This document shows, one piece after another, positions 1 to 64,000 of a stretch of 64,000 bases of DNA. Under the pieces are notes generated by a model. The model searched no databases. It had not been told where the DNA came from and saw nothing but the letters and a program-made list of their open reading frames with translations. This DNA is from Arthrobacter sp. H-02-3 (GTDB lineage: Bacteria; Actinomycetota; Actinomycetes; Actinomycetales; Micrococcaceae), in the NCBI RefSeq assembly GCF_003097355.1, contig NZ_PYUI01000004.1, positions 62,001 through 126,000 of the forward strand. The letters run 5' to 3'. A program made the translations under genes and the position numbers. How positions within the stretch are numbered: position 1 is the stretch's first letter; each line of letters opens with the position of its first letter.

Positions 1-284
1 AGGCCGACGTCGTGATTGCCGCCGCCGGCCAGCCGCACATGATCAAGGCCGGGGACCTTAAGCCCGGGGCGATCGTGCTCGACGTCGGCGTCAGCCGCGT
101 GGACGACGGCACCGGCAAGGCCGTGGTCACGGGAGACGTTGACCCCGCCGCGGCCGACGTCGCCGCCTGGCTCTCGCCGAACCCGGGGGGAGTGGGGCCC
201 ATGACCCGCGCCATGCTCCTGGCCAACGTGGTGGAAACCGCCGAGCGCCAACTGGCATCGAAAAGCCACGCCGGGCTCGCCTAG
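1..284 (+). CDS. folD: FolD C-terminal fragment (methylenetetrahydrofolate dehydrogenase/cyclohydrolase), 5' truncated by window edge
   Basis: The reading frame enters the window open at base 3 and stops at 284. The visible ~93 residues carry the end of the FolD Rossmann fold: a [12 protein letters not shown] segment, then [11 protein letters not shown], then [18 protein letters not shown]. The last is the conserved C-terminal PGGVGPMT signature of the bifunctional enzyme that interconverts 5,10-methylene- and 10-formyl-tetrahydrofolate in the cytoplasm. The tail ends in a short non-conserved stretch ([14 protein letters not shown]). The catalytic N-terminal half lies outside the window. A strong hairpin follows 15 bases after the stop. 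Confidence 0.93.
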
Positions 285-299
285 GAATCCGAGCTGATG

Positions 300-335
300 A
301 CAGGGCACCTGCTTCCCGCGAAGCAGGTGCCCTGT
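300..335 (+). terminator. Hairpin terminator after folD
   Basis: A perfect 15-bp inverted repeat (ACAGGGCACCTGCTT and its complement) encloses a 6-nt loop. There is no long T run after it, only GGCTTTAA, so termination is inferred from stem strength and its position just after folD. Confidence 0.7.
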
Positions 336-460
336 GGCTTTAAGAGCGGGGGCTTGAATCGGGCGGAACGCCGCAGCTGGGCGCCGGGACGCATAACAGA
401 ACGAATACGTCAGGAGTTTTTACGAAAAGACTCTTTCATACTTTGCGGGGATCCACTACC

Positions 461-1447
461 GTGGTGCGGGTGTCCGAACTTGTCTCGAAAGAATCCCCCG
501 TGAGCAGCCCCTCTGATGCCGCTCCGCAGTACGTCATCACCGCCGAAAACCTCACCAAACGCTACGGCGACGTCACCGCCGTCGACGGCATCTCCTTCCG
601 CGTCCCCGCCGGGGAAGCCTTCGGCCTGCTGGGCCCCAACGGCGCCGGGAAGTCCACCACGATGAAGATGATCGGCGGGGTCTCCCAGCGCACCTCCGGC
701 AGCCTGAGCATCATGGGCCTGGACCCCGAGCAGCACGGCCCGGAAGTCCGCGCCCACCTGGGCGTCGTCCCGCAACAGGACAACCTGGACGAGGAATTGA
801 AAGTCCGGGACAACCTGCTGGTCTACGGCCGCTACTTCGGCCTTCCCATGAGCTACCTCAGGCGCAAAGCCGACGAGCTGCTGGAATTCGCCCAGCTCAC
901 GGACAAGGCCAACGCCAAGGTGGACGCCCTGTCCGGCGGGATGAAGCGGCGCCTGACGATCGCCCGCTCCCTCATCAACGAACCCCGGATCCTGCTGCTG
1001 GACGAGCCGACCACCGGCCTGGACCCGCAGGCGAGGCACATCCTCTGGGACCGGCTGTTCCGGCTCAAGGAACAGGGCGTCACCCTGATCCTCACGACCC
1101 ACTACATGGATGAGGCCGAGCAGCTGTGCGACCGCCTGATCGTGGTGGACAAGGGCAAGATCATGGCCGAAGGCTCTCCGGCCAGCCTGATCCGCGACTA
1201 CTCCACGCGGGAGGTGCTCGAACTGCGCTTCGGCTCGGACCGCAACGCGAGCGTCGGCGCGGAGCTCGAAGGCATCGGCGAACGCCTGGAGACCCTGCCG
1301 GACCGGGTGCTCATCTACGCCCATGACGGCGAGGCCGCCCTGGAGCAGGTCACCGCCCGGGGACTCCGGCCGGTCACCTCGCTGGTCCGCCGCTCTTCGC
1401 TGGAAGACGTCTTCCTGCGCCTGACCGGCAGGAGCCTCGTTGACTAA
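461..1447 (+). CDS. ABC-2 type exporter, ATP-binding protein (DrrA/NodI-like)
   Basis: This cytoplasmic ATPase would power the two permeases encoded next. The protein shows Walker A (GPNGAGKST), the ABC signature (LSGGMKRR), Walker B (ILLLDEP) and the switch histidine region (LILTTHYMDEAEQLCD). The C-terminal ~90 residues are typical of the daunorubicin/nodulation exporter group (a later LEDVFLRLTGRSL segment). The start is uncertain: GTG at 461 and GTG at 500 are both possible, neither has a strong Shine-Dalgarno, and the 500 start places the first ABC strand about 15 residues in. The stop overlaps the TTG start of the first permease by 8 nt, so the three genes form an operon. Substrate unknown. 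Confidence 0.9.
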   Translation: MVRVSELVSKESPVSSPSDAAPQYVITAENLTKRYGDVTAVDGISFRVPAGEAFGLLGPNGAGKSTTMKMIGGVSQRTSGSLSIMGLDPEQHGPEVRAHLGVVPQQDNLDEELKVRDNLLVYGRYFGLPMSYLRRKADELLEFAQLTDKANAKVDALSGGMKRRLTIARSLINEPRILLLDEPTTGLDPQARHILWDRLFRLKEQGVTLILTTHYMDEAEQLCDRLIVVDKGKIMAEGSPASLIRDYSTREVLELRFGSDRNASVGAELEGIGERLETLPDRVLIYAHDGEAALEQVTARGLRPVTSLVRRSSLEDVFLRLTGRSLVD

Positions 1448-2291
1448 GCCAACGACGACGGCGACGCCCGCCCTCCGCGCCCACTCGCCGGAAGTCTCGG
1501 CCGCCCGTGCCCGCCGCTGGGGCGCCTTCTACTACGCCGAACAGGTCCTGCGTGTCATGAAGGGCTACGGCTGGACCATCGTCATGTACGGCGTGGGGCA
1601 GCCGGTGGCCTATCTGTTCGCGATGGGCGTCGGCCTGGCCACACTGGTCGAGGCCAACGGCGCCGGCGCCTTCGGCGGCGTCAGTTACCTGACGTTCATC
1701 GCGCCCGCCCTGCTGATCTCGGCCGCCGTCATGACGGCCGCCAATGAGTTCACCTTTCCGGTGATGGACGGCTTCAAGTGGCGGCGCGTCTACTACGGCC
1801 CGCACGCCTCGCCGCTGACGCCGGAGCAGATCGCCGGGGGCCAGGTCATCGCCGTCACCGTCCGCTTCCTGCTGCAGTCGGCCCTCTACTTCGCCGTCGT
1901 CGCCCTGTTCGGGGCCGCGCCCGGCACCTGGGCCTGGGTGTCCATCCTCATCGCCACGCTCGCCGGCCTGTCCTTCGGGCTGCCGCTTATGTCCTACGCG
2001 GCGACGATCCGGAATGACAAAGGCCAGTTCGCCATGGTCATGCGGTTCATCGTCATGCCGCTGTTCCTGTTCTCCGGCACGTTCTTCCCGCTGGACACGC
2101 TTCCGCTCGGCGTCCGCTGGATCGGCTGGATCTCGCCGATCTGGCACGGCACCGAACTTGGCCGCGTGGTCAGCTACGGCTACGAGGAAGAGCCGTGGCT
2201 CACGATCGTCCACCTGGTCTTCCTGCTGGGCCTCGCGGCCGCCGGCTGGGTCCTGTCCAAGCGCCAGTTCGCCAAAAGGATGGCCTCATGA
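1440..2291 (+). CDS. ABC-2 type exporter permease, first subunit
   Basis: A 283-residue integral membrane protein with about six hydrophobic segments, typical of ABC-2 permeases (YLTFIAPALLISAAVMTA and FIVMPLFLFSGTFFPL are family-like motifs). TTG at 1440 is preceded by GGCAGGAGCC and overlaps the ATPase stop. The stop codon overlaps the next gene's start as ATGA (2288-2291), which indicates translational coupling. Both permeases are similar in size and motif order, so the exporter is probably a heterodimer, as in DrrB-type systems. The transported compound cannot be read from sequence. Confidence 0.88.
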   Translation: MTKPTTTATPALRAHSPEVSAARARRWGAFYYAEQVLRVMKGYGWTIVMYGVGQPVAYLFAMGVGLATLVEANGAGAFGGVSYLTFIAPALLISAAVMTAANEFTFPVMDGFKWRRVYYGPHASPLTPEQIAGGQVIAVTVRFLLQSALYFAVVALFGAAPGTWAWVSILIATLAGLSFGLPLMSYAATIRNDKGQFAMVMRFIVMPLFLFSGTFFPLDTLPLGVRWIGWISPIWHGTELGRVVSYGYEEEPWLTIVHLVFLLGLAAAGWVLSKRQFAKRMAS

Positions 2292-3136
2292 GCGTTCTTA
2301 CCGGAAGTTTCAATGCGGGGGACCACAGCGTCACGGACGCCGCACGCCGCCGGCGTTTCGGGCCCATGTACTCCCGCAACGTCCGCGCCGTCGTCGCCCG
2401 CGGGCTCATGGCCACCAAGAGCAGCAACTGGATGGTCATGGTCTCCGGGTTCTTCGAACCCGTGCTGTACCTGATCTCCATGGGTGTGGGCCTGGGCGCA
2501 ATCGTGGGGTCCGTCCAGGGCCCCGGCGGGCAGGAGATCAGCTACGCCGCGTACATCGCGCCGGCACTCTTGGCAGTGTCCGCCATGAACGGCGCCGTCT
2601 ACGACTCCACCTGGAACGTCTTCTTCAAGATGAACTTCGCCAAGCTGTACCAAGGCATGCTCTACACCTCGCTGGGGCCGCTGGATGTCGCCATGGGCGA
2701 GATCTTCCTGGCCCTCCTGCGCGGGTTCCTGTACGCCACCGGCTTCACCGCCGTGATGGGCGTGATGGGCCTCATCACCACGCCATGGGCCATCCTCATG
2801 ATCCCGGCCTCGGTGCTGATTGCCTTCGGCTTCGCGAGCTTCGGCATGGGGGTCACAAGCTTCATGAAGACGTTCCAGCAGATGGACTGGATCAATTTCG
2901 TGATGCTGCCGATGTTCCTGTTCAGCGCCACGTTCTACCCGCTCAGCGTCTACCCGCAGTACATCCAGTGGCTCATCCAGGCCATGCCGCTGTGGCACGG
3001 CGTGGAACTGCTGCGCCAGATCAGCGTGGGCGTGTTCACCCCGGCCACCGCCGTGCACGTCGGCTACTACCTCGTCATGATCGCCCTCGGCGTCACGCTC
3101 ACCACGGGCCGCCTGCGCCGGCTGTTCCTCACCTAA
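2288..3136 (+). CDS. ABC-2 type exporter permease, second subunit
   Basis: A 282-residue membrane protein in ATGA overlap with the preceding permease. It repeats the same plan: a cytoplasmic N-terminal arm (RNVRAVVARGLMATKSSN), a YIAPALLAVSAMNGAVYDSTWN segment, and a FVMLPMFLFSATFYPLSVYP segment near the fifth helix. The open frame extends upstream in the same frame, but ATG 2288 is preferred because it starts where homologous N-termini begin and uses the ATGA junction. It ends 9 nt before the next start; a clear AAGGAG lies between them. Confidence 0.88.
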   Translation: MSVLTGSFNAGDHSVTDAARRRRFGPMYSRNVRAVVARGLMATKSSNWMVMVSGFFEPVLYLISMGVGLGAIVGSVQGPGGQEISYAAYIAPALLAVSAMNGAVYDSTWNVFFKMNFAKLYQGMLYTSLGPLDVAMGEIFLALLRGFLYATGFTAVMGVMGLITTPWAILMIPASVLIAFGFASFGMGVTSFMKTFQQMDWINFVMLPMFLFSATFYPLSVYPQYIQWLIQAMPLWHGVELLRQISVGVFTPATAVHVGYYLVMIALGVTLTTGRLRRLFLT

Positions 3137-3145
3137 GGAGATCCC

Positions 3146-3502
3146 ATGATCGGACAATGGCACGCACTCGTCATCGACTGCGAGAACCCGGACACGCTCG
3201 CAGGCTTCTACCAGGAGCTGCTGGGCATGATCCGGGTGCAGGAGGACCCGGACTGGATTTCGATCGGCGACGCCGCCGACCGTCCCGCCGTCGCCTTCCA
3301 GCGCGTGGACAGGCTGGTCCGGCCGCAGTGGCCCGACGCCGAGCACCCGCAGCAGATGCACGTGGATGTGAAAGTCACCGACCTCGACGCCGGCGAGGCC
3401 GAAGTCATCCGGCTCGGCGCTGCGCGCCTGGCAGGCGGCGGGGAATCCTTCCGGGTCTACACCGACCCCAGCGGCCACCCGTTCTGCCTGGTTCTTTCCT
3501 GA
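3146..3502 (+). CDS. VOC (glyoxalase/bleomycin resistance-like) family protein
   Basis: A 118-residue single-domain protein with the beta-alpha-beta-beta-beta pattern of the vicinal oxygen chelate superfamily: ALVIDCENPDTLAGFYQELLG at the N-terminus, a central HVDVKVTDLDAGEAEV strand-helix, and FRVYTDPSGHPFCLVLS at the C-terminus. Start ATG 3146 has a strong Shine-Dalgarno (AAGGAG at 3136-3141). The gene follows the exporter operon by 9 nt and may be co-transcribed; a role in resistance to the exported compound is possible but unproven. The stop codon is the first triplet of a 14-bp tandem repeat array. Confidence 0.85.
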   Translation: MIGQWHALVIDCENPDTLAGFYQELLGMIRVQEDPDWISIGDAADRPAVAFQRVDRLVRPQWPDAEHPQQMHVDVKVTDLDAGEAEVIRLGAARLAGGGESFRVYTDPSGHPFCLVLS

Positions 3503-3583
3503 GTCGCCTGAACTGAACCGCCTGAACTGGGCTGCGTGGCCTGAGCCGCCTAAACTGAGCCGCGTGGCCTCAGCCGCGCCGTG
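3500..3583 (+). repeat. Degenerate 14-bp tandem array starting at the VOC stop codon
   Basis: Six consecutive 14-mers: TGAGTCGCCTGAAC, TGAACCGCCTGAAC, TGGGCTGCGTGGCC, TGAGCCGCCTAAAC, TGAGCCGCGTGGCC and a weaker TCAGCCGCGCCGTG. The first unit contains the TGA stop of the VOC gene. Confidence 0.8.
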
Positions 3584-3676
3584 CGGGGCGCCTCTCCGGG
3601 GCCGCTTCGCCTCTCTCAGCGGCGGGGGCGGCGTTCGCCCGGGGTGGAAGCGCCGCGGGCGGCCTGCCCCGTTTGC

Positions 3677-3682
3677 GATAAT
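3677..3682 (+). promoter_or_regulatory. -10 box for leaderless membrane-protein gene
   Basis: GATAAT lies 6 nt before ATG 3689. With initiation about 7 nt after the box, the transcript would start at the codon itself. No Shine-Dalgarno is present. Confidence 0.6.
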
Positions 3683-3688
3683 AGGCTC

Positions 3689-4252
3689 ATGCAATCTCTG
3701 GGTAGCCCCGCGTCCTCGTCCACCACGGCCACGGGCCGGTTCTCCACGTTCCGCATCAGCGGGCCGGGGATGCTGGTCTTCATCATCGCGTTCACGGTCG
3801 CCGTGATCTTCGCGGCCAACCAGAACGACGTCGTGGGCTGGGTCGTGGCGATCATCGCCGGCGCCTGGCTGGCGCTGGCCTCGTTCGTGGTGTTCAGCAT
3901 CCAGCGGGCCGCCAAGCGGGCCGCGGCCAGGCTCGACGAGGCCCAGAACGCCTTCAACGCCGCCACCGGGCGGGCGCCGACGGCCAGCAGCGTGGACCAT
4001 GGCGGCACCCGCGTGGTCAGTGAAGGCCTCCCTGCGGAGAGCGTACGCGACATGAAGCTCGACCACTCCTTCAAGATCGTCCAGGTTCAGGTGCGCGTCG
4101 TCGAACAGGAACGTGCCAAGGGCGAGGCCGCGGACCAGGACACGATCCGCCGGGCCCTGGAGACCATCGAGATCACCTCGACCAACGCACGGGACATGAT
4201 CAAATCCTCGGCCGGCGGCGACGAACCCGTCAGCGGAACCATCATCGACTAG
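3689..4252 (+). CDS. Small two-helix membrane protein of unknown function
   Basis: A 187-residue protein that I do not recognise as a named family. Residues about 1-25 are Ser/Thr-rich. Two adjacent hydrophobic helices follow (GMLVFIIAFTVAVIFAANQ, then VVGWVVAIIAGAWLALASFVVF), separated by the short polar turn NQNDVV. The remaining ~115 residues are charged and likely cytoplasmic, with helical stretches (AAKRAAARLDEAQNAFNAATG, and KIVQVQVRVVEQERAKGEA). The start is fixed by the -10 box just before ATG 3689; the frame is open further upstream but codes for low-complexity residues. The stop TAG forms part of the -10 box of xthA. Confidence 0.75.
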   Translation: MQSLGSPASSSTTATGRFSTFRISGPGMLVFIIAFTVAVIFAANQNDVVGWVVAIIAGAWLALASFVVFSIQRAAKRAAARLDEAQNAFNAATGRAPTASSVDHGGTRVVSEGLPAESVRDMKLDHSFKIVQVQVRVVEQERAKGEAADQDTIRRALETIEITSTNARDMIKSSAGGDEPVSGTIID

Positions 4253-4255
4253 AGT
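4250..4255 (+). promoter_or_regulatory. -10 box for leaderless xthA, overlapping the upstream stop codon
   Basis: TAGAGT begins with the TAG stop of the preceding gene and lies 7 nt before GTG 4263. Confidence 0.55.
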
Positions 4256-4262
4256 GGATCGG

Positions 4263-6220
<1,958 letters not shown>

Positions 6221-6224
6221 GTCA

Positions 6225-6839
6225 ATGTCCTCCGTCAGCAAAGTCACCGCGAAAGCCGCAACGTCAAACGGGCAGGCACGCAGCGAAGGCATTAGCATCG
6301 GCGTGATCCTGAGGTTCCCGGCGGACATCGCCGAGGAGCTTCAGCGCTGGCGGGCGTCCTTCGGGGACCCGATGGCCTCCGTCGTCCCGGCCCACATCAC
6401 GCTGGTCACCACCACCATGACGCAGGACTGGGACGCCACCTGCGCCCATGTCCGGGACGTGGCCCGCCGGCAGGAGCCGTTCACGGTGACCATCGCGGGG
6501 ACCGGGTCTTTCCGCCCGGTGTCCCCGGTGGTCTTCCTGAACGTGGAGGACGGCTTCGGCGAATGCGTGAACCTGCACCGTCAGCTGCAGTCCGGTCCCC
6601 TGGAACGGGAGTTGCCCTTCGACTACCACCCGCACGTGACCGTGGCCCACGACGTCGCCCCGGAAAGCCTCGATGAGGCCGAAACGGTCCTGAAGGATTA
6701 CTCGGCCACGTTCCCGGTGGCTAGCATGGGACTTTACGAGCACGATGACAACGGCATCTGGCAGCTACGGGAAGAGCTTGACTTTGGGACCAAACTCGAC
6801 GACGACAGAGGCCAGGACGGCACCGCAGACGCCCGCTAA
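6225..6839 (+). CDS. 2'-5' RNA ligase family protein (2H phosphoesterase fold)
   Basis: A 204-residue protein with the two HxT/S motifs that define the 2H phosphoesterase superfamily: HITLVT at about residue 60 and HVTVAH at about residue 138. Between them lies a region typical of LigT/YjcG-like proteins (GTGSFRPVSPVVFLNVEDG). It may act as a cyclic phosphodiesterase or RNA end-processing enzyme; the true substrate is unknown. ATG 6225 lies 4 nt after the trpS stop, so co-transcription is likely. Its 3' end overlaps the start of the BrkB-like gene. Confidence 0.88.
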   Translation: MSSVSKVTAKAATSNGQARSEGISIGVILRFPADIAEELQRWRASFGDPMASVVPAHITLVTTTMTQDWDATCAHVRDVARRQEPFTVTIAGTGSFRPVSPVVFLNVEDGFGECVNLHRQLQSGPLERELPFDYHPHVTVAHDVAPESLDEAETVLKDYSATFPVASMGLYEHDDNGIWQLREELDFGTKLDDDRGQDGTADAR

Positions 6840-7962
6840 GCCGCCGCTTCCCACCGACCTGGCCGGGCTGAAGCTGGAAGTGATCCGGAAAAGGGTCGAC
6901 TGGGGCCGGGTACGACGCTCCGGCGGCGGATGGATTGCTTCGCTCATGGCGATGGTGGCGTGGCTGCTGGCCAAGGTCAACGCGCTGCTGCCCGTGCGGG
7001 CCTACACGCACTACCTCCGCCAGCGCGGCCCGTTGTTGAGTGCCGGCATCGGGTTCCGGATGTTTTTCTCCGTCACGGGTCTGTTGGCCACCGGATTCTC
7101 CATTGCCGGCCTCGTCCTCAGCGGACATCCGGCCCTGCTGGACACGATCATCAGGAGCGTGGACGCCGCCGCGCCCGGCCTGTTGCAGGTCGACGGCAGC
7201 GCGGGGCTGGTTGATCCTTACCAGCTGCTGAACCCCGCTAGCCTGGGCTGGGCCGCCGGGATTGCCGCCATCGTCACGGTATTCACCTCCCTGGGCTGGA
7301 TCAGCGGCATCCGCGACGGTGTGCGGGGCATGATGCGGCTCGGGCCGCTGGTGATGAATCCGATCCTGCAGATACTCAAGGACGTCGGCACGCTGCTCCT
7401 GATGGGCGTGGCCCTGGTGGTCAGCTCGGCAGTCTCCCTGATCTTCGGCACGGCGGCTGGGTGGGTGGCCCAGCAACTGGGCCTGGACCCGATAGTGGCC
7501 GGGCCTTTGACGACGTCCATCACAATCCTCGTGCCGCTGCTGCTCGGCTGGGGCACCGCCCTGATCATGTACCGGGTGGCCGCGGGGCTGAAACCGGCCC
7601 GCCGCTCACTGCTCGAGGGGACCACCCTCGCCGCGATAGGCGCCACCGTGCTGCAGATCTTCAGCACCCAGCTGCTGGCCAGTGCCGGCAAGAACCCGAT
7701 TCTGGCGCCTTTCGCCATCATCATCGGCCTGCTGATCTGGTTCAACCTGGTCAGCCAGGTCTACGTGATCTGCGCCGCGTGGGTGGCAATCCGGGAGGAA
7801 GACCTTAAATCGCAGCCCGTCTCGACGACCACCGGGTGGGGCGCCCGGCGGGTCCAGCCCGGCAAAACACCGGTGGACTCGCCGGCTGAGCCGCGGGCAC
7901 GCCGCAGGGCACTGCCCGCCGCGTTCAGGCGTCGAGGTACTGGTCGGCCCACGCCGAAATAA
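6784..7962 (+). CDS. YihY/BrkB family inner membrane protein
   Basis: About 392 residues. After an N-terminal soluble arm come at least six hydrophobic helices, including GFRMFFSVTGLLATGFSIAG, LGWAAGIAAIVTVFTSLGWI and GTLLLMGVALVVSSAVSLIF. The SAGIGFRMFFS, RDGVRGMMRLG and GLLIWFNLVSQVYVICAAWVA segments match the YihY/UPF0761 family, whose transport or regulatory role is not settled. The start is ambiguous: TTG 6784 has GGGAAGAG 7 nt upstream, while ATG 6745 and TTG 6778 are in frame but poorly placed. The 5' end overlaps the 2'-5' ligase gene. The 3' end overlaps the convergent hydrolase gene by 38 bp. Confidence 0.85.
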   Translation: MGPNSTTTEARTAPQTPAKPPLPTDLAGLKLEVIRKRVDWGRVRRSGGGWIASLMAMVAWLLAKVNALLPVRAYTHYLRQRGPLLSAGIGFRMFFSVTGLLATGFSIAGLVLSGHPALLDTIIRSVDAAAPGLLQVDGSAGLVDPYQLLNPASLGWAAGIAAIVTVFTSLGWISGIRDGVRGMMRLGPLVMNPILQILKDVGTLLLMGVALVVSSAVSLIFGTAAGWVAQQLGLDPIVAGPLTTSITILVPLLLGWGTALIMYRVAAGLKPARRSLLEGTTLAAIGATVLQIFSTQLLASAGKNPILAPFAIIIGLLIWFNLVSQVYVICAAWVAIREEDLKSQPVSTTTGWGARRVQPGKTPVDSPAEPRARRRALPAAFRRRGTGRPTPK

Positions 7963-8689
7963 TCTTCGCGGCACGCGCCGCCTGCCCCTTACCCGTCAGG
8001 AGGTGGTCGCTGCCCTCCAGCGAGACGAAGCTGCGCGGGTGGCGTGCCGTCCGGAAGATGGTGCTGGCGTTTTCGATCCCCACCGTGTTGTCGGTAGGGG
8101 AGTGCAGCACCATGAGCGGCTTGTGCAGCTGCCGGATACAGTCCGTCAGGTCCGCGTTTTCCAGATCCTCGACGAAGTGACGCCGGATCTCCACACGCTT
8201 GCCGCCAAGATCCACCTCGGCGCTTCCCTCCTCCAGGATCCGGTCCAGCGCCGCGTCAAAGACGTGGGCCACGTGCTTGGGCGAGAACGGGGCGCCCACC
8301 GTGGCAACAGCCTTGAGCTCCGGAATCTGCCGTGCCGCGGACAGGACGGCAGCGCCGCCGAACGAATGTCCCACCAGCAACGACACCCGCCGACCCGAGT
8401 CCCGCATGAACTCGGCGGCCTTGACGGTGTCGGCCACCTTGTGGCTGAATGAGCCCTCCGACCACATCCCCGCCGACTCGCCGAGCCCCAGGTTGTCGAA
8501 CCGGAGCATGCCCACTCCGTTGTCCGCCAGGGCCTTGCACATTCGCGACGCCGAGGGGCTGTCCTTGCCCAGGGTGAAGCCGTGCGAGAACACGCCCCAG
8601 CCCTTCACCGGGCCTTCGGGCAGGTCCACGACGCCGGAGAGCAGTTCGCCGGTGGAACCCTGGAACGAGACTTTTTCTGAACGGGACAC
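7925..8689 (-). CDS. Alpha/beta hydrolase
   Basis: A 254-residue cytoplasmic hydrolase. The nucleophile elbow GHSFGGAA (Ser at about 108) follows SLLVGHS. The oxyanion region is VFSHGFTLGKDS, the acid is likely in LHSPTDNTVGIENA, and the catalytic His is in SLEGSDHLLTGKG. It resembles the hydrolase half of hydrolase-OsmC fusions in other bacteria, but here no OsmC domain follows. Start GTG 8689 is preceded by AAAGGGG. Its 3' end overlaps the convergent BrkB-like gene. Substrate unknown. Confidence 0.88.
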   Translation of the reverse strand: MSRSEKVSFQGSTGELLSGVVDLPEGPVKGWGVFSHGFTLGKDSPSASRMCKALADNGVGMLRFDNLGLGESAGMWSEGSFSHKVADTVKAAEFMRDSGRRVSLLVGHSFGGAAVLSAARQIPELKAVATVGAPFSPKHVAHVFDAALDRILEEGSAEVDLGGKRVEIRRHFVEDLENADLTDCIRQLHKPLMVLHSPTDNTVGIENASTIFRTARHPRSFVSLEGSDHLLTGKGQAARAAKIISAWADQYLDA

Positions 8690-8718
8690 TGTGTCCCCTT
8701 TCGTGTGAGCGCGAAGAC

Positions 8719-8760
8719 GACGACGGCGCCCCCACCCATAAGGTGAGAGGCGCCGTCGTC
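8719..8760 (-). terminator. Terminator of the sdh operon
   Basis: A 12-bp perfect stem (GACGACGGCGCC and its complement) with an 18-nt loop lies 27 bases beyond the sdhB stop. Confidence 0.75.
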
Positions 8761-8786
8761 TGTTTCTCGCGGTTCTGGAGGAGTCG

Positions 8787-9569
8787 CTAGACCTTCCGGG
8801 ACAGGATGGCCTGCTTGACCTCGGCGATGGCCTGAGTCACCTGGATGCCGCGCGGGCACGCTTCGGTGCAGTTGAAGGTGGTGCGGCAGCGCCACACGCC
8901 TTCCTTGTCGTTGAGGATCTCCAGGCGCATGTCGCCGGCGTCATCGCGGGAATCGAAGATGAAGCGGTGTGCGTTGACGATGGCCGCCGGGCCGAAGTAC
9001 TGGCCGTCGGTCCAGAACACCGGGCAGGACGAGGTGCACGCGGCGCACAGGATGCACTTGGTGGTGTCGTCGAACCGCTCGCGGTCCTCGGCGGACTGCA
9101 GGCGTTCCTTGGTGGGCTCGTGGCCGCGGTTGATCAGGAAGGGCATGACCTCGCGGAAGGACTGGAAGAAGGGCTCCATGTCCACGATCAGGTCCTTCTC
9201 CACCGGCAGGCCCTTGATCGGCTCGACCGTGATGGGCTTGGACGTGTCCAGGTCCTTCAGCAGGGTCTTGCATGCCAGGCGGTTGCGGCCGTTGATGCGC
9301 ATGGCATCGGAGCCGCAGACGCCGTGGGCGCAGGAGCGGCGGAAGGAGACGCTGCCGTCCATCTCCCACTTGATCTTGTGCAAGGCGTCCAGCACGCGGT
9401 CCGTGCCGTACATGGTGACCTTGAAGTCATCCCACGTGGCGTCCTCGGAGACCTCGGGGTTGTAGCGGCGCACGCGCAGCGTGACGTCGAAAGACGGGAT
9501 TTCCCCGCCCCCGCCGACGCCGGCGGGCAGTTCGATCTTGGATGCTGGCTCAGCGAGTTCAGCGCTCAT
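8787..9569 (-). CDS. sdhB: Succinate dehydrogenase iron-sulfur subunit
   Basis: A 260-residue subunit that relays electrons from FAD to quinone through three Fe-S clusters. Cys motifs: the [2Fe-2S] ferredoxin region CAHGVCGSDAMRINGRNRLAC, then CILCAACTSSCPVFW and CRTTFNCTEACPRGI for the [4Fe-4S] and [3Fe-4S] clusters. Length is normal. It starts one base after the sdhA stop and is the last gene of sdhCDAB. Located on the cytoplasmic face of the membrane, bound to SdhC/SdhD. Confidence 0.97.
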   Translation of the reverse strand: MSAELAEPASKIELPAGVGGGGEIPSFDVTLRVRRYNPEVSEDATWDDFKVTMYGTDRVLDALHKIKWEMDGSVSFRRSCAHGVCGSDAMRINGRNRLACKTLLKDLDTSKPITVEPIKGLPVEKDLIVDMEPFFQSFREVMPFLINRGHEPTKERLQSAEDRERFDDTTKCILCAACTSSCPVFWTDGQYFGPAAIVNAHRFIFDSRDDAGDMRLEILNDKEGVWRCRTTFNCTEACPRGIQVTQAIAEVKQAILSRKV

Positions 9570-9570
9570 C

Positions 9571-11370
9571 TTAGTACTTCCTCACCATCGGCTCGTAGCG
9601 CGTAAAGACCACCGGTTTGGTGGCAAGCCGGATGCCGGCAACCGCCTCGGCAGAACCATCCGCCGGAGCATGCTCATCCTTGTACGCCATGGAGTGCTTC
9701 ATGAATTTTTCGTCGTCGCGCTCGGGGAAGTCCTCACGGAAGTGTCCGCCGCGGGACTCCTCGCGGTGCAGGGCCGCCACGGTCATGACTTTGGCAAGCT
9801 CCAGCAGGAAGCCCAGTTCCACGGCCTCGAGCAGGTCCAGGTTGAAGCGCTTGCCCTTGTCCTGGACGCTGATGCGCTGGTACCGCTCCTCGAAGGACGC
9901 GATGTCCTTCAGGACCTGGTTCAGGGTATCGGCGGTGCGGAACACCTGCATGTTGGCATCCATGGTGTCCTGCAGTTCCTTGCGGATCGCAGCGACTTTC
10001 TCGGTGCCGTTTGAGGTGCGGACGTGGTCCAGCAGGTTCAGCGTGTACGCCTCCGGATCGGCCGGGAGCTCCACGAAGTCCGCGGTCTTGGCGTATTCGG
10101 CGGCGGCGATGCCGGCGCGCTTGCCGAACACGTTGATGTCCAGCAGCGAGTTGGTGCCCAGGCGGTTGGAGCCGTGGACGGAGACGCAGGCGACCTCGCC
10201 GGCGGCGTAGAGGCCCGGAACCACGGTGTCGTTGTCCTGGAGGACCTCGGCGCTGATGTTCGTGGGGATGCCGCCCATGGCGTAGTGCGCCGTCGGGAAC
10301 ACCGGAACCGGCTCCGTGTACGGCTCAACACCCAGGTAGGTGCGGGCGAACTCGGTGATGTCCGGCAGCTTGGCGTCGATGTGCGCGGGCTCAAGGTGCG
10401 TCAGGTCCAACAGGACGTAGTCCTTGTTCGGGCCGCAGCCGCGTCCCTCGCGGACTTCGTTGGCCATGGAACGGGCCACGATGTCGCGCGGGGCGAGGTC
10501 CTTGATGGTGGGCGCGTAACGCTCCATGAAACGTTCGCCCTCGGAGTTGCGCAGGATGGCGCCTTCGCCGCGGGCGGCCTCGGAGAGCAGGATGCCCAGC
10601 CCGGCAAGGCCTGTCGGGTGGAACTGGAAGAACTCCATGTCCTCCAGCGGGATGCCCCGGCGGAACGCGATGCCCATGCCGTCACCGGTGAGGGTGTGGG
10701 CGTTGGACGTGGTCTTGAAGACCTTGCCGGCGCCGCCGGAGGCGAACACCACGGACTTGGCCTGGAAGACGTGCAGTTCGCCGGACGCGAGGTCGTAGGA
10801 CACGACGCCGGCAACGCGCTTCTGCTTGTACGGGGTGCCGTCCTCGCGGACCGCGTCTTCCTCGACGGTCAGCAGGTCCAGCACGTAGTACTCGTTGTAG
10901 AACTCAACGTTGTGCTTGACGCAGTTTTGGTACAGGGTCTGCAGGATCATGTGGCCGGTGCGGTCCGCGGCGTAGCAGGCGCGGCGGACCGGTGCCTTGC
11001 CGTGGTCGCGGGTGTGGCCGCCAAAACGGCGCTGGTCAATGCGGCCCTCGGGCGTGCGGTTGAACGGCAGGCCCATCTTCTCCAGGTCCAGGACGGCGTC
11101 GATCGCTTCCTTCGCCATGACCTCGGCGGCGTCCTGATCAACCAGGTAGTCGCCGCCCTTGATCGTGTCGAAGGTGTGCCACTCCCAGTTGTCTTCCTCG
11201 ACGTTGGCCAGGGCCGCACACATGCCGCCCTGCGCCGCGCCGGTGTGGGACCGCGTGGGGTAGAGCTTGGTCAATACTGCTGTTCGGGCGCGCTGACCTG
11301 ATTCGATCGCCGCGCGCATCCCGGCGCCACCGGCACCGACGATCACGACGTCGTACTTATGGACCTGCAT
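9571..11370 (-). CDS. sdhA: Succinate dehydrogenase flavoprotein subunit
   Basis: A 599-residue FAD-binding catalytic subunit. It has the N-terminal dinucleotide motif VVIVGAGGAGMRAAIES, the FAD-attachment His in TRSHTGAAQGG, the active-site region HTRDHGKAPVRRACYAADRTGH, and the HPTGLAGLGIL and HYAMGGIPTN motifs. The frame extends 7 codons further upstream, but MQVHKYDVVIVGAG fits family N-termini best, so ATG 11370 is used. It is separated from sdhD by an unusually long 189-nt gap with hairpins, and couples directly to sdhB (1-nt gap). Confidence 0.96.
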   Translation of the reverse strand: MQVHKYDVVIVGAGGAGMRAAIESGQRARTAVLTKLYPTRSHTGAAQGGMCAALANVEEDNWEWHTFDTIKGGDYLVDQDAAEVMAKEAIDAVLDLEKMGLPFNRTPEGRIDQRRFGGHTRDHGKAPVRRACYAADRTGHMILQTLYQNCVKHNVEFYNEYYVLDLLTVEEDAVREDGTPYKQKRVAGVVSYDLASGELHVFQAKSVVFASGGAGKVFKTTSNAHTLTGDGMGIAFRRGIPLEDMEFFQFHPTGLAGLGILLSEAARGEGAILRNSEGERFMERYAPTIKDLAPRDIVARSMANEVREGRGCGPNKDYVLLDLTHLEPAHIDAKLPDITEFARTYLGVEPYTEPVPVFPTAHYAMGGIPTNISAEVLQDNDTVVPGLYAAGEVACVSVHGSNRLGTNSLLDINVFGKRAGIAAAEYAKTADFVELPADPEAYTLNLLDHVRTSNGTEKVAAIRKELQDTMDANMQVFRTADTLNQVLKDIASFEERYQRISVQDKGKRFNLDLLEAVELGFLLELAKVMTVAALHREESRGGHFREDFPERDDEKFMKHSMAYKDEHAPADGSAEAVAGIRLATKPVVFTRYEPMVRKY

Positions 11371-11559
11371 ACCAGACGCTCTTTCTCTCAAAATTCGCTA
11401 TAACCTACCGGCAGGTTCGCGCCTGTCCGGTGAAGTCTCGTGCAATCTGCGCCTGCGCTCGGCAGGCAAGATCAGTTGCCGTGACGGACCGTCCCTGCCC
11501 GCGGGGGCAGCGATCCGCGGCGGCTCCGCTGTTACGGCTGAGCCGTGGCGGCTGCGCCC
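11371..11559 (-). other. 189-nt untranslated gap inside sdhCDAB
   Basis: There is no convincing gene. It holds several GC-rich inverted repeats and, near sdhA, the dyad-like AACCTACCGGCAGGTT (11402-11417, minus strand reads similarly). This could be an attenuator, a processing site or a second promoter for sdhAB; I cannot tell which. Confidence 0.5.
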
Positions 11560-12024
11560 CTAAGGTGCGGGGCAGAATCCGCCGGGAAGCTGGACGCCGT
11601 GGACCACGGGGCACGGGTCGAACGTGAAGATGACCAGGGTGCCCAGGATGATGATGACGGTGGTGGCCGCGTAGAGCACGATCTTCAGCCAGAGACGCGT
11701 GGCGTCCCTCTCGGCGTAGTCATTGATGATCGTGCGGACGCCGTTGGTGCCGTGCAGCATGGCGAGCCACAGCATGGCCAGGTCCCAGAACTGCCAGAAC
11801 GGGTCGGCCCACTTGCCGGCCACAAAGCCGAAGTCGATCGCGTGGATGCCCTCGCCGACCAGCAGGTTGACGGTCAGGTGACCGAAGATCAGCACCACCA
11901 GCACGACGCCGGAGAGCCGCATGAAAAGCCACGCGAGCATCTCGAAGTTGCCCTTGGACCCGCCGCTGCGGCGGTACTTGGGCTGGATCTTTCCGCTGCG
12001 CGGACTCTGAATGGTTGCAGTCAT
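11560..12024 (-). CDS. sdhD: Succinate dehydrogenase membrane anchor subunit
   Basis: 154 residues with a charged N-terminus (RSGKIQPKYRRSG) and three transmembrane helices: LFMRLSGVVLVVLIFGHLTVNLL, FWDLAMLWLAMLHGTNGVRTI, and LKIVLYAATTVIIILGTLVIF. The His in the first helix (FGHLTVN) and in MLHGTNG are candidate heme ligands or quinone-site residues. It forms the SDH anchor with SdhC, 3 nt upstream. In families with type A anchors the heme number depends on paired His residues in both subunits. Confidence 0.9.
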   Translation of the reverse strand: MTATIQSPRSGKIQPKYRRSGGSKGNFEMLAWLFMRLSGVVLVVLIFGHLTVNLLVGEGIHAIDFGFVAGKWADPFWQFWDLAMLWLAMLHGTNGVRTIINDYAERDATRLWLKIVLYAATTVIIILGTLVIFTFDPCPVVHGVQLPGGFCPAP

Positions 12025-12027
12025 GGC

Positions 12028-12408
12028 TTAGTGACCTCCAAGGGCGAGGGACAGGTGGCGGATCGCGAAGCCGGCCATGACAACGACCCAGAGGCCCAGG
12101 ACCGTCCAGAGCATCTGACGCTGGTACTTGGCACCCTTCTTCCAGAAGTCGACGGCGATGATCCGCAGGCCGTTGAAGGCGTGGAACACGATCGCTGCGA
12201 CAAGGCCCGTTTCACCCAGGGCCATGAGGGGGTTCTTGTAGGCGCCAATCACGGCGGTGTAGGCCTCGGGGGACACACGCACCAATGAGGTGTCCAGCAC
12301 GTGGACCAACAAGAAGAAGAAAATCACTACACCGGTAATGCGGTGTCCAACCCAGGACCACATGCCTTCACGGCCGCGGTACAAGGTGCCAGCTGGTTTT
12401 GTCGGCAC
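12028..12408 (-). CDS. sdhC: Succinate dehydrogenase cytochrome b556 subunit
   Basis: 126 residues with three membrane helices. It has the family N-terminus TLYRGREGMWSWVGHRITG, followed by VVIFFFLLVHVLDTSLV with a candidate heme His, and VAAIVFHAFNGLRIIAVDF with a second. The frame is open 15 codons further upstream, but GTG 12408 has a perfect Shine-Dalgarno (GGGAGG on the minus strand, 12417-12422) 8 nt away, and the protein then starts at PTKPAGTLYRG as in relatives. First gene of sdhCDAB. Confidence 0.93.
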   Translation of the reverse strand: MPTKPAGTLYRGREGMWSWVGHRITGVVIFFFLLVHVLDTSLVRVSPEAYTAVIGAYKNPLMALGETGLVAAIVFHAFNGLRIIAVDFWKKGAKYQRQMLWTVLGLWVVVMAGFAIRHLSLALGGH

Positions 12409-12498
12409 TGAATAAACCTCCCTGCAACACAGCGGCGCTGGCATGGGATCCACGCGGGGGGAACGCCTGCTGCGAGAGCACTCGTAAGCTCAAGCCTA

Positions 12499-12527
12499 AA
12501 TCTAGGCTTCGCTCACAGCTTATTCAA
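12499..12527 (-). promoter_or_regulatory. Promoter of sdhCDAB with a dyad over the -10 box
   Basis: On the minus strand, TTGAAT (12527-12522), a 17-nt spacer and TAGATT (12504-12499) form a good sigma-70-type promoter. The -10 box sits in the centre of the dyad AAGCCTAGATTTAGGCTT (12492-12509), a possible operator. Leader length would be about 84 nt. Confidence 0.6.
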
Positions 12528-12686
12528 TTTAGGGACAGGTTGTTGACAAGCCCCGGCGCGGTTTTTCGTCTCTTTTGAGACGAACGCCACATTCGGGTGC
12601 GGCTGGGGCCGTGACAGCGGCCCCGACTGCGGGGGCCGCGGGGGCGGGATTCCTTCCCGTTCGGGGGTGATGTGGCCGCCGTCGGC

Positions 12687-12692
12687 TAAAGT
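12687..12692 (+). promoter_or_regulatory. -10 box for leaderless manC
   Basis: TAAAGT lies 7 nt before ATG 12700. Confidence 0.6.
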
Positions 12693-12699
12693 AGCGGTG

Positions 12700-13833
12700 A
12701 TGACTACAGACAAAGTGACAAGCCAGGATTCACCGCTGGACCGTTTTATTGCGGTCATTCCGGCGGGCGGGGTGGGGACCCGTCTTTGGCCCCTGTCACG
12801 GGCAGCGGCCCCCAAGTTCCTCCATGACCTGACCGGTTCGGGCAGCACTTTGCTGCGCGCAACCTATGACCGCCTCCAGCCCGTCGCCGGCAAGCACGTG
12901 CTGGTGGTGACCGGTGCCGCCCACCGGGCCGCCGTCTGCCGCCAGCTGCCTGAGGTCCTGGAAGCCGACCTCGTCCTGGAAAGCGAGCCCAAGGACTCCG
13001 GCGCGGCCATCGGCCTCGCCGCGGCCATCCTCCATGAGCGGGATCCGGACACCATCATGGGCTCGTTCGCCGCGGACCAGGTCATCAGCCCGGACGCGCT
13101 CTTCCAGGATGCCGTCCGCGAGGCCGTCTACACCGCGGCTGCGGGGAAGATCGTCACCATCGGCATCAAGCCCACCCACCCGTCCACCGGATTCGGCTAC
13201 ATCCGCTCCGGCGCGAACCTCAACATCCCCGACGCCCCCAGCGCGCAGTCCGTGGTGGAGTTCGTAGAGAAGCCCAGCGAGGAAGTGGCCCAGCAGTACG
13301 TTGACAGCGGCGAATACGTCTGGAACGCCGGAATGTTCGTTGCGCCGGTCTCGCTGATGCTCAAGCACCTCGAAGCCAACCAGCCCGAGCTCTTCGCCGG
13401 ACTGCAGGAAATCGCCAAGGCCTGGGACACCCCGGAGCGCGACGCCGTCACGGCCCGGGTCTGGCCCACCCTGCCCAAGATCGCCATTGACTATGCCGTC
13501 GCCGAACCGGCCGCGGCCGCGGGCGACGTCGCCGTGGTGCCCGGAACGTTCCGCTGGGACGACGTCGGGGACTTTGCCTCCGTGGGCCGGCTCAACAGCG
13601 CCAAGGAAGTCGACGAAGTCACGGTGCTGGGTGAAGGCGCACGCGTTTTCACCGAGAACGCCAGCGGTGTGGTGGTCTCCGATACCAAGCGGGTGATCGC
13701 CCTCATCGGCATCAAGGACGTCGTGATCGTGGACACCCCGGACGCCCTGCTGGTGACCACGAAGGAACACTCGCAGCGGGTCAAGCAGGCAGTGGACGCC
13801 ATCAAGGCCAAGGGCGACACCGACGTCCTGTAG
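12700..13833 (+). CDS. manC: Mannose-1-phosphate guanylyltransferase
   Basis: A 377-residue nucleotidyltransferase that makes GDP-mannose from mannose-1-phosphate and GTP for glycoconjugates. Motifs: FIAVIPAGGVGTRLWPLSRAAAPKF (the GxGxRLWPxSR...PK signature), EPKDSGAAIGLAAA, FAADQVI in the metal-binding position, VEFVEKP, YVWNAGMFV, and a C-terminal left-handed beta-helix (VVVSDTKRVIALIGIKDVVIVDTPDALLV). There is no phosphomannose isomerase domain, so it is the short form. Start ATG 12700 is fixed by the -10 box; an in-frame ATG 33 nt upstream lies in the promoter. The gene symbol is by function; some authors use manB for actinobacterial versions. Confidence 0.93.
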   Translation: MTTDKVTSQDSPLDRFIAVIPAGGVGTRLWPLSRAAAPKFLHDLTGSGSTLLRATYDRLQPVAGKHVLVVTGAAHRAAVCRQLPEVLEADLVLESEPKDSGAAIGLAAAILHERDPDTIMGSFAADQVISPDALFQDAVREAVYTAAAGKIVTIGIKPTHPSTGFGYIRSGANLNIPDAPSAQSVVEFVEKPSEEVAQQYVDSGEYVWNAGMFVAPVSLMLKHLEANQPELFAGLQEIAKAWDTPERDAVTARVWPTLPKIAIDYAVAEPAAAAGDVAVVPGTFRWDDVGDFASVGRLNSAKEVDEVTVLGEGARVFTENASGVVVSDTKRVIALIGIKDVVIVDTPDALLVTTKEHSQRVKQAVDAIKAKGDTDVL

Positions 13834-13916
13834 GCGTGCGGGCGGCTTTTCGGCCATCCCGCGTTCAGCAAACCGTAACGCGCCGTACGCGATGCCGCTA
13901 TTCGTTGTCGGCTGGA

Positions 13917-13922
13917 TAGAGT
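13917..13922 (+). promoter_or_regulatory. -10 box for leaderless M20 amidohydrolase gene
   Basis: TAGAGT lies 6 nt before GTG 13929. Confidence 0.6.
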
Positions 13923-13928
13923 TGTTCC

Positions 13929-15128
13929 GTGCGCAACTACTCTACTGAAGCTGAGCCCACGACTCTCGTGGGGCCGTGGCTGGAGCCCCTCCTGCCGGAG
14001 CTGATCGCTTTCCGCCGCGACCTCCATGCGCACCCTGAGCTGTCGTTCAAGGAATTCCGCACCACCGACAAGCTCGCGAAGCGGCTCGAGGAAGCCGGGC
14101 TCAAGCCCCGGCGCCTTGAGGGAACCGGCCTGACGGTCGACGTCGGGCAGGGACCCATCGCCACGGCGCTGCGCGGTGACATTGACGCCCTGCCGATCAT
14201 CGAGGAAACGGGCCTTGAGTTCGCGTCGAAGAACCACGGCGTGACCCACGCCTGCGGCCACGACGTCCACACCACCACCATGCTCGGCATCGCCCTGGTC
14301 CTGCAGCGCATGCATGAGCAGTCCCCGCTGCGCGGCACCGTCCGGATCATCTTCCAGCCTGCCGAGGAGACGATGCCCGGCGGCGCCACCTCGTGCATCG
14401 AACAGGGTGTACTCGAGGGCGTGCCGCGCATTCTTGCGCTGCACTGCGATCCCCGGATCGAGGTCGGCAAGATCGGCACCCGGATCGGGGCCATCACCTC
14501 CGCGTCGGACACCATCAAGATTGAACTCTCCGGCCGCGGCGGACACACCTCGCGCCCGCACCTGACCGAGGAACTGGTGTTCGCCCTCGCGCAGATCGCG
14601 GTCAACGTTCCCGCCGTCCTGTCCCGCCGCGTCGATGTCCGCAGCGGCGTATCGGTAGTCTGGGGACAGATCTCGGCAGGCTCGGCCCCGAACGCCATCC
14701 CCGGCAGCGGCTACATGGCCGGCACCATGCGGTGCCTGGACCGTGACGCCTGGCACGATGCGGGTGAGCTGCTCGACGAGGTCGTCCGGCAGATCGCCGA
14801 GCCGTACGGCGTCGACGTCCACCTTGAGCACACCCGCGGCGTGCCGCCGGTGGTCAACTCCGAGCACGAGACCGCGCTGATCGAGGCCGCCGCCCGCGCC
14901 GAAATCGGCGAGGGCGCCGTCGTCCTGACCCCGCAGTCCATGGGCGGGGAGGACTTTGCCTGGTTCCTGGCCGAGACCCCCGGCGCCATGATGCGCCTCG
15001 GCACCAAGACCCCCGGCGGGGAAGAGTACGACCTCCACCGCGGCGACTACATTCTCGATGAGCGGGCCCTAGGCCTCGGCATCCAGGTGCTCACGGCGGC
15101 GGCCCTGCGCACCATCCGCGACCTCTAA
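13929..15128 (+). CDS. M20D family amidohydrolase/peptidase
   Basis: A 399-residue cytoplasmic metalloenzyme. It shows the M20 N-terminus (RRDLHAHPELSFKEFRT), the metal sites LRGDIDALPI and GVTHACGHDVHTTTMLG, the base region IFQPAEETMPGG, and the dimerisation segment RGGHTSRPHLTEE. The C-terminal metal motif PQSMGGEDFAWFL is present. Family members (HipO, AmhX, IAA-amino acid hydrolases) cleave N-acyl amino acids or related amides; the specific substrate cannot be assigned. A single gene between manC and the ohrR region. Confidence 0.92.
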   Translation: MRNYSTEAEPTTLVGPWLEPLLPELIAFRRDLHAHPELSFKEFRTTDKLAKRLEEAGLKPRRLEGTGLTVDVGQGPIATALRGDIDALPIIEETGLEFASKNHGVTHACGHDVHTTTMLGIALVLQRMHEQSPLRGTVRIIFQPAEETMPGGATSCIEQGVLEGVPRILALHCDPRIEVGKIGTRIGAITSASDTIKIELSGRGGHTSRPHLTEELVFALAQIAVNVPAVLSRRVDVRSGVSVVWGQISAGSAPNAIPGSGYMAGTMRCLDRDAWHDAGELLDEVVRQIAEPYGVDVHLEHTRGVPPVVNSEHETALIEAAARAEIGEGAVVLTPQSMGGEDFAWFLAETPGAMMRLGTKTPGGEEYDLHRGDYILDERALGLGIQVLTAAALRTIRDL

Positions 15129-15175
15129 CCCCGCCCCGCTCGGTCCGGACCTCCGCGGTGCCCGCCGTGCGGGGG

Positions 15176-15259
15176 TTTCCCCACCTTTGGCGGCACGACG
15201 CCGGGACGCGCCGGGTGTTCGGGCCGACACGGCGTCGGCGCCCGGCGAACATGGGGAAA
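15176..15259 (+). repeat. Dispersed ~84-bp element with inverted TTTCCCCA ends (copy A)
   Basis: It begins TTTCCCCACCTTTGG and ends TGGGGAAA, giving 8-bp perfect terminal inverted repeats. The interior is GC-rich and self-complementary. The first 15 bases are shared with two copies at 59213 and 59361, which makes this a dispersed family. Confidence 0.65.
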
Positions 15260-15321
15260 TTCGGCGACGCCGGCATTGGCATCGATGGTCCCATCGCTGA
15301 TCGGCGGCACGGTTGGAGTCT

Positions 15322-15368
15322 CCACAATTCAGTTGTGCACAATTGAATTGTGTACAACTGAATTGTGG
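15322..15368 (+). promoter_or_regulatory. Triple OhrR-type operator (47-bp near-perfect palindrome)
   Basis: Three abutting 15-mers: CACAATTCAGTTGTG (15323), CACAATTGAATTGTG (15338) and TACAACTGAATTGTG (15353). Each is a dyad resembling the known OhrR box TACAATT-N-AATTGTA. The whole forms a palindrome centred on 15345 with a single mismatched pair. The ohrR -10 box begins 3 nt after it. Confidence 0.85.
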
Positions 15369-15370
15369 GG

Positions 15371-15376
15371 TAGGGT
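15371..15376 (+). promoter_or_regulatory. -10 box for leaderless ohrR
   Basis: TAGGGT lies 6 nt before ATG 15383. The operator covers the -35 region, so bound repressor should block polymerase. Confidence 0.65.
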
Positions 15377-15382
15377 AAAGCT

Positions 15383-15847
15383 ATGACCACGCCAGAAGGG
15401 GCCCGCCCGCACGGGTCCGAAGCTCTCCGCCTGAATCGGCAGGTGTGCTTTGCCATGTACTCGGCCTCCCGTGCGGCCACGGCCGCCTACCGGCCCATGC
15501 TGGAGGAGCTCGGCCTGACCTACCCGCAGTACCTCGCCATGCTGGTGCTGTGGGAAGCGGAGCCGCGCAGCGTCCGTGAACTGGGGGAGGAGCTCGGGCT
15601 CGACTCCGGGACGCTCTCGCCGCTGCTCAAGCGGCTCGAAGCCCTCGGCCTCGTCCAGCGCCGCCGGTCCGCCGAAGACGAGCGCCGCGTGGAGATCTTC
15701 CTGACCGACGCCGGGGCTGCGCTAAGCGCCAAAGCCAGTGGCATCCCGCAACGGCTCGCCGACGCCGCCGGCCTCACGCCTGCCGAACTCGACCAGCTGC
15801 GCGAAACCCTGGGCCGGCTGGCCAGTGCACTCCAGGCCTCCCACTGA
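15383..15847 (+). CDS. ohrR: OhrR, MarR-family organic hydroperoxide sensor/repressor
   Basis: A 154-residue winged-helix repressor. The peroxide-sensing Cys of the OhrR group is present near the N-terminus in LNRQVCFAMYSASRA (about residue 22), followed by the tyrosine-containing AAYRPMLEELGLTYPQYLAM. The DNA-binding part is VRELGEELGLDSGTLSPLLKRLE, and the wing has RRRSAEDERRVEIFLTDAG. One-Cys OhrR proteins release DNA when this Cys is oxidised by organic peroxides. The triple operator just upstream and the ohr gene downstream fit autorepression and control of ohr. Confidence 0.93.
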   Translation: MTTPEGARPHGSEALRLNRQVCFAMYSASRAATAAYRPMLEELGLTYPQYLAMLVLWEAEPRSVRELGEELGLDSGTLSPLLKRLEALGLVQRRRSAEDERRVEIFLTDAGAALSAKASGIPQRLADAAGLTPAELDQLRETLGRLASALQASH

Positions 15848-15997
15848 GATCACCCCGGCAGACGCGTCCGACGTCGAAATCGCCGGTGGCGTGCCGTCTC
15901 GCCGGAAGTCCACGGCGACTCCGCTGGCTTCCGGCGAGTTCCCCGTTGGAGCCCTTTTGTCTCAACCACTTTGTCCCGCCGACAGAACGGAAACCCC

Positions 15998-16429
15998 ATG
16001 AAACCCCTTTACACAGCCGAGGCCCTGGCCTCCGGCGAAGGCCGCGACGGCACCGCCGTCAGCAAGGACGGCAAACTCAACGTGGCCCTGGCCAGCCCGG
16101 TCGAACTCGGCGGCAGCGGCGAGGGCACCAATCCCGAGCAGCTCTTCGCCGCCGGTTACGCGGCCTGCTTCCACTCGGCGCTGCGCCTCGTCGGCCGCCA
16201 GCAGAAAGCAGACCTGACCGATTCCGCCGTCGCCGCGAGGATCCACCTCGGCGCCCTCGACGGCGGCACCGGCTACGGCATCGCCGCCGAACTCGAGATC
16301 GCCCTGCCCGCCGTGGACCGGGAAACCGCTGAGGCCCTCGTGGCCAAGGCCCACGAGGTCTGCCCCTATTCCAACGCCACCCGCGGCAACATCACTGTCG
16401 ACATCAAAATCCTGGAGGTAGCTGCATGA
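15998..16429 (+). CDS. ohr: Organic hydroperoxide resistance protein Ohr (OsmC superfamily)
   Basis: A 143-residue thiol peroxidase that reduces organic hydroperoxides. Both catalytic cysteines are present: GYAACFHSALRL (about residue 60) and HEVCPYSNATRGN (about residue 124). The N-terminus MKPLYTAEALASGEGRDG is typical of Ohr. It lies 150 nt after ohrR without its own OhrR box, so it probably depends on the ohrR promoter or on an undetected promoter. The stop overlaps the next gene by ATGA. Confidence 0.94.
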   Translation: MKPLYTAEALASGEGRDGTAVSKDGKLNVALASPVELGGSGEGTNPEQLFAAGYAACFHSALRLVGRQQKADLTDSAVAARIHLGALDGGTGYGIAAELEIALPAVDRETAEALVAKAHEVCPYSNATRGNITVDIKILEVAA

Positions 16430-17457
16430 GCACCCACACCGAAACTCCCACCCTTCCCGTCACCACCCGCGAGATCCAGCTGGCGTCCCGTCCGCACGGC
16501 CGTCCGGTCCCGGCGAACTTCCGCCTCGCCGAGTCGCCGCTGCCCGAACTGCAGGACGGCCAGGTCCTGGTCCGCAACCTCTACATCTCGGTGGACCCGT
16601 ACATGCGCGGCCGCATGAACGACGTCAAGTCCTACTCCGCGCCGTTCGCCCTGGATGCCGCCCTCGACGGCGGCGCAGTCGGTGAAATCATCGCGTCCCG
16701 GGCCGAAGGGCGCGCCGTCGGCGATACCGTCGTGCACAGCCTCGGCTGGCGCGAATACGCCGTCCTCGACGCCGCGGCCACCACCCCGGCGCGCACGGAC
16801 CTGGCCCCCGCCTCCGCGTTCCTCGGCGCCCTCGGCATGACCGGCCTGACGGCCTACGCGGGTCTGCTGAAGGTCGCCGAATTCAAACCCGGCGAGGTCG
16901 TGTTCGTCTCGGGCGCGGCAGGTGCGGTCGGCTCCCTCGTCGGGCAGATCGCCAAGGCCATGGGTGCGTCCCGCGTGATCGGCAGCGCCGGCTCGCCGGA
17001 AAAGGTGGCACGGCTCCTGGAACTCGGCTTCGACGCCGCGTTCAACTACCACGACGGCCCTGTGGCCGAGCAGCTCGCCGCCGCCGCGGGGGAGCGCGGG
17101 ATTGACGTCTACTTCGACAACGTCGGCGGCGAGCACCTTGAAGCGGCGCTGTCCGCGCTCACCGTCGGCGGCCGGGTGGCCATGTGCGGCGCCATTTCGC
17201 AGTACAACTCCACCGAGCCGACTCCGGCGCCGCGGAACCTCATGCAGGCGATCGGCAAGCAGCTGACGCTCAAGGGCTTCCTCGTCAGCGGCTACTGGCA
17301 GCACATGGCCGAGTTTGTCGAAGCCATGTCCGGCTGGCTGGCCGACGGAACCGTCCGCTACGACGAGACGGTGGTGGACGGCCTGGAGAACGCACCGCAG
17401 GCGTTCATGGACCTGCTGGACGGCGCCAACACCGGCAAGATGCTCGTCCGGCTGTAG
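16426..17457 (+). CDS. NADP-dependent MDR-family oxidoreductase (CurA/prostaglandin reductase-like)
   Basis: A 343-residue medium-chain reductase without the structural zinc Cys cluster. Motifs: LYISVDPYMRGRMND, the cofactor loop VFVSGAAGAVGSLVGQIAKAMG, a GSAGSPEKVARL segment after the second beta strand, and IDVYFDNVGGEHLEAAL followed by RVAMCGAISQYN. This matches zinc-independent 2-alkenal/prostaglandin reductases that remove reactive enals. It is translationally coupled to ohr (ATGA), which suggests a role in clearing lipid peroxidation aldehydes. The substrate is inferred, not shown. Confidence 0.9.
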   Translation: MSTHTETPTLPVTTREIQLASRPHGRPVPANFRLAESPLPELQDGQVLVRNLYISVDPYMRGRMNDVKSYSAPFALDAALDGGAVGEIIASRAEGRAVGDTVVHSLGWREYAVLDAAATTPARTDLAPASAFLGALGMTGLTAYAGLLKVAEFKPGEVVFVSGAAGAVGSLVGQIAKAMGASRVIGSAGSPEKVARLLELGFDAAFNYHDGPVAEQLAAAAGERGIDVYFDNVGGEHLEAALSALTVGGRVAMCGAISQYNSTEPTPAPRNLMQAIGKQLTLKGFLVSGYWQHMAEFVEAMSGWLADGTVRYDETVVDGLENAPQAFMDLLDGANTGKMLVRL

Positions 17458-17505
17458 TCCGGCGTCGGCGCGCCACCAAAACAGGCAGCCGCCGCTGTAC
17501 TCCGT

Positions 17506-17547
17506 CGCCTCCGGCACCGGTCCCCGCGGGGAACGGTGCCGGAGGCG
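17506..17547 (+). terminator. Terminator of the ohrR-ohr-oxidoreductase unit
   Basis: A 14-bp perfect stem (CGCCTCCGGCACCG and complement) with a 14-nt loop and a weak TCT tail, 49 nt after the oxidoreductase stop. Confidence 0.75.
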
Positions 17548-17788
17548 TCTGCGCGCAGGGGCCGGTAGGAAGATTCGGGCTACTACTAGGTAACAAGTTC
17601 TCAACAATCTGGGTAATTGCTGTGAAGTCTGCTACGTGCACGTGTCGCAGGACACTAAAGTAACTTCATCAGTGCGCCTCGGCGCAGTGCTGCGAATCCA
17701 TCAGTGACAAACAGAGTTCAGCGGAACACCGCGGACAGACACTCATTGAGCTCCGTCGTAGCGCCTACTCTTTCTTCCTGGAGGAAAA
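17548..17788 (+). other. Gene-free leader before the BMP lipoprotein gene
   Basis: Gene-free for 241 nt. Candidate -10 boxes are TAAAGT (17656) and TACTCT (17766), but neither has a convincing -35. Start TTG 17789 has a strong CTGGAGG Shine-Dalgarno. No known riboswitch was recognised. Confidence 0.45.
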
Positions 17789-18895
17789 TTGAAGAACTCC
17801 CTGCGTGCCACCCTCAAGCGCGGATCAATGGCCGGGGTCGCCACCGCGGGCGCGGCTGCACTCCTGTTGACCGGCTGCGGAGCTGCCCCGGAGGCCAGCA
17901 CCGCCACCCAGACTGCCAGCAACTACAAGGGCTGCATCGTGTCCGACTCGGGTGGATTCGACGACCAGTCGTTCAACCAGTCTTCCTACGAGGGCCTGAA
18001 GAAGACCGAGAAGGATCTCGGCATCCAGACGAACCAGGCCGAGTCCAAGACCAACAACGACTTTGAGCCGAACCTGCGCGCCATGGTCGCCGCCGGCTGC
18101 AACCTGACCATCACGGTCGGCTTCCTCCTCGGTGACGCCACGAAGGCCCAGGCCACCGCGAACCCGGACAAGCACTTCGCCATCATCGACTTCGGCTACG
18201 ACACCCCGATCACCAACGTCAAGCCGATCATCTACGACACCGCCCAGGCCGCGTTCCTGGCCGGCTACCTCGCGGCAGGCACCACCAAGACGGGAACGGT
18301 CGCCACGTTCGGCGGCATCAAGATCCCCACGGTCACCATCTTCATGGACGGCTTCGCCGACGGCGTGAAGTACTACAACGACCAGAAGGGCAAGGACGTC
18401 AAGCTCCTGGGCTGGGACAAGGCCAAGCAGGACGGCTCCTTCACCGGTGACTTCGAAAAGCAGGACAAGGGCAAGCAGTTCACCCAGAACTTCCTGGACC
18501 AGGGCGCCGACATCGTCATGCCCGTCGCCGGTCCGGTCGGCAAGGGTGCAGGTGCGGCCCTGAAGGAAGCCAAGGCAGCAGGCAAGGACGTCAAGCTCAT
18601 CTGGGTTGACTCCGACGGCTTCCTCACGGCACCGGATTACAAGGACATCATGCTCTCCTCCGTCATGAAGCTGATGGGCGAGGCTGTCGAGACGGTCGTC
18701 AAGCAGGACAAGGACGGCCGGTTCACCAACGCGCCGTACGTCGGCACCCTCGCGAACGACGGCGTCCAGCTGGCTCCGTTCCACGACATGGACTCCCAGG
18801 TTCCGGCGGACCTGAAGTCCGAGCTGGACCAGATCAAGAAGGACATCGCCTCCGGCAAGCTGAAGGTCGAATCCGCAGCAAGCCCGAAGTCTTAA
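17789..18895 (+). CDS. BMP-family nucleoside-binding lipoprotein of an ABC importer
   Basis: A 368-residue extracytoplasmic solute-binding protein. A signal peptide (basic KNSLRATLKRGS, then a hydrophobic core) ends in the lipobox LLTGC with Cys at about 30. The mature protein has the PnrA/BmpA pattern: CIVSDSGGFDDQSFNQSSYEG, then FAIIDFGYDTP and AAFLAGYLAAGTTKTGTVATFGG, and VMPVAGPVGKGAGAALKEA. BMP proteins bind nucleosides, which fits the salvage genes downstream. Start TTG 17789 follows GGAGG. An internal terminator separates it from the ATPase, so it is probably made in excess. Confidence 0.93.
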   Translation: MKNSLRATLKRGSMAGVATAGAAALLLTGCGAAPEASTATQTASNYKGCIVSDSGGFDDQSFNQSSYEGLKKTEKDLGIQTNQAESKTNNDFEPNLRAMVAAGCNLTITVGFLLGDATKAQATANPDKHFAIIDFGYDTPITNVKPIIYDTAQAAFLAGYLAAGTTKTGTVATFGGIKIPTVTIFMDGFADGVKYYNDQKGKDVKLLGWDKAKQDGSFTGDFEKQDKGKQFTQNFLDQGADIVMPVAGPVGKGAGAALKEAKAAGKDVKLIWVDSDGFLTAPDYKDIMLSSVMKLMGEAVETVVKQDKDGRFTNAPYVGTLANDGVQLAPFHDMDSQVPADLKSELDQIKKDIASGKLKVESAASPKS

Positions 18896-18908
18896 CTTCT
18901 TCCGCTGA

Positions 18909-18954
18909 GCGCCACGGCCCGTCCGGTCACCACCGCACGGGCTGTGGCGCTTTT
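18909..18954 (+). terminator. Intra-operon terminator after the BMP gene
   Basis: A 14-bp stem with one G-T pair (GCGCCACGGCCCGT) is followed by TTTT. Partial read-through would favour the binding protein over the membrane parts. Confidence 0.8.
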
Positions 18955-19049
18955 CGCTTCGCGGCCCGCTGCGCCTGCGACCGCAGGCACTAAGCTGGTG
19001 CTGCGGCCCCCACTTCGCGTCCGGACCAAGCCTTCCGGACACTTCGAGA

Positions 19050-20717
19050 TTGGTCAGAGTTTTGAAACTTGAACTCAAGGGGATTACCAAACGCTTCGGC
19101 TCCCTGGTAGCCAACGATCACATTGATGTGGTTGTTGAACCCGGGCAGATTCACTGTCTGCTCGGCGAGAACGGCGCTGGCAAGTCCACGCTGATGAATG
19201 TCCTTTACGGACTGTACGAGCCCACAGAGGGCGAAATCCTGATCGACGACAAACCGGTCACCTTCCGCGGCCCCGGCGACGCCATGGCTGCCGGCATCGG
19301 CATGGTTCACCAGCACTTCATGCTGGTCCCCGTCTTTACCGTCGCGGAAAACGTCGCCCTGGGAGCAGAAACCACCAAGACCGGCGGATTCCTGGACCTT
19401 GACGACACCCGCCGGAAGATCCGGGAGATCTCGGACCGGTACGGCTTCGACGTCGACCCCGATGCACTGATTGAAGACCTGCCCGTGGGCGTGCAGCAGC
19501 GGGTGGAGATCATCAAGGCACTGGTCCGGGACGCCAAGGTGCTCATCCTCGATGAGCCCACGGCCGTCCTGACCCCGCAGGACACCGACGAGCTGTTGGA
19601 CATCATGCGCCAGCTCAAGAGCCACGGCACGTCCATCGTCTTCATTTCGCACAAGCTCCGTGAGGTCAAAGCCGTTTCGGACACCATCACCGTGATCCGG
19701 CGCGGCAAAGTAGTAGGCACGGCCGATCCCGACGCTTCCACCACCGAGCTGGCCTCCATGATGGTCGGCCGCGCCGTCAGCCTCACCCTGGACAAGGCTC
19801 CCGCCAAGCCGCAGGAGACCACCTTTGAGGTCAAAGACCTCACCGTGATCGCCCCCAGCGGCCAGCATGTCGTGGACGGCATCAGCTTCGGGATCGCCCG
19901 CGGCGAGATCCTCGCCATCGCGGGCGTCCAGGGCAACGGCCAGACTGAGCTGACCGAGGCCGTCCTCGGCCTCCACAGCAGGGTCCACGGCTCGATCGTG
20001 CTCGACGGCGAAGAACTCGTGGGTCGCAGCGTCAAAGAGGTCCTGAACGCCGGGGTCGGGTTCGTCCCGGAGGACCGCTCCCTCGACGGGCTGATCGGCA
20101 CGTTCTCCATCGCCGAGAACCTGATCCTCGACCGGTACGACCAAGCACCGTTCGCCAAGGGCATCAGCATGAGCCCGGCCAAGGTCCTGGAGAACGCCAA
20201 GACCCGGATCGAAGAATTCGACGTCCGCACCCCGTCCGGCTCGCTCGCCGCAGGCACCCTGTCCGGCGGCAACCAGCAGAAGGTTGTCATGGCGCGGGAA
20301 CTCTCCCGGCCGCTGCGGCTCTTCATCGCCTCCCAGCCCACCCGAGGCGTGGACGTGGGATCCATCGAGTTCCTGCACAAACGCATCGTCGCGGAGCGGG
20401 ACAACGGCACGCCCGTCATGATCGTCTCCACCGAACTGGACGAAGTGATTGAACTCGCCGACCGGATCGCCGTGCTGTACAAGGGCAAGCTGGTCGGGAT
20501 CGTCCCGGCCGGCACCGGGCGCGACGTCCTGGGCCTGATGATGGCCGGGGTATCCGCGGAAGAGGCCCTGACCGACGCCGCAGGCAAACACCCGGCGCCT
20601 GCACCGGCGCCGGAATCTGCCGAAAACCCAGCCGACACCCCAGCAACGTACCCGGCGCCCGCCGCCCCGTCCGTGCAGGAGCCCAGCTCCGGCGCCGTAG
20701 GAGACCACCATGACTGA
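19050..20717 (+). CDS. Nucleoside ABC importer, tandem ATP-binding protein (NupA/RbsA-like)
   Basis: A 555-residue protein with two fused ABC domains. The first has Walker A GENGAGKST and Walker B VLILDEPTAV. In place of a canonical signature it has LPVGVQQRVEI. The second domain has a degenerate P-loop (GVQGNGQTE), an intact LSGGNQQKVVMAREL signature and QPTRGVDVGSIEF. This asymmetry is normal for sugar/nucleoside importers of this class. The C-terminal ~60 residues are Pro/Ala-rich and variable. Start TTG 19050 is the first in frame; TTG 19062 (protein beginning LKLELKGITKRFG) is an alternative. It overlaps the first permease by 8 nt. Confidence 0.92.
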   Translation: MVRVLKLELKGITKRFGSLVANDHIDVVVEPGQIHCLLGENGAGKSTLMNVLYGLYEPTEGEILIDDKPVTFRGPGDAMAAGIGMVHQHFMLVPVFTVAENVALGAETTKTGGFLDLDDTRRKIREISDRYGFDVDPDALIEDLPVGVQQRVEIIKALVRDAKVLILDEPTAVLTPQDTDELLDIMRQLKSHGTSIVFISHKLREVKAVSDTITVIRRGKVVGTADPDASTTELASMMVGRAVSLTLDKAPAKPQETTFEVKDLTVIAPSGQHVVDGISFGIARGEILAIAGVQGNGQTELTEAVLGLHSRVHGSIVLDGEELVGRSVKEVLNAGVGFVPEDRSLDGLIGTFSIAENLILDRYDQAPFAKGISMSPAKVLENAKTRIEEFDVRTPSGSLAAGTLSGGNQQKVVMARELSRPLRLFIASQPTRGVDVGSIEFLHKRIVAERDNGTPVMIVSTELDEVIELADRIAVLYKGKLVGIVPAGTGRDVLGLMMAGVSAEEALTDAAGKHPAPAPAPESAENPADTPATYPAPAAPSVQEPSSGAVGDHHD

Positions 20718-22110
20718 GAACACCGAGCCGCGGCACTCCGCCGCGACGGACCCGGACCCGATTCCGGCTGACCAGGCCACGGCGCCGGAACTCGAGCCGC
20801 TTGAGGACGACGAGGCCTTTGTCACCTCGCTGGACACCGCCGGCGGTGCCATGCAGCCATCGGCGGTTCCGGTTTCGACCCAGAGCGGCCACCTGGGCGC
20901 CCCGGAGGAATCCGAGTCGGTGCTGCGGAAGATCTTCACCGGCAACGGCATGGTGACCATCCTGGCGGTGCTGCTCGCACTGATCCTCGGCGGCCTGCTC
21001 ATCGCCCTGACAGACAAAGTGGTCGGCACCACGGCCGGCTACCTCTTCGCACGTCCCAGTGACTTCCTCACCGCCGTCTGGTCCGCCGCCACGAGCTCCT
21101 ACGTCGCCCTGTTCCAGGGTGCGGTGTTCAACCCGCACGGGACCGGGGTGGCCGGACAGTTCGCCCCGCTCATGGAGACCCTGACGATCGCCACCCCGCT
21201 GATCACCGCGGGCCTTGGCGTCGCGCTGGCCTTCCGCGCGGGTCTGTTCAACATCGGTGCCCAGGGCCAGATCATCATGGCCGGCATCCTCGCCTCGTGG
21301 GTGGGCTTCGCTCTGCACCTGCCCGTGGGGCTGCACCTGCTGCTCGTCCTCGTGGCCGGCGTCGTCGGGGGCGCCGTCTGGGGCGGCATTGTGGGCGTGC
21401 TCAAGGCCCGCACAGGTGCCCACGAGGTCATCGTGACCATCATGTTCAACTACATCGCCCTGTATCTCCTGCGCTACCTGCTCGACACGGACCTGTTCCA
21501 GCGTCCGGGGGAGTCCACCCCGATTTCCCCGATTCTGGACCCCAGCGCCGTGTACCCGCTGCTCTTCGGCAGCCAGTACCGGCTGCACGTGGGCTTCCTG
21601 CTGGCCATCGCGGCCACGGTGTTCGTCTGGTGGCTGCTGAACCGCTCCACGATCGGTTTCGAGTTCCGTGCCGTCGGGGCCAACCCCAAGGCAGCCCTGA
21701 CTGCCGGCATCAATGTCCCCCGGGCCACGATCCTGGTGATGACCATTGCCGGCGGCCTGGCTGGCCTGGCCGGCGTCGCACAGGTGGCCGGCACCGAAAA
21801 GGTCCTCACCGACGGTGTCGCGGCAACATATGGCTTTGACGCGATCACTGTGGCCCTGCTGGGGCGTTCCTCACCGTGGGGCACCTTTGCCGCAGGCCTC
21901 CTGTTCGGGGCCTTCCGTGCCGGCGCCGTGCAGATGCAGATCCAGACCGGAACCCCGATCGACATCGTGCTCGTGGTCCAATCGCTCATTGTGCTGTTCA
22001 TCGCGGCGCCGCCCCTGGTCCGGGCGATCTTCGGACTCAACCCGCGCAAGAAGAAGACAGCAACCGCCGGCGCATCCAAGCAGGCAGCAACCACCGGAGG
22101 TGCCGCATGA
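20710..22110 (+). CDS. Nucleoside ABC importer permease 1 (NupP/YufP-like)
   Basis: A 466-residue membrane protein. About 70 hydrophilic residues precede the first helix (GMVTILAVLLALILGGLLIAL). The core carries the branched permease signature ITAGLGVALAFRAGLFNIGAQGQIIMAG and ends with RAVGANPKAALTAGINVPR and PWGTFAAGLLFGAFRAGA. It matches BPD_transp_2 permeases of sugar/nucleoside importers. Overlaps the ATPase by 8 nt and the second permease by ATGA. Confidence 0.92.
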   Translation: MTENTEPRHSAATDPDPIPADQATAPELEPLEDDEAFVTSLDTAGGAMQPSAVPVSTQSGHLGAPEESESVLRKIFTGNGMVTILAVLLALILGGLLIALTDKVVGTTAGYLFARPSDFLTAVWSAATSSYVALFQGAVFNPHGTGVAGQFAPLMETLTIATPLITAGLGVALAFRAGLFNIGAQGQIIMAGILASWVGFALHLPVGLHLLLVLVAGVVGGAVWGGIVGVLKARTGAHEVIVTIMFNYIALYLLRYLLDTDLFQRPGESTPISPILDPSAVYPLLFGSQYRLHVGFLLAIAATVFVWWLLNRSTIGFEFRAVGANPKAALTAGINVPRATILVMTIAGGLAGLAGVAQVAGTEKVLTDGVAATYGFDAITVALLGRSSPWGTFAAGLLFGAFRAGAVQMQIQTGTPIDIVLVVQSLIVLFIAAPPLVRAIFGLNPRKKKTATAGASKQAATTGGAA

Positions 22111-23417
22111 GCACAACAGCAACCTCGCCCGTAAAACCGCAGCCGGAGGAAAGCCACACACCGGCGCAGTCCGCCAAGCCCGTGACCTGGAAACTGCCGG
22201 TCACGCTCGCCGTGCTCGCCGTCGTCGCCTTCATCTTCTTTGGCCTGCTGGGCCCGCAAGGGACCGCCAAGTTCGGGGTATCCTCCGGCGGGGACTTCTT
22301 CCAACTGCCCGCCATCGAGGTACCCGCGTTCCTGTCCGGGATGGTGCTCTCCGTGATCCTGCTGGGCCTCGCCGGCTACGCCCTGGTCCTGAAGGCGAAC
22401 CGGAACCAGCGGCCCCCGCGCTGGCTGCCGGTCGTCTTCACAGTGGTGTTCGTGGTCGCCTTCCTGATCTGGGTGGTGGGCGGCGCCCGGACCCCCAGCA
22501 TCTCGCTGGCAGGCCTCATCGCCGGGTCTGTGACGCTCGCCGTGCCGATCGTCTTCGGTTCCCTGTCCGGCGTGCTGTGCGAACGCGCCGGCGTCGTGAA
22601 CATCGCCATCGAAGGGCAGTTGCTGGGCGGCGCCTTCACGGCCGCGCTCGTGGCCAGCCTGACCCACAACCCCTACGCGGGCCTGCTGGCGGCGGCCGTG
22701 GCAGGCGCCCTCGTCTCTATGGTCCTGGCCCTGTTCAGCATCAAGTACGTGGTCAACCAGATCATTGTCGGCGTCGTGCTCAACGTCCTGGTCTCCGGGC
22801 TCACCGGCTTCCTGTTCAGCACCGTGATGCAGTCCGATCCGGAGAAGTACAATTCGCCCGGCCGGCTGCCCATCATCGATATCCCGGTCCTGTCCAGCAT
22901 CCCCGTCATCGGGCCCATCCTGTTCAAGCAGTCCGTGGTGGGCTATCTGATGTACGTGGCCGTCATCGTGATCTGGATCGCGCTATTCAAGACCAAGTGG
23001 GGCCTGCGCGTCCGTGCCGTCGGCGAACACCCGCAGGCGGCCGACACCCTGGGCATCAAGGTCAACGCGACCCGCTTCTGGAACGTCACCCTTGGCGGCG
23101 CCGTGGCCGGAATCGGCGGATCGTTCTTCACCCTCGTGGCGATCGACAGCTTCACCAAGGAAATCTCCGGAGGCCGCGGCTTCATCGCCCTCGCCGCCAT
23201 GATCCTGGGCCGCTGGAATCCGATCGGGGCGTTCTTCGCCGCGCTGCTGTTCGGCTTCGCCGACAACCTGCAGAGCATCGTGACGATCATCGGCACCCCC
23301 GTGCCGAGCCAGTTCATGGCCATGCTGCCGTACCTCGTGACCGTGTTTGCCGTGGCCGGACTCGTCGGCCGCTCCCGGCCGCCGGCCGCCGACGGCATCC
23401 CGTACGTCAAGGGCTGA
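22107..23417 (+). CDS. Nucleoside ABC importer permease 2 (NupQ/YufQ-like)
   Basis: A 436-residue membrane protein and partner of the preceding permease. It shows FGSLSGVLCERAGVVNIAIEGQLLGG, QIIVGVVLNVLVSGLTGFLF, RAVGEHPQAADTLGIKVN and FIALAAMILGRWNPIGAFFAALLFGFADNLQ, all typical of the second BPD_transp_2 subunit. The frame is open far upstream, but ATG 22107 forms the ATGA junction with permease 1 and starts with a short hydrophilic arm. The stop is 2 nt before cdd. Confidence 0.92.
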   Translation: MSTTATSPVKPQPEESHTPAQSAKPVTWKLPVTLAVLAVVAFIFFGLLGPQGTAKFGVSSGGDFFQLPAIEVPAFLSGMVLSVILLGLAGYALVLKANRNQRPPRWLPVVFTVVFVVAFLIWVVGGARTPSISLAGLIAGSVTLAVPIVFGSLSGVLCERAGVVNIAIEGQLLGGAFTAALVASLTHNPYAGLLAAAVAGALVSMVLALFSIKYVVNQIIVGVVLNVLVSGLTGFLFSTVMQSDPEKYNSPGRLPIIDIPVLSSIPVIGPILFKQSVVGYLMYVAVIVIWIALFKTKWGLRVRAVGEHPQAADTLGIKVNATRFWNVTLGGAVAGIGGSFFTLVAIDSFTKEISGGRGFIALAAMILGRWNPIGAFFAALLFGFADNLQSIVTIIGTPVPSQFMAMLPYLVTVFAVAGLVGRSRPPAADGIPYVKG

Positions 23418-23419
23418 CC

Positions 23420-23824
23420 GTGGAGACTACCGAGGTTGACTGGGCCGCGCTCGAGGCCGCGGCAGTGTCCGCCATGCAGAACGCCTATGCGCCGTATTCG
23501 AAGTTCCCGGTGGGGGCCGCAGCCCTCACCGGGGACGGGCGGATCGTCAGCGGTTGCAACGTCGAAAACGCCAGCTACGGGCTGACACTGTGCGCCGAGT
23601 GCGCCCTGGTGGGCAACCTGCAGATGACCGGCGGGGGACTTCTCCGCGCCTTCTACTGCGTCGACGCCGGCGGCAACGTCCTTATGCCCTGCGGGCGCTG
23701 CCGCCAGCTGCTCTACGAATTCCGGGCTCCCGACATGGAGCTCATGACCACGCAGGGAATCAAGACTATGGACCAGGTCCTTCCCGATGCCTTTGGCCCC
23801 CAACACCTGGAGGAACCCCGGTGA
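23420..23824 (+). CDS. cdd: Cytidine deaminase
   Basis: A 134-residue zinc-dependent enzyme that converts (deoxy)cytidine to (deoxy)uridine. The zinc and catalytic residues are in GLTLCAECALVGNL (Cys-Ala-Glu) and LMPCGRCRQLLYEF. NVENASYG is the usual substrate loop. Length is that of the tetrameric class. GTG 23420 follows the permease stop by 2 nt, and the stop overlaps the deoA start as GTGA. This makes salvage enzymes part of the uptake operon. Confidence 0.96.
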   Translation: METTEVDWAALEAAAVSAMQNAYAPYSKFPVGAAALTGDGRIVSGCNVENASYGLTLCAECALVGNLQMTGGGLLRAFYCVDAGGNVLMPCGRCRQLLYEFRAPDMELMTTQGIKTMDQVLPDAFGPQHLEEPR

Positions 23825-25152
23825 CCCAATCGACACAAACCACCAGCACCACTGAAGCGTTCGACGCCGTCGACATCATCCGCATTAAGCGGGACAAGGG
23901 CGTGCTCAGCCCGGCCCAGATCGACTGGACGATCGACGCGTACACGCGTGGCGCCATCGCCGACGAACAGATGGCCGCCCTGAACATGGCGATCCTGCTC
24001 AACGGCATGGACCGGGCCGAGATCTCCCGCTGGACCGCGGCCATGATCGCCTCCGGCGAGCGGATGGACTTCTCCAGCCTACGGCGGCCCGACGGCGGCG
24101 TGAAGGTGACGAGCGACAAGCATTCCACCGGCGGCGTGGGAGACAAGATCACCCTGCCGCTGGCGCCCCTGGTGGCGGTTTTCGGCGTGGCCGTACCGCA
24201 GCTCTCGGGCCGCGGCCTGGGCCACACCGGCGGCACCCTGGACAAGCTCGAAGCGATCCCGGGCTGGCGCGCGGACCTGAGCAATGAGGAAATGCTGGCC
24301 CAGCTTCAGGACGTCGGCGCGGTCATTTGCGCCGCCGGCGCGGGGCTGGCCCCGGCGGACAAGAAGCTCTACGCGCTCCGCGATGTCACCGGGACCGTGG
24401 AGGCCATCCCGCTGATTGCGTCCTCGATCATGAGCAAGAAGATCGCCGAAGGTACCGGCTCGCTGGTGCTCGACGTCAAGGTGGGCAGCGGGGCCTTCAT
24501 GAAGGACGAGGCCCGTGCCCGCGAACTCGCCGAGACCATGGTGGCCCTGGGCAAGGACGCCGGCGTCAACACCGTTGCCCTGCTGACCAACATGAACACG
24601 CCCCTGGGCCTCACCGCGGGCAACGCGATTGAGGTCGAGGAATCCGTGGAGGTCCTGGCCGGCGGGGGCCCGGAAGACGTCGTCGAACTCACCGTCCGGC
24701 TCGCGGAGGAGATGCTGGCGTGCGCCGGCGTCCGCGACGCGGATCCGCGCGCGGCCCTGCGGGACGGCCGGGCCATGGACGTCTGGAACCGGATGATCGA
24801 GGCGCAGGGCGGCGACCCGCGCGCCAAGCTTCCGGTGGCCCGGGAATCCGAGGTCATCTACGCCCCGGCCGACGGCGTCCTGGTGGAGCTTGACGCGATG
24901 GCCGTCGGCGTCGCGGCCTGGCGTCTCGGCGCCGGACGGGCCCGCAAGGAGGACAAGGTCCAGGCCGGAGCCGGGGTGCGGATGCACGCCAAGCCGGGCG
25001 CCACGGTCCGGGCCGGCGAACCGCTCATGACCCTTCTGACGGACACCCCGGAGAAGTTCGAGCGGGCCAAGGAGGCGCTCGAACACGCCGCCGTGATCGC
25101 ACCGGAGGGCTCCCGGCCCGCCCAGAAGCTCATCATCGACCGCATCGCTTAA
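23821..25152 (+). CDS. deoA: Thymidine phosphorylase
   Basis: A 443-residue enzyme of the nucleoside phosphorylase NP-II class that cleaves thymidine or deoxyuridine to base plus deoxyribose-1-phosphate. Motifs: the helical N-domain with DIIRIKRDKGVLSPAQIDW, the phosphate loop SDKHSTGGVGDKITLPLAPLV, the family signature region SGRGLGHTGGTLDKLEAIPG, and SSIMSKKIAEGTGSLVLDVKVGSGAFMK. GTG 23821 is used because it overlaps the cdd stop. It is the last gene of the nucleoside uptake operon; a large palindrome follows. Confidence 0.95.
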   Translation: MTQSTQTTSTTEAFDAVDIIRIKRDKGVLSPAQIDWTIDAYTRGAIADEQMAALNMAILLNGMDRAEISRWTAAMIASGERMDFSSLRRPDGGVKVTSDKHSTGGVGDKITLPLAPLVAVFGVAVPQLSGRGLGHTGGTLDKLEAIPGWRADLSNEEMLAQLQDVGAVICAAGAGLAPADKKLYALRDVTGTVEAIPLIASSIMSKKIAEGTGSLVLDVKVGSGAFMKDEARARELAETMVALGKDAGVNTVALLTNMNTPLGLTAGNAIEVEESVEVLAGGGPEDVVELTVRLAEEMLACAGVRDADPRAALRDGRAMDVWNRMIEAQGGDPRAKLPVARESEVIYAPADGVLVELDAMAVGVAAWRLGAGRARKEDKVQAGAGVRMHAKPGATVRAGEPLMTLLTDTPEKFERAKEALEHAAVIAPEGSRPAQKLIIDRIA

Positions 25153-25172
25153 CCCCCGCCGCCCACCCTCCG

Positions 25173-25231
25173 TTGCCCTATCACTTATGGTCCCCAAACC
25201 CCGGGTTTAGCCGCCATAAGGGATAGGGCAA
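25173..25231. repeat. 59-bp imperfect palindrome between deoA and DedA gene
   Basis: The outer arms are 18 bp with one mismatch (left GCCCTATCACTTATGG, right CCATAAGGGATAGGGC, plus TT/AA). The inner part (AAACCC/GGGTTT) can extend the stem. It may act as the deoA terminator or be a REP-like element. Confidence 0.65.
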
Positions 25232-25254
25232 GTGGCGGCGGGGACCGCCGGCGG

Positions 25255-25260
25255 TACACT
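25255..25260 (+). promoter_or_regulatory. Candidate -10 box for the first DedA gene
   Basis: TACACT would give a leader of about 40 nt before GTG 25307, which has AGGAAG upstream. No clear -35 box. Confidence 0.35.
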
Positions 25261-25306
25261 GACTCCACATCAGGATCTTTCAGGCCCCGCCGTGCGTTAG
25301 GAAGCT

Positions 25307-25942
25307 GTGCAGGCAATCAACGACTTCATCCTCGCCGCCGCAGGGCAGCCCTGGGTTCTCGTCCTTGTTTTTGCCTGCTGCGTGATCGACGGATTCTTCC
25401 CGCCGATCCCGAGCGAATCGGTGGTGGTGGGCCTGGCCGCCGTCGCCGCCACCGCGAATGTTCCCAACCCGGTCCTCCTGATCCTCACCGCCGCCGCCGG
25501 GGCCTGGGTTGGCGACAACCTCGCTTACCTGATCGGCCGCAGAACCGGGACACGGCGGTGGGCCTGGCAGCGCGGTGCGAGGACGCAGGGGGCCTTTGCC
25601 TGGGCCGGACGGGAACTGCGGAAACGGCCCGCGTCGCTGATCCTCGTGGCACGCTTCGTCCCGATCGGGCGTGTGGCCGTCAACCTGACCGCCGGGGCCA
25701 CGCACTACCCGAGGCCCAGATTCATGATCTTGACCGTGCTGTCGGCAGTCCTCTGGGCCGGCTATTCGGTCGGAATCGGACTGTTCGTCGGCCCGTGGTT
25801 TGAGAAAAACCACGTACTGGGTGCGGCCATCGCGATCATCTGCGCGATCGTCCTGGGTGTCGCCGTGGACTTCACCATCAGCAGGCTGCGTGGCCGCACT
25901 CCGGAGGAGTCCACGCCGTCCATTCCGCCGGTTGAATCCTAA
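25307..25942 (+). CDS. DedA family (SNARE-associated) membrane protein 1
   Basis: 211 residues. Motifs of the DedA/VTT superfamily: VIDGFFPPIPSESVVVGLAA with the conserved Glu, GAWVGDNLAYLIGRRTG, and the ARFVPIGRVAVNLTAGATHYPRPRF arginine loop. About five hydrophobic helices. Several DedA proteins flip undecaprenyl phosphate or phospholipids across the membrane; which lipid applies here is unknown. A second, related gene lies 283 nt downstream on the same strand, suggesting duplication. Confidence 0.88.
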   Translation: MQAINDFILAAAGQPWVLVLVFACCVIDGFFPPIPSESVVVGLAAVAATANVPNPVLLILTAAAGAWVGDNLAYLIGRRTGTRRWAWQRGARTQGAFAWAGRELRKRPASLILVARFVPIGRVAVNLTAGATHYPRPRFMILTVLSAVLWAGYSVGIGLFVGPWFEKNHVLGAAIAIICAIVLGVAVDFTISRLRGRTPEESTPSIPPVES

Positions 25943-26225
25943 GTGAACCGGACAGGCTGCCCCCGTTGTTCCTACCCCCACAACAACGTGAACTGCAGAC
26001 GCGACCCGTCCCGGACGCCGGATCATCGCCCGCACCAGCGGCCCCGTCCTCGTCCTTGTCACCGGACGCCCGACCGTAGCGGACCGCGCCCCGCCCGTGG
26101 GACACTTAGGAGCGATTTGCATCACGTTTGTTTGCTGCAGTTCGTTGCAGGTTCCACCCACACGCCCATCGCATGTTCGTCACGGCTTAGTTGTCCGTTC
26201 CTCATCATCAAGGAGCACCGCCCGC

Positions 26226-26987
26226 ATGGAGTTCATTAACCAGGCCGTGCTCCATGCTGCCGGCCAGTGGTGGATCTACCCGCTGCTGCTGGTTTTCTTT
26301 TTCGTGGACGGCTTCGCGATGGTGGTCCCCAGTGAGACCCTCATCGTTGCTCTTGCGGCGTATTCCCTGCACAGCGGCCAGCCCAACCTCTGGCTCCTCG
26401 CCCTCACGGCGTTGATCGGAGCCATGGCCGGCGACAACATGGCCTACATGCTCGGGCGGAAGATCGGTCTTGAGCGGTTCCGCTGGATGCGCAAGCCGAA
26501 AGTCCAGAAGGTCTTCGCCTGGGCACACTACGAGCTCGAGAAACGCGGCGCCGTCCTGATCTTCACGGCCCGGTACATCCCCTGGGGCCGTGTGGCCGTC
26601 AACTACGTGTCGGGCACGACGTCGTTTCCGCACCGCAGATTTTTCTTCCTGGACGCCATCGCGTGCGTCACGTGGGTCGGCTACTCGATCGGCATCGGCG
26701 TGTTGGCCAGTTCCTTCCCGTGGCTGCACCACAACCCGCTGCTCAGCGCGGGGATTGCGGTGGTGTTCGCGATCGTGCTCGGCGTCCTCATCGACCACCT
26801 GCTGCGCTGGTGGCACAAGCGCCTTGGACGCAACGACACCCGGTCCGCCCCGGCCGGCGCCGTGTCCGGCGACCAGTCCGTTCCGGGGACCGCGCCCCAG
26901 GACCCCGCTGCCCAGGAGTCCGCTGCCCAGGGGCACGGCACGATGCTGGCCGGGCCGGCCACTGAGGCCGGAGCTTCCAGAAAGTAG
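26226..26987 (+). CDS. DedA family membrane protein 2
   Basis: 253 residues. It has the same DedA layout as its neighbour: VDGFAMVVPSETLIVALAAYS, GAMAGDNMAYMLGRKIG and ARYIPWGRVAVNYVSGTTSFPHRRF. It differs by a ~50-residue Ala/Pro/Gln-rich C-terminal tail with short repeats (AQESAAQ). ATG 26226 has AAGGAG about 10 nt upstream; earlier in-frame codons encode non-family sequence. The 283-nt gap before it contains no recognisable gene. Confidence 0.88.
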   Translation: MEFINQAVLHAAGQWWIYPLLLVFFFVDGFAMVVPSETLIVALAAYSLHSGQPNLWLLALTALIGAMAGDNMAYMLGRKIGLERFRWMRKPKVQKVFAWAHYELEKRGAVLIFTARYIPWGRVAVNYVSGTTSFPHRRFFFLDAIACVTWVGYSIGIGVLASSFPWLHHNPLLSAGIAVVFAIVLGVLIDHLLRWWHKRLGRNDTRSAPAGAVSGDQSVPGTAPQDPAAQESAAQGHGTMLAGPATEAGASRK

Positions 26988-27007
26988 CATCCCGCGCCCT
27001 GCGACCC

Positions 27008-27013
27008 TATGGT
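27008..27013 (+). promoter_or_regulatory. -10 box for leaderless add
   Basis: TATGGT lies 6 nt before GTG 27020. Confidence 0.6.
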
Positions 27014-27019
27014 TGGAAC

Positions 27020-28189
27020 GTGACTGAGACTAATCCTGACGCTGCCCCTGACCTCGACTTCGACCTGACGGTCCTTCCCAAGGTTTCCCTTCACGACCAC
27101 TTGGACGGCGGGCTCCGCCCGGCCACCATCATTGAGCTTGCCGAGGCCGTGGGCCACACGCTGCCCTCGACTGACCCCGTCGCCCTGGGGGAGTGGTTCC
27201 GCGAGTCCGCCGATTCCGGCTCGCTGGTCCGTTACCTGGAAACGTTTGACCACACCATCGCCGTGATGCAGACCAAGGAAGGCCTGTTCCGCGTCGCGAA
27301 GGAATTCGTCGAAGACCTGGCCGACGACGGCGTCGTGTACGGCGAAGTTCGCTGGGCCCCCGAGCAGCACCTGCAGAAGGGCCTGAGCCTGGACGAAGTG
27401 GTGGAGGCCGTCCAGGCCGGGCTGGAAGCAGGCGTGGACGCCGTCGCCGAGACAGGCCGCGATATCCAGGTGGGCCAGCTCATCACCGCCATGCGCCACG
27501 CCGACCGCGGCCAGGAGATTGCCGAACTGGCGGTCCGGCACCGGAACAAGGGCGCGGTGGGCTTTGACATCGCCGGAGCCGAGGACGGCTTCCTGCCCTC
27601 CCGCTTCAAGGACGCCTTCACCTACCTGGCCGAGCACAACTTCCCGGCCACTGTCCACGCCGGCGAGGCCGCCGGCCTGGAGAGCATCCAGTCGGCCCTG
27701 GTGGACGGCCGGGCGCTTCGCCTGGGCCACGGTGTCCGGATCGCCGAGGACGTCACGATCGAATTCGAAGAGGACAGCGAAGCCTGGGAGGACGCCGACG
27801 GGTTCGGCGTCGAGGTCAGCGACACCATCGGCATGGTGACCCTGGGCGAGCTGGCCAGCTGGGTGCGCGACCGCGGCATCGCCCTGGAGATCTGCCCGTC
27901 GTCGAACCTGCAGACCGGTGCCATTGCCGGCTTCGGCGAGGGGATCGAAAGCCACCCGCTGGACATGCTGTACCAGCTGGGCTTCAACGTCACCATCAAC
28001 ACGGACAACCGGCTCATGAGCGGCGTGACCCTCACGGACGAGTTCGAGCTCCTGGTCGAGACCTTCGACTACGACCTCGACGACCTCCTGGAGCTGACGC
28101 TGAACGCGGCCGAGGCCGCCTTCCTCCCGCTCGAGGAGAAGGAAGCACTGGTGGAATACATCAACGAGGCCTACGCCGACCTTGGCTAG
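27020..28189 (+). CDS. add: Adenosine deaminase
   Basis: A 389-residue zinc enzyme that converts (deoxy)adenosine to (deoxy)inosine. The metal-binding HxH is in KVSLHDHLDGGLRP, the substrate His and Glu in TVHAGEAAGLES, a second His in RLGHGVRIAED, and the C-terminal metal Asp in VTINTDNRLMSG (commonly STDDP in other ADAs). Length fits the family. It has its own promoter but lies downstream of the nucleoside importer, consistent with purine salvage. Its stop overlaps the mazG start by 8 nt. Confidence 0.94.
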   Translation: MTETNPDAAPDLDFDLTVLPKVSLHDHLDGGLRPATIIELAEAVGHTLPSTDPVALGEWFRESADSGSLVRYLETFDHTIAVMQTKEGLFRVAKEFVEDLADDGVVYGEVRWAPEQHLQKGLSLDEVVEAVQAGLEAGVDAVAETGRDIQVGQLITAMRHADRGQEIAELAVRHRNKGAVGFDIAGAEDGFLPSRFKDAFTYLAEHNFPATVHAGEAAGLESIQSALVDGRALRLGHGVRIAEDVTIEFEEDSEAWEDADGFGVEVSDTIGMVTLGELASWVRDRGIALEICPSSNLQTGAIAGFGEGIESHPLDMLYQLGFNVTINTDNRLMSGVTLTDEFELLVETFDYDLDDLLELTLNAAEAAFLPLEEKEALVEYINEAYADLG

Positions 28190-28868
28190 CCGGGACAACG
28201 CGGCGGGCGCGCCGCTCGGTGACTTGGTGCGAACGATCGCCGAGCTGCGCGCCCATTGCCCCTGGATGGGTGCCCTCACCCACGAGTCTCTCGTCGAATA
28301 CCTCCTCGAAGAGGCGTACGAGGTGGCCGAAACCATCGAGACGGAGGGCGGCGACGCCGACCTGAAATCCGAACTCGGGGACGTGCTGCTCCAGGTGGTC
28401 CTGCATGCCCGGCTCGCCGAGGAACGCGGCGCCTTCGACCTCGACGACGTCGCGCGTTCCCTCAACGCCAAGATGATCCGGCGGAACCCGCACGTCTTCC
28501 GCCCCGACGGCTCGCTGCAGGATTCCTTCCCTGCAACGGTCGAGGAGATCGTCCTGACGTGGGATGCCGTCAAGAAAGCAGAGAAACCGGAACGCGGCCA
28601 CGGCTTCGACGGCGTTCCCGGCGCGCTTCCGGCCCTCGCGCGGGCCCAAAAGCTCCTGGACCGGGCCGAGCGCGCCGGCCTGCCGCCGGCTGCCGGCGTG
28701 ACCGGCGTGACCGGCGTAGACATCCCCGGCACCGAAGAGGAGCTCGGAGAGCTGCTGTTCGGGATCGTGGCGGCCGCCAGAGCCGGCGGGCTCGACGCCG
28801 AGCGCGCCCTCCGCGGAGCCCTCCGCCGCTTCCAGGACAGTCACGGCCGTGTGTCGCCGGCATCATAG
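28182..28868 (+). CDS. mazG: MazG-type nucleoside triphosphate pyrophosphohydrolase
   Basis: A 228-residue, all-alpha NTP pyrophosphatase that hydrolyses aberrant or excess NTPs. The metal-binding EExxE motif is in VEYLLEEAYEVAETIE, and the second (ExxD) in LKSELGDVLLQVVLHARLAEERG. The RRNPHVF region is typical of MazG. The N-domain is canonical; the second half is shorter and degenerate, as in other actinobacterial single-domain forms. TTG 28182 overlaps add; GTG 28226 is a possible later start. The stop TAG lies inside the first unit of a 14-bp tandem array. Confidence 0.88.
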   Translation: MASRDNAAGAPLGDLVRTIAELRAHCPWMGALTHESLVEYLLEEAYEVAETIETEGGDADLKSELGDVLLQVVLHARLAEERGAFDLDDVARSLNAKMIRRNPHVFRPDGSLQDSFPATVEEIVLTWDAVKKAEKPERGHGFDGVPGALPALARAQKLLDRAERAGLPPAAGVTGVTGVDIPGTEEELGELLFGIVAAARAGGLDAERALRGALRRFQDSHGRVSPAS

Positions 28869-28924
28869 CGCCGGCACGGTAGCGTAGGCCCCATAGTGCC
28901 GGGCAAGTAGCGCCGGCATCATGA
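28855..28924 (+). repeat. 14-bp tandem array running through the mazG stop codon
   Basis: Five abutting 14-mers: CGCCGGCATCATAG, CGCCGGCACGGTAG, CGTAGGCCCCATAG, TGCCGGGCAAGTAG and CGCCGGCATCATGA. Four of the five end in TAG; the first of these is the real stop codon. Confidence 0.85.
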
Positions 28925-28969
28925 CGTCCGGGGATTGGATAGGTTTCCGTAACTTATCCCGCTCTCGAC

Positions 28970-28975
28970 TAGGCT
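28970..28975 (+). promoter_or_regulatory. Candidate -10 box for eno
   Basis: TAGGCT lies about 100 nt before the eno ATG. The -35 is weak (TTCCGT region). Direct repeats CAGATTCCC lie in the leader. Confidence 0.35.
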
Positions 28976-29008
28976 AGTAGCGACGACGACGTCGGCTTAT
29001 CAGCTTGA

Positions 29009-30352
<1,344 letters not shown>

Positions 30353-30370
30353 TTAGCCGCGAAAACCGGT

Positions 30371-30413
30371 AACCGGTGGCTATGGTTGAAAGACCATGGC
30401 CACCGGTTCTGTT
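30371..30413 (+). terminator. Rho-independent terminator of eno
   Basis: A 16-bp stem with one G-T pair (AACCGGTGGCTATGGT / ACCATGGCCACCGGTT), a 6-nt loop and a CTGTTTTTGG tail. Confidence 0.9.
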
Positions 30414-30438
30414 TTTGGTCCGCTTTTGAAGGAGTGAC

Positions 30439-31254
30439 ATGGCTACCCGACGTCCCAATGTTCCCCGGGCTACGCCCGCGGCCCCCAAGGCTGCTGCCAC
30501 CACGGGCTTGGGTGCAGCAGTCGACGGCGGCGACGTCATCCGGGCGGACTTCGGCGGCTCCCGCAGCAGTGCGGGCACAACGACGCCGGCCAAGTCCTCC
30601 GGCGCCGGGCCGGCATCTTCCCAGACGGCAGCACGTGCTGCAGGTAAGCGTGGCTCCGACGGCCGAACCCCCGAAAGTCCAGGCCCCGAACGTCCGTCCC
30701 CCGACGTCCCGGCCACCGGCCAGAAGCGGCCGACGGTTACGCCAGGATCCCGGCCCTCGCCCGGGAAGGCGCCAGCGAAGTCGCCCGGTAAGTCGCCCGG
30801 GAAGGCCGGCGGCAAAGCCTCGCGCCGGGCCGCCGCGCGGGACACCGACGATTCCCTCGATCCGGTACCCGCCAAGGCGTTCTCGGGCCGGTTGCTTGCG
30901 CTCGGCGTGGTCATGATTGCCATCACCATCCTGCTCGCGCCCACGGTCAAGATCTTCCTCGACAAGCGCGCCGAGATCGCGGCGCTTCAGGCGGATATCG
31001 CGGCCAAGCAGTCAAAGCAGGAGGACCTCAAACGCCAGGTCTCACGGTGGCAGGATCCCAACTACGTGAAACAGCAGGCCCGCGATCGCATTAACATGGT
31101 TATGCCCGGAGAGACGGGCTACTGGGTCTTCGGCAGCGATCTTCCTGCCGCGCAGTCCAGTGGCACGGCGGGTGCAGCATCAGCACAAGACCCGGCCAAC
31201 CTGCCCTGGGTGGACGCCCTCTGGGAGTCCATCAGGCGATCGGCAACAGACTAG
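30439..31254 (+). CDS. FtsB/DivIC-family septum formation initiator
   Basis: 271 residues. A long basic, Pro/Ser/Ala-rich cytoplasmic N-terminus (about 1-145, with repeats such as GKAPAKSPGKSPGKAGGK) precedes one membrane helix (LLALGVVMIAITILLAPTVKIFL). A short coiled coil follows (EIAALQADIAAKQSKQEDLKRQVSRW), then the FtsB/DivIC motif DPNYVKQQARDRINMVMPGETGYWVF. This topology fits the bitopic divisome protein that pairs with FtsL and FtsQ. ATG 30439 has GAAGGAG. The long basic arm is an actinobacterial trait. Confidence 0.9.
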   Translation: MATRRPNVPRATPAAPKAAATTGLGAAVDGGDVIRADFGGSRSSAGTTTPAKSSGAGPASSQTAARAAGKRGSDGRTPESPGPERPSPDVPATGQKRPTVTPGSRPSPGKAPAKSPGKSPGKAGGKASRRAAARDTDDSLDPVPAKAFSGRLLALGVVMIAITILLAPTVKIFLDKRAEIAALQADIAAKQSKQEDLKRQVSRWQDPNYVKQQARDRINMVMPGETGYWVFGSDLPAAQSSGTAGAASAQDPANLPWVDALWESIRRSATD

Positions 31255-31319
31255 AAGCGGCGCCCGCCGCCGAGGTTGTCCCGAGGACACCCGGAACAGG
31301 GCAGGAAGGTGCCACTCCC

Positions 31320-32105
31320 GTGGACGATAACCGAGTGGACCAGAACCGAGCGGACGAGAACCAGCCGCAGGCAGCGCAGACCCCGGCGCCACTTCCCGCC
31401 TCAAGTGCACCGGCGGCCTCCCGCCAGCCGTCACCGCACGACCTCGAGGTCCTCAGCCGCCAGCTGGGCCGGCCGGTGCGCGACGTCGTCGAGATCCCCG
31501 CCCGCTGCGTCTGCGGGAACCCGCTCGTAGCCGCCACTTCGCCGCGGCTGAGCAACGGCACGCCGTTCCCCACCACGTTCTACCTCACGCACCCGGTGAT
31601 CACGTCCGCGGTGTCGCGGCTGGAGGCTGCCGGGCTGATGAACGAGATGAACGTCCGGCTCGCCGCCGACGTCGATCTCGCGGCGCGCTACCGCGCCGCC
31701 CACGAGGCGTACCTGGCCTCACGCGCAGAAATCGGCGCCCGGTCCGGCATTGGCGCCGTGCCCGAGATCGACGGCGTCTCCGCCGGCGGAATGCCGACGC
31801 GCGTCAAATGCCTGCATGTCCTCGTGGGCCATTCGCTGGCCGCCGGAGCGGGCGTGAACCCGCTCGGTGACGAGGCGATCGCCGCCATCGCCGAGTGGTG
31901 GACCGCGGACCGCTGCTACTGCGACGGCGCCTGGGACACCGGGGGAGAGGTCCCGTCCCGGGACCTCAGCCGCCACGGACCGCAGGGCCTGCCGGAGATC
32001 GTTGGCCGGCCCGCCCCCGTGCGCAAGTCCCGCGGCGCGGAAGCCGTCGGTGCTGCAGAAGGCGCGGACGCCGCCGGCACCGCGAGCACGGAGGAGTCCA
32101 AATGA
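31320..32105 (+). CDS. DUF501 domain-containing protein
   Basis: 261 residues, function unknown. A hydrophilic N-terminus (about 1-38) leads into the DUF501 core: LEVLSRQLGRPVRDVVEIPARCVCGNPLV, TPFPTTFYLTHPVITSAVSRLEA, TRVKCLHVLVGHSLAAGAGVNPLGDEA, and a CYCDGAWD tail. The Cys pairs (RCVCG, CYC) and His residues could bind metal, but this is not established. GTG 31320 has GGAAGG upstream. It overlaps ppx by ATGA, a pairing conserved in Actinobacteria, which hints at a role linked to phosphate/ppGpp metabolism or division. Confidence 0.9.
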   Translation: MDDNRVDQNRADENQPQAAQTPAPLPASSAPAASRQPSPHDLEVLSRQLGRPVRDVVEIPARCVCGNPLVAATSPRLSNGTPFPTTFYLTHPVITSAVSRLEAAGLMNEMNVRLAADVDLAARYRAAHEAYLASRAEIGARSGIGAVPEIDGVSAGGMPTRVKCLHVLVGHSLAAGAGVNPLGDEAIAAIAEWWTADRCYCDGAWDTGGEVPSRDLSRHGPQGLPEIVGRPAPVRKSRGAEAVGAAEGADAAGTASTEESK

Positions 32106-33073
32106 CCCGGGTCGCGGCCGTGGACTGCGGCACCAACTCGATCCGCCTGCTGATCGCAGATATAGACACAGATACAAACGCCGACGCCGCGACCGGGCAG
32201 CCCGCCCCGCGGCTGACCGACGTCGTGCGGGAAATGCGCGTGGTCCGGCTGGGGCAGGGCGTGGACTCGACGGGCGAACTCGCCCCGGAAGCGCTGGAGC
32301 GAACGTTTGCCGCGACCCGGGACTATGCCTCCCTCATCCGCGAGCACGGGGTGGCAAAGGTGCGCTTCGTGGCCACCTCCGCCACCCGCGACGCCAGCAA
32401 CCGGCAGGTCTTCGTCGACGGCATCCGCGCCATCCTCGGCGTCGAGCCCGAGGTGATCACCGGCGATGAGGAAGCCGCACTGTCCTTCGCCGGCGCCAGC
32501 AGCGTCCTGCCCTCCCGCGGCGACGACCCGGTGCTCGTGGTGGACCTCGGCGGCGGGAGCACGGAGTTCGTGCTCGGCAACGCCGGAGGCGTCATCGCCG
32601 CCCGCTCGGTCGACGTCGGCTGCGTCCGGATGACCGAACGGCACCTGCGCAGCGATCCGCCCACCCCGGAGCAGATCGCAGCGGCGGAGGCCGACGTCGA
32701 CGCCGCCATCAGCGAGGCGGCACGCACCGTGCCGCTGGAACGCGCCACCGCCATCGTCGGCGTGGCCGGATCCGTCACCACCATCACGGCGCATGCGCTG
32801 CGCCTGCCGGAGTATTCGCCGGCCGCAATCCACGGCACCGAACTGGACCTGGACGCGGTGCGGAAAGCCTGCACCGAACTGCTCGACATGACCCGGGAAG
32901 AGCGGGCCGCGCTGCCGTTCATGCACCCCGGGCGGGTGGACGTGATCGGCGCCGGCGGCCTCGTGTGGCGGCGGGTCCTGGAGCGCCTGGCCGACGTCAC
33001 GGCCGGCCGCATCACCACGGCAGTGGCCAGCGAACACGATATTCTTGACGGAATTGCCCTCAGCATCAGCTGA
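32102..33073 (+). CDS. ppx: Ppx/GppA family phosphatase
   Basis: A 323-residue member of the actin-like ATPase superfamily that degrades polyphosphate and/or pppGpp. Motifs: VAAVDCGTNSIRLLIAD (phosphate 1), VVRLGQGVDSTGEL, VRFVATSATRDASNRQ, VITGDEEAALSFAGA, and VVDLGGGSTEFVLG (phosphate 2). GVAGSVTTITAHAL is the adenosine-like loop. It is the short form without the C-terminal HD domain. ATG 32102 overlaps the DUF501 stop. Whether it acts on polyP or pppGpp cannot be told from sequence. Confidence 0.93.
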   Translation: MTRVAAVDCGTNSIRLLIADIDTDTNADAATGQPAPRLTDVVREMRVVRLGQGVDSTGELAPEALERTFAATRDYASLIREHGVAKVRFVATSATRDASNRQVFVDGIRAILGVEPEVITGDEEAALSFAGASSVLPSRGDDPVLVVDLGGGSTEFVLGNAGGVIAARSVDVGCVRMTERHLRSDPPTPEQIAAAEADVDAAISEAARTVPLERATAIVGVAGSVTTITAHALRLPEYSPAAIHGTELDLDAVRKACTELLDMTREERAALPFMHPGRVDVIGAGGLVWRRVLERLADVTAGRITTAVASEHDILDGIALSIS

Positions 33074-33154
33074 TGTCGCACCAGCAGTAGTGCACTAGCC
33101 GTTGTGTACCGACAGAGTGCTTGTGCCACTGGCGCATCCGCCGATAGGACCTGT

Positions 33155-34570
33155 ATGACCAGAGCAACAGCCCGGCACCGCCGGACCGCCTCCGCGTTGA
33201 TGGCTTTGGCCCTTGCCGGCGGCATGTCCGCGGCGGCGCTGACCTCAGCCGCGCCCGCCCACGCCGACTCCTGGCGGGACAAGGAATACTGGCTCGCCGA
33301 ATCGGGCATCACCAAAGCCTGGGAAGTGTCCAAGGGCGCCGGTGTCAAAGTCGCTGTGATTGACAGCGGCGTGGACGGCACGCATCCGGACCTGGCGGGC
33401 GTGCTTGCCGGCGGTGCCGACATCTCCGGCGCCGGCGGTGCCAACGGACAGGAGAGCATCGGCGCCAAACCCGAACACGGAACCCTCGTGGCCACGATGC
33501 TCGCCGGGCGCGGACACCAGCCCGCCAGTGCGACCGCCAAGCCGAGTGCCGGTGCCTCCGCGGGCCCGGACGCCGGCCCGGACGGGGTGGTCGGCGTCGC
33601 CCCTGAGGCCCAGATCTTGTCCGTCTCAACCTGGCTCGGTTCCGCCAACCCGGGCGGCAAGAGCGACCAGGACCAGATTCCGGAAGCCGTGCGCTGGGCC
33701 GTCGACAACGGCGCCCGCGTCATCAACATTTCACTCGGCAGCACGTCGCCGGAGTGGCCGCAGAGCTGGGACGCGGCGTTTCTCTACGCCGAACAGAAGG
33801 ACGTGGTGATCGTGGCCGCCGCGGGCAACCGCGTCGGCGGAAACGTCCAGGTCGGCGCCCCGGCCACGATTCCGGGTGTCCTGACGGTCGCGGGCCTGGA
33901 CCGCAACGGAACGGCCAGCATCGACGCGTCCTCGCAGGGCATCAGCATCGGCGTCGCCGCTCCCGCTGAAGACCTGATCGGCGGCATGCCCGGCGGCGGC
34001 TATGCCGAGTGGGCGGGCACCTCCGGCGCCACTCCCATCGTGGCCGGCGTCGCGGCCCTGATCCGCTCCAAATGGCCGGAGATGTCCGCGAGCCAGGTGA
34101 TCAACAGGATCGTCAGTACGGCCAAGGACGCCGGGGCTCCGGGAAAGGATCCGCTCTACGGGTTCGGCGTCCTCAACGCCGAGGCCGCCCTCAAGGCCGA
34201 TGTGCCCGAAACCAAGGTCAATCCGCTGGGGTCCATTTCGGACTGGATCCGGGTTCAGCGGCGCGGCAACCTGGCCACGACGGCGCCTGCTGCGACGCCC
34301 GCGCCCTCCAGCGCCGCTCCCACGCTGCCTGAGGCGACCGTGCCGGTCGCGGAGAAGCCGTCGCAGCTGGACAGCGCCGTGCCGGCCGCCGTGGTCCTGG
34401 GCTTCGGATTCCTGTTTGTGGGCATCATTGCCGCCGCCGCCTTCCAGTTGCGGGCCGCGATGCGCAGCTCGCCCAAGGGAGGCGCTGACACGCCCGAACG
34501 GCCGGCCCGGCCCAGCCCGGGAGCCGGCCCGGGAGCCGCCGATTCGGTGGATTCCAGCCACCCGTCATAG
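33155..34570 (+). CDS. Mycosin-like S8 serine protease, membrane-anchored
   Basis: 471 residues. A signal peptide ends near APAHA (cleavage at about 37). The subtilase catalytic triad is complete: Asp about 70 in VAVIDSGVDG, His about 108 in KPEHGTLVATM, and Ser about 290 in WAGTSGATP, with the oxyanion Asn in AAAGNRVGG. A Pro/Ala-rich linker leads to a C-terminal helix (AVPAAVVLGFGFLFVGIIAAAAFQL) and a basic cytoplasmic tail. This is the architecture of mycosins of type VII secretion, but no ESX component is in the window. ATG 33155 is preferred over GTG 33104 because it begins the signal peptide. Confidence 0.88.
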   Translation: MTRATARHRRTASALMALALAGGMSAAALTSAAPAHADSWRDKEYWLAESGITKAWEVSKGAGVKVAVIDSGVDGTHPDLAGVLAGGADISGAGGANGQESIGAKPEHGTLVATMLAGRGHQPASATAKPSAGASAGPDAGPDGVVGVAPEAQILSVSTWLGSANPGGKSDQDQIPEAVRWAVDNGARVINISLGSTSPEWPQSWDAAFLYAEQKDVVIVAAAGNRVGGNVQVGAPATIPGVLTVAGLDRNGTASIDASSQGISIGVAAPAEDLIGGMPGGGYAEWAGTSGATPIVAGVAALIRSKWPEMSASQVINRIVSTAKDAGAPGKDPLYGFGVLNAEAALKADVPETKVNPLGSISDWIRVQRRGNLATTAPAATPAPSSAAPTLPEATVPVAEKPSQLDSAVPAAVVLGFGFLFVGIIAAAAFQLRAAMRSSPKGGADTPERPARPSPGAGPGAADSVDSSHPS

Positions 34571-34571
34571 T

Positions 34572-34589
34572 TAGTGAAGGTTTTCACAA
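34572..34589 (+). promoter_or_regulatory. Rex-like redox operator upstream of ndh
   Basis: TAGTGAAGGTTTTCACAA matches the Rex consensus TTGTGAA-N4-TTCACAA at 13 of 14 defined positions. It overlaps the expected -35 region of the ndh promoter and starts 2 nt after the protease stop. Confidence 0.7.
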
Positions 34590-34596
34590 ACTACTG

Positions 34597-34602
34597 TATT
34601 CT
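34597..34602 (+). promoter_or_regulatory. -10 box for leaderless ndh
   Basis: TATTCT lies 6 nt before ATG 34609. Confidence 0.65.
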
Positions 34603-34608
34603 TGACGC

Positions 34609-36084
34609 ATGGCATCCTCCCTTCAGCTCCAGGACCGTCCCCGGGTACTCGTCGTCGGCGGCGGGTACGTCGGCCTGTATGTAGCCCTCAAACTGCAGAA
34701 AAAGATCGCGAATGCAGGTGGCATCGTCACCCTCGTAGATCCGCTGCCCTACATGACCTACCAGCCCTTCCTGCCGGAAGTTGCCGGCGGCAACATCGAG
34801 GCCCGCCACGCGGTCGTCTCGCACCGCCAGCACCTGAAGCAGACCGAACTCATCCAGGGCCGCGTCACCTCGATTGACCACGCCAACCGCACGGCCGTGG
34901 TTGCCCCCTCCGACGGCGGCGACACCTTCGAGGTTCCCTACTTCGACGTCGTGCTGGCTGCCGGCGCCATCACCCGCACGTTCCCGATCAAGGGCCTCGC
35001 GGACAAGGGCATCGGCCTGAAGACCATCGAGGAAGCCGTTGCCCTGCGCAACAAGGTCCTCGAGCGCATCGAGACCGGCTCGCTCATGACCGACCCCGTC
35101 GAGCGTGCCCGCGCCCTGACCTTCGTCGTCGTCGGCGGCGGCTTTGCCGGCATCGAGTGCATCACCGAAATGGAAGACCTCGCCCGCGCCGCGGTCAAGA
35201 ACAACCCCCGTGTCAAGCAGGAAGAAGTCCGCTTCGTCCTGGTCGAGGCCATGGGCCGCATCATGCCCGAGGTCACGGCGCAGCAGGCCGAATGGGTCGT
35301 CGGACACCTCCGCAGCCGCGGCATCGAGGTCCTGCTCAACACCTCGCTCGACAACGCCGAGGGCTCCCTGAAGCTCATCAACCTCCCGGACAAGACCCCG
35401 GCCCAGGAATTCGAAACTGACACCCTTGTCTGGACTGCCGGCGTGCAGGCCAACCCGATGGTCCGTTCCACCGACTTCCCGCTCGAACCGCGCGGCCGCG
35501 TCCGCGTCCTTGCCGACCTGCGCATCGCCGGCGACGAGGGCATCATCGACAACGCCTGGGCTGCCGGCGACATCGCTGCAGTCCCCGACCTCACGGGCAG
35601 CGGCCTGCCGGACGGCACCTGCGTGCCGAACGCCCAGCACGCCCTGCGCCAGGCCAAGCGCCTCGCCAAGAACCTGTGGGCCTCCCGCTGGAACAAGCCG
35701 CTCACGGACTACAAGCACAAGAACCTGGGCGCCGTCGCCGGCTTCGGCGAATGGAAGGGCGTGGCGAACATCAACCTGATTGGCCGCATCGGCCTCAAGG
35801 GCCCGCTGGCCTGGCTGGCACACCGTGGCTACCACGGCATGGCCATGCCCACCGTTGAGCGCAAGATCCGCGTGATCTCCGGCTGGTTCTGGGCCTTCTT
35901 CCTGGGCCGCGACACCACGCAGCTCATGGACCTGGACAACCCGCGCGGCGCCTTCGTGACCGCAGCGACTCCGGCCCCGAAGCCGGCCGCTGTCCCGGCC
36001 CCGGAAGCAGCCAAGCCTGCGGCCGACGCCAAGGCAGAGTCCAAGGCGGACCCCAAGGCATCGGTCCCGGCAGAGGCCAAGTAA
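34609..36084 (+). CDS. ndh: Type II NADH:quinone oxidoreductase
   Basis: A 491-residue monotopic flavoprotein that oxidises NADH and reduces menaquinone without proton pumping. The FAD-binding motif is VLVVGGGYVGLYVALKLQ, the NADH motif FVVVGGGFAGIECITEMED, the quinone-side motif AWAAGDIAAVPDLTGSG, and VPNAQHALRQAKRLAKNL is typical of NDH-2. The C-terminal amphipathic part (HRGYHGMAMPTVERKIRVISGWFWAFFLGRD) anchors it to the membrane. The last ~50 residues are a low-complexity Lys/Ala/Pro tail. The Rex-like site suggests derepression at high NADH. Confidence 0.95.
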   Translation: MASSLQLQDRPRVLVVGGGYVGLYVALKLQKKIANAGGIVTLVDPLPYMTYQPFLPEVAGGNIEARHAVVSHRQHLKQTELIQGRVTSIDHANRTAVVAPSDGGDTFEVPYFDVVLAAGAITRTFPIKGLADKGIGLKTIEEAVALRNKVLERIETGSLMTDPVERARALTFVVVGGGFAGIECITEMEDLARAAVKNNPRVKQEEVRFVLVEAMGRIMPEVTAQQAEWVVGHLRSRGIEVLLNTSLDNAEGSLKLINLPDKTPAQEFETDTLVWTAGVQANPMVRSTDFPLEPRGRVRVLADLRIAGDEGIIDNAWAAGDIAAVPDLTGSGLPDGTCVPNAQHALRQAKRLAKNLWASRWNKPLTDYKHKNLGAVAGFGEWKGVANINLIGRIGLKGPLAWLAHRGYHGMAMPTVERKIRVISGWFWAFFLGRDTTQLMDLDNPRGAFVTAATPAPKPAAVPAPEAAKPAADAKAESKADPKASVPAEAK

Positions 36085-36101
36085 CGTACTTGCCGTAACT
36101 G

Positions 36102-36119
36102 CTGCCAGCTAGCTGGCAG
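36102..36119. repeat. Perfect 18-bp palindrome after ndh
   Basis: CTGCCAGCTAGCTGGCAG, 17 nt after the ndh stop and directly before the terminator stem. Confidence 0.6.
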
Positions 36120-36126
36120 TTGGCCT

Positions 36127-36171
36127 ACGACGGCGGCTGTTCCCCCAGGGGAGCAGCCGCCGTCGTTTTTT
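36127..36171 (+). terminator. Rho-independent terminator of ndh
   Basis: A 19-bp stem with one mismatch (ACGACGGCGGCTG...), a two-base C/A loop and a run of six T. Very strong. Confidence 0.92.
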
Positions 36172-36212
36172 GGTTCCGCCACTGTGGTGGCTGGGCAGTG
36201 CAGGCCCGCGCC

Positions 36213-36218
36213 TAGACT
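36213..36218 (+). promoter_or_regulatory. -10 box for leaderless ACT-GNAT gene
   Basis: TAGACT lies 7 nt before ATG 36226. Confidence 0.6.
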
Positions 36219-36225
36219 GAAGTCC

Positions 36226-37170
36226 ATGACCGGTGAAAAGGATCTCCCCACGCTTCTGGCAGCCATGCATCCCGTCCGCCGCGGCGGCGAGTTCGTCTAT
36301 GTCCTGTGGCCGCACGGCAAGCCGCTGACCGGCGGAATCATGGCCGCCGTCCGGGAAGCCGAGGGGCTGACCGTTGTGATGCCCCGGGCCGACGCGGACA
36401 GCATGGGGCTGTCCTACGACTTTGTCGGGGCCTGGATAACCCTTGAGGTGCATTCCTCGCTGGAAGCGGTGGGGTTGACGGCCGCCGTCGGCGCCGCCCT
36501 GACCGAGGCGAAGATCAGCTGCAACGTGCTGGCGGGCTTCCACCATGACCATCTCCTGGTGCCGGTGGCTGACGCTGACCGGGCGCTGGAAGTGCTGCAC
36601 GAGCTGGCGGCAGACAACCGCAGGGAAGGCCCCGCGCCGACGCTCGTGCTGCGCACGGAGCAGCCCGAAGACCGTCCCGCCATCCTGGCCCTGACGGCCG
36701 CGGCCTTCGCCGTTTCCCCGGTGACCGGACTGCCTGTGGACGGCGAGCCGGAGGAAGTTGGCCTGCTCCGGCGGCTCTTCGACTGCCCCGAGTACCTGCC
36801 GCAGTTCAGCATTGTCGCGGAACTCGACGGCGAGGTGGTGGGCCACGTCATCAGCACCCGCGGGTGGGTGGAGGAGTTGGAGCTCCTGGGACTCGGGCCG
36901 ATCGGCGTCCTGCCGCGGCTGCAACGCCACGGCATCGGCACCGCGCTCATGAAGGAGACCGTGGCGCGGGCCAACACCGCGGGGGAGCGGGGGATCGCGC
37001 TACTGGGCAGCCCCGAGTACTACTCCCGCTTCGGCTTCGTGCCGTCCACGTCCCTCGGGGTGGAGCCGCCGGAGGCAGGCTGGGACGCCCAGTTCCAGCT
37101 CCTCCCGCTCGCCGTCTGGCCCGGCGGCGTGAGCGGCACCTTCCGTTACGCAGGCCCTTTTTCGGGCTGA
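36226..37170 (+). CDS. ACT-like (DUF2241) domain fused to a GNAT acetyltransferase
   Basis: 314 residues. Residues 1-135 look like the COG3602 ACT-type protein: LLAAMHPVRRGGEFVYVLWP, REAEGLTVVMPRADADSMGL, then WITLEVHSSLEAVGLTAAVGAALTEAKISCNVLAGFHHDHLLVPVADADRALEVL. Residues ~143-314 are a GNAT domain: LVLRTEQPEDRPAILALTAAAF, SIVAELDGEVVGHVIST, and the acetyl-CoA loop VLPRLQRHGIGTALMKETV. The two halves usually occur as separate proteins. Function is unknown; the ACT-like part could sense a small ligand and tune acetylation. Confidence 0.85.
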   Translation: MTGEKDLPTLLAAMHPVRRGGEFVYVLWPHGKPLTGGIMAAVREAEGLTVVMPRADADSMGLSYDFVGAWITLEVHSSLEAVGLTAAVGAALTEAKISCNVLAGFHHDHLLVPVADADRALEVLHELAADNRREGPAPTLVLRTEQPEDRPAILALTAAAFAVSPVTGLPVDGEPEEVGLLRRLFDCPEYLPQFSIVAELDGEVVGHVISTRGWVEELELLGLGPIGVLPRLQRHGIGTALMKETVARANTAGERGIALLGSPEYYSRFGFVPSTSLGVEPPEAGWDAQFQLLPLAVWPGGVSGTFRYAGPFSG

Positions 37171-37202
37171 TCCGGCCCGCGACGGGATACCATGGACCGG
37201 GC

Positions 37203-37276
37203 GCCCCAGTAGCCCAATTGGCAGAGGCAGCGGACTTAAAATCCGCGTGTTGTGGGTTCGAGTCCCACCTGGGGCA
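37203..37276 (+). tRNA. tRNA with anticodon UAA (reads UUA Leu), short variable arm
   Basis: A 74-nt cloverleaf. Acceptor GCCCCAG/CTGGGGC, anticodon stem GCGGA/TCCGC with loop CTTAAAA, so the anticodon is TAA. T arm GTGGG-TTCGAGT-CCCAC, discriminator A, and no encoded CCA. The variable loop is only 5 nt (GTGTT), whereas canonical bacterial tRNA-Leu has a long variable arm. It sits between the ACT-GNAT gene and the binding-protein gene, all on plus. Confidence 0.92.
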
Positions 37277-37452
37277 CATCTGTACGCTGCGCCTGATTGT
37301 TGTCCCTCGGTGCCGCACGTTGGCCCCACGTCCCGCCGCTCCGCTTCGCGGCTCGTTTCCCCGGTCTGTCCCGCCGCTTCATGCCTCCGCCGCGCGCCGA
37401 GAGACCGCGGGGAACCGTCCAGATTTCCTCTATGCAACGAGTGTTATAAGGA

Positions 37453-37468
37453 TGTGACCGTAGTCACT
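37453..37468 (+). promoter_or_regulatory. CRP/GlxR-like site before the LIV binding-protein gene
   Basis: TGTGACCGTAGTCACT matches TGTGA-N6-TCACA except for the last base. With the candidate -10 TAGCTT at 37491-37496, the site centre would be near -42, a class II activator position. Confidence 0.6.
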
Positions 37469-37567
37469 TATTTTCGCGTCAAAATTGCACTAGCTTGAAG
37501 TGGAATCAGGAACACCTGATCTTTCGCGTCAAAGGCCGTTCGCACCTTTAGATCGAGGAGCTTGTAC

Positions 37568-38917
37568 ATGACTTCACTCCCCCAGGTTGCGCCCCGCATT
37601 GCTAAGCTGACAGCGCTTAGCATCGGCGTCGCCCTTCTGGCTACGGCTTGTGGTGGTTCGTCCACCCCGAGTTCGTCGGGCTCCAGCTCAGCCGCGGCCG
37701 CCGGCATCGCTTGCCCGGCCCCCAGCGCCTCGGGCGCCGGAACCACTGCCGCCAACGCGGGCGGGACCGTCCCCGCCTCGGCCACCACCACCGAAACACC
37801 CCTGAAGATCGGCTCGCTCCTGCCGACCACGGGTTCCCTCGCCTTCCTCGGCCCGCCCGAAATTGCCGGCGTGAACCTTGGCATCAAGGAGATCAACGAC
37901 GCCGGCGGTGTCCTGGGCAAGCCGGTCGAGGTCATCCACCGTGACTCCGGTGACACCAAGACCGACATCGCCACCCAGTCCACCACGGCACTGCTCGGGC
38001 AGGGCGTCAGCGCAATCATCGGCGCAGCCTCCTCGGGCGTATCCAAGACCGTGATCAACCAGATCACCGGTGCCGGCGTGGTCCAGTTCTCCCCGGCCAA
38101 CACGTCTCCGGACTTCACCACCTGGGATGACAAGGGCCTCTACTGGCGCACCGCCCCCTCGGACGTGCTCCAGGGCAAGGTCCTCGGCAACTACATGGCT
38201 ACTTGCGGCGCCCAGACCGTCGGCATGATCGTCCTCAACGACGCCTACGGAACCGGCCTTGCCAAGAACGTCCAGGCCGCTTTCGAGGCAGCCGGCGGCA
38301 AGGTTGTGGCCCAGGAGCTCTTCAATGAAGGCGACTCCCAGTTCAGCAGCCAGGTAGACAAGGTTCTCGCCGCCAAGCCGGACGCCATCGCCCTGATCAC
38401 CTTCGACCAGGCCAAGAGCATTGTCCCCCTCATGACGGGCAAGGGCGTCAAGCCCAACCAGATCTTCATGGTGGACGGCAACATGTCCGACTACAGCAAG
38501 GATTTCCAGCCGGGAACCCTCAAGGGCGCCCAGGGCACCATCCCGGGCACTTTCGCCAAGGATGACTTCAAGAAGAAGCTCCTGGCGATTGACCCGGCGC
38601 TGAAGGACTACAGCTACGCAGGCGAGTCCTACGACGCAGTGAACCTGATCGCGCTGGCGGCCGAGGAAGCCAAGAGCACCAAGGGCGTCGACATCGCGGC
38701 GCACCTGAAGGACGTTTCCCAGGGCGGCGAGAAGTGCAACGACTTCCCGTCCTGCGTCACCCTGCTCCGCAACGGCAAGGACATCGACTACGACGGCCAG
38801 TCCGGTCCGGTCACGTTCTCCGACGCCGGCGACCCCACGGAAGCCTACATCGGCATCTACGAGTACAAGGATGACAACACCTACGCCCCCGTCAAGGAAG
38901 AATTCGGCAAGCTGTAA
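37568..38917 (+). CDS. Branched-chain amino acid-type ABC transporter substrate-binding lipoprotein
   Basis: 449 residues. A signal peptide with lipobox LATAC (Cys about 28) precedes a Ser/Gly/Ala linker. The mature protein has the type I periplasmic-binding fold of LivJ/LivK: LKIGSLLPTTGSLAFLGPPEIAGVNLGIKEINDAGGVLGKPVEVI, SAIIGAASSGVSKTVINQ, and YAGESYDAVNLIALAAEEA. Start ATG 37568 has GAGGAG upstream; the TTG 6 nt earlier overlaps that site. The permease and ATPase genes (livHMGF) lie downstream but on the opposite strand. The ligand may be an amino acid or another small molecule. Confidence 0.92.
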   Translation: MTSLPQVAPRIAKLTALSIGVALLATACGGSSTPSSSGSSSAAAAGIACPAPSASGAGTTAANAGGTVPASATTTETPLKIGSLLPTTGSLAFLGPPEIAGVNLGIKEINDAGGVLGKPVEVIHRDSGDTKTDIATQSTTALLGQGVSAIIGAASSGVSKTVINQITGAGVVQFSPANTSPDFTTWDDKGLYWRTAPSDVLQGKVLGNYMATCGAQTVGMIVLNDAYGTGLAKNVQAAFEAAGGKVVAQELFNEGDSQFSSQVDKVLAAKPDAIALITFDQAKSIVPLMTGKGVKPNQIFMVDGNMSDYSKDFQPGTLKGAQGTIPGTFAKDDFKKKLLAIDPALKDYSYAGESYDAVNLIALAAEEAKSTKGVDIAAHLKDVSQGGEKCNDFPSCVTLLRNGKDIDYDGQSGPVTFSDAGDPTEAYIGIYEYKDDNTYAPVKEEFGKL

Positions 38918-38939
38918 GCCGTTTCCCCTCGACAAACCG

Positions 38940-38975
38940 AAGACCCCCGTCCTTCACCGGACGGGGGTCTTTTGC
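38940..38975 (+). terminator. Rho-independent terminator after the LIV binding protein
   Basis: A 13-bp perfect stem (AAGACCCCCGTCC and complement), a 6-nt loop, then TTGCG. The stem itself ends in TTT. Confidence 0.88.
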
Positions 38976-39030
38976 GTCTCCGGGAACCGCGGACAGCAGT
39001 TCCGGGTCCGTGGAACCAGGCGGGGGCTAC

Positions 39031-39497
39031 GGAGCCGGCTGGGCGCCACGGAATCGGCAATACGCTACGGAATCGGACGAGGGCTGCCCGGATCCTTGGG
39101 GCGCTGGTCCGGAACCGGTGCGGAAACGGGACGTGAGGGCGCCAGGAGTGGACCGGCGTCGTATGGGGCCGGCTCCGGCGGGCGAAGCGCTGGGAGGGGT
39201 GCTGTGTGCCACCGGCAGGCTGGGGAGCCGGCTGGGCGCCACGGAATCGGACGAGGGCTGCCCGGATCCGAGGGGCGCTGGTCCGGAACCGGTGCGGAAA
39301 CGGGACGTGAGGGCGCCAGGAGTCGACCGACGTCGTGAGGTGGGCTCCGTGGAGGGCGAAGCGCTGGGAGGGGTGCTGTGTGCCATCGGGAGGCCGCGGA
39401 ACGGGCAATACGCTACGGAACCGGCAATACGCCACGGAATCGGACGAGGGCTGCCCGGATCCGAGGGGCGCTGGTCCGAATCCGGTGCGGAAACTGA
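39031..39497. repeat. Three large direct repeats (~175-190 bp) between the LIV units
   Basis: The block CGGAATCGGACGAGGGCTGC recurs at 39068, 39242 and 39435 (periods 174 and 193). Each is followed by the same GGCGCTGGTCCG segment, and the first two also share GACGTGAGGGCGCCAGGAGT and GCGCTGGGAGGGGTGCTGTG. A sub-repeat GGCAATACGCYACGGAA is present in units 1 and 3. No coding potential is convincing on either strand. The rest of the gap (38976-39030 and 39498-39631) holds nothing recognisable. Confidence 0.88.
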
Positions 39498-39631
39498 CAA
39501 GAGTGTGGAGGCCGCCGGGGAGCGCGATGCGCAGGCGCCGAGAAGTTGGCTGCGGAGGCGCCCGGTGGGGCTAAGTGCGCCCGGAGCCTCCAGCGGGTGC
39601 AACTTCCCGCTACCGCGCACGCCGGGCATGC

Positions 39632-39661
39632 AAAAGGGCCGCCACCGGCTGGTGACGGCCC
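39632..39661 (-). terminator. Rho-independent terminator of livHMGF
   Basis: Read on minus: an 11-bp stem with one mismatch (GGGCCGTCACC / GGTGGCGGCCC) followed by TTTT, 30 nt beyond the livF stop. Confidence 0.88.
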
Positions 39662-39690
39662 CTCTGCTCGGGATACTGCCCGAAGCAGAA

Positions 39691-40460
<770 letters not shown>

Positions 40461-40464
<4 letters not shown>

Positions 40465-41570
40465 TCTGTGTCCTTCTCTGTGCGGTTCGGCTGCGCTGTG
40501 CTGCCCGACTCATCAGTGCGGTTCGGCTCCTCGGAGCTGCGGCGGCCGTGCGCTGTCCCGTTCGGCTCCTCCGCCTCCGTGGTGAGGACGTCGGCGGAGA
40601 TGATGCCGGCGTTTTCAGTGCCGACGATCGAGTCCTCGTCGGCCACCAACTCGGCGGCCAGTTCCTTGATGCCCTCAGCGTCGCCGAGGTCGACGTCGTG
40701 GTGGGCGCCGAGGTAGGCGTCGATCACTGCGGGGTTCTTCATGACCTCGGCGGGCGGACCCTCGGCGACGATCCTGCCTTCGGCCATGACGACGACCCAG
40801 TCGGCAATGTGCCGGACCATGTGCATGTCGTGCTCGACGAACAGGACCGTCATGCCCTCGGACTTGAGGTTCTTGATGTGATCGAGCAGCGACTGCGTCA
40901 GGGCCGGGTTCACGCCGGCCATCGGCTCGTCCAGCATCACGAGCTTGGGCCGGACCATGAGCGAGCGTGCCATTTCGAGCAGCTTGCGCTGGCCGCCGGA
41001 CAGGGACGCCGCGTAGTCGTCCTTTTTGGCATCCAGCTTGAACTTCTCCAGCAGCACGTTCGCTTCCTGGGTGATCTTCTTCTCCTGGCCGCCCCAGATG
41101 CCCTTGAACAGGGCCTTGGAGAGCCTCTCGCCGGACTGGTTGGAGGCGCCCAGACGCATGTTCTCCATGACGGTGAGCTTGCCCATGACCTTGGTGAGCT
41201 GGAAGGTGCGCACCATGCCCATCCGGGCGACCTTGTAGGAGGAGACACCCGCAATGCTCTGGCCTTCGAACTGCCAGCTGCCCGAATTTGGGGTGTCGAA
41301 TCCCGTCAGGAGGTTGAACAGGGTGGTCTTGCCGGCACCGTTCGGGCCGATCAGCGCCGTGATCTTGTGACGCGGGATCTCGAGGTGCTGGACGTCGACG
41401 GCGTTGATGCCGCCGAAGCTGCGGGTGACGTTTTCGGCCACCACGATCGGATCACGCTTCTTGCAGCCGGGGGCGATCTCTCCGACGGCGATCGGACGGG
41501 TGTCCGTCATGTAGTCGATCTCTTCCGACATGCGGGGTTCGCCGCGCGACTCTTCGCTTGGAATGCTCAT
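40461..41570 (-). CDS. livG: Branched-chain amino acid ABC transporter ATPase LivG, with long acidic tail
   Basis: 369 residues. The core (about 37-280) has GPNGAGKTTLFNLLTGFD, MGMVRTFQLTKVMGKLTVMENM, the signature ASLSGGQRKLLEMARSLM and KLVMLDEPMAGVNP, which identify LivG. An extra ~90-residue hydrophilic tail follows DAYLGAHHDVD and ends in repeated EPNGT/EPNRT/QPNRT units. LivG is usually about 255-285 residues. The DNA of the tail repeats GTGCGGTTCGGCT-like units. It starts 4 nt inside livM. The tail's role is unknown. Confidence 0.93.
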
Positions 41571-42535
41571 GCGAATGCCAGCTCCTTCTTGTTGCCGAGG
41601 ACGCCCTGGGGCCTAAAGATCATCAGCAGCATGAGCGCCACGCCGACCAGGATGTAACGCAGCTGCCCGGCCTGGACCGTGTTCAGCCACGTGATGGTCC
41701 CGGACTCGATCAGGCCATAGAGGATGCCCTGGGTGAGCGAAAGCACCACCCAGAAGATCATGGCGCCGACCACCGGGCCAAGGACGGTGCCCAGACCGCC
41801 CAGCAGCAGGCAGGTGTAGAGGAAGAAGGTCAGTTCCGTGCCGTAGTTGGCAGGCTGGACCGCGCCGCGGGGGATCGTGAAGATCATGCCCGCCAGGGCA
41901 CCGAGCACGCCACCGATGATGAGGGCCTGCATCTTGTAGGCGTAGACGTTCTTGCCGAGCGACCGGACGGCGTTCTCGTCCTCGCGGATGCCCTTGATGA
42001 CCCGGCCCCACGGGCTGCGCATCAGCAGCCAGACCAGGAGGCAGAACACGGCCACGACGGCCCAGGCAACCACCCGGATGAAGAAGTCGCGGTTGTTCAT
42101 GCCGATATAGGTCCCCGGAGGGAAGGGGTTCATGGCGTAGAAATCGCCCTCGAAGGCCGCCAGGCCGTTGGCCGAACCGGTGACGGCGGTCAACTGGTTG
42201 GTCGTGACGACATAGCGCACAATTTCCGCCGCCGCGATGGTCACGATGGCCAGGTAGTCAGCCCTGAGCCGCAGCGTCGGGATGCCCAGCAGCAGGGCGA
42301 AGATGGCCGAACAGACGACGGCGACGAGCAGTCCGACGAAGAACGGCACGTGGAACGTCAGGGTGGAGATGGCGAAGCCGTAGGCTCCCACCGCCATGAA
42401 GCCCGCCTGGCCGAAGTTGAGCAGGCCGGCGTAGCCGAAGTGGACCGCAAGGCCAAGGGTGGCCAGGGCGTAGGCAGCCGTCGTCGGGCTGAACAGTTCG
42501 CCTGCGGCGCTGGAAAAAATGAATCCGAAATCCAT
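41567..42535 (-). CDS. livM: Branched-chain amino acid ABC transporter permease LivM
   Basis: A 322-residue membrane permease. Motifs: AAYALATLGLAVHFGYAGLLNFGQAGFMAVGAYG, GIPTLRLRADYLAIVTIAAAEIVR, and WGRVIKGIREDENAVRSLGKNVYAYKMQALIIGGVLGALAG (the EAA-like loop). It ends in LLMIFRPQGVLGNKKELAFA. It lies 9 nt after livH and overlaps livG. Confidence 0.94.
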   Translation of the reverse strand: MDFGFIFSSAAGELFSPTTAAYALATLGLAVHFGYAGLLNFGQAGFMAVGAYGFAISTLTFHVPFFVGLLVAVVCSAIFALLLGIPTLRLRADYLAIVTIAAAEIVRYVVTTNQLTAVTGSANGLAAFEGDFYAMNPFPPGTYIGMNNRDFFIRVVAWAVVAVFCLLVWLLMRSPWGRVIKGIREDENAVRSLGKNVYAYKMQALIIGGVLGALAGMIFTIPRGAVQPANYGTELTFFLYTCLLLGGLGTVLGPVVGAMIFWVVLSLTQGILYGLIESGTITWLNTVQAGQLRYILVGVALMLLMIFRPQGVLGNKKELAFA

Positions 42536-42544
42536 GGCTGTCTC

Positions 42545-43885
42545 CTAACCCACGCGCTCGCGGCGGCCCAAAATGCCCTGAGGCCGGAACAAGAGGACAA
42601 CAATCATGATGAACAACGCTCCCACGTATTTGAGGTCGGCCGCGAGGCCGAACACGGTGGTCAGCTCAACGAAGATGCCGACGATGATGGAACCGACCAG
42701 GGCGCCCCAGACCGTGCCGAGGCCGCCGAGCGTGACGCCGGCGAAGATGAGCAACAGGATCTGCGACCCCATGTCGAAGGTGACGCCGGGCCGGTAGTAG
42801 GCCCAGAGGATGCCACCGAGGGCGGCGAGCATGCCACCGACCACCCAGACGATCCGGATGACGGAGTCGACGTCGATGCCGGAGGCCGCGGCCAGCGCCG
42901 GGTTGTCGGCCACCGCGCGGGTGGCCTTGCCGAGGCGAGTCTTGAGCAGGACGACGCCGAGGGCGGCGATCACGGCGGCACTGATGAGGAGGGACCAGAG
43001 GTTGTTGGGGGAGATGGAAACCGGACCGATCAGGATCTCAGCACTCTGTGCGAACGGCAGCTGCTGGGTGGCGCCGCCGAAGTAGAACTGGATCACATAA
43101 CGCACGGCCAGAGCCAGGCCGATGCTGACGATCATCATCGGAACAAGCCCGGTTCCGCGGCGCCGCAACGGTTTCCACAGTCCCGCATCCTGGACGTAGC
43201 CGAACAAGCCGCCGCCTATGATGGCCAGGATGATGGCCAGCCAGAACGGCAGGTGCATGGCGTTGAAGGCGAACACCAGGACGGCGCCCAACGTGACCAT
43301 CTCACCGTGGGCGAAGTTCGTCAGACCCGTGGTGCCGAAGATCAGCGAGAGGCCGACGGCCGCCAGGGCAAGCAGCAGGCCGAAGCTCAGGCCGGCCACC
43401 AGCCGGTTGAGCAGGTTCTGCCAGAAGTTCTGCTCCTCGACGACAATGCCCTTGCCAAAGGCGAAGATCACCGAAAGGTTCGAGGTCTGACTGAAGGTGA
43501 CCTTGCGGGGGTTCTCCTGGCCCTCGGCGAGCTTGATGCCCTTCGGGAGCGTCGAGTCATCGAGTTTGACCACGTAGGTTCCCTGGGTGGGGACTCCGAT
43601 GGTCCAGGCGCCGTTGGCTCCGGATTTTGTGGTTCCCGTGAAGTCGCCGTTCGTGGCGGTGATGGTGACCCCGGCGATCGGCGCGCGGTCGTCGCCGCGC
43701 AAGAAGCCGCTGATGCTGTTGGTGAACTCGGTAGCCGACGGGGATGGTGTCGGCGAGGGGGTCGTAGCGCTGGATGCCGGGGCAACGATGAGCAGTAGCG
43801 CGGCTATGGCGGCACATACAGCCCCCACAGTCCTCAATAGTCTGCCGCGCCGTCGCTGCGACAGGCCGCTCGTTGTGCTTCTCAA
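42545..43885 (-). CDS. livH: LivH-type permease with an N-terminal secreted Ig-like domain
   Basis: 446 residues against about 300 for usual LivH. A signal-like N-terminus (RRRGRLLRTVGAVCAAIAALLLIVAPASSATT) leads to a Pro/Ser/Thr linker and a ~75-residue beta-sandwich-like domain (SGFLRGDDRAPIAGVTITATNGDFTGTTKSGANGAWTIGVPTQGTYVVKLDD). This resembles carboxypeptidase-regulatory or Ig-like domains. The permease core starts at about 150 (NRLVAGLSFGLLLALAAVGLSLIFGTTGLTNFAHGEM) and is complete. TTG 43885 has GGAGG 8 nt upstream. The extra domain should face the outside. Confidence 0.9.
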   Translation of the reverse strand: MRSTTSGLSQRRRGRLLRTVGAVCAAIAALLLIVAPASSATTPSPTPSPSATEFTNSISGFLRGDDRAPIAGVTITATNGDFTGTTKSGANGAWTIGVPTQGTYVVKLDDSTLPKGIKLAEGQENPRKVTFSQTSNLSVIFAFGKGIVVEEQNFWQNLLNRLVAGLSFGLLLALAAVGLSLIFGTTGLTNFAHGEMVTLGAVLVFAFNAMHLPFWLAIILAIIGGGLFGYVQDAGLWKPLRRRGTGLVPMMIVSIGLALAVRYVIQFYFGGATQQLPFAQSAEILIGPVSISPNNLWSLLISAAVIAALGVVLLKTRLGKATRAVADNPALAAASGIDVDSVIRIVWVVGGMLAALGGILWAYYRPGVTFDMGSQILLLIFAGVTLGGLGTVWGALVGSIIVGIFVELTTVFGLAADLKYVGALFIMIVVLLFRPQGILGRRERVG

Positions 43886-43957
43886 ATTGAAAACCTCCAC
43901 ATGGGGGTGCTGTGGGTTGCGCCTTTGCAACCGCTGCGAACGGTCAGGGATTCGGCT

Positions 43958-43973
43958 TGTGATGTCCGTCACC
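43958..43973 (-). promoter_or_regulatory. CRP/GlxR-like site before livH
   Basis: TGTGATGTCCGTCACC (plus-strand reading) matches TGTGA-N6-TCACA except for the last base. On minus, TAGCAT (43990-43985) is a possible -10, which would put the site just after the transcription start. Confidence 0.5.
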
Positions 43974-44296
43974 CTGTGTGGCCTATGCTACAGCCCGGGC
44001 GGCCCAATGAATGCCGCTGCGAGCAGGCAGAACGTCGCGATCGGGTAACAACCGTGAAGTCGCGCCGGAGCTTCGCTTTAGGGTTGCTAAAGAAAACTTT
44101 TGTTGAGTCCGAGTATGCCTAAACAGTGGCCCCGTGGGGCTCCGATCCGCGCGGCCCGGCCCGGGACGCGAGCCGTCGCCGGGCCAGGTCGGCCGGGCCA
44201 GTTCAGCCACGCCGGCGGAGCCGGAGCTCCAAGCTTTTTCCAAGTCCTCCCGGGTTATGGTGCGAAGAGCGCCAGAACCTGGAGCCCAGTGTGGGA
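43974..44296. other. Gene-free region between livH and the LamG-protein gene
   Basis: About 320 nt with no supported gene on either strand. It probably carries the livH promoter on minus (TAGCAT at 43990-43985). I recognise nothing else here. Confidence 0.4.
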
Positions 44297-44375
44297 GTCC
44301 AGTGCCGAGGTCCAGAACCGAAGTCCGGACGCCACGTCCAGGTCCTTCAGTCCGGAACCCGGGTCCGGTGCCGAT
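44297..44375 (+). repeat. 13-bp tandem array upstream of the LamG-protein gene
   Basis: Six units that all start GTCC: GTCCAGTGCCGAG, GTCCAGAACCGAA, GTCCGGACGCCAC, GTCCAGGTCCTTCA (14 nt), GTCCGGAACCCGG and GTCCGGTGCCGAT. It ends 29 nt before the gene's ATG. Confidence 0.8.
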
Positions 44376-44404
44376 AGCAGGGGCCGATCTTGGAGGGCCG
44401 ACCG

Positions 44405-45304
44405 ATGAACCGGGTGGTCAAGCTATGCCTCGCGGGCTCAGTTGTGCTGGCGATTCTGGGTATTCCCGCGCTCAGCCTGGGGCCCGTGACTGCCGGGGCA
44501 CAAGCCTGCACGCCGTCTGTCGGGCCACCTTCCGTTCCTTATCCGGGGACGGCAGCGGCAGCTTCCAGTTTCGAAGCGGGCACGCTGGACGGGTTCGGCG
44601 TTTCCACTTCCGGGACAGGTCATGTCTCCGTGTCCGCCGGGCTGTCGCACTCCGGAAACTGCGCCGCCGTCCTGCACACCACCACGGCGCCCGGCTCCAT
44701 GGCCAAGATGACGGTGGGCCTGACGCCCGGGACCACAGAAGCGTATGCGGACGGCTGGTTCAACATCGCTGGAGAGGGACAGGTGGGGAACAACGTTCCC
44801 TACTTCCGGTTCTTTTCCGGCCGCCTGCGCGTCATGGATGTCTTCCGTCAAAACATCTCCCATGAGCTGATGCTCCGGATTTCTACACCCGAAGGCTTCA
44901 CGTACACCACCCTGCGGCAGGATGTGCCCACGAATTCCTGGCACCGGCTGGTCATGCATGTGGTCCCGAACGGTCCCGGGACGAACGTCCAAATCTGGTG
45001 GGACGGGCGTTCCGTCTATGCGGGCACGGTCAGCATTCCGGCGACGACGGTGGATATGGTGCAACTCGGCTCCGAACACGACCAGCAAATGGCCGACATC
45101 TACGTCGACGACGTCATCGTCACCAGCGGCACGGGAACGCCGGCGCCGGTTCCCGGCCCGCTCCCCGCGTCAAAGGGGGATCCGTCGAAGCCATTAAACG
45201 ACTTCCGTGGGGACGGACAGGCGGTTGTGCTGGCCGCGGGGACTCTGGCCGCGGACACCGTTGTCCGGCGTGGCCGGCGCCCCGCGCGAATGACCCGTGC
45301 CTGA
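44405..45304 (+). CDS. Secreted LamG/concanavalin-like domain protein of unknown function
   Basis: 299 residues. A signal peptide (MNRVVKLCLAGSVVLAILGIPALS...) is followed by a beta-rich domain of about 190 residues: SSFEAGTLDGFGVSTSGTGHVSV, AVLHTTTAPGSMAKMTVGL, YADGWFNIAGEGQ, NSWHRLVMHVVPNGPGTNVQIWWDGRSVYAGT, and a closing QMADIYVDDVIVTSGTG. This pattern fits LamG or polysaccharide-binding sandwich folds. The last ~50 residues are basic and unlike a secreted domain. ATG 44405 has GGAGG. Flanked by short tandem arrays on both sides. Ligand unknown. Confidence 0.75.
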   Translation: MNRVVKLCLAGSVVLAILGIPALSLGPVTAGAQACTPSVGPPSVPYPGTAAAASSFEAGTLDGFGVSTSGTGHVSVSAGLSHSGNCAAVLHTTTAPGSMAKMTVGLTPGTTEAYADGWFNIAGEGQVGNNVPYFRFFSGRLRVMDVFRQNISHELMLRISTPEGFTYTTLRQDVPTNSWHRLVMHVVPNGPGTNVQIWWDGRSVYAGTVSIPATTVDMVQLGSEHDQQMADIYVDDVIVTSGTGTPAPVPGPLPASKGDPSKPLNDFRGDGQAVVLAAGTLAADTVVRRGRRPARMTRA

Positions 45305-45440
45305 TCCGGCACCGCCGATCCCTCGCCTTCAGGTCACGGTTCGGTTGCGGCGGCCGCAAGGGGGAACTATCCCTCCCTGCCGCCCGTGGGAATTGGTAGC
45401 GTGACTATGTACAGTCCCACTCGTATTGTCCGCATTTAGT

Positions 45441-45485
45441 TATCCGCACCGTAATAATTCGCACCGTAATTATCCGCATCGCACC
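45441..45485 (+). repeat. 15-bp tandem triplet upstream of the BI-1 gene
   Basis: TATCCGCACCGTAAT, AATTCGCACCGTAAT and TATCCGCATCGCACC, abutting, ending 38 nt before ATG 45524. Confidence 0.75.
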
Positions 45486-45523
45486 GGATCAACCCCGCAC
45501 CCTAATCTTGGAGGACACCCGTA

Positions 45524-46429
45524 ATGGCACCTGGCGGAAACCCGATCTTCAGCGGAAAGAATTTCCGCGAAGCCACCCAGGCACCGCCTGCCCCGCAGGC
45601 CCCGTACGGTCATGGCTCTTACGGCCAAGGCCCTTACGGCCAGAACTACTATGGCCAGAACGCCTATGGGCAGGCCCCGCAGGGGATGACCCAGGAACAG
45701 CTCCAGGACCTGTACAACCGGCCGGCGGCCGGCCCCGCTGACATCGGCCGGATGACGTACGACGACGTCATCATCAAGACTGCCGGGTGCCTCGCCGTTC
45801 TGGTGGTCGGCGCCGCAATGGCGCTCGCGGTCCCGCAGGGCACCGGGTCCATGCTGATGATCCTTGGCGCGCTGGGCGGCTTCGCCCTCGCCATGGTCAA
45901 CACCTTCAAGAAGCAGCCGTCTCCGGCGCTCATCCTGGCCTACGCGCTGCTGGAAGGCTTCTTCCTCGGTGGCCTGACCCGTATCCTCGACAACCTGTAC
46001 CCGGGAGTCGGCATCCAGGCCGTCGTCGGGACGCTTTCCGTCTTCGCCGTGACGCTGGTGCTGTTCAAGAGCGGCAAGGTCCGGGCGACGCCCAAGCTCA
46101 TGCGGTTCTTCATGATCGCGCTGATCGGCTACGCGGTGTTCGCGCTCGTCAACCTCGTCATGATGTGGACCGGGGCTGTGAACACGCCGTTCGGCCTGAG
46201 CACCAGCGTGGAGATCTTTGGCATCCCGCTCGGCGTCTTCATCGGTGTGCTGGCGATCGGCCTGGCCGCTTTCTCGCTGATCATGGACTTCACCAGCATC
46301 GAGGCGGCCATCAGCGCCGGAGCCCCGCAGCGTTTCTCATGGACCGCCGCGTTCGGCCTCACGGTCACGCTCGTCTGGCTCTACGTCGAAATCATCCGCC
46401 TGCTGTCGATTCTCCGCGGCAACGACTAA
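45524..46429 (+). CDS. Bax inhibitor-1/YccA family membrane protein
   Basis: 301 residues. A ~75-residue soluble N-terminus is rich in Tyr/Gly/Gln with repeats (YGHGSYGQGPYGQ, YYGQNAYGQ). Seven hydrophobic segments follow, including LAVLVVGAAMALAVP, LIALGGF-like helices, and FGIPLGVFIGVLAIGLAAFSLIMDF. The C-terminal SIEAAISAGAPQRFSWTAAFGLTVTLVWLYVEIIRLLSIL motif is diagnostic of this BI-1 branch. BI-1 relatives can act as pH-sensitive calcium leak channels; the bacterial role is unclear. ATG 45524 has GGAGG upstream. Confidence 0.92.
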   Translation: MAPGGNPIFSGKNFREATQAPPAPQAPYGHGSYGQGPYGQNYYGQNAYGQAPQGMTQEQLQDLYNRPAAGPADIGRMTYDDVIIKTAGCLAVLVVGAAMALAVPQGTGSMLMILGALGGFALAMVNTFKKQPSPALILAYALLEGFFLGGLTRILDNLYPGVGIQAVVGTLSVFAVTLVLFKSGKVRATPKLMRFFMIALIGYAVFALVNLVMMWTGAVNTPFGLSTSVEIFGIPLGVFIGVLAIGLAAFSLIMDFTSIEAAISAGAPQRFSWTAAFGLTVTLVWLYVEIIRLLSILRGND

Positions 46430-46479
46430 CCGCCGTCGTTTCCGGAACGCACTGGTTGTCCAACCTGCTTTCCGAGTAA

Positions 46480-46511
46480 GGGCCCCGCCGCTGGCGGGGC
46501 CCTTCGATTTT
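46480..46511 (+). terminator. Rho-independent terminator of the BI-1 gene
   Basis: A 10-bp perfect stem (GGGCCCCGCC and complement), a 3-nt loop and a TTCGATTTT tail. Confidence 0.85.
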
Positions 46512-46528
46512 CCCGGCCGGCGGCCCCA

Positions 46529-46558
46529 GCCGGGAGCACCCGGCCGGGTGCTCCCGGC
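46529..46558. repeat. Perfect 30-bp palindrome between convergent genes
   Basis: The arm GCCGGGAGCACCCGG meets its exact complement with no spacer. It lies between the BI-1 and thiolase stops and may act as the thiolase terminator. Confidence 0.75.
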
Positions 46559-46581
46559 AGCGCCGCCTTAGCGGGACAGCG

Positions 46582-47820
46582 TCAGCTGAGCCGTTCGAAC
46601 ACTACCGCCATGCCCTGGCCGCCGCCGACGCACAGCGTGGCGAGGCCGAGGGAGGCGTCCCGGGCGCGGAGCCCGTTGAGCAAGGTGATGGTCATTCGTG
46701 CGCCGGTCATGCCGAAAGGGTGTCCGAGGGCGATCGCGCCGCCGTGGACATTCAGCTTGTCCTCATCGATGGCCAGCTCCCGCGCACTGGCCACGACCTG
46801 GACGGCAAAAGCCTCGTTGAGCTCCACGAGATCGATGTCGCGGACGGTCAGCCCGGCGAGGCTGAGCGCCCGGCGGGTGGCCTCGACCGGGCCCATGCCC
46901 ATCAGCTCCGGGGACAGGGCGCTAACACCCGTGGAGACGATCCGGGCGAGGGGCTCAAGGCCCAGGTCGCGGGCGCGCGTGTCACTCATGACCACGACGG
47001 CAGCGGCCCCGTCATTGAGCGGGCACGCGTTGCCGGCCGTCACGGTGCCGCCGCTGCGGAAGACCGGCTGCAGGGCGCTGACGGCCTCGGCCGTCACGCC
47101 GGGCCGCGGTGAATCGTCGCGATCGACCACCGAGTCGTCGGCGCGGGTGTAGGGCGTGATTTCGCGGGCGTAGAACCCGGCGGCGATAGCCGCCTCGGCC
47201 CGGTTCTGGCTGAGCACCGCCCAGGCGTCCTGCTCCGCGCGGCCGATGCCATAGCTCGTCGCAACGTTCTCCGCCGTCTGGCCCATGGCGATGTATACGT
47301 CCGGCATCCGGCCTTCCAGCCGCGGATCGGTCCACGGCGTGTTGGCGGCCGCGGTGGCCGCAGAGCGTTCCCTGGCCGCCTCGAAGCGCGGGTTGTGGGT
47401 GCTCGCGTCGGTCTCGCCGGCGCCGGCCCAGTCCCGGTAACGGGACACCGACTCCACGCCGGCGGCAACGAACGCCTGTCCCTCGCCGGCTTTGACGGCG
47501 TGAAATGCCATCCGGAGCGTCTGCAGGCTGGAAGCGCAGAAACGGTTGATGGTGGCCGCGGGAACGTGGTCCAGCCCGGCCAGGATGCCGACCACCCGGG
47601 CCATGTTGGAGCCGGCCTCGCCGCTCGGTTCGGCGCAGCCCAGATAGATGTCATCCAGGCCGCGGCCCGGCCCGGCAGCGGCGTCGAACGCCGGGATTCC
47701 GGCGAGGGCCGCCGTGACCATAGCGGCGGCGAGATCGTCCGGCCGCTCGTCTTTCAGCGAGCCCTTGAAGGCACGCCCGATGGGGCTTCTGGCAGTGGAA
47801 ACGATGACGGCCTCTGGCAT
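46582..47820 (-). CDS. Acetyl-CoA C-acetyltransferase (thiolase)
   Basis: A 412-residue thiolase. The N-terminus EAVIVSTARSPIGRAFKGSL and the nucleophilic Cys in INRFCASSLQTL are canonical. The C-terminal active site is complete: VELNEAFAVQV, the His in HGGAIALGHPFGMTGAR, and the second Cys in LATLCVGGGQGMAVVFE. It condenses or cleaves acetyl-CoA units in beta-oxidation or short-chain acid metabolism; direction cannot be inferred. A -10 box TAGTCT 6 nt before ATG 47820 indicates a leaderless mRNA and transcription independent of galK. Confidence 0.94.
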   Translation of the reverse strand: MPEAVIVSTARSPIGRAFKGSLKDERPDDLAAAMVTAALAGIPAFDAAAGPGRGLDDIYLGCAEPSGEAGSNMARVVGILAGLDHVPAATINRFCASSLQTLRMAFHAVKAGEGQAFVAAGVESVSRYRDWAGAGETDASTHNPRFEAARERSAATAAANTPWTDPRLEGRMPDVYIAMGQTAENVATSYGIGRAEQDAWAVLSQNRAEAAIAAGFYAREITPYTRADDSVVDRDDSPRPGVTAEAVSALQPVFRSGGTVTAGNACPLNDGAAAVVVMSDTRARDLGLEPLARIVSTGVSALSPELMGMGPVEATRRALSLAGLTVRDIDLVELNEAFAVQVVASARELAIDEDKLNVHGGAIALGHPFGMTGARMTITLLNGLRARDASLGLATLCVGGGQGMAVVFERLS

Positions 47821-47826
47821 GCGCCC

Positions 47827-47832
47827 AGACTA
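47827..47832 (-). promoter_or_regulatory. -10 box for leaderless thiolase gene
   Basis: TAGTCT on minus, 6 nt before ATG 47820. It lies just past the galK stop. Confidence 0.6.
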
Positions 47833-47840
47833 CGCCCCGC

Positions 47841-49001
47841 CTACGCCAGTCGCATGGCCCCGGCCGCGGGGCGGACGCCGAAGATCTCCGGTGCGGCATA
47901 CCCCGCCTGCGCGAAGGCTTGTTCGACGGCGGAACGCACCCGATGCGCCGAGCCCGCGGGGGTCAGGGCGATCGCGGAGCCGCCGAAGCCGCCGCCGGTC
48001 ATGCGTGCGCCGATCGCGCCGGCCGACCGCGCCGTATCCACGGCCAGGTCCAGTTCGGCGCAGGAGATCTCGAAGTCATCCCGCATCGAGGCGTGGGAGG
48101 CATCCAGCAAGGGGCCGATGGCGGCCGGGCCCAGGGTGTCCAACAGCTCGACTGTCTGCAGCACACGGTCGTTCTCGGTGACCACGTGGCGGACGCGTCG
48201 GAACGTCTCCGCGTCGAGGAGCCCGCTGGCCTCCTCGAGGTCCTCCAGTCCGACGTCGCGCAGGGCCGCCACGCCGAGCACTTCGGCGGCAAGTTCGCAG
48301 GATTCGCGCCGGGCCGCGTACTCGCCGTCGGCGTGGGAATGCGAGACCTTGGTGTCGATGACCAGCAGCACCAGCCCCGCGGCGTCGGCGTCGAACGGCA
48401 CCAGACGGACGCTCTGGTCCCGGCAGTCGAGGAAGACGGCGTGGCCGGCCGTGGCCCGGAGCGAGGCCGACTGGTCCATGATGCCGGTGGGCGCGCCGAC
48501 GAAGTCGTTTTCGGCCCGCTGGGTAGCCAGGACCATCTCCTGGGCGGAGAGGCCGGCGGCCGTGAGCTCGTTCAGCGCGGAGATCACGGCGCATTCGATC
48601 GCATGCGAGGACGACAGGCCGGCGCCGCGGGGGACGTCGGAATCCAGGAGCAGGTCCACGCCGGGGATCGGGAGACCCTGCTGCTGAAGGGCCCAGATGA
48701 CGCCGAGCGGGTACTTGGTCCAGCCCCGGGCGCCGGCGTGGGTCAGGGCGCCGGTGTCCGCCGTCGTCAGCCCCTGGTTCCCAAAAGTGGACAGCATGCG
48801 CACGCTGGAGTCCGGCCGGACCCTGACGGCCACCCGGGCTGCCCGGTCGATCGCGAACGGCAGGACGAAGCCCTCGTTGTAGTCCGTGTGCTCGCCAATG
48901 AGGTTGACGCGTCCGGGTGCCCGCCACACGCCGTCGGGCCGGGCGCCAAAGACCGACTCAAACCGGGCGGCAAGCCCGCCGCTGTCCAGGGAAGGGTTCA
49001 T
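47841..49001 (-). CDS. galK: Galactokinase
   Basis: A 386-residue GHMP kinase that phosphorylates galactose at C1. It has the galactokinase signature GRVNLIGEHTDYNEGFVLP, the ATP loop DSDVPRGAGLSSSHAIECA, and the third motif GARMTGGGFGGSAIAL. In the ATP loop a His follows the Ser triplet where most family members have Ala. ATG 49001 is used because MNPSLDSGGLAARFESVFG fits the family start; the frame is open further upstream. Divergent from galM with a 75-nt gap. Confidence 0.94.
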   Translation of the reverse strand: MNPSLDSGGLAARFESVFGARPDGVWRAPGRVNLIGEHTDYNEGFVLPFAIDRAARVAVRVRPDSSVRMLSTFGNQGLTTADTGALTHAGARGWTKYPLGVIWALQQQGLPIPGVDLLLDSDVPRGAGLSSSHAIECAVISALNELTAAGLSAQEMVLATQRAENDFVGAPTGIMDQSASLRATAGHAVFLDCRDQSVRLVPFDADAAGLVLLVIDTKVSHSHADGEYAARRESCELAAEVLGVAALRDVGLEDLEEASGLLDAETFRRVRHVVTENDRVLQTVELLDTLGPAAIGPLLDASHASMRDDFEISCAELDLAVDTARSAGAIGARMTGGGFGGSAIALTPAGSAHRVRSAVEQAFAQAGYAAPEIFGVRPAAGAMRLA

Positions 49002-49063
49002 GGCCTGGCACCTGCGCTTCTGGAAGTCATGGATCCAAGGTATACGGGTTGCCGGGTGGTCTG

Positions 49064-49069
49064 TACGGT
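49064..49069 (+). promoter_or_regulatory. -10 box for leaderless galM
   Basis: TACGGT lies 7 nt before ATG 49077. Confidence 0.6.
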
Positions 49070-49076
49070 GGTCACC

Positions 49077-50054
49077 ATGGATCTCACAGCGACACATTCT
49101 GCATCCGGCACTGCATCTTCCGCCAATGGCGCCGTGCGGCGGTACGCGTCCGGGCGGCAGTACGAGCTCCGGCGCGGCGACGCCCTGGCCGTCGTCACCG
49201 AACTCGCCGCCGGGCTGCGCCTCTACAGCCGCGGCGGCACGGACCTGACCGAGACCTACGGCGACGCTGACATCCCGCCCGGCGCCACCGGGATCACCCT
49301 GGCGCCCTGGGCCAACCGGGTGGAGGACGGCGTCTGGCATCTAAACGGCAAGAAACTGCAGCTCGACATCACCGAGGTCTCCCGCAACAACGCCAGCCAT
49401 GGGCTGCTGCGGAACTCTTCCTACGAACTCGTGGACGAGGACGAATTCTCCGTCACCCTGGAAGCGGCCGTGTTCCCGCAGCACGGCTACCCGTTCCTGC
49501 TGCGGCACCGGGTCCGCTACGAACTGGCCAAGGACCTCGGGCTGGTGGTGCGCCAGACCCTCATCAACGACTCCCAGGATCCCGCGCCGTTCGTGCTCGG
49601 CGCCCACCCCTACCTGCGGCTGGGGGACGTGCCCAGCGAGGAGCTCACGGTCAGCGTGAATGCCCGGACCCGGCTTGTCGCCGATGACCGCCTCATTCCG
49701 CGCAGCACCACGCCGGTTGGCGGCGAGTTCGATCTGCGCGACGGCCGGCCGGTGGGGGACCTGGACCTCGATTCGGCCTATACGGACCTGGAGTTCGACG
49801 GCGGCGTCGCCCGGCACACGCTGCGGGCACCTGACGGGCGGACGGTGAGCCTCTGGCAGGACGCGAACTGCGCGTACGTCCACGTCTTCGTGACGACGGA
49901 ATTTCCGGGCCGGACGAAGGCGGTCGCGATTGAGCCGATGACCGGGCCGGCCAATGCGTTCAACAGCGGCGAGGGACTTCGCTGGCTGGCGCCGGGGGAG
50001 CAGTTCTCCATGAGCTGGGGCATCTCCTCCTCGCTGACGGCCGCTGCGGACTGA
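49077..50054 (+). CDS. galM: Aldose 1-epimerase family protein
   Basis: 325 residues of the galactose mutarotase fold. Motifs: ITLAPWANRVEDGVWHLNGKKLQL, NNASHGLLRNSSYEL with the conserved catalytic His region, a second His in FVLGAHPYLRLGD, and FPGRTKAVAIEPMTGPANAFNSGEGLRWLAPGE with the catalytic Glu region. It interconverts alpha and beta anomers of galactose before GalK, encoded divergently. The start follows from the -10 box and the family N-terminus (RQYELRRGDALAVVTEL). Confidence 0.92.
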   Translation: MDLTATHSASGTASSANGAVRRYASGRQYELRRGDALAVVTELAAGLRLYSRGGTDLTETYGDADIPPGATGITLAPWANRVEDGVWHLNGKKLQLDITEVSRNNASHGLLRNSSYELVDEDEFSVTLEAAVFPQHGYPFLLRHRVRYELAKDLGLVVRQTLINDSQDPAPFVLGAHPYLRLGDVPSEELTVSVNARTRLVADDRLIPRSTTPVGGEFDLRDGRPVGDLDLDSAYTDLEFDGGVARHTLRAPDGRTVSLWQDANCAYVHVFVTTEFPGRTKAVAIEPMTGPANAFNSGEGLRWLAPGEQFSMSWGISSSLTAAAD

Positions 50055-50138
50055 CCCGGAGAGCCGGACGCCGTTTGCTGGTTTCCACTTGCCCGTTGCC
50101 GGTTTCCTATTGAACGGCTGCTAGGGAATTATGGGGCT

Positions 50139-51476
50139 ATGACGCCAGCTGAGGACGCCGCATCCGCCACAACACCCGCCATTTCCGCGGCCGGGGCCGG
50201 ATCCGGTGCCGGATCCGGTGCCGGATCCCGTGCCGGGGCCCGGGTGCGGACCGACCGACAGATTGACCAGGACATTCCCTACGGCGTGCGGATCGCCGCC
50301 GCCTGGGCGTGGCGCGCCGGGCTCATCCTGCTGGTGCTCGGGGGCCTGATCTGGCTGCTCAGCCATGTCAGCTTCCTCATCATCCCGGTGATGGTGGCCG
50401 CTCTGCTGGCGGGGCTCCTCAGCCCTGCCGTGCGCTGGATGGCCAAGCGGAGCGTGCCCAAAGGGCTCGCCGTCGCCATCACGGTCCTCGGTTTCATCGG
50501 CCTGATCATCGGCGCCCTGACACTGGTGGGGCGCCAGCTCGCCCAGGGGTTCGGGGAGCTGTGGTCCCAGGCCCTCACGGGCGTCCAGCAGGTCCAGACC
50601 TGGCTGTCGGAAGGCCCTCTGCAGCTGACGGCCGCCCAGATCGACAAATACGTCCAGGAAGGCACAGCCGCGCTGCAGAACAACAGCAGCAGTATCCTCA
50701 GCGGTGCCCTGACGTTCGGGAGCACGGCCGGGCACTTCGCCGCAGGCCTGGTACTGGCGCTGTTCGTGCTGATCTTCTTCCTGCTGGAAGGTGAGAGGAT
50801 CTGGGCCTTCCTGGTCAGTCTCATGCCCCGGAACGCGCGCCGCGCCACCGACGGTGCGGGCCGCCGCGGCTGGACGTCCATGGTCAGCTACGCGCGCATC
50901 CAGATGTTCGTCGCGTTCGTGGACGCTGTGGGAATCGGCGTCGGCGCCGCCATCATCGGCGTGCCGCTCGCGCTGCCGCTGGGCGTGCTGGTTTTCCTCG
51001 GTTCCTTCATCCCGGTGGTCGGCGCGCTGGTCACCGGCGCCATCGCCGTTCTGCTGGCACTTGTCGCCAACGGACCGGTCAACGCCCTGATCATGCTGGC
51101 GATCGTGCTCCTGGTCCAGCAACTGGAAAGCCACATACTGCAGCCGCTCGTCATGGGCAAGGCCGTATCCCTCCACCCCGTGGCCGTGATCCTGGCGGTC
51201 GCAGCCGGTTCCTACCTCGCCGGGATCCCCGGTGCGCTCTTTTCCGTTCCGCTCCTCGCCGTAGCAAACTCGTCGATTCGCTACATTGCCGGCAGAACGT
51301 GGGAACATGATGAAGTGCTGGCAACCGCGGGGCCAGGGCGAAGCCCTGCCCCCGAGCCCGGCGCAGATACCACCTTCACAGACGTCCACCTGCCGGGCCG
51401 AACGCCCGGCCGCGAGGGCGCCGCACCCAACAGCGGTGCTCCGGGCAGCGATGCCGGACGGGGCACCGACGCCTGA
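50139..51476 (+). CDS. AI-2E family transporter (PerM/TqsA-like)
   Basis: A 445-residue membrane protein with about eight helices. The N-terminus is low-complexity Gly/Ser/Ala; its DNA has tandem GGATCCGGTGCC 12-mers at 50199-50234. Family motifs: FLIIPVMVAALLAGLLSPAVRWMAKR, FVLIFFLLEGERIWAFLVSLMP, FVDAVGIGVGAAIIGVPLALPLGVLVFLGSFIPVVGALVTG, and LIMLAIVLLVQQLESHILQPLVMGKAVSLHPVAVILAV. The family includes AI-2 exporters and Na+/H+ antiporters, so the substrate is open. The C-terminal ~60 residues are hydrophilic. Confidence 0.92.
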   Translation: MTPAEDAASATTPAISAAGAGSGAGSGAGSRAGARVRTDRQIDQDIPYGVRIAAAWAWRAGLILLVLGGLIWLLSHVSFLIIPVMVAALLAGLLSPAVRWMAKRSVPKGLAVAITVLGFIGLIIGALTLVGRQLAQGFGELWSQALTGVQQVQTWLSEGPLQLTAAQIDKYVQEGTAALQNNSSSILSGALTFGSTAGHFAAGLVLALFVLIFFLLEGERIWAFLVSLMPRNARRATDGAGRRGWTSMVSYARIQMFVAFVDAVGIGVGAAIIGVPLALPLGVLVFLGSFIPVVGALVTGAIAVLLALVANGPVNALIMLAIVLLVQQLESHILQPLVMGKAVSLHPVAVILAVAAGSYLAGIPGALFSVPLLAVANSSIRYIAGRTWEHDEVLATAGPGRSPAPEPGADTTFTDVHLPGRTPGREGAAPNSGAPGSDAGRGTDA

Positions 51477-51497
51477 TCCGACGAAGGAGAACAGTTC

Positions 51498-52736
51498 GTG
51501 AATACCCTTGAGAGCCTGCCCGTCACGCTGGACGATGTCCTGGAGGCGCAGAAGCTGCTCGACGGGATTATTACGCGGACACCCGTGGAGTCATCGCGGG
51601 CCCTCGGCACCATGGTGGGCGGCGAGGTCTTCCTCAAGTGCGAAAACCTGCAGCGCGCCGGGTCGTTCAAGGTCCGCGGCGCCTATGTGCGCATGGCCAA
51701 GCTCTCTGACGCCGAGAAGAAGCGCGGCGTTGTGGCGGCCTCCGCCGGAAATCATGCCCAGGGCGTGGCCGTCGCGGCCAAGAGCCTCGGCATCAAGGCC
51801 CGCATCTACATGCCGCTCGGCGTCGCACTGCCCAAGCTCGCCGCCACCCGCAGCCACGGCGCCGAAGTGGTGCTGCACGGCCACAACGTGGACGAGGCGC
51901 TGGCCGAGGCCAAGCGCTATGCCGATGAAAGCGGCGCGGTCTTCGTCCACCCCTTCGATGACGTCGACGTCGTCGCCGGTCAGGGCACGGTGGGGCTGGA
52001 AATCCTGGAGCAGGTCCCGAACGTGGACACCATCCTCATGGGCGTCGGCGGCGGCGGACTCCTCGCCGGCGTTGCCGTCGCCGTGAAGGCCCGCGCCAAG
52101 GAGCTCGGACGCGAAATCCGCATCATCGGCGTCCAGGCCGAGAACGCCGCCGCCTACCCGCCCTCGCTCGCCGCGGACGCCCTCGTGCCGCTCAAGAAGG
52201 TCTCAACCATGGCGGACGGTATCGCCGTGGGCCGGCCGGGTCAGCTGCCGTTCAGCATCATCCGCGAGCTCGTCGACGACGTCGTCACCGTCAGCGAAGA
52301 CGCCTTGGCCAGGGCGCTGATCTTCCTGCTGGAACGCGCCAAGATGGTGGTTGAGCCCGCCGGGGCCGTCGGCGTCGCGGCGCTCATGGAAGGCAAGATC
52401 GAGAACCCCGGCACCGTGGCGGTGGTCCTCTCCGGCGGCAACATCGACCCCATGCTGATGCTCAAGGTGATCCAGCGCGGTCTGTCCGCTGCCGGCCGCT
52501 ACATGACTGTGCGGATGATGCTCGATGACCGTCCGGGCTCGCTCGCGACAATTGCCCGCATCATCGCCGAGAACGACGCCAACGTCACCGGACTGGACCA
52601 CACTCGGGTGGGCGGCTCCATCAGCATGGGCGACGTCTCCATCACGGTCAACCTGGAAACCAAGGGCCACGAGCACTGCAGCCAAGTCCTGGCGGCGCTC
52701 CGGGCCGAAGGCTTCCAGCCGATCGTGGTGCACTAG
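51498..52736 (+). CDS. ilvA: Threonine ammonia-lyase with ACT domain
   Basis: A 412-residue PLP enzyme that deaminates threonine to 2-oxobutanoate. The PLP lysine is in NLQRAGSFKVRGAY, the Gly-rich phosphate loop in MGVGGGGLLAGVA, and the Ser of VVLSGGNIDP lies near the cofactor ring. A single C-terminal ACT-like domain (YMTVRMMLDDRPGSLATIARIIAENDANVTGLDH) marks the shorter tdcB/ilvA-like class. Whether it serves isoleucine synthesis or catabolism is unclear. GTG 51498 has GAAGGAG upstream. Confidence 0.94.
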   Translation: MNTLESLPVTLDDVLEAQKLLDGIITRTPVESSRALGTMVGGEVFLKCENLQRAGSFKVRGAYVRMAKLSDAEKKRGVVAASAGNHAQGVAVAAKSLGIKARIYMPLGVALPKLAATRSHGAEVVLHGHNVDEALAEAKRYADESGAVFVHPFDDVDVVAGQGTVGLEILEQVPNVDTILMGVGGGGLLAGVAVAVKARAKELGREIRIIGVQAENAAAYPPSLAADALVPLKKVSTMADGIAVGRPGQLPFSIIRELVDDVVTVSEDALARALIFLLERAKMVVEPAGAVGVAALMEGKIENPGTVAVVLSGGNIDPMLMLKVIQRGLSAAGRYMTVRMMLDDRPGSLATIARIIAENDANVTGLDHTRVGGSISMGDVSITVNLETKGHEHCSQVLAALRAEGFQPIVVH

Positions 52737-52744
52737 GGGCCGGG

Positions 52745-53368
52745 GTGCTGGACGCGTCTCCGGGCGGGCAGCCGGGAGCAGGGGACTCTCCCGGGGCGCG
52801 GGCCCGCACGGGCCTGCTGGTGGTGGGCTCCTTCGTGGTGCTGCTCTACCTGATCGAGATTGTCAACACCGCGTTGTTCCATTCCCTGAACCGCATATTC
52901 GGCCTGCGGCCGCGCAGCATGGACGGGATCCTGGACATCCTGACGTTTCCGCTGCTGCACGCTAGCCTCGCCCATCTGATGTCCAACACGCTCCCGTTGA
53001 TCATTTTCGGGTTTATCGTGTTCCTGTCCGGGCGGCGGGTCTTCATCACGGCCCTGGCCGCCAGTTGGCTGGCGTCCGGAATCGTGGTGTGGCTCATCGG
53101 CGGAACCAGCGTCACCGTCGGCGCGTCCGGACTGGTGTTCGGGCTGTTTGCGTTCCTGCTGGTCCGCGGCTTCTTCAACCGGAACTGGTGGCAGATCGTG
53201 CTGTCCGTGGTGCTGTTCATGGCCTACGGCGGGATCCTCTTCGGCGTGCTACCCACCGTGGCAAGTTTCGTCTCGTGGCAGGCGCACCTAGGTGGGGCGA
53301 TCGGCGGCGTCGCAGCGGCCGTGCTGCTGAGCACACGGCGCCCGCGGTCGCTGCCCGCCGGGCGCTAA
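52745..53368 (+). CDS. Rhomboid family intramembrane serine protease
   Basis: A 207-residue membrane protein with six or so helices. The rhomboid signature is present: HASLAHLMSNTLPLIIFG (the HxxxN helix), the catalytic Ser in VTVGASGLVFGLFAF, and the His in WQAHLGGAIGGVAAA. The first ~25 residues are polar and cytoplasmic. GTG 52745 lies 8 nt after the ilvA stop, so co-transcription with ilvA is likely though functionally unexplained. Confidence 0.92.
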   Translation: MLDASPGGQPGAGDSPGARARTGLLVVGSFVVLLYLIEIVNTALFHSLNRIFGLRPRSMDGILDILTFPLLHASLAHLMSNTLPLIIFGFIVFLSGRRVFITALAASWLASGIVVWLIGGTSVTVGASGLVFGLFAFLLVRGFFNRNWWQIVLSVVLFMAYGGILFGVLPTVASFVSWQAHLGGAIGGVAAAVLLSTRRPRSLPAGR

Positions 53369-53444
53369 CCCGCGCACACTGACCTGCCACACCGATCCGC
53401 AATGCTTAACCGCCGCGCTGATCCACCAAGCAGGCAGAAAAAAG

Positions 53445-53489
53445 GCGACGCCGGCCTCCCCGCGAGGGGGAGACCGGCGTCGCTATTTT
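53445..53489. terminator. Bidirectional terminator between the rhomboid gene and greA
   Basis: A 17-bp stem with mismatches (GCGACGCCGGCCTCCCC), a tail TATTTTTC on plus and TTTTTT on minus. It serves both convergent genes. Confidence 0.9.
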
Positions 53490-53527
53490 TCGTCAAGGTG
53501 TTCCGTGCGGGAACGTGTGCTGCGGTG

Positions 53528-54022
53528 CTAGCCGGCGTACGGCTTGGCGGACATGATCTCCACCGTGATGTCCTTGCCGTTCGGGGCGGTGTAGCTGAGC
53601 TTGTCGCCCTCCTTGTGGCCGACGATCGCCGCGCCGAGGGGGGACTTCTCGCTGAAGACGTCCAGGTCCGAGTCGCCGGCAATCTCGCGGGAGCCGAGCA
53701 GGAAGGTTTCCTCGTCGCCGGCAATCTTGGCCACGACGATCATGCCGGGCTCCACGATGCCGTCATCGGCCGGGGCTTCGCCGACGTGGGCGTCCCGCAG
53801 AAGGGCCGTGAGCTGGCGGATGCGGGCCTCGATCTTGCCCTGCTCCTCCTTGGCGGCGTGGTAGCCGCCGTTCTCCTTGAGGTCGCCCTCCTGGCGCGCG
53901 GCTTCGATCTTCTGGACGATTTCTGCCCGGCCGGGGCCGGAAAGGTGGTCCAGCTCTGCCTTCAGGCGGTCAAAAGCTTCCTGGGTAAGCCAAGCCGCAG
54001 TTGCGCTGTTGGTGGTAGACAC
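53528..54022 (-). CDS. greA: Transcription elongation factor GreA
   Basis: 164 residues. The N-terminal coiled coil (LTQEAFDRLKAELDHLSGPGRAEIVQKIEAARQEGDLKENGGYHAAKEEQG) bears the acidic tip (QEGDLKENG) that rescues backtracked RNA polymerase. The C-terminal FKBP-like domain ends in GKDITVEIMSAKPYAG. The frame is open 9 codons upstream, but GTG 54022 has AAGGAG and matches family N-termini. The greA/DUF4307/mca order is conserved in Actinobacteria. Confidence 0.95.
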   Translation of the reverse strand: MSTTNSATAAWLTQEAFDRLKAELDHLSGPGRAEIVQKIEAARQEGDLKENGGYHAAKEEQGKIEARIRQLTALLRDAHVGEAPADDGIVEPGMIVVAKIAGDEETFLLGSREIAGDSDLDVFSEKSPLGAAIVGHKEGDKLSYTAPNGKDITVEIMSAKPYAG

Positions 54023-54119
54023 GGACTTCTCCTTTGGGTGGTCATACAAGCAAAGACCCCGCCACGGTGGCCACTTTTATGACGCAGTAACCAGCTCAGC
54101 GGGGGAAAGGTATTGATCC

Positions 54120-54147
54120 ATTGTAGTCAATCCTGTGGATAAACCAA
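54120..54147 (-). promoter_or_regulatory. greA promoter containing a perfect DnaA box
   Basis: On minus: -35 TTGGTT (54147-54142), a 16-nt spacer and -10 TACAAT (54125-54120). The DnaA 9-mer TTATCCACA (54142-54134) lies in the spacer. Leader about 90 nt. Confidence 0.55.
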
Positions 54148-54254
54148 AGAGGACTGCGGTGTGGATCACATCGTGTTGCGGCGGCTGCCGCCGTAGATGC
54201 TGTAGTCCCGGGCGACGCCGCTGCAGCACAGCCGCGGCCAGCGGGGGCCGCGGC

Positions 54255-54707
54255 CTACTTTCCCGCGTCCGGAATCCAGCAGTTGTCCACGACGGCGGAG
54301 ACAGCCTGGGATTCGGTGCGCAGCTGGGTACTGTGGCCGGTGGTGTGTCCGCCGTCGGTGCCGGCATCGGTGGGGTTCGGGCCGATGTCCACGACTTTCC
54401 AGCCGACAATCGCGAACTTGGAGTCCATGGCCTTGACAGCGCACTTGGCATCCGCGGCGGGGTCCTTGGTCACCTGGAAGTCAACCTCCGTCAGGGTGGC
54501 GTCGGTGGTGCTGTAGCCGATGTCCTTGAAGCTGACGCTGGTAGTGGCCGCCGACGTCGTCACCCAGGCAAGGAAGGCGATGCCCACGGCGAGGACGGCG
54601 ATCAGGATGTTGCGTTTGCCCTTGCGTGTCAGTGCGCGCTTTTGGCCGCCGTAACGATTGGCTAGGCTGGTAGGTGCCGGCGCGGCATGCTGATCCTCGG
54701 AAGTCAC
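54255..54707 (-). CDS. DUF4307 domain-containing membrane protein
   Basis: 150 residues. A ~30-residue basic cytoplasmic N-terminus (NRYGGQKRALTRKGKRN) precedes one helix (ILIAVLAVGIAFLAWVTTS). The extracytoplasmic part has the DUF4307 pattern VSFKDIGYSTTDATLTEVDFQVTKDPAADAKCAVKAMDSKFAIVGWKVVDIGP and a second Cys near the C-terminus (VVDNCWIPDAG). The two Cys may form a disulfide. Function unknown; it is a conserved neighbour of mca and greA. Confidence 0.9.
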   Translation of the reverse strand: MTSEDQHAAPAPTSLANRYGGQKRALTRKGKRNILIAVLAVGIAFLAWVTTSAATTSVSFKDIGYSTTDATLTEVDFQVTKDPAADAKCAVKAMDSKFAIVGWKVVDIGPNPTDAGTDGGHTTGHSTQLRTESQAVSAVVDNCWIPDAGK

Positions 54708-54713
54708 CAGTCC

Positions 54714-54719
54714 AGTTTA
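54714..54719 (-). promoter_or_regulatory. -10 box for leaderless DUF4307 gene
   Basis: TAAACT on minus, 6 nt before GTG 54707. Confidence 0.6.
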
Positions 54720-54825
54720 GTGTGGATCGGACCGGGATATATCCGCGGCGGCGGCTGACCCTGCAGGCTACGCCATGGACGGCCGGCCCGCCTGCGGGGT
54801 GGCCGTGCCGTAGCAGCTCCGCAGC

Positions 54826-54893
54826 GTCCGGCACAACGGCATGTCCGCCAGACCAGATTGTCCGCCACACCAGCAAGTCCGCCAGAACAGAGA
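54826..54893 (+). repeat. 17-bp tandem array upstream of mca
   Basis: Four abutting units: GTCCGGCACAACGGCAT, GTCCGCCAGACCAGATT, GTCCGCCACACCAGCAA and GTCCGCCAGAACAGAGA. It ends 26 nt before ATG 54920. Confidence 0.8.
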
Positions 54894-54919
54894 ACAGCAG
54901 AAAGAGGAGCCGTCCCCTG

Positions 54920-55825
54920 ATGACAGCATCCCCCAGCCCGTCAGCACCGCTTCGTCTGCTGGCGGTCCATGCTCATCCCGACGACGAATCCAGCAAGGGT
55001 GCCGCCACCATGGCCATGTACGCCGCCTCGGGCGTGGATGTCCTGGTGGCCACCTGCACCGACGGCTCGCGCGGCGACATCCAGAACCCCGCGATGGAGG
55101 GCCAGCCGCACCCCAAGCGCGACATGGCCGGGGCCCGCCGCCTTGAGATGGAGGCCGCCGCGAAGGTCCTCGGGGTCCGGCAGCGCTGGCTCGGATTCGT
55201 GGATTCCGGACTGCCGGAAGGCGATCCGCTGCCGCCCCTGCCGCCGGGCTGCTTCGCCCTGCAGCCGCTGGAGCGGGCGGCCGCGCCGCTGGTACGGCTG
55301 GTCCGGGACTTCAGGCCCCATGTGATCGTGAGCTACGACGAGAACGGAGGCTACCCGCACCCGGATCACATCATGGCGCACCGGGTGGCCGTCGAGGCTT
55401 TCGCGGCTGCCGGTGATCCCGCCCGCTACCAGGGCATCGGGGAGCCGTGGGCGCCCAGCAAGCTCTACTACGACCGCGCCTTCAGCCCGGACCGCTTCCG
55501 CGCGCTCCACTTTGCGCTGGAAGAGGCCGGCCTGCAGTCCCCGTATGCCGAGCGGCTGGCCACCTGGCTTGAGGCGGACGCCGAGGGGCACACCCCGCCG
55601 CCGCCGACGCACCCCACCACCACCCAGATCGAGTGCGGGGACTTCTTCGAAGCCCGGGACGACGCGCTCCGGTCCCACCGCACGCAGGTGGACCCGGAAG
55701 GATTCTTCTTTGCGGTATCCGCGGCCATGCAGCGCAAGGTCTGGCCGTGGGAGGACTACTCCCTGATCGAGTCGCGGATCCCGGTCGAACTGCCCGAAAC
55801 GGACCTCTTCGCCGGGTTAAGATAG
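54920..55825 (+). CDS. mca: Mycothiol S-conjugate amidase
   Basis: A 301-residue zinc amidase of the GlcNAc-PI de-N-acetylase fold. It cleaves mycothiol-electrophile conjugates to release mercapturic acids. The zinc motif is AVHAHPDDESSKGAAT, the second metal His lies in ENGGYPHPDHIMAHRVAVEAF, and CTDGSRGDIQNPAMEG plus the C-terminal KVWPWEDYSLIESRI are Mca-like. ATG 54920 has GAGGAG about 10 nt upstream. The codon before the penultimate residue pair is TTA (55817-55819), a very rare codon in such GC-rich DNA. Confidence 0.93.
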   Translation: MTASPSPSAPLRLLAVHAHPDDESSKGAATMAMYAASGVDVLVATCTDGSRGDIQNPAMEGQPHPKRDMAGARRLEMEAAAKVLGVRQRWLGFVDSGLPEGDPLPPLPPGCFALQPLERAAAPLVRLVRDFRPHVIVSYDENGGYPHPDHIMAHRVAVEAFAAAGDPARYQGIGEPWAPSKLYYDRAFSPDRFRALHFALEEAGLQSPYAERLATWLEADAEGHTPPPPTHPTTTQIECGDFFEARDDALRSHRTQVDPEGFFFAVSAAMQRKVWPWEDYSLIESRIPVELPETDLFAGLR

Positions 55826-55828
55826 ACG

Positions 55829-55847
55829 GGATAGACTTCTTCTATCC
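55829..55847 (+). terminator. Weak hairpin just after mca
   Basis: GGATAGA and TCTATCC form a 7-bp stem with a 5-nt loop, 3 nt after the stop. There is no T tail, so termination is uncertain. Confidence 0.35.
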
Positions 55848-55850
55848 GGC

Positions 55851-55938
55851 GTAGAAAAGGCCCCGTAGAATTGAGGCCCCGTAGGATTAACGCCCCGTAG
55901 AAGAGGCGCCGTAGAAGAGGCGCCGAAGAAAAGACACC
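55851..55938 (+). repeat. 14-16 bp tandem array between mca and the small membrane protein gene
   Basis: Six units that begin GTAGAA or close to it and end in GCCCC or GCGCC: at 55851, 55865, 55881, 55897, 55911 and 55925. The fourth and fifth are identical (GTAGAAGAGGCGCC). It ends 23 nt before GTG 55962. Confidence 0.8.
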
Positions 55939-55961
55939 GGTTTCCACAGAAGGTTTTCACC

Positions 55962-56291
55962 GTGCATTCCTTGCTCATCGCTCTGGCAACAGCTCCGGCG
56001 CCCACCCCCACGCCGTCGCTGCGACCGGGCCTGTCCGAGGACCAGGTCACCCCGGGTTTTCTGGGCTTCCTGCTGACAGCCTTCATCGTGGTGCTGACCG
56101 CGCTGCTGATCGTGGACATGGTGCGGCGCATCCGCCGGGTCCGCTACCGGGCCCAGGTGGAGGCCGAGCGTACGGCCGCCGACGAGGCAGGGACCTCCGG
56201 CGCCGACGGCACCGAGGACACCCGGTTCCCGTCCGAGGGCGGGGCTTCCCGGCCGGAAGTCAACGGCGATGCAGGACCAGGAAACCGCTAA
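55962..56291 (+). CDS. Small membrane protein, unknown function
   Basis: 109 residues. The N-terminus is short and hydrophobic followed by APAPTPTPSLRPGL; a clear helix (GFLGFLLTAFIVVLTALLIVDMV) leads into a basic stretch (RRIRRVRYRAQVEAE) and an acidic/Gly tail. This fits a bitopic protein with its C-terminus in the cytoplasm. I do not recognise a family. GTG 55962 is the best start. It overlaps the next gene by 23 nt, which suggests co-transcription. Confidence 0.75.
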   Translation: MHSLLIALATAPAPTPTPSLRPGLSEDQVTPGFLGFLLTAFIVVLTALLIVDMVRRIRRVRYRAQVEAERTAADEAGTSGADGTEDTRFPSEGGASRPEVNGDAGPGNR

Positions 56292-58515
56292 CAGCGGTTC
56301 CACCCGCCCGCTGCCAGGAGGCTCGAACGCCCTGGCGGCGGAGCCCTCTGCGTACCTGCGCCAGCACGCCGGCAACCCGGTCCACTGGCAGCCGTTCGGC
56401 GATGCGGCCTTTGCCGCCGCGGCCACCCGGGACGTTCCGGTGTTCCTCTCCATCGGCTACGCGGCATGCCACTGGTGCCACGTCATGGCCCACGAATCCT
56501 TCGAGGACCAGGACACGGCCGACTACCTGAACACCCACTTCGTCGCCGTCAAAGTGGACCGCGAGGAACGCCCCGACGTCGACGCCGTCTACATGGCCGC
56601 CACGCAGGCGATCAGCGGCGAGGACGGCTGGCCGATGTCCGTCTTCCTCCTGCCCGACGGCCGGGCCTTCCACGCCGGCACCTACTTCCCGCCCCGGCCC
56701 ATGCCGGGGCGTCCCTCCTTCCGGCAGGTCCTTGAGGCCGTGAGTGAGGCCTGGACGGAGCGCCGCGGCGCTGTCGAAGCTAATGCCGCCACCTTGGCCC
56801 GCGGCATCGCCGCGTCCCAGCCGGCCAGCGCCGTCCGGCTCGACGGGCCGCCGGAGCCCCTGGACGCTGCGCTCCTGGGGGAAGCCGTTCGCGCCCTGTC
56901 CCGGTCCGAAGACCGGAGCCACGGCGGCTTCGGCGGAGCGCCGAAATTCCCGCCGTCGGCCGTGCTCGAATTCCTGATCCGGCACGCCGCCGTGCCCGGG
57001 GACAGACTGCCGTCGGCAGCCGCTGAACTCGATACTGCCGGCCCGGACGCTGTAGGAGCTGACACCGCGGCGGCGGCGCGCGATATGGCGGGGCGCGCGC
57101 TCGCGGCGATGTCCCGGTCGGCGTTGTTCGACCAGCTCGACGGCGGCTTCGCCCGCTACTCCGTGACCCGGGACTGGTCCGTTCCGCACTTCGAGAAAAT
57201 GCTCTACGACAACGCCCAGCTGCTACGCGTCTACGTCCACTGGGTCCGGCTGGGCGGCACGCTCGAGTACCCGGCGGCCGAGGCGACAGCAGTGGCCGGG
57301 CGCACCGCGGACTGGCTCCTCACCTGCCTCGGGCTGCCGCCGGAGCAAGCCCCGGCGCCGGGCGGGGGAGCGGCACAGGCAGTGGCCCTGGCGTCCTCGC
57401 TGGATGCTGATACCGTCGTCGACGGCGTGCACGCCGAGGGCGCCAGCTACCTGTGGACCCCGGCCCAGCTCCAGGAACTCTTGGGTCCCGCCGACGGCGC
57501 CGCCGTGGCGGCCCTCATGAACGTCCGCACACCCGGGAGCGTGACCGCCGACGGTTCACCGCTGCATCCGGGCCGGGAGATCGCCGGCGACGACGCTGTG
57601 CTGTGGCAGCGGGTGCGCCCGGTGCTGGCGAAGGCGCGCTCCGGCCGCCCGCAGCCAGGCCGGGACGACAAAGTGGTGGCCGGCTGGAACGGACTGGCCG
57701 TCGCGGCACTCGCCGACGCCGGGGCCGTCCTGGCCCGGCCGGAGCTCGTGGCCGCCGCGGAACGTATTGCGGCGTATCTCGAACGGGTGCACTGGCAGCC
57801 GCCCGGAGACGGCCCCGGCCGGCTCATCCGCGTCTCCCACGGCGGGACGGCACGCGGAATCGGGGGCCTGCTGGAGGATTATGCCTTTTGCGCCGAAGGA
57901 CTCTTCGCGCTTTATGGGGTGACCGGGCACACCCGCTGGTACAACCTGGCGGCGGCCATGCTGGATGCGGCCTGCGTGCGGTTCGCGGCCGACGGCGGAC
58001 TGAAAGACGCTGCCGGGGAGTCGGCGCAGGTCACCGCGGCCCAGGGCGGCCGGGACGGCCTGGACCTGTTCGACAACGCCGCCCCCAGCGGTGCCGCCGC
58101 GCTGGCCGGGGCGTTGCTGACCCACTCGGCGCTGTCCGGCTCCCCGGAACACCGCACCCTGGCGGCCAACATCCTCTCCCTGCTGCCGCCGCTCGCGGTC
58201 CGGGCGCCCCGCGTGGCGGGCTGGCTGCTGGCGACCGCCCAGGCGGCGCTCGCCGGACCCGTCGAGGCTGCCGTCGCCGGGCCGGACACGCCCGGGCGTG
58301 CCGCGCTGCACCGGGTGCTGCTGCTCTCACCCAGCCCCGGGCTGGTGGTCGCGGTCCAGGACGACGGCGCCGCACGGCCCGTGCCGCTACTGCGCGGCCG
58401 CGGTGCGGATCCGGACGGCGCCCCGCGGGTGTTCCTGTGCCGCGGAATGGTCTGTGACCGTCCGACGGGTTCCGTCGAAGGGGTGCGCGAGCGGCTGGCT
58501 ACAATGGCCCGATGA
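56269..58515 (+). CDS. YyaL-like thioredoxin-domain protein (DUF255 plus alpha/alpha toroid)
   Basis: 748 residues. The N-terminal ~160 residues are a thioredoxin-like DUF255 domain with the CHWCHVMAHESFEDQDTADYLNTHFVAVKVDREERPDVDAVYM motif region (CxxC present). The rest has (alpha/alpha)6 features of N-acylglucosamine epimerase/mannosidase relatives, including FDQLDGGFARYSVTRDWSVPHFEKMLYDNAQLLRVY and GRDDKVVAGWNGLAVAALADAG. The family is widespread but its substrate is unknown. ATG 56269 overlaps the upstream gene. Its stop overlaps the HAD gene as ATGA. Confidence 0.9.
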   Translation: MQDQETANSGSTRPLPGGSNALAAEPSAYLRQHAGNPVHWQPFGDAAFAAAATRDVPVFLSIGYAACHWCHVMAHESFEDQDTADYLNTHFVAVKVDREERPDVDAVYMAATQAISGEDGWPMSVFLLPDGRAFHAGTYFPPRPMPGRPSFRQVLEAVSEAWTERRGAVEANAATLARGIAASQPASAVRLDGPPEPLDAALLGEAVRALSRSEDRSHGGFGGAPKFPPSAVLEFLIRHAAVPGDRLPSAAAELDTAGPDAVGADTAAAARDMAGRALAAMSRSALFDQLDGGFARYSVTRDWSVPHFEKMLYDNAQLLRVYVHWVRLGGTLEYPAAEATAVAGRTADWLLTCLGLPPEQAPAPGGGAAQAVALASSLDADTVVDGVHAEGASYLWTPAQLQELLGPADGAAVAALMNVRTPGSVTADGSPLHPGREIAGDDAVLWQRVRPVLAKARSGRPQPGRDDKVVAGWNGLAVAALADAGAVLARPELVAAAERIAAYLERVHWQPPGDGPGRLIRVSHGGTARGIGGLLEDYAFCAEGLFALYGVTGHTRWYNLAAAMLDAACVRFAADGGLKDAAGESAQVTAAQGGRDGLDLFDNAAPSGAAALAGALLTHSALSGSPEHRTLAANILSLLPPLAVRAPRVAGWLLATAQAALAGPVEAAVAGPDTPGRAALHRVLLLSPSPGLVVAVQDDGAARPVPLLRGRGADPDGAPRVFLCRGMVCDRPTGSVEGVRERLATMAR
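58500..58505 (+). promoter_or_regulatory. -10 box for leaderless HAD gene, inside the YyaL-like gene
   Basis: TACAAT lies 6 nt before ATG 58512. The HAD gene could thus be expressed both by coupling and from its own promoter. Confidence 0.55.
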
Positions 58516-59177
58516 CTTCTGAGCACGGCTTTGAGCTGGTGGTGTTCGACTGCGACGGCGTCCTGGTTGATTCCGAGGTAATCGCCGTCCGGGTGGACCA
58601 GAAGGTGCTGGCGGACCTCGGCTGGGACCTGGAGCTCGATGAAATCGTGGAACGGTTCGTCGGACGATCCGAGGCGCACTTCGTAGCCTCCGTGGAGCAG
58701 CACCTCGGAATCCGGCTGGCCGACGGCTGGGATCAGGAGTACGGACGGTGGTACCAGGACGCCTTCGAGTGCGGGCTTGAGGCGGTCGACGGCATCGAGG
58801 AGGCGCTGGACCGGCTGCCGCTTCCGCACTGCGTCGCCTCCAGCGGCAGCCACGAAAAGATGCACCGCACCCTGGGCAGAACCGGGCTGCTCCACCGCTT
58901 CCAGGGCCGCCTCTTCAGCGCCACGGAGGTGGCCAACGGCAAACCGGCGCCGGACCTGTTCCTCCATGCCGCCCGCCGCCTCAGCACGGCGCCGGAGCGC
59001 TGCGCCGTCGTCGAGGACAGCGCCTACGGCGTCCAGGCCGCCCGGGCAGCCGGAATGCACGTCTTTGCCTACGCCGGAGGCGTGACCCCGGCCGCCCGGC
59101 TGGCCGGCCCCGGGACCACAGTCTTTTCAGACATGCGGCAGCTGCCCGGGCTCATCGCGGCGGGGCGCCCCGCCTGA
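58512..59177 (+). CDS. HAD superfamily phosphatase (beta-phosphoglucomutase-like)
   Basis: A 221-residue hydrolase. Motif I is VVFDCDGVLVDSEVIA with the catalytic Asp pair, motif II CVASSGSHEKM, motif III Lys in ATEVANGKPAPDLFLHAAR, and motif IV CAVVEDSAYGVQAARAAGM. The small helical cap after motif I places it in subfamily I, near YieH/beta-PGM-like phosphatases. It probably acts on a small sugar phosphate; the substrate cannot be assigned. ATGA overlap with the YyaL-like gene. Confidence 0.92.
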   Translation: MTSEHGFELVVFDCDGVLVDSEVIAVRVDQKVLADLGWDLELDEIVERFVGRSEAHFVASVEQHLGIRLADGWDQEYGRWYQDAFECGLEAVDGIEEALDRLPLPHCVASSGSHEKMHRTLGRTGLLHRFQGRLFSATEVANGKPAPDLFLHAARRLSTAPERCAVVEDSAYGVQAARAAGMHVFAYAGGVTPAARLAGPGTTVFSDMRQLPGLIAAGRPA

Positions 59178-59212
59178 GCTGGTGGCCAAATGGCTGAGCT
59201 TCGACGTCGGAA

Positions 59213-59294
59213 TTTCCCCACCTTTGGGGGGCTCGCCCGGCGTGTCGGGCAGAGGAGCCGGTGAGTCCCGTCGTCGTTGTCTCAATGGTGGGGA
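59213..59294 (+). repeat. Dispersed ~82-bp element (copy B)
   Basis: It starts TTTCCCCACCTTTGG and ends GGTGGGGA, so the ends are inverted repeats. The interior has a stem GGCTC...GAGCC enclosing GCCCG-GCGTGT-CGGGC. It is preceded by TCGACGTCGGAA, shared with copy C. Confidence 0.75.
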
Positions 59295-59360
59295 GACTGG
59301 GCAGGGCGAACGGCCGAGAAAAACCGCAGCCCGGTTGTGCGCCGGCCCTCGACGTCGGAA

Positions 59361-59441
59361 TTTCCCCACCTTTGGGGCCCAGCCCGGCGTGTCGGGCAGA
59401 GGGGCCGGTGAGTCCCGTCGTCGTTGTCTCGAAGGTGCGGA
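59361..59441 (+). repeat. Dispersed ~81-bp element (copy C)
   Basis: A direct copy of element B, 148 bp downstream. The inner stem is GGCCC...GGGCC where copy B has GGCTC...GAGCC, so pairing is kept. The right end is GGTGCGGA with one change. The rest of the gap to 59634 shows nothing. Confidence 0.75.
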
Positions 59442-59634
59442 GAATTGGCGCTGACGGGCACGAGGGCAGCTGGTACGGGCCGGGGGAGTAGCGGTGGTCG
59501 AGGGCCATCCGGACCCTCCGTGAGCCGGTTGGCGCTGAGAAGTGCGGCGGACTGCATGGTCTGGTTGACGCGCCAAGGCCGCCTGAGCTTCGGCCCGACC
59601 AGACTCGGCCCGGGCTCAGCCTCGGCCCGCGGGG

Positions 59635-60351
59635 TCAGCCCAGGACCGCGATCGCAATGGCAATGTAGTGTGCGGCGAAGGCGACCACCGTCAGGGCATG
59701 GAACAGTTCGTGGAAGCCGAAGTGCTCGTAACTGAAGTTCGGCTTCTTCAGGGCGTAGAAGACCGCTCCGGTGATGTACAGGACGCCCCCGACGCAGATC
59801 AGCACGGCCGAGGCCACATTGGCGGCGAAGAAATCCGGGAGATAGAACAGTGCGCCGCAGCCCAGGGCGATGTAGATCGGCACGTAGAGCCATCGCGGGG
59901 CGTGGGTCCACAGCAGGCGGAACAGCACACCAAGAATGGCCCCGGACCAGATGACCCACAGCAGCAGTTCGGCCTTCTGCCGCTCCAGCAGGGCCCAGGC
60001 CAGCGGCGTGTAGCTGCCGGCGATCACCAGCATGATGTTGGTGTGGTCCAGGCGCTTGAGGACAATCTTGACCCGCGGTGACCAGTTCCCGCGGTGGTAC
60101 ACGGCGCTGACCCCGAAAAGCAGCACCCCGGTAACCGCGTAGACGGCGCACGCAACCTTCAGATCCGGCGGAGCCAGGAGCACCAGCACCAGCCCGGCGA
60201 CGAGCGCTAGCGGAGCGGTCACGGTGTGGATCCAGCCCCGCCATTTGGGCTTGATCATGAGCAGCTCGGCAAGCTTCACCGCGGCGTCGTCCACCGGGCT
60301 CCCCTTTTTTGCCGGAGGCTCCGGCCGGGGCTCCAGACTGTTGCTTTCCAT
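59635..60351 (-). CDS. Hemolysin III/PAQR family membrane protein (TrhA-like)
   Basis: 238 residues with seven helices. PAQR metal-site motifs are present: the first in FGVSAVYHRGNW, with the Asp/His of LKRLDHTNIMLVIAGSYTPLAW, and the C-terminal FGFHELFHALTVVAFAAHYIA with the HxxxH pair. Bacterial members affect membrane energetics or lipid homeostasis; the hemolysin name is historical. ATG 60351 has a -10 box 6 nt before it (TATTAT on minus). Confidence 0.92.
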   Translation of the reverse strand: MESNSLEPRPEPPAKKGSPVDDAAVKLAELLMIKPKWRGWIHTVTAPLALVAGLVLVLLAPPDLKVACAVYAVTGVLLFGVSAVYHRGNWSPRVKIVLKRLDHTNIMLVIAGSYTPLAWALLERQKAELLLWVIWSGAILGVLFRLLWTHAPRWLYVPIYIALGCGALFYLPDFFAANVASAVLICVGGVLYITGAVFYALKKPNFSYEHFGFHELFHALTVVAFAAHYIAIAIAVLG

Positions 60352-60357
60352 GCCGCA

Positions 60358-60363
60358 ATAATA
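60358..60363 (-). promoter_or_regulatory. -10 box for leaderless hemolysin III gene
   Basis: TATTAT on minus, 6 nt before ATG 60351. Confidence 0.65.
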
Positions 60364-60494
60364 AACTACGCACTGGTAAGTTACCTGCGAGTAACTATGG
60401 TTCGGGGGCTACCCGGCGGCAGTCCTGCGCGCGGCCGGGCGCTCCGGCAGGTAGCCTAGGATGTGCACTGAACCAAGGATCTCAAGGAAGCCAG

Positions 60495-61268
60495 GTGAAT
60501 CTCCGGATGGAAATGCCCGGGTTCCTCTACGGCTTTTACGAGCGCAAACTGCAGCGCTCCCTGGACCCGGAGCGGATCCCCCGGCACATCGGCGTCATGG
60601 TGGACGGCAACCGGCGCTGGGCCCGCCAGTTCAATGCCCCCACGAGCCAGGGGCACCAGGCCGGCGCGGACAAGATCCACGAATTCCTTGGCTGGTGCCA
60701 GGAACTCGGCGTCAGAGTGGTCACCTTGTACATGCTCTCCACGGACAACATGAACCGCTCCGGCGAGGAACTGGACCTCCTGATGGGCATCATCGCCAAC
60801 ACCCTGGACCGGCTCGACGAGGACGCCGACATCTCCGTCCACGCCATGGGCGCCCCGGAACTGCTGCCGGACTACCTGGCCGAGCGGCTGAACAATCTCA
60901 CGGCCCGCACTCCGGCGCACGAAAAGCTGCACGTCAATGTCGCCGTCGGCTATGGCGGACGGCGGGAGATCGTCGACGCCGTCCGGGAGCTGCTGCATGA
61001 CGCCGTCAGTCGGGGAGCGGACATCGGAAAACTGGCCGATGAACTCACCGTCGATGACATCTCGCGGTTCCTCTACACAAGGGGCCAGCCGGATCCGGAC
61101 CTAGTGATCCGCACCTCCGGGGAGCAGCGGCTATCCGGGTTCCTCATGTGGCAAAGCGCCTACAGTGAGTTCTACTTCTGCGAGGCCTTGTGGCCGGCGT
61201 TCCGCAAGGTCGACTTCCTGCGCGCCCTGCGCGATTACGCCGGCAGGCAGCGCCGCTTCGGCGCCTGA
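60495..61268 (+). CDS. uppS: cis-prenyltransferase (isoprenyl diphosphate synthase, UppS family)
   Basis: 257 residues. It condenses isopentenyl diphosphate to make a polyprenyl diphosphate for cell wall lipid carriers. The catalytic Asp is in HIGVMVDGNRRWARQ. Further motifs are VTLYMLSTDNMNRSGEEL and DLVIRTSGEQRLSGFLMWQSAYSEFYF. It resembles the actinobacterial group in which one enzyme makes a short (C15 or C10) and another a long product; chain length cannot be told here. GTG 60495 has AAGGAAG; ATG 60507 is possible. Confidence 0.93.
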   Translation: MNLRMEMPGFLYGFYERKLQRSLDPERIPRHIGVMVDGNRRWARQFNAPTSQGHQAGADKIHEFLGWCQELGVRVVTLYMLSTDNMNRSGEELDLLMGIIANTLDRLDEDADISVHAMGAPELLPDYLAERLNNLTARTPAHEKLHVNVAVGYGGRREIVDAVRELLHDAVSRGADIGKLADELTVDDISRFLYTRGQPDPDLVIRTSGEQRLSGFLMWQSAYSEFYFCEALWPAFRKVDFLRALRDYAGRQRRFGA

Positions 61269-61395
61269 ACCGTTCACACGGAGTTCACAAACCGGCAACA
61301 AGAATCGCCGTCAAATTGGCGGACAAACCCACCCCCTGAGACGTACGTTTATCCCATCGGCGGGCAATTCGCCGGCCGATCGGGGAGGCCAGTAC

Positions 61396-61467
61396 ATGGA
61401 GCGGAAGTTCGCACCGGGTGTATGGGAGGCCGCGTGCGGCCTTCAGGCCGAGCCGCCTCACCAATAA
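61396..61467 (+). CDS. Possible 23-residue leader peptide upstream of phoH
   Basis: A short frame ([23 protein letters not shown] is its 23 residues) starts at an ATG 8 nt after a strong GGGGAGG. It ends 34 nt before the phoH start. A hairpin (61356-61380, ATCGGC/GCCGAT) sits just before the Shine-Dalgarno. Whether it is translated is unknown; it could be a regulatory uORF or part of a structured leader. Confidence 0.4.
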
Positions 61468-61501
61468 CAAATCCGGGCATTGCCCCGGGGCTGGAGTCGA
61501 T

Positions 61502-62941
61502 GTGGCTATTTCTGAGCAACTGCCCGATGTCATTTCCGACCAGGGACAGAAAGCTACCTCTCGCGCCAAGCGAGCCACCTCAAAGACCGGCGCAGCGGAT
61601 TCCGCCGCGGCCGGTCTTGCTGTTTCCGGGGAAGGAACAGGAATCCGGGGCACGGCCCGCAGTTTCGTGATCGACACCTCCGTGCTGCTCTCCGATCCGC
61701 GGGCCCTCCTGCGCTTCGCCGAGCACGAGGTCATCCTGCCGATCGTCGTCATCACCGAACTCGAAGGAAAGCGCCACGACCCTGAACTGGGGTACTTCGC
61801 GCGCAAGGCGCTCCGGCTCCTGGATGACCTGCGGCTTGAGCACGGCGGCCTGGACCGTCCCATCCCGCTGGGCCGCGACGGCGGCACGCTCATGGTGGAG
61901 CTGAACCATATCTCCGCAGAGGTGCTGCCGGCCGGCTTCCGCGGGGCGGACAATGACAGCCGCATCCTCGCGGTGGCGAAAAACCTGGCCAACGAGGGCC
62001 GCGACGTGACGGTGGTGTCCAAGGACCTGCCGATGCGCGTCAAAGCCTCGGCCATGGGGCTGATGGCCGACGAATACCGCAATGAACTCGTCAAGGACTC
62101 CGGCTGGACCGGCGTCGCCGAGATCGACGCGGGCGAAGACGAGGTCGCCACCCTCTACGGGCACGAGCCGGTCTTCATCCCGGCCGCGGCCGAAATGCCG
62201 ACCAACACGGGGCTTGTCCTGCTCTCCAGCCGCGGCTCGGCCCTCGGCCGGGTCGGGGCGGACAAGCAGGTCCGGCTCGTCAAGGGTGACCGCGACGTCT
62301 TCGGCCTCCACGGCCGCTCGGCGGAGCAGCGGCTCGCGATCGATCTCCTCATGGACCCGTCCGTCGGGATCGTCTCCCTCGGCGGCCGCGCCGGCACCGG
62401 CAAGTCCGCGCTGGCCCTGTGCGCCGGTCTCGAAGCCGTCCTGGAGCGCCGGGAACACCGCAAGGTGATCGTCTTCCGGCCCCTGTACGCCGTGGGCGGC
62501 CAGGAACTGGGCTACCTGCCCGGATCCGAGGCGGAAAAGATGAACCCGTGGGCGCAGGCCGTCTTTGACACGCTGGGCGCGCTGGTCAGCCAGGAAGTCG
62601 TCGAGGAAGTGATGGACCGGGGCATGCTCGAGGTCATGCCGCTGACCCACATCCGCGGCCGCTCGCTGCATGACGCGTTCGTGATCGTCGACGAGGCGCA
62701 GTCCCTGGAGAAGAATGTGCTTCTGACGGTCATGAGCCGGATCGGCCAGAACTCGAAGATCGTCCTGACCCACGACGTCGCCCAGCGCGACAACCTGCGG
62801 GTCGGACGGCACGACGGCGTGGCCGCGGTGGTCGAGACGCTGAAGGGCCACCCGCTGTTCGGCCACGTCACCCTCACCCGCTCCGAGCGCTCGCCGATCG
62901 CTGCCCTGGTGACGGATCTGCTCGAGGGGGCGGAGATCTAG
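61502..62941 (+). CDS. phoH2: PIN-PhoH fusion protein (PhoH2-like ribonuclease/helicase)
   Basis: 479 residues. The N-terminal ~165 residues form a PIN nuclease domain: [39 protein letters not shown] and a third acidic site in [15 protein letters not shown]. The C-terminal half is a PhoH ATPase with Walker [17 protein letters not shown] and Walker [15 protein letters not shown], followed by sensor [12 protein letters not shown]. In mycobacteria PhoH2 is an ATP-dependent RNA helicase/RNase linked to an upstream antitoxin-like gene. GTG 61502 has CTGGAG upstream and matches the family; codons further upstream are non-conserved. Confidence 0.92.
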
Positions 62942-62958
62942 GCTCGCCCCTGGTTTGG

Positions 62959-62992
62959 GGCCGTGGTCCGGTTCGCCGGACCACGGCCTTTC
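62959..62992 (+). terminator. Rho-independent terminator of phoH with UUCG loop
   Basis: A 13-bp perfect stem (GGCCGTGGTCCGG and complement) closes a TTCG tetraloop, followed by TTTC. Confidence 0.92.
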
Positions 62993-63272
62993 GCCGTCGC
63001 TTAGCGCAGAGGTCCCTTCCCAAGGCTCGCAAGCTCGCCTCGGGGCCCTCGGGACGCTGCTTACGGCGCATGGGGACCACCTGCGGTCGCTGGGCGACCT
63101 CCGCGGTCCGATGCGTCGCGATGCGCTCCTTTACGAAAGACCGCGTCCCGGCTGGTGGGCGTCTCACCTTCGGGGCTGCGGTGTCCCGCTAAGGAGCGCA
63201 TCGCCGACCAAAGCGAAGCGAAGGTCGCCCAGCGACCGCAGCGCAGCGACGGGAGGTGTCTAAGCGACGGCG
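62992..63272. repeat. 281-bp inverted-repeat element (MITE-like)
   Basis: The ends CGCCGTCGCTTAG and CTAAGCGACGGCG are perfect 13-bp inverted repeats. Inside, two inverted ~50-bp segments (63085-63133 and 63191-63243) share GCGGTCGCTGGGCGACCT and GCGATGCGCTCCTT. No intact gene. The remaining bases to 63302 show nothing. Confidence 0.7.
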
Positions 63273-63302
63273 GGGCGCCGTAGCCACGACCCGGGAGACG
63301 GG

Positions 63303-63953
63303 TTATTTCTGAATACCCAGGTACTTTGCTGTTGCTTCGTGGCCGTTTACCTGCAGGGTCCAGTCGGGGCGCTTGAAGGTGGCCGGGGTCAGGCGGACCT
63401 TTTGGACTTCCTGGGGCTGGCCGCCCCAGACGGCGCGGGTGACTCCGTTGGGTTCGTAGCCGAGGGAGCGGGAGACGCCGAGGGACTGCTGGTTCCAGAC
63501 GGCGGCTTCGGATTCTGCGAGTTCGGCGCCGAGGTAGTCGAAGGCGTAGAGCGCGACGGCGGCACGCATTTCCGTGCCGAGGCCGCGGCCCTGGGCGCTT
63601 TGGCGGAGCCAGGATCCCGTGCTGACGGTCTTCAGGGTGCTGAAGGCCTTGGCCGCGACGTCCTGGCAGCCGACGAAGTCGCCGTCGTGCCAGATGCCGA
63701 GCAGGATGGTCCAGTCCCCGGGCGTCATGCTGCTGCGGCACCGCCAGTACCACTGCGCCATGTTGGTCCCGAGCTCGTGGGGCGGGGCGTCGGTCCACGG
63801 GGTGCTGAAGGGGCTCCGGCCCGGCTCGTGCACGCCGCTGAGGGCGGCCCCGATAGCGGCCGGAATGTCCTCGTCCCGGACAGGGCGCAGCGTCAGGCGC
63901 GGCGTGGTCAGGTTCAGTCCGAACGGGGGCCAGTAGTCGGCGGGCGAAGTCAT
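63303..63953 (-). CDS. GNAT family N-acetyltransferase
   Basis: A 216-residue RimJ/RimL-type acetyltransferase: LTTPRLTLRPVRDEDIPAAI at the N-terminus, ILLGIWHDGDFVGCQDVAAKAF, the acetyl-CoA loop SWLRQSAQGRGLGTEMRAAVALYAF, and EAAVWNQQSLGVSRSLGYEPNGVTRAVWGGQP. Substrate unknown. ATG 63953 has a -10 box TAGGCT 7 nt before it. Confidence 0.9.
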   Translation of the reverse strand: MTSPADYWPPFGLNLTTPRLTLRPVRDEDIPAAIGAALSGVHEPGRSPFSTPWTDAPPHELGTNMAQWYWRCRSSMTPGDWTILLGIWHDGDFVGCQDVAAKAFSTLKTVSTGSWLRQSAQGRGLGTEMRAAVALYAFDYLGAELAESEAAVWNQQSLGVSRSLGYEPNGVTRAVWGGQPQEVQKVRLTPATFKRPDWTLQVNGHEATAKYLGIQK

Positions 63954-63960
63954 CGCAGGA

Positions 63961-63966
63961 AGCCTA
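63961..63966 (-). promoter_or_regulatory. -10 box for leaderless GNAT gene
   Basis: TAGGCT on minus, 7 nt before ATG 63953. The last bases of the window to 64000 show no feature. Confidence 0.55.
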
Positions 63967-64000
63967 ACGGTACCGGGCCGGGGATGCCAGTCACGCCGCG

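Follow-up and report, generated by a model that had tools for sequence, protein, structure and literature searches.

The region upstream of ohrR in Arthrobacter sp. H-02-3 raised the question of whether three OhrR boxes placed end to end form a new kind of switch or a longer version of a known operator, and of what the outermost box contributes. The window, that is, the whole 64,000-nucleotide stretch of DNA that was analysed, came from a genome that was Arthrobacter-like. When the sequence was re-read, positions 15323-15367 were found to be occupied by three abutting 15-bp dyads with zero spacer (Table 1), as an initial sequence-only reading had described. The longer 47-bp dyad of that reading (15322-15368), with its one mismatched pair, was also recovered: 22 of 23 positions paired, the exception being G15337/T15353, and the arms (15322-15344 and 15346-15368) were 96% complementary about one central base.

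The ohrR-ohr operon and its promoter

The 15323-15367 element is almost certainly the operator through which OhrR regulates its own operon, ohrR-ohr. The ohrR product gave the PF01047 and PF12802 matches of a MarR winged helix-turn-helix protein, and its nearest solved relatives were the OhrR proteins of Xanthomonas and Bacillus (PDB entries 2pfb/2pex, E 4e-40 to 9e-39; 1z91, B. subtilis OhrR, E 1e-35). Its sole cysteine, Cys22, aligned with the OhrR sensing cysteine, which places the protein in the 1-Cys type; judged by this alignment Cys22 would be the reactive residue, and the partner Tyr positions aligned with those of X. campestris and B. subtilis OhrR. The recognition-helix region, LDSGTLSPLLKR, was nearly identical in sequence to its counterpart in B. 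subtilis OhrR, LDSGTLTPMLKR, and the Arg/Asp residues of the wing also aligned; the contacts that the recognition helix and wing make with DNA have been described (PMC6372160). The best NCBIfam match, NF052638, scored 160 bits and fell short of its cut-off of 200, which counts to some extent against the assignment; the model, the only curated OhrR model in the comparison, is a narrow, Vibrio-named equivalog, and its cut-off is not strictly defining. In all Arthrobacter loci inspected, ohr followed ohrR in the same orientation. Together with the family and PDB matches and the single Cys22, the adjoining ohr gene upheld the OhrR identity proposed from the sequence. The medium-chain reductase gene is a probable third member of the operon, as indicated by its 4-nt overlap with ohr.

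Table 1. Features of the ohrR-ohr locus, in window coordinates.
Feature	Position	Strand	Remarks
OhrR box 1 (distal)	15323..15337	.	CACAATTCAGTTGTG; PWM 25.0 bits
OhrR box 2 (middle)	15338..15352	.	CACAATTGAATTGTG; PWM 28.9 bits; kept in extended-array relatives
OhrR box 3 (core)	15353..15367	.	TACAACTGAATTGTG; genus-wide core box, constant register to -10
-35 element TTGTGT	15348..15353	+	TTGTGC or TTGTGT here in 90/98 genus promoters (count describes layout); 17-bp spacer
-10 element TAGGGT (TANNNT)	15371..15376	+	3 nt past box 3; assigned from conservation
ohrR, 1-Cys OhrR repressor, predicted leaderless	15383..15847	+	MarR/OhrR matches
ohr, organic hydroperoxide reductase	16001..16429	+	TIGR03561 173 bits, cut-off 88.85
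Medium-chain reductase	16426..17457	+	PF16884, PF00107; overlaps ohr stop codon

The boxes were dyads of the TACAATT-N-AATTGTA type and lay over the promoter, overlapping the -35 element and ending 3 nt from the -10 element. The 4.7-Mb genome contained just three perfect matches to the 13-mer ACAAYTNARTTGT, all of them within the array, a pattern that goes beyond chance. The assignment of the boxes to OhrR was also borne out. Beyond the array there were four genomic sites with one mismatch each to this 13-mer, compared to two such sites for a control, and further OhrR targets in the genome were not accepted on this basis.

The -35 element straddled the junction of boxes 2 and 3, taking in the right end of the former and the first base of the latter, and box 3 sat inside the -35/-10 spacer. 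Six nucleotides separated the -10 element from the ATG at 15383, a distance which suggests that transcription starts at the A of this codon; the ohrR transcript is therefore predicted to be leaderless, as had been supposed, and relative to this start site boxes 1, 2 and 3 would occupy -60..-46, -45..-31 and -30..-16, respectively. Experimental mapping has established leaderless ohrR transcripts in Chromobacterium violaceum (PMC3469484) and Cupriavidus metallidurans (PMC7563307). When 98 distinct genus promoters were aligned on the best-scoring box, 3 nt and TANNNT, the first start codon was 6-7 nt past the -10 element in 95 of them, a count that describes the layout and is no independent test, since the box/-10 register was part of the selection and most rows that lacked a nearby start codon after the -10 element had been filtered out. 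No sigma-70 site was predicted at this operator by a consensus-based promoter scan; TTGTGT/TAGGGT is too distant from the E. coli consensus, and the promoter assignment rests on conservation.

The genome also carried a second OhrR-like gene, 44% identical and with the conserved Cys. An operator-like repeat with 15-bp spacing, CTAATCATTAGTACACTAATCATT, was located just upstream of this paralogue (L092), at G000:C11:133672-133695; it differs from the ohrR array and is a candidate operator. A pattern resembling CTAATCATTAGTACACTAATCATT was found in 12 of 61 genus genomes by a pattern scan irrespective of adjacency to the paralogue.

Array length in Arthrobacter and beyond

The core layout of the genus consisted of a partial box, TNAGTTGTG, in which TTGTGC serves as the -35 element, a full box in the 17-bp spacer, 3 nt, TANNNT and, 6-7 nt further on, the predicted leaderless start. 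Short operators of this kind (1.5 units) accounted for 83 of the 98 distinct promoters. The right half of their partial box was significant in 82/83 and the left half in 14/83 (p<0.01; the PWM p-values for boxes count related sequences as independent). Layouts of 1.5 units that resembled the genus core were also present at ohrR of Crossiella, Nocardia and Pelomonas.

One extra 15-bp unit was present in 13 promoters, comprising the window and its nearest relatives, and in two of a separate lineage (L019 and L111). A stricter genome scan detected the extended pattern (2.5 to 3 boxes) in about 12 of 206 genus genomes; with up to three mismatches allowed it was found in 5/295 family genomes, one of which (G623) reads as a short operator. 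At the same tolerance the triple-box pattern was found once among 395 class genomes, at the array in the window. The L111 genome G031, which lay outside this class sample, had three nearly complete boxes. Among all extended arrays the window had the top-scoring and most complete box 1.

Promoters of the extended group retained the right half of their outermost box in 13/13 cases and its left half in 7/13 (p<0.01), against about 0.13 expected for the left half, and a right half-site was present at the place of box 1 in none of the 83 short promoters. Because the extended group had initially been selected by visual inspection for its additional unit, more weight falls on the contrast between left and right halves than on the 13/13 count. 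The box 1 right half cannot act as the -35 element in these promoters, and its retention argues for protein binding. Loss of the three-box layout in close relatives that keep regulation had been regarded by the sequence-only reading as evidence against a working array, and on this point the relatives were divided: the left half of box 1 was lost in about half of them; the right half and the two proximal boxes were kept.

Three further promoter variants were observed. The ohrR promoter of L018 (= L061) had lost the right half of its core box (TACAACTGAAAAAAT); its -10 element and upstream boxes remained, and it is a natural test of the need for the core box. The array of L111, which with L019 makes up the separate long-array lineage, read CGCATTTGAATTGCG CACAATTGAGTTGTG CACAATTGAATTGTG. 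In the promoters of L116, L121 and L129 both of two boxes were almost complete but their inner half-site was a different one (L121: ACAAGTAAGTTGT / ACAACTTACTTGT), which suggests that OhrR specificity has drifted in this sublineage.

On the OhrR tree, extended arrays appeared in several places, with five changes by parsimony, three of them forced by well-supported branches. The upstream spacers of L057 and L058 were like those of the main group and those of L019 and L111 were like those of short-array species, a difference in kinship by which two lineages or more hold long arrays. The parsimony figure from the protein tree was not taken as the number of gains, as promoter and gene may have recombined and the spacer holds a dispersed repeat; two lineages only are claimed. 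The same repeat makes spacer likeness weak evidence. Under the best explanation, arrays would be lengthened or shortened over evolution by whole 15-bp units.

The dispersed repeat was GC-rich, lay upstream of the operator at window positions 15180-15265 and had seven genomic matches including itself (73-100% identity). Another copy was located near window positions 59210-59277 on the minus strand, and related sequence was also present upstream of ohrR in several relatives.

Role of the distal box

Building on the observed protein family, boxes, promoter register and conservation pattern, and on the lack of other exact boxes in the genome, we consider it fairly likely that the array acts as follows, with a working third dimer on box 1; the binding, the three-dimer occupancy, the cooperativity and the redox release would be the steps added to these observations. 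Reduced OhrR dimers would bind the 15-bp boxes; a dimer on box 3 would fill the -35/-10 space and a dimer on box 2 would cover the -35 element, the two together excluding RNA polymerase. Box 1 would hold a third, upstream dimer that strengthens the occupancy of boxes 2 and 3 through contacts between neighbours. Organic hydroperoxide would oxidise Cys22, which would probably then form a mixed disulphide with a low-molecular-weight thiol, and release of the oxidised dimers would turn on ohrR, ohr and the reductase gene from the leaderless transcript. The L018 promoter, which keeps its -10 element although the right half of its core box is gone, counts against this explanation.

A step of 15 bp corresponds to 1.43 helical turns. 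Neighbouring dimers would consequently lie about 154 degrees apart, on different faces of the helix as had been anticipated, with some 51 degrees between those on boxes 1 and 3. The effect of box number was calculated with an illustrative occupancy model with assumed constants, in which occupancy of box 2 or box 3 blocks the promoter. Without cooperativity the apparent Hill slope was 1.19 with two or three boxes alike. With tenfold cooperativity the slope was 1.21 for a weak half-site plus core, 1.55 for a weak half-site plus two boxes and 1.83 for three boxes, and the corresponding leak was 2.2e-2, 3.0e-4 and 1.1e-4. According to this simple model, the third box would help only if dimers bind cooperatively. 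The steep peroxide switch that had been proposed for three boxes is a plausible hypothesis. The degenerate left half of box 1 in 6/13 relatives indicates that three-dimer occupancy may be weak or dispensable.

That same degeneracy is what would be expected if slippage had once duplicated the 15-bp core unit and box 1 were the neutral copy, in decay or intact here by chance, with regulation left to boxes 2 and 3; the variation in array length between lineages and the 1.5 units of most of the genus also agree with such an origin. We regard this as somewhat unlikely, given the full retention of a right half that has no -35 role, the excess of retained left halves over expectation and the long array of the separate L019/L111 lineage. 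It is quite improbable that box 1 serves to block upstream contacts of RNA polymerase or to permit redox-dependent activation by OhrR, instead of stabilising neighbouring dimers. Its position relative to the predicted start site would suit either role, and some MarR regulators, among them the OhrR proteins of A. caulinodans and D. zeae, are tabulated in a review as both repressor and activator (PMC10458429); however, most OhrR proteins in that table are plain repressors.

The palindrome itself might act as a structure, such as an RNA hairpin or a cruciform, for instance in terminating transcription of the upstream gene, and its RNA form did fold at -32.6 kcal/mol (z about -11). In the relatives, however, the 15-bp boxes persisted and the 47-bp dyad retained only 13-20 of 23 pairs, and random triples of real boxes paired at 21/22 positions or better in 12% of simulated draws. 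The conserved unit was therefore the 15-bp box, and the near-perfect 47-bp palindrome is a by-product of stacked symmetric boxes and was set aside as a separate signal. The strong fold follows from box symmetry and was not conserved. No T run followed the palindrome and no terminator was called there, the register of the operator was locked to the promoter, and the sole Rfam match, mir-19, was below the gathering score and represents a chance hairpin match. A hairpin, terminator or other RNA element was rejected on these grounds, and a structural role is extremely improbable.

To return to the cooperative array, a bolder extension of it is that operator length is an evolvable dial, with 15-bp units gained and lost and OhrR dimers winding round the helix. 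We hold this to be unlikely; if true, it would give the peroxide response a species-specific steepness and threshold, with the window at the long end.

Comparison with known OhrR operators

Among the papers that a literature search returned, none dealt with Arthrobacter OhrR operators. In Streptomyces avermitilis, OhrR protects 28 nt containing two 13-nt sites at -45..-18 of ohrB2 (PMC6034001), a footprint that is consistent with 15-bp spacing and that falls where boxes 2 and 3 lie here. The consensus ACAATTNAATTGT is common to both systems, and site a of S. avermitilis (ACAATTCAGTTGT) matches the box 1 core exactly. The S. avermitilis sites number two and lie between divergent genes, whereas here there are three, with one operon direction and a predicted leaderless ohrR. 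As related in the S. meliloti paper (PMC3107159), adjacent OhrR motifs occur in B. subtilis, A. tumefaciens, S. coelicolor and X. campestris. Boxes of the TACAATT-N-AATTGTA type, often adjacent, are likewise described for B. subtilis, A. tumefaciens, S. coelicolor and S. meliloti (PMC6034001, PMC3107159), the layouts of B. subtilis and S. coelicolor being second-hand from citing papers; one or two boxes are given for these species, and a third adjoining dyad was not reported in the literature surveyed. The geometry had been called unusual from the sequence, and this holds only for the third unit, which is the new part; abutting boxes are ordinary, as the published adjacent pairs indicate.

The 83 short Arthrobacter promoters share with the window the core box, the -35 and -10 elements and a predicted leaderless start in a common register, and differ in having 1.5 units in place of three. 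With the extended arrays they make up a natural series in which promoters of 1.5, 2.5 and 3 boxes keep a constant register and have closely related repressors, which would permit a direct test of how the number of repeats affects the leakiness of a redox switch and its steepness. Taken alone, the operator extends known OhrR regulation: it is a length variant of the known OhrR operator and no new kind of switch.
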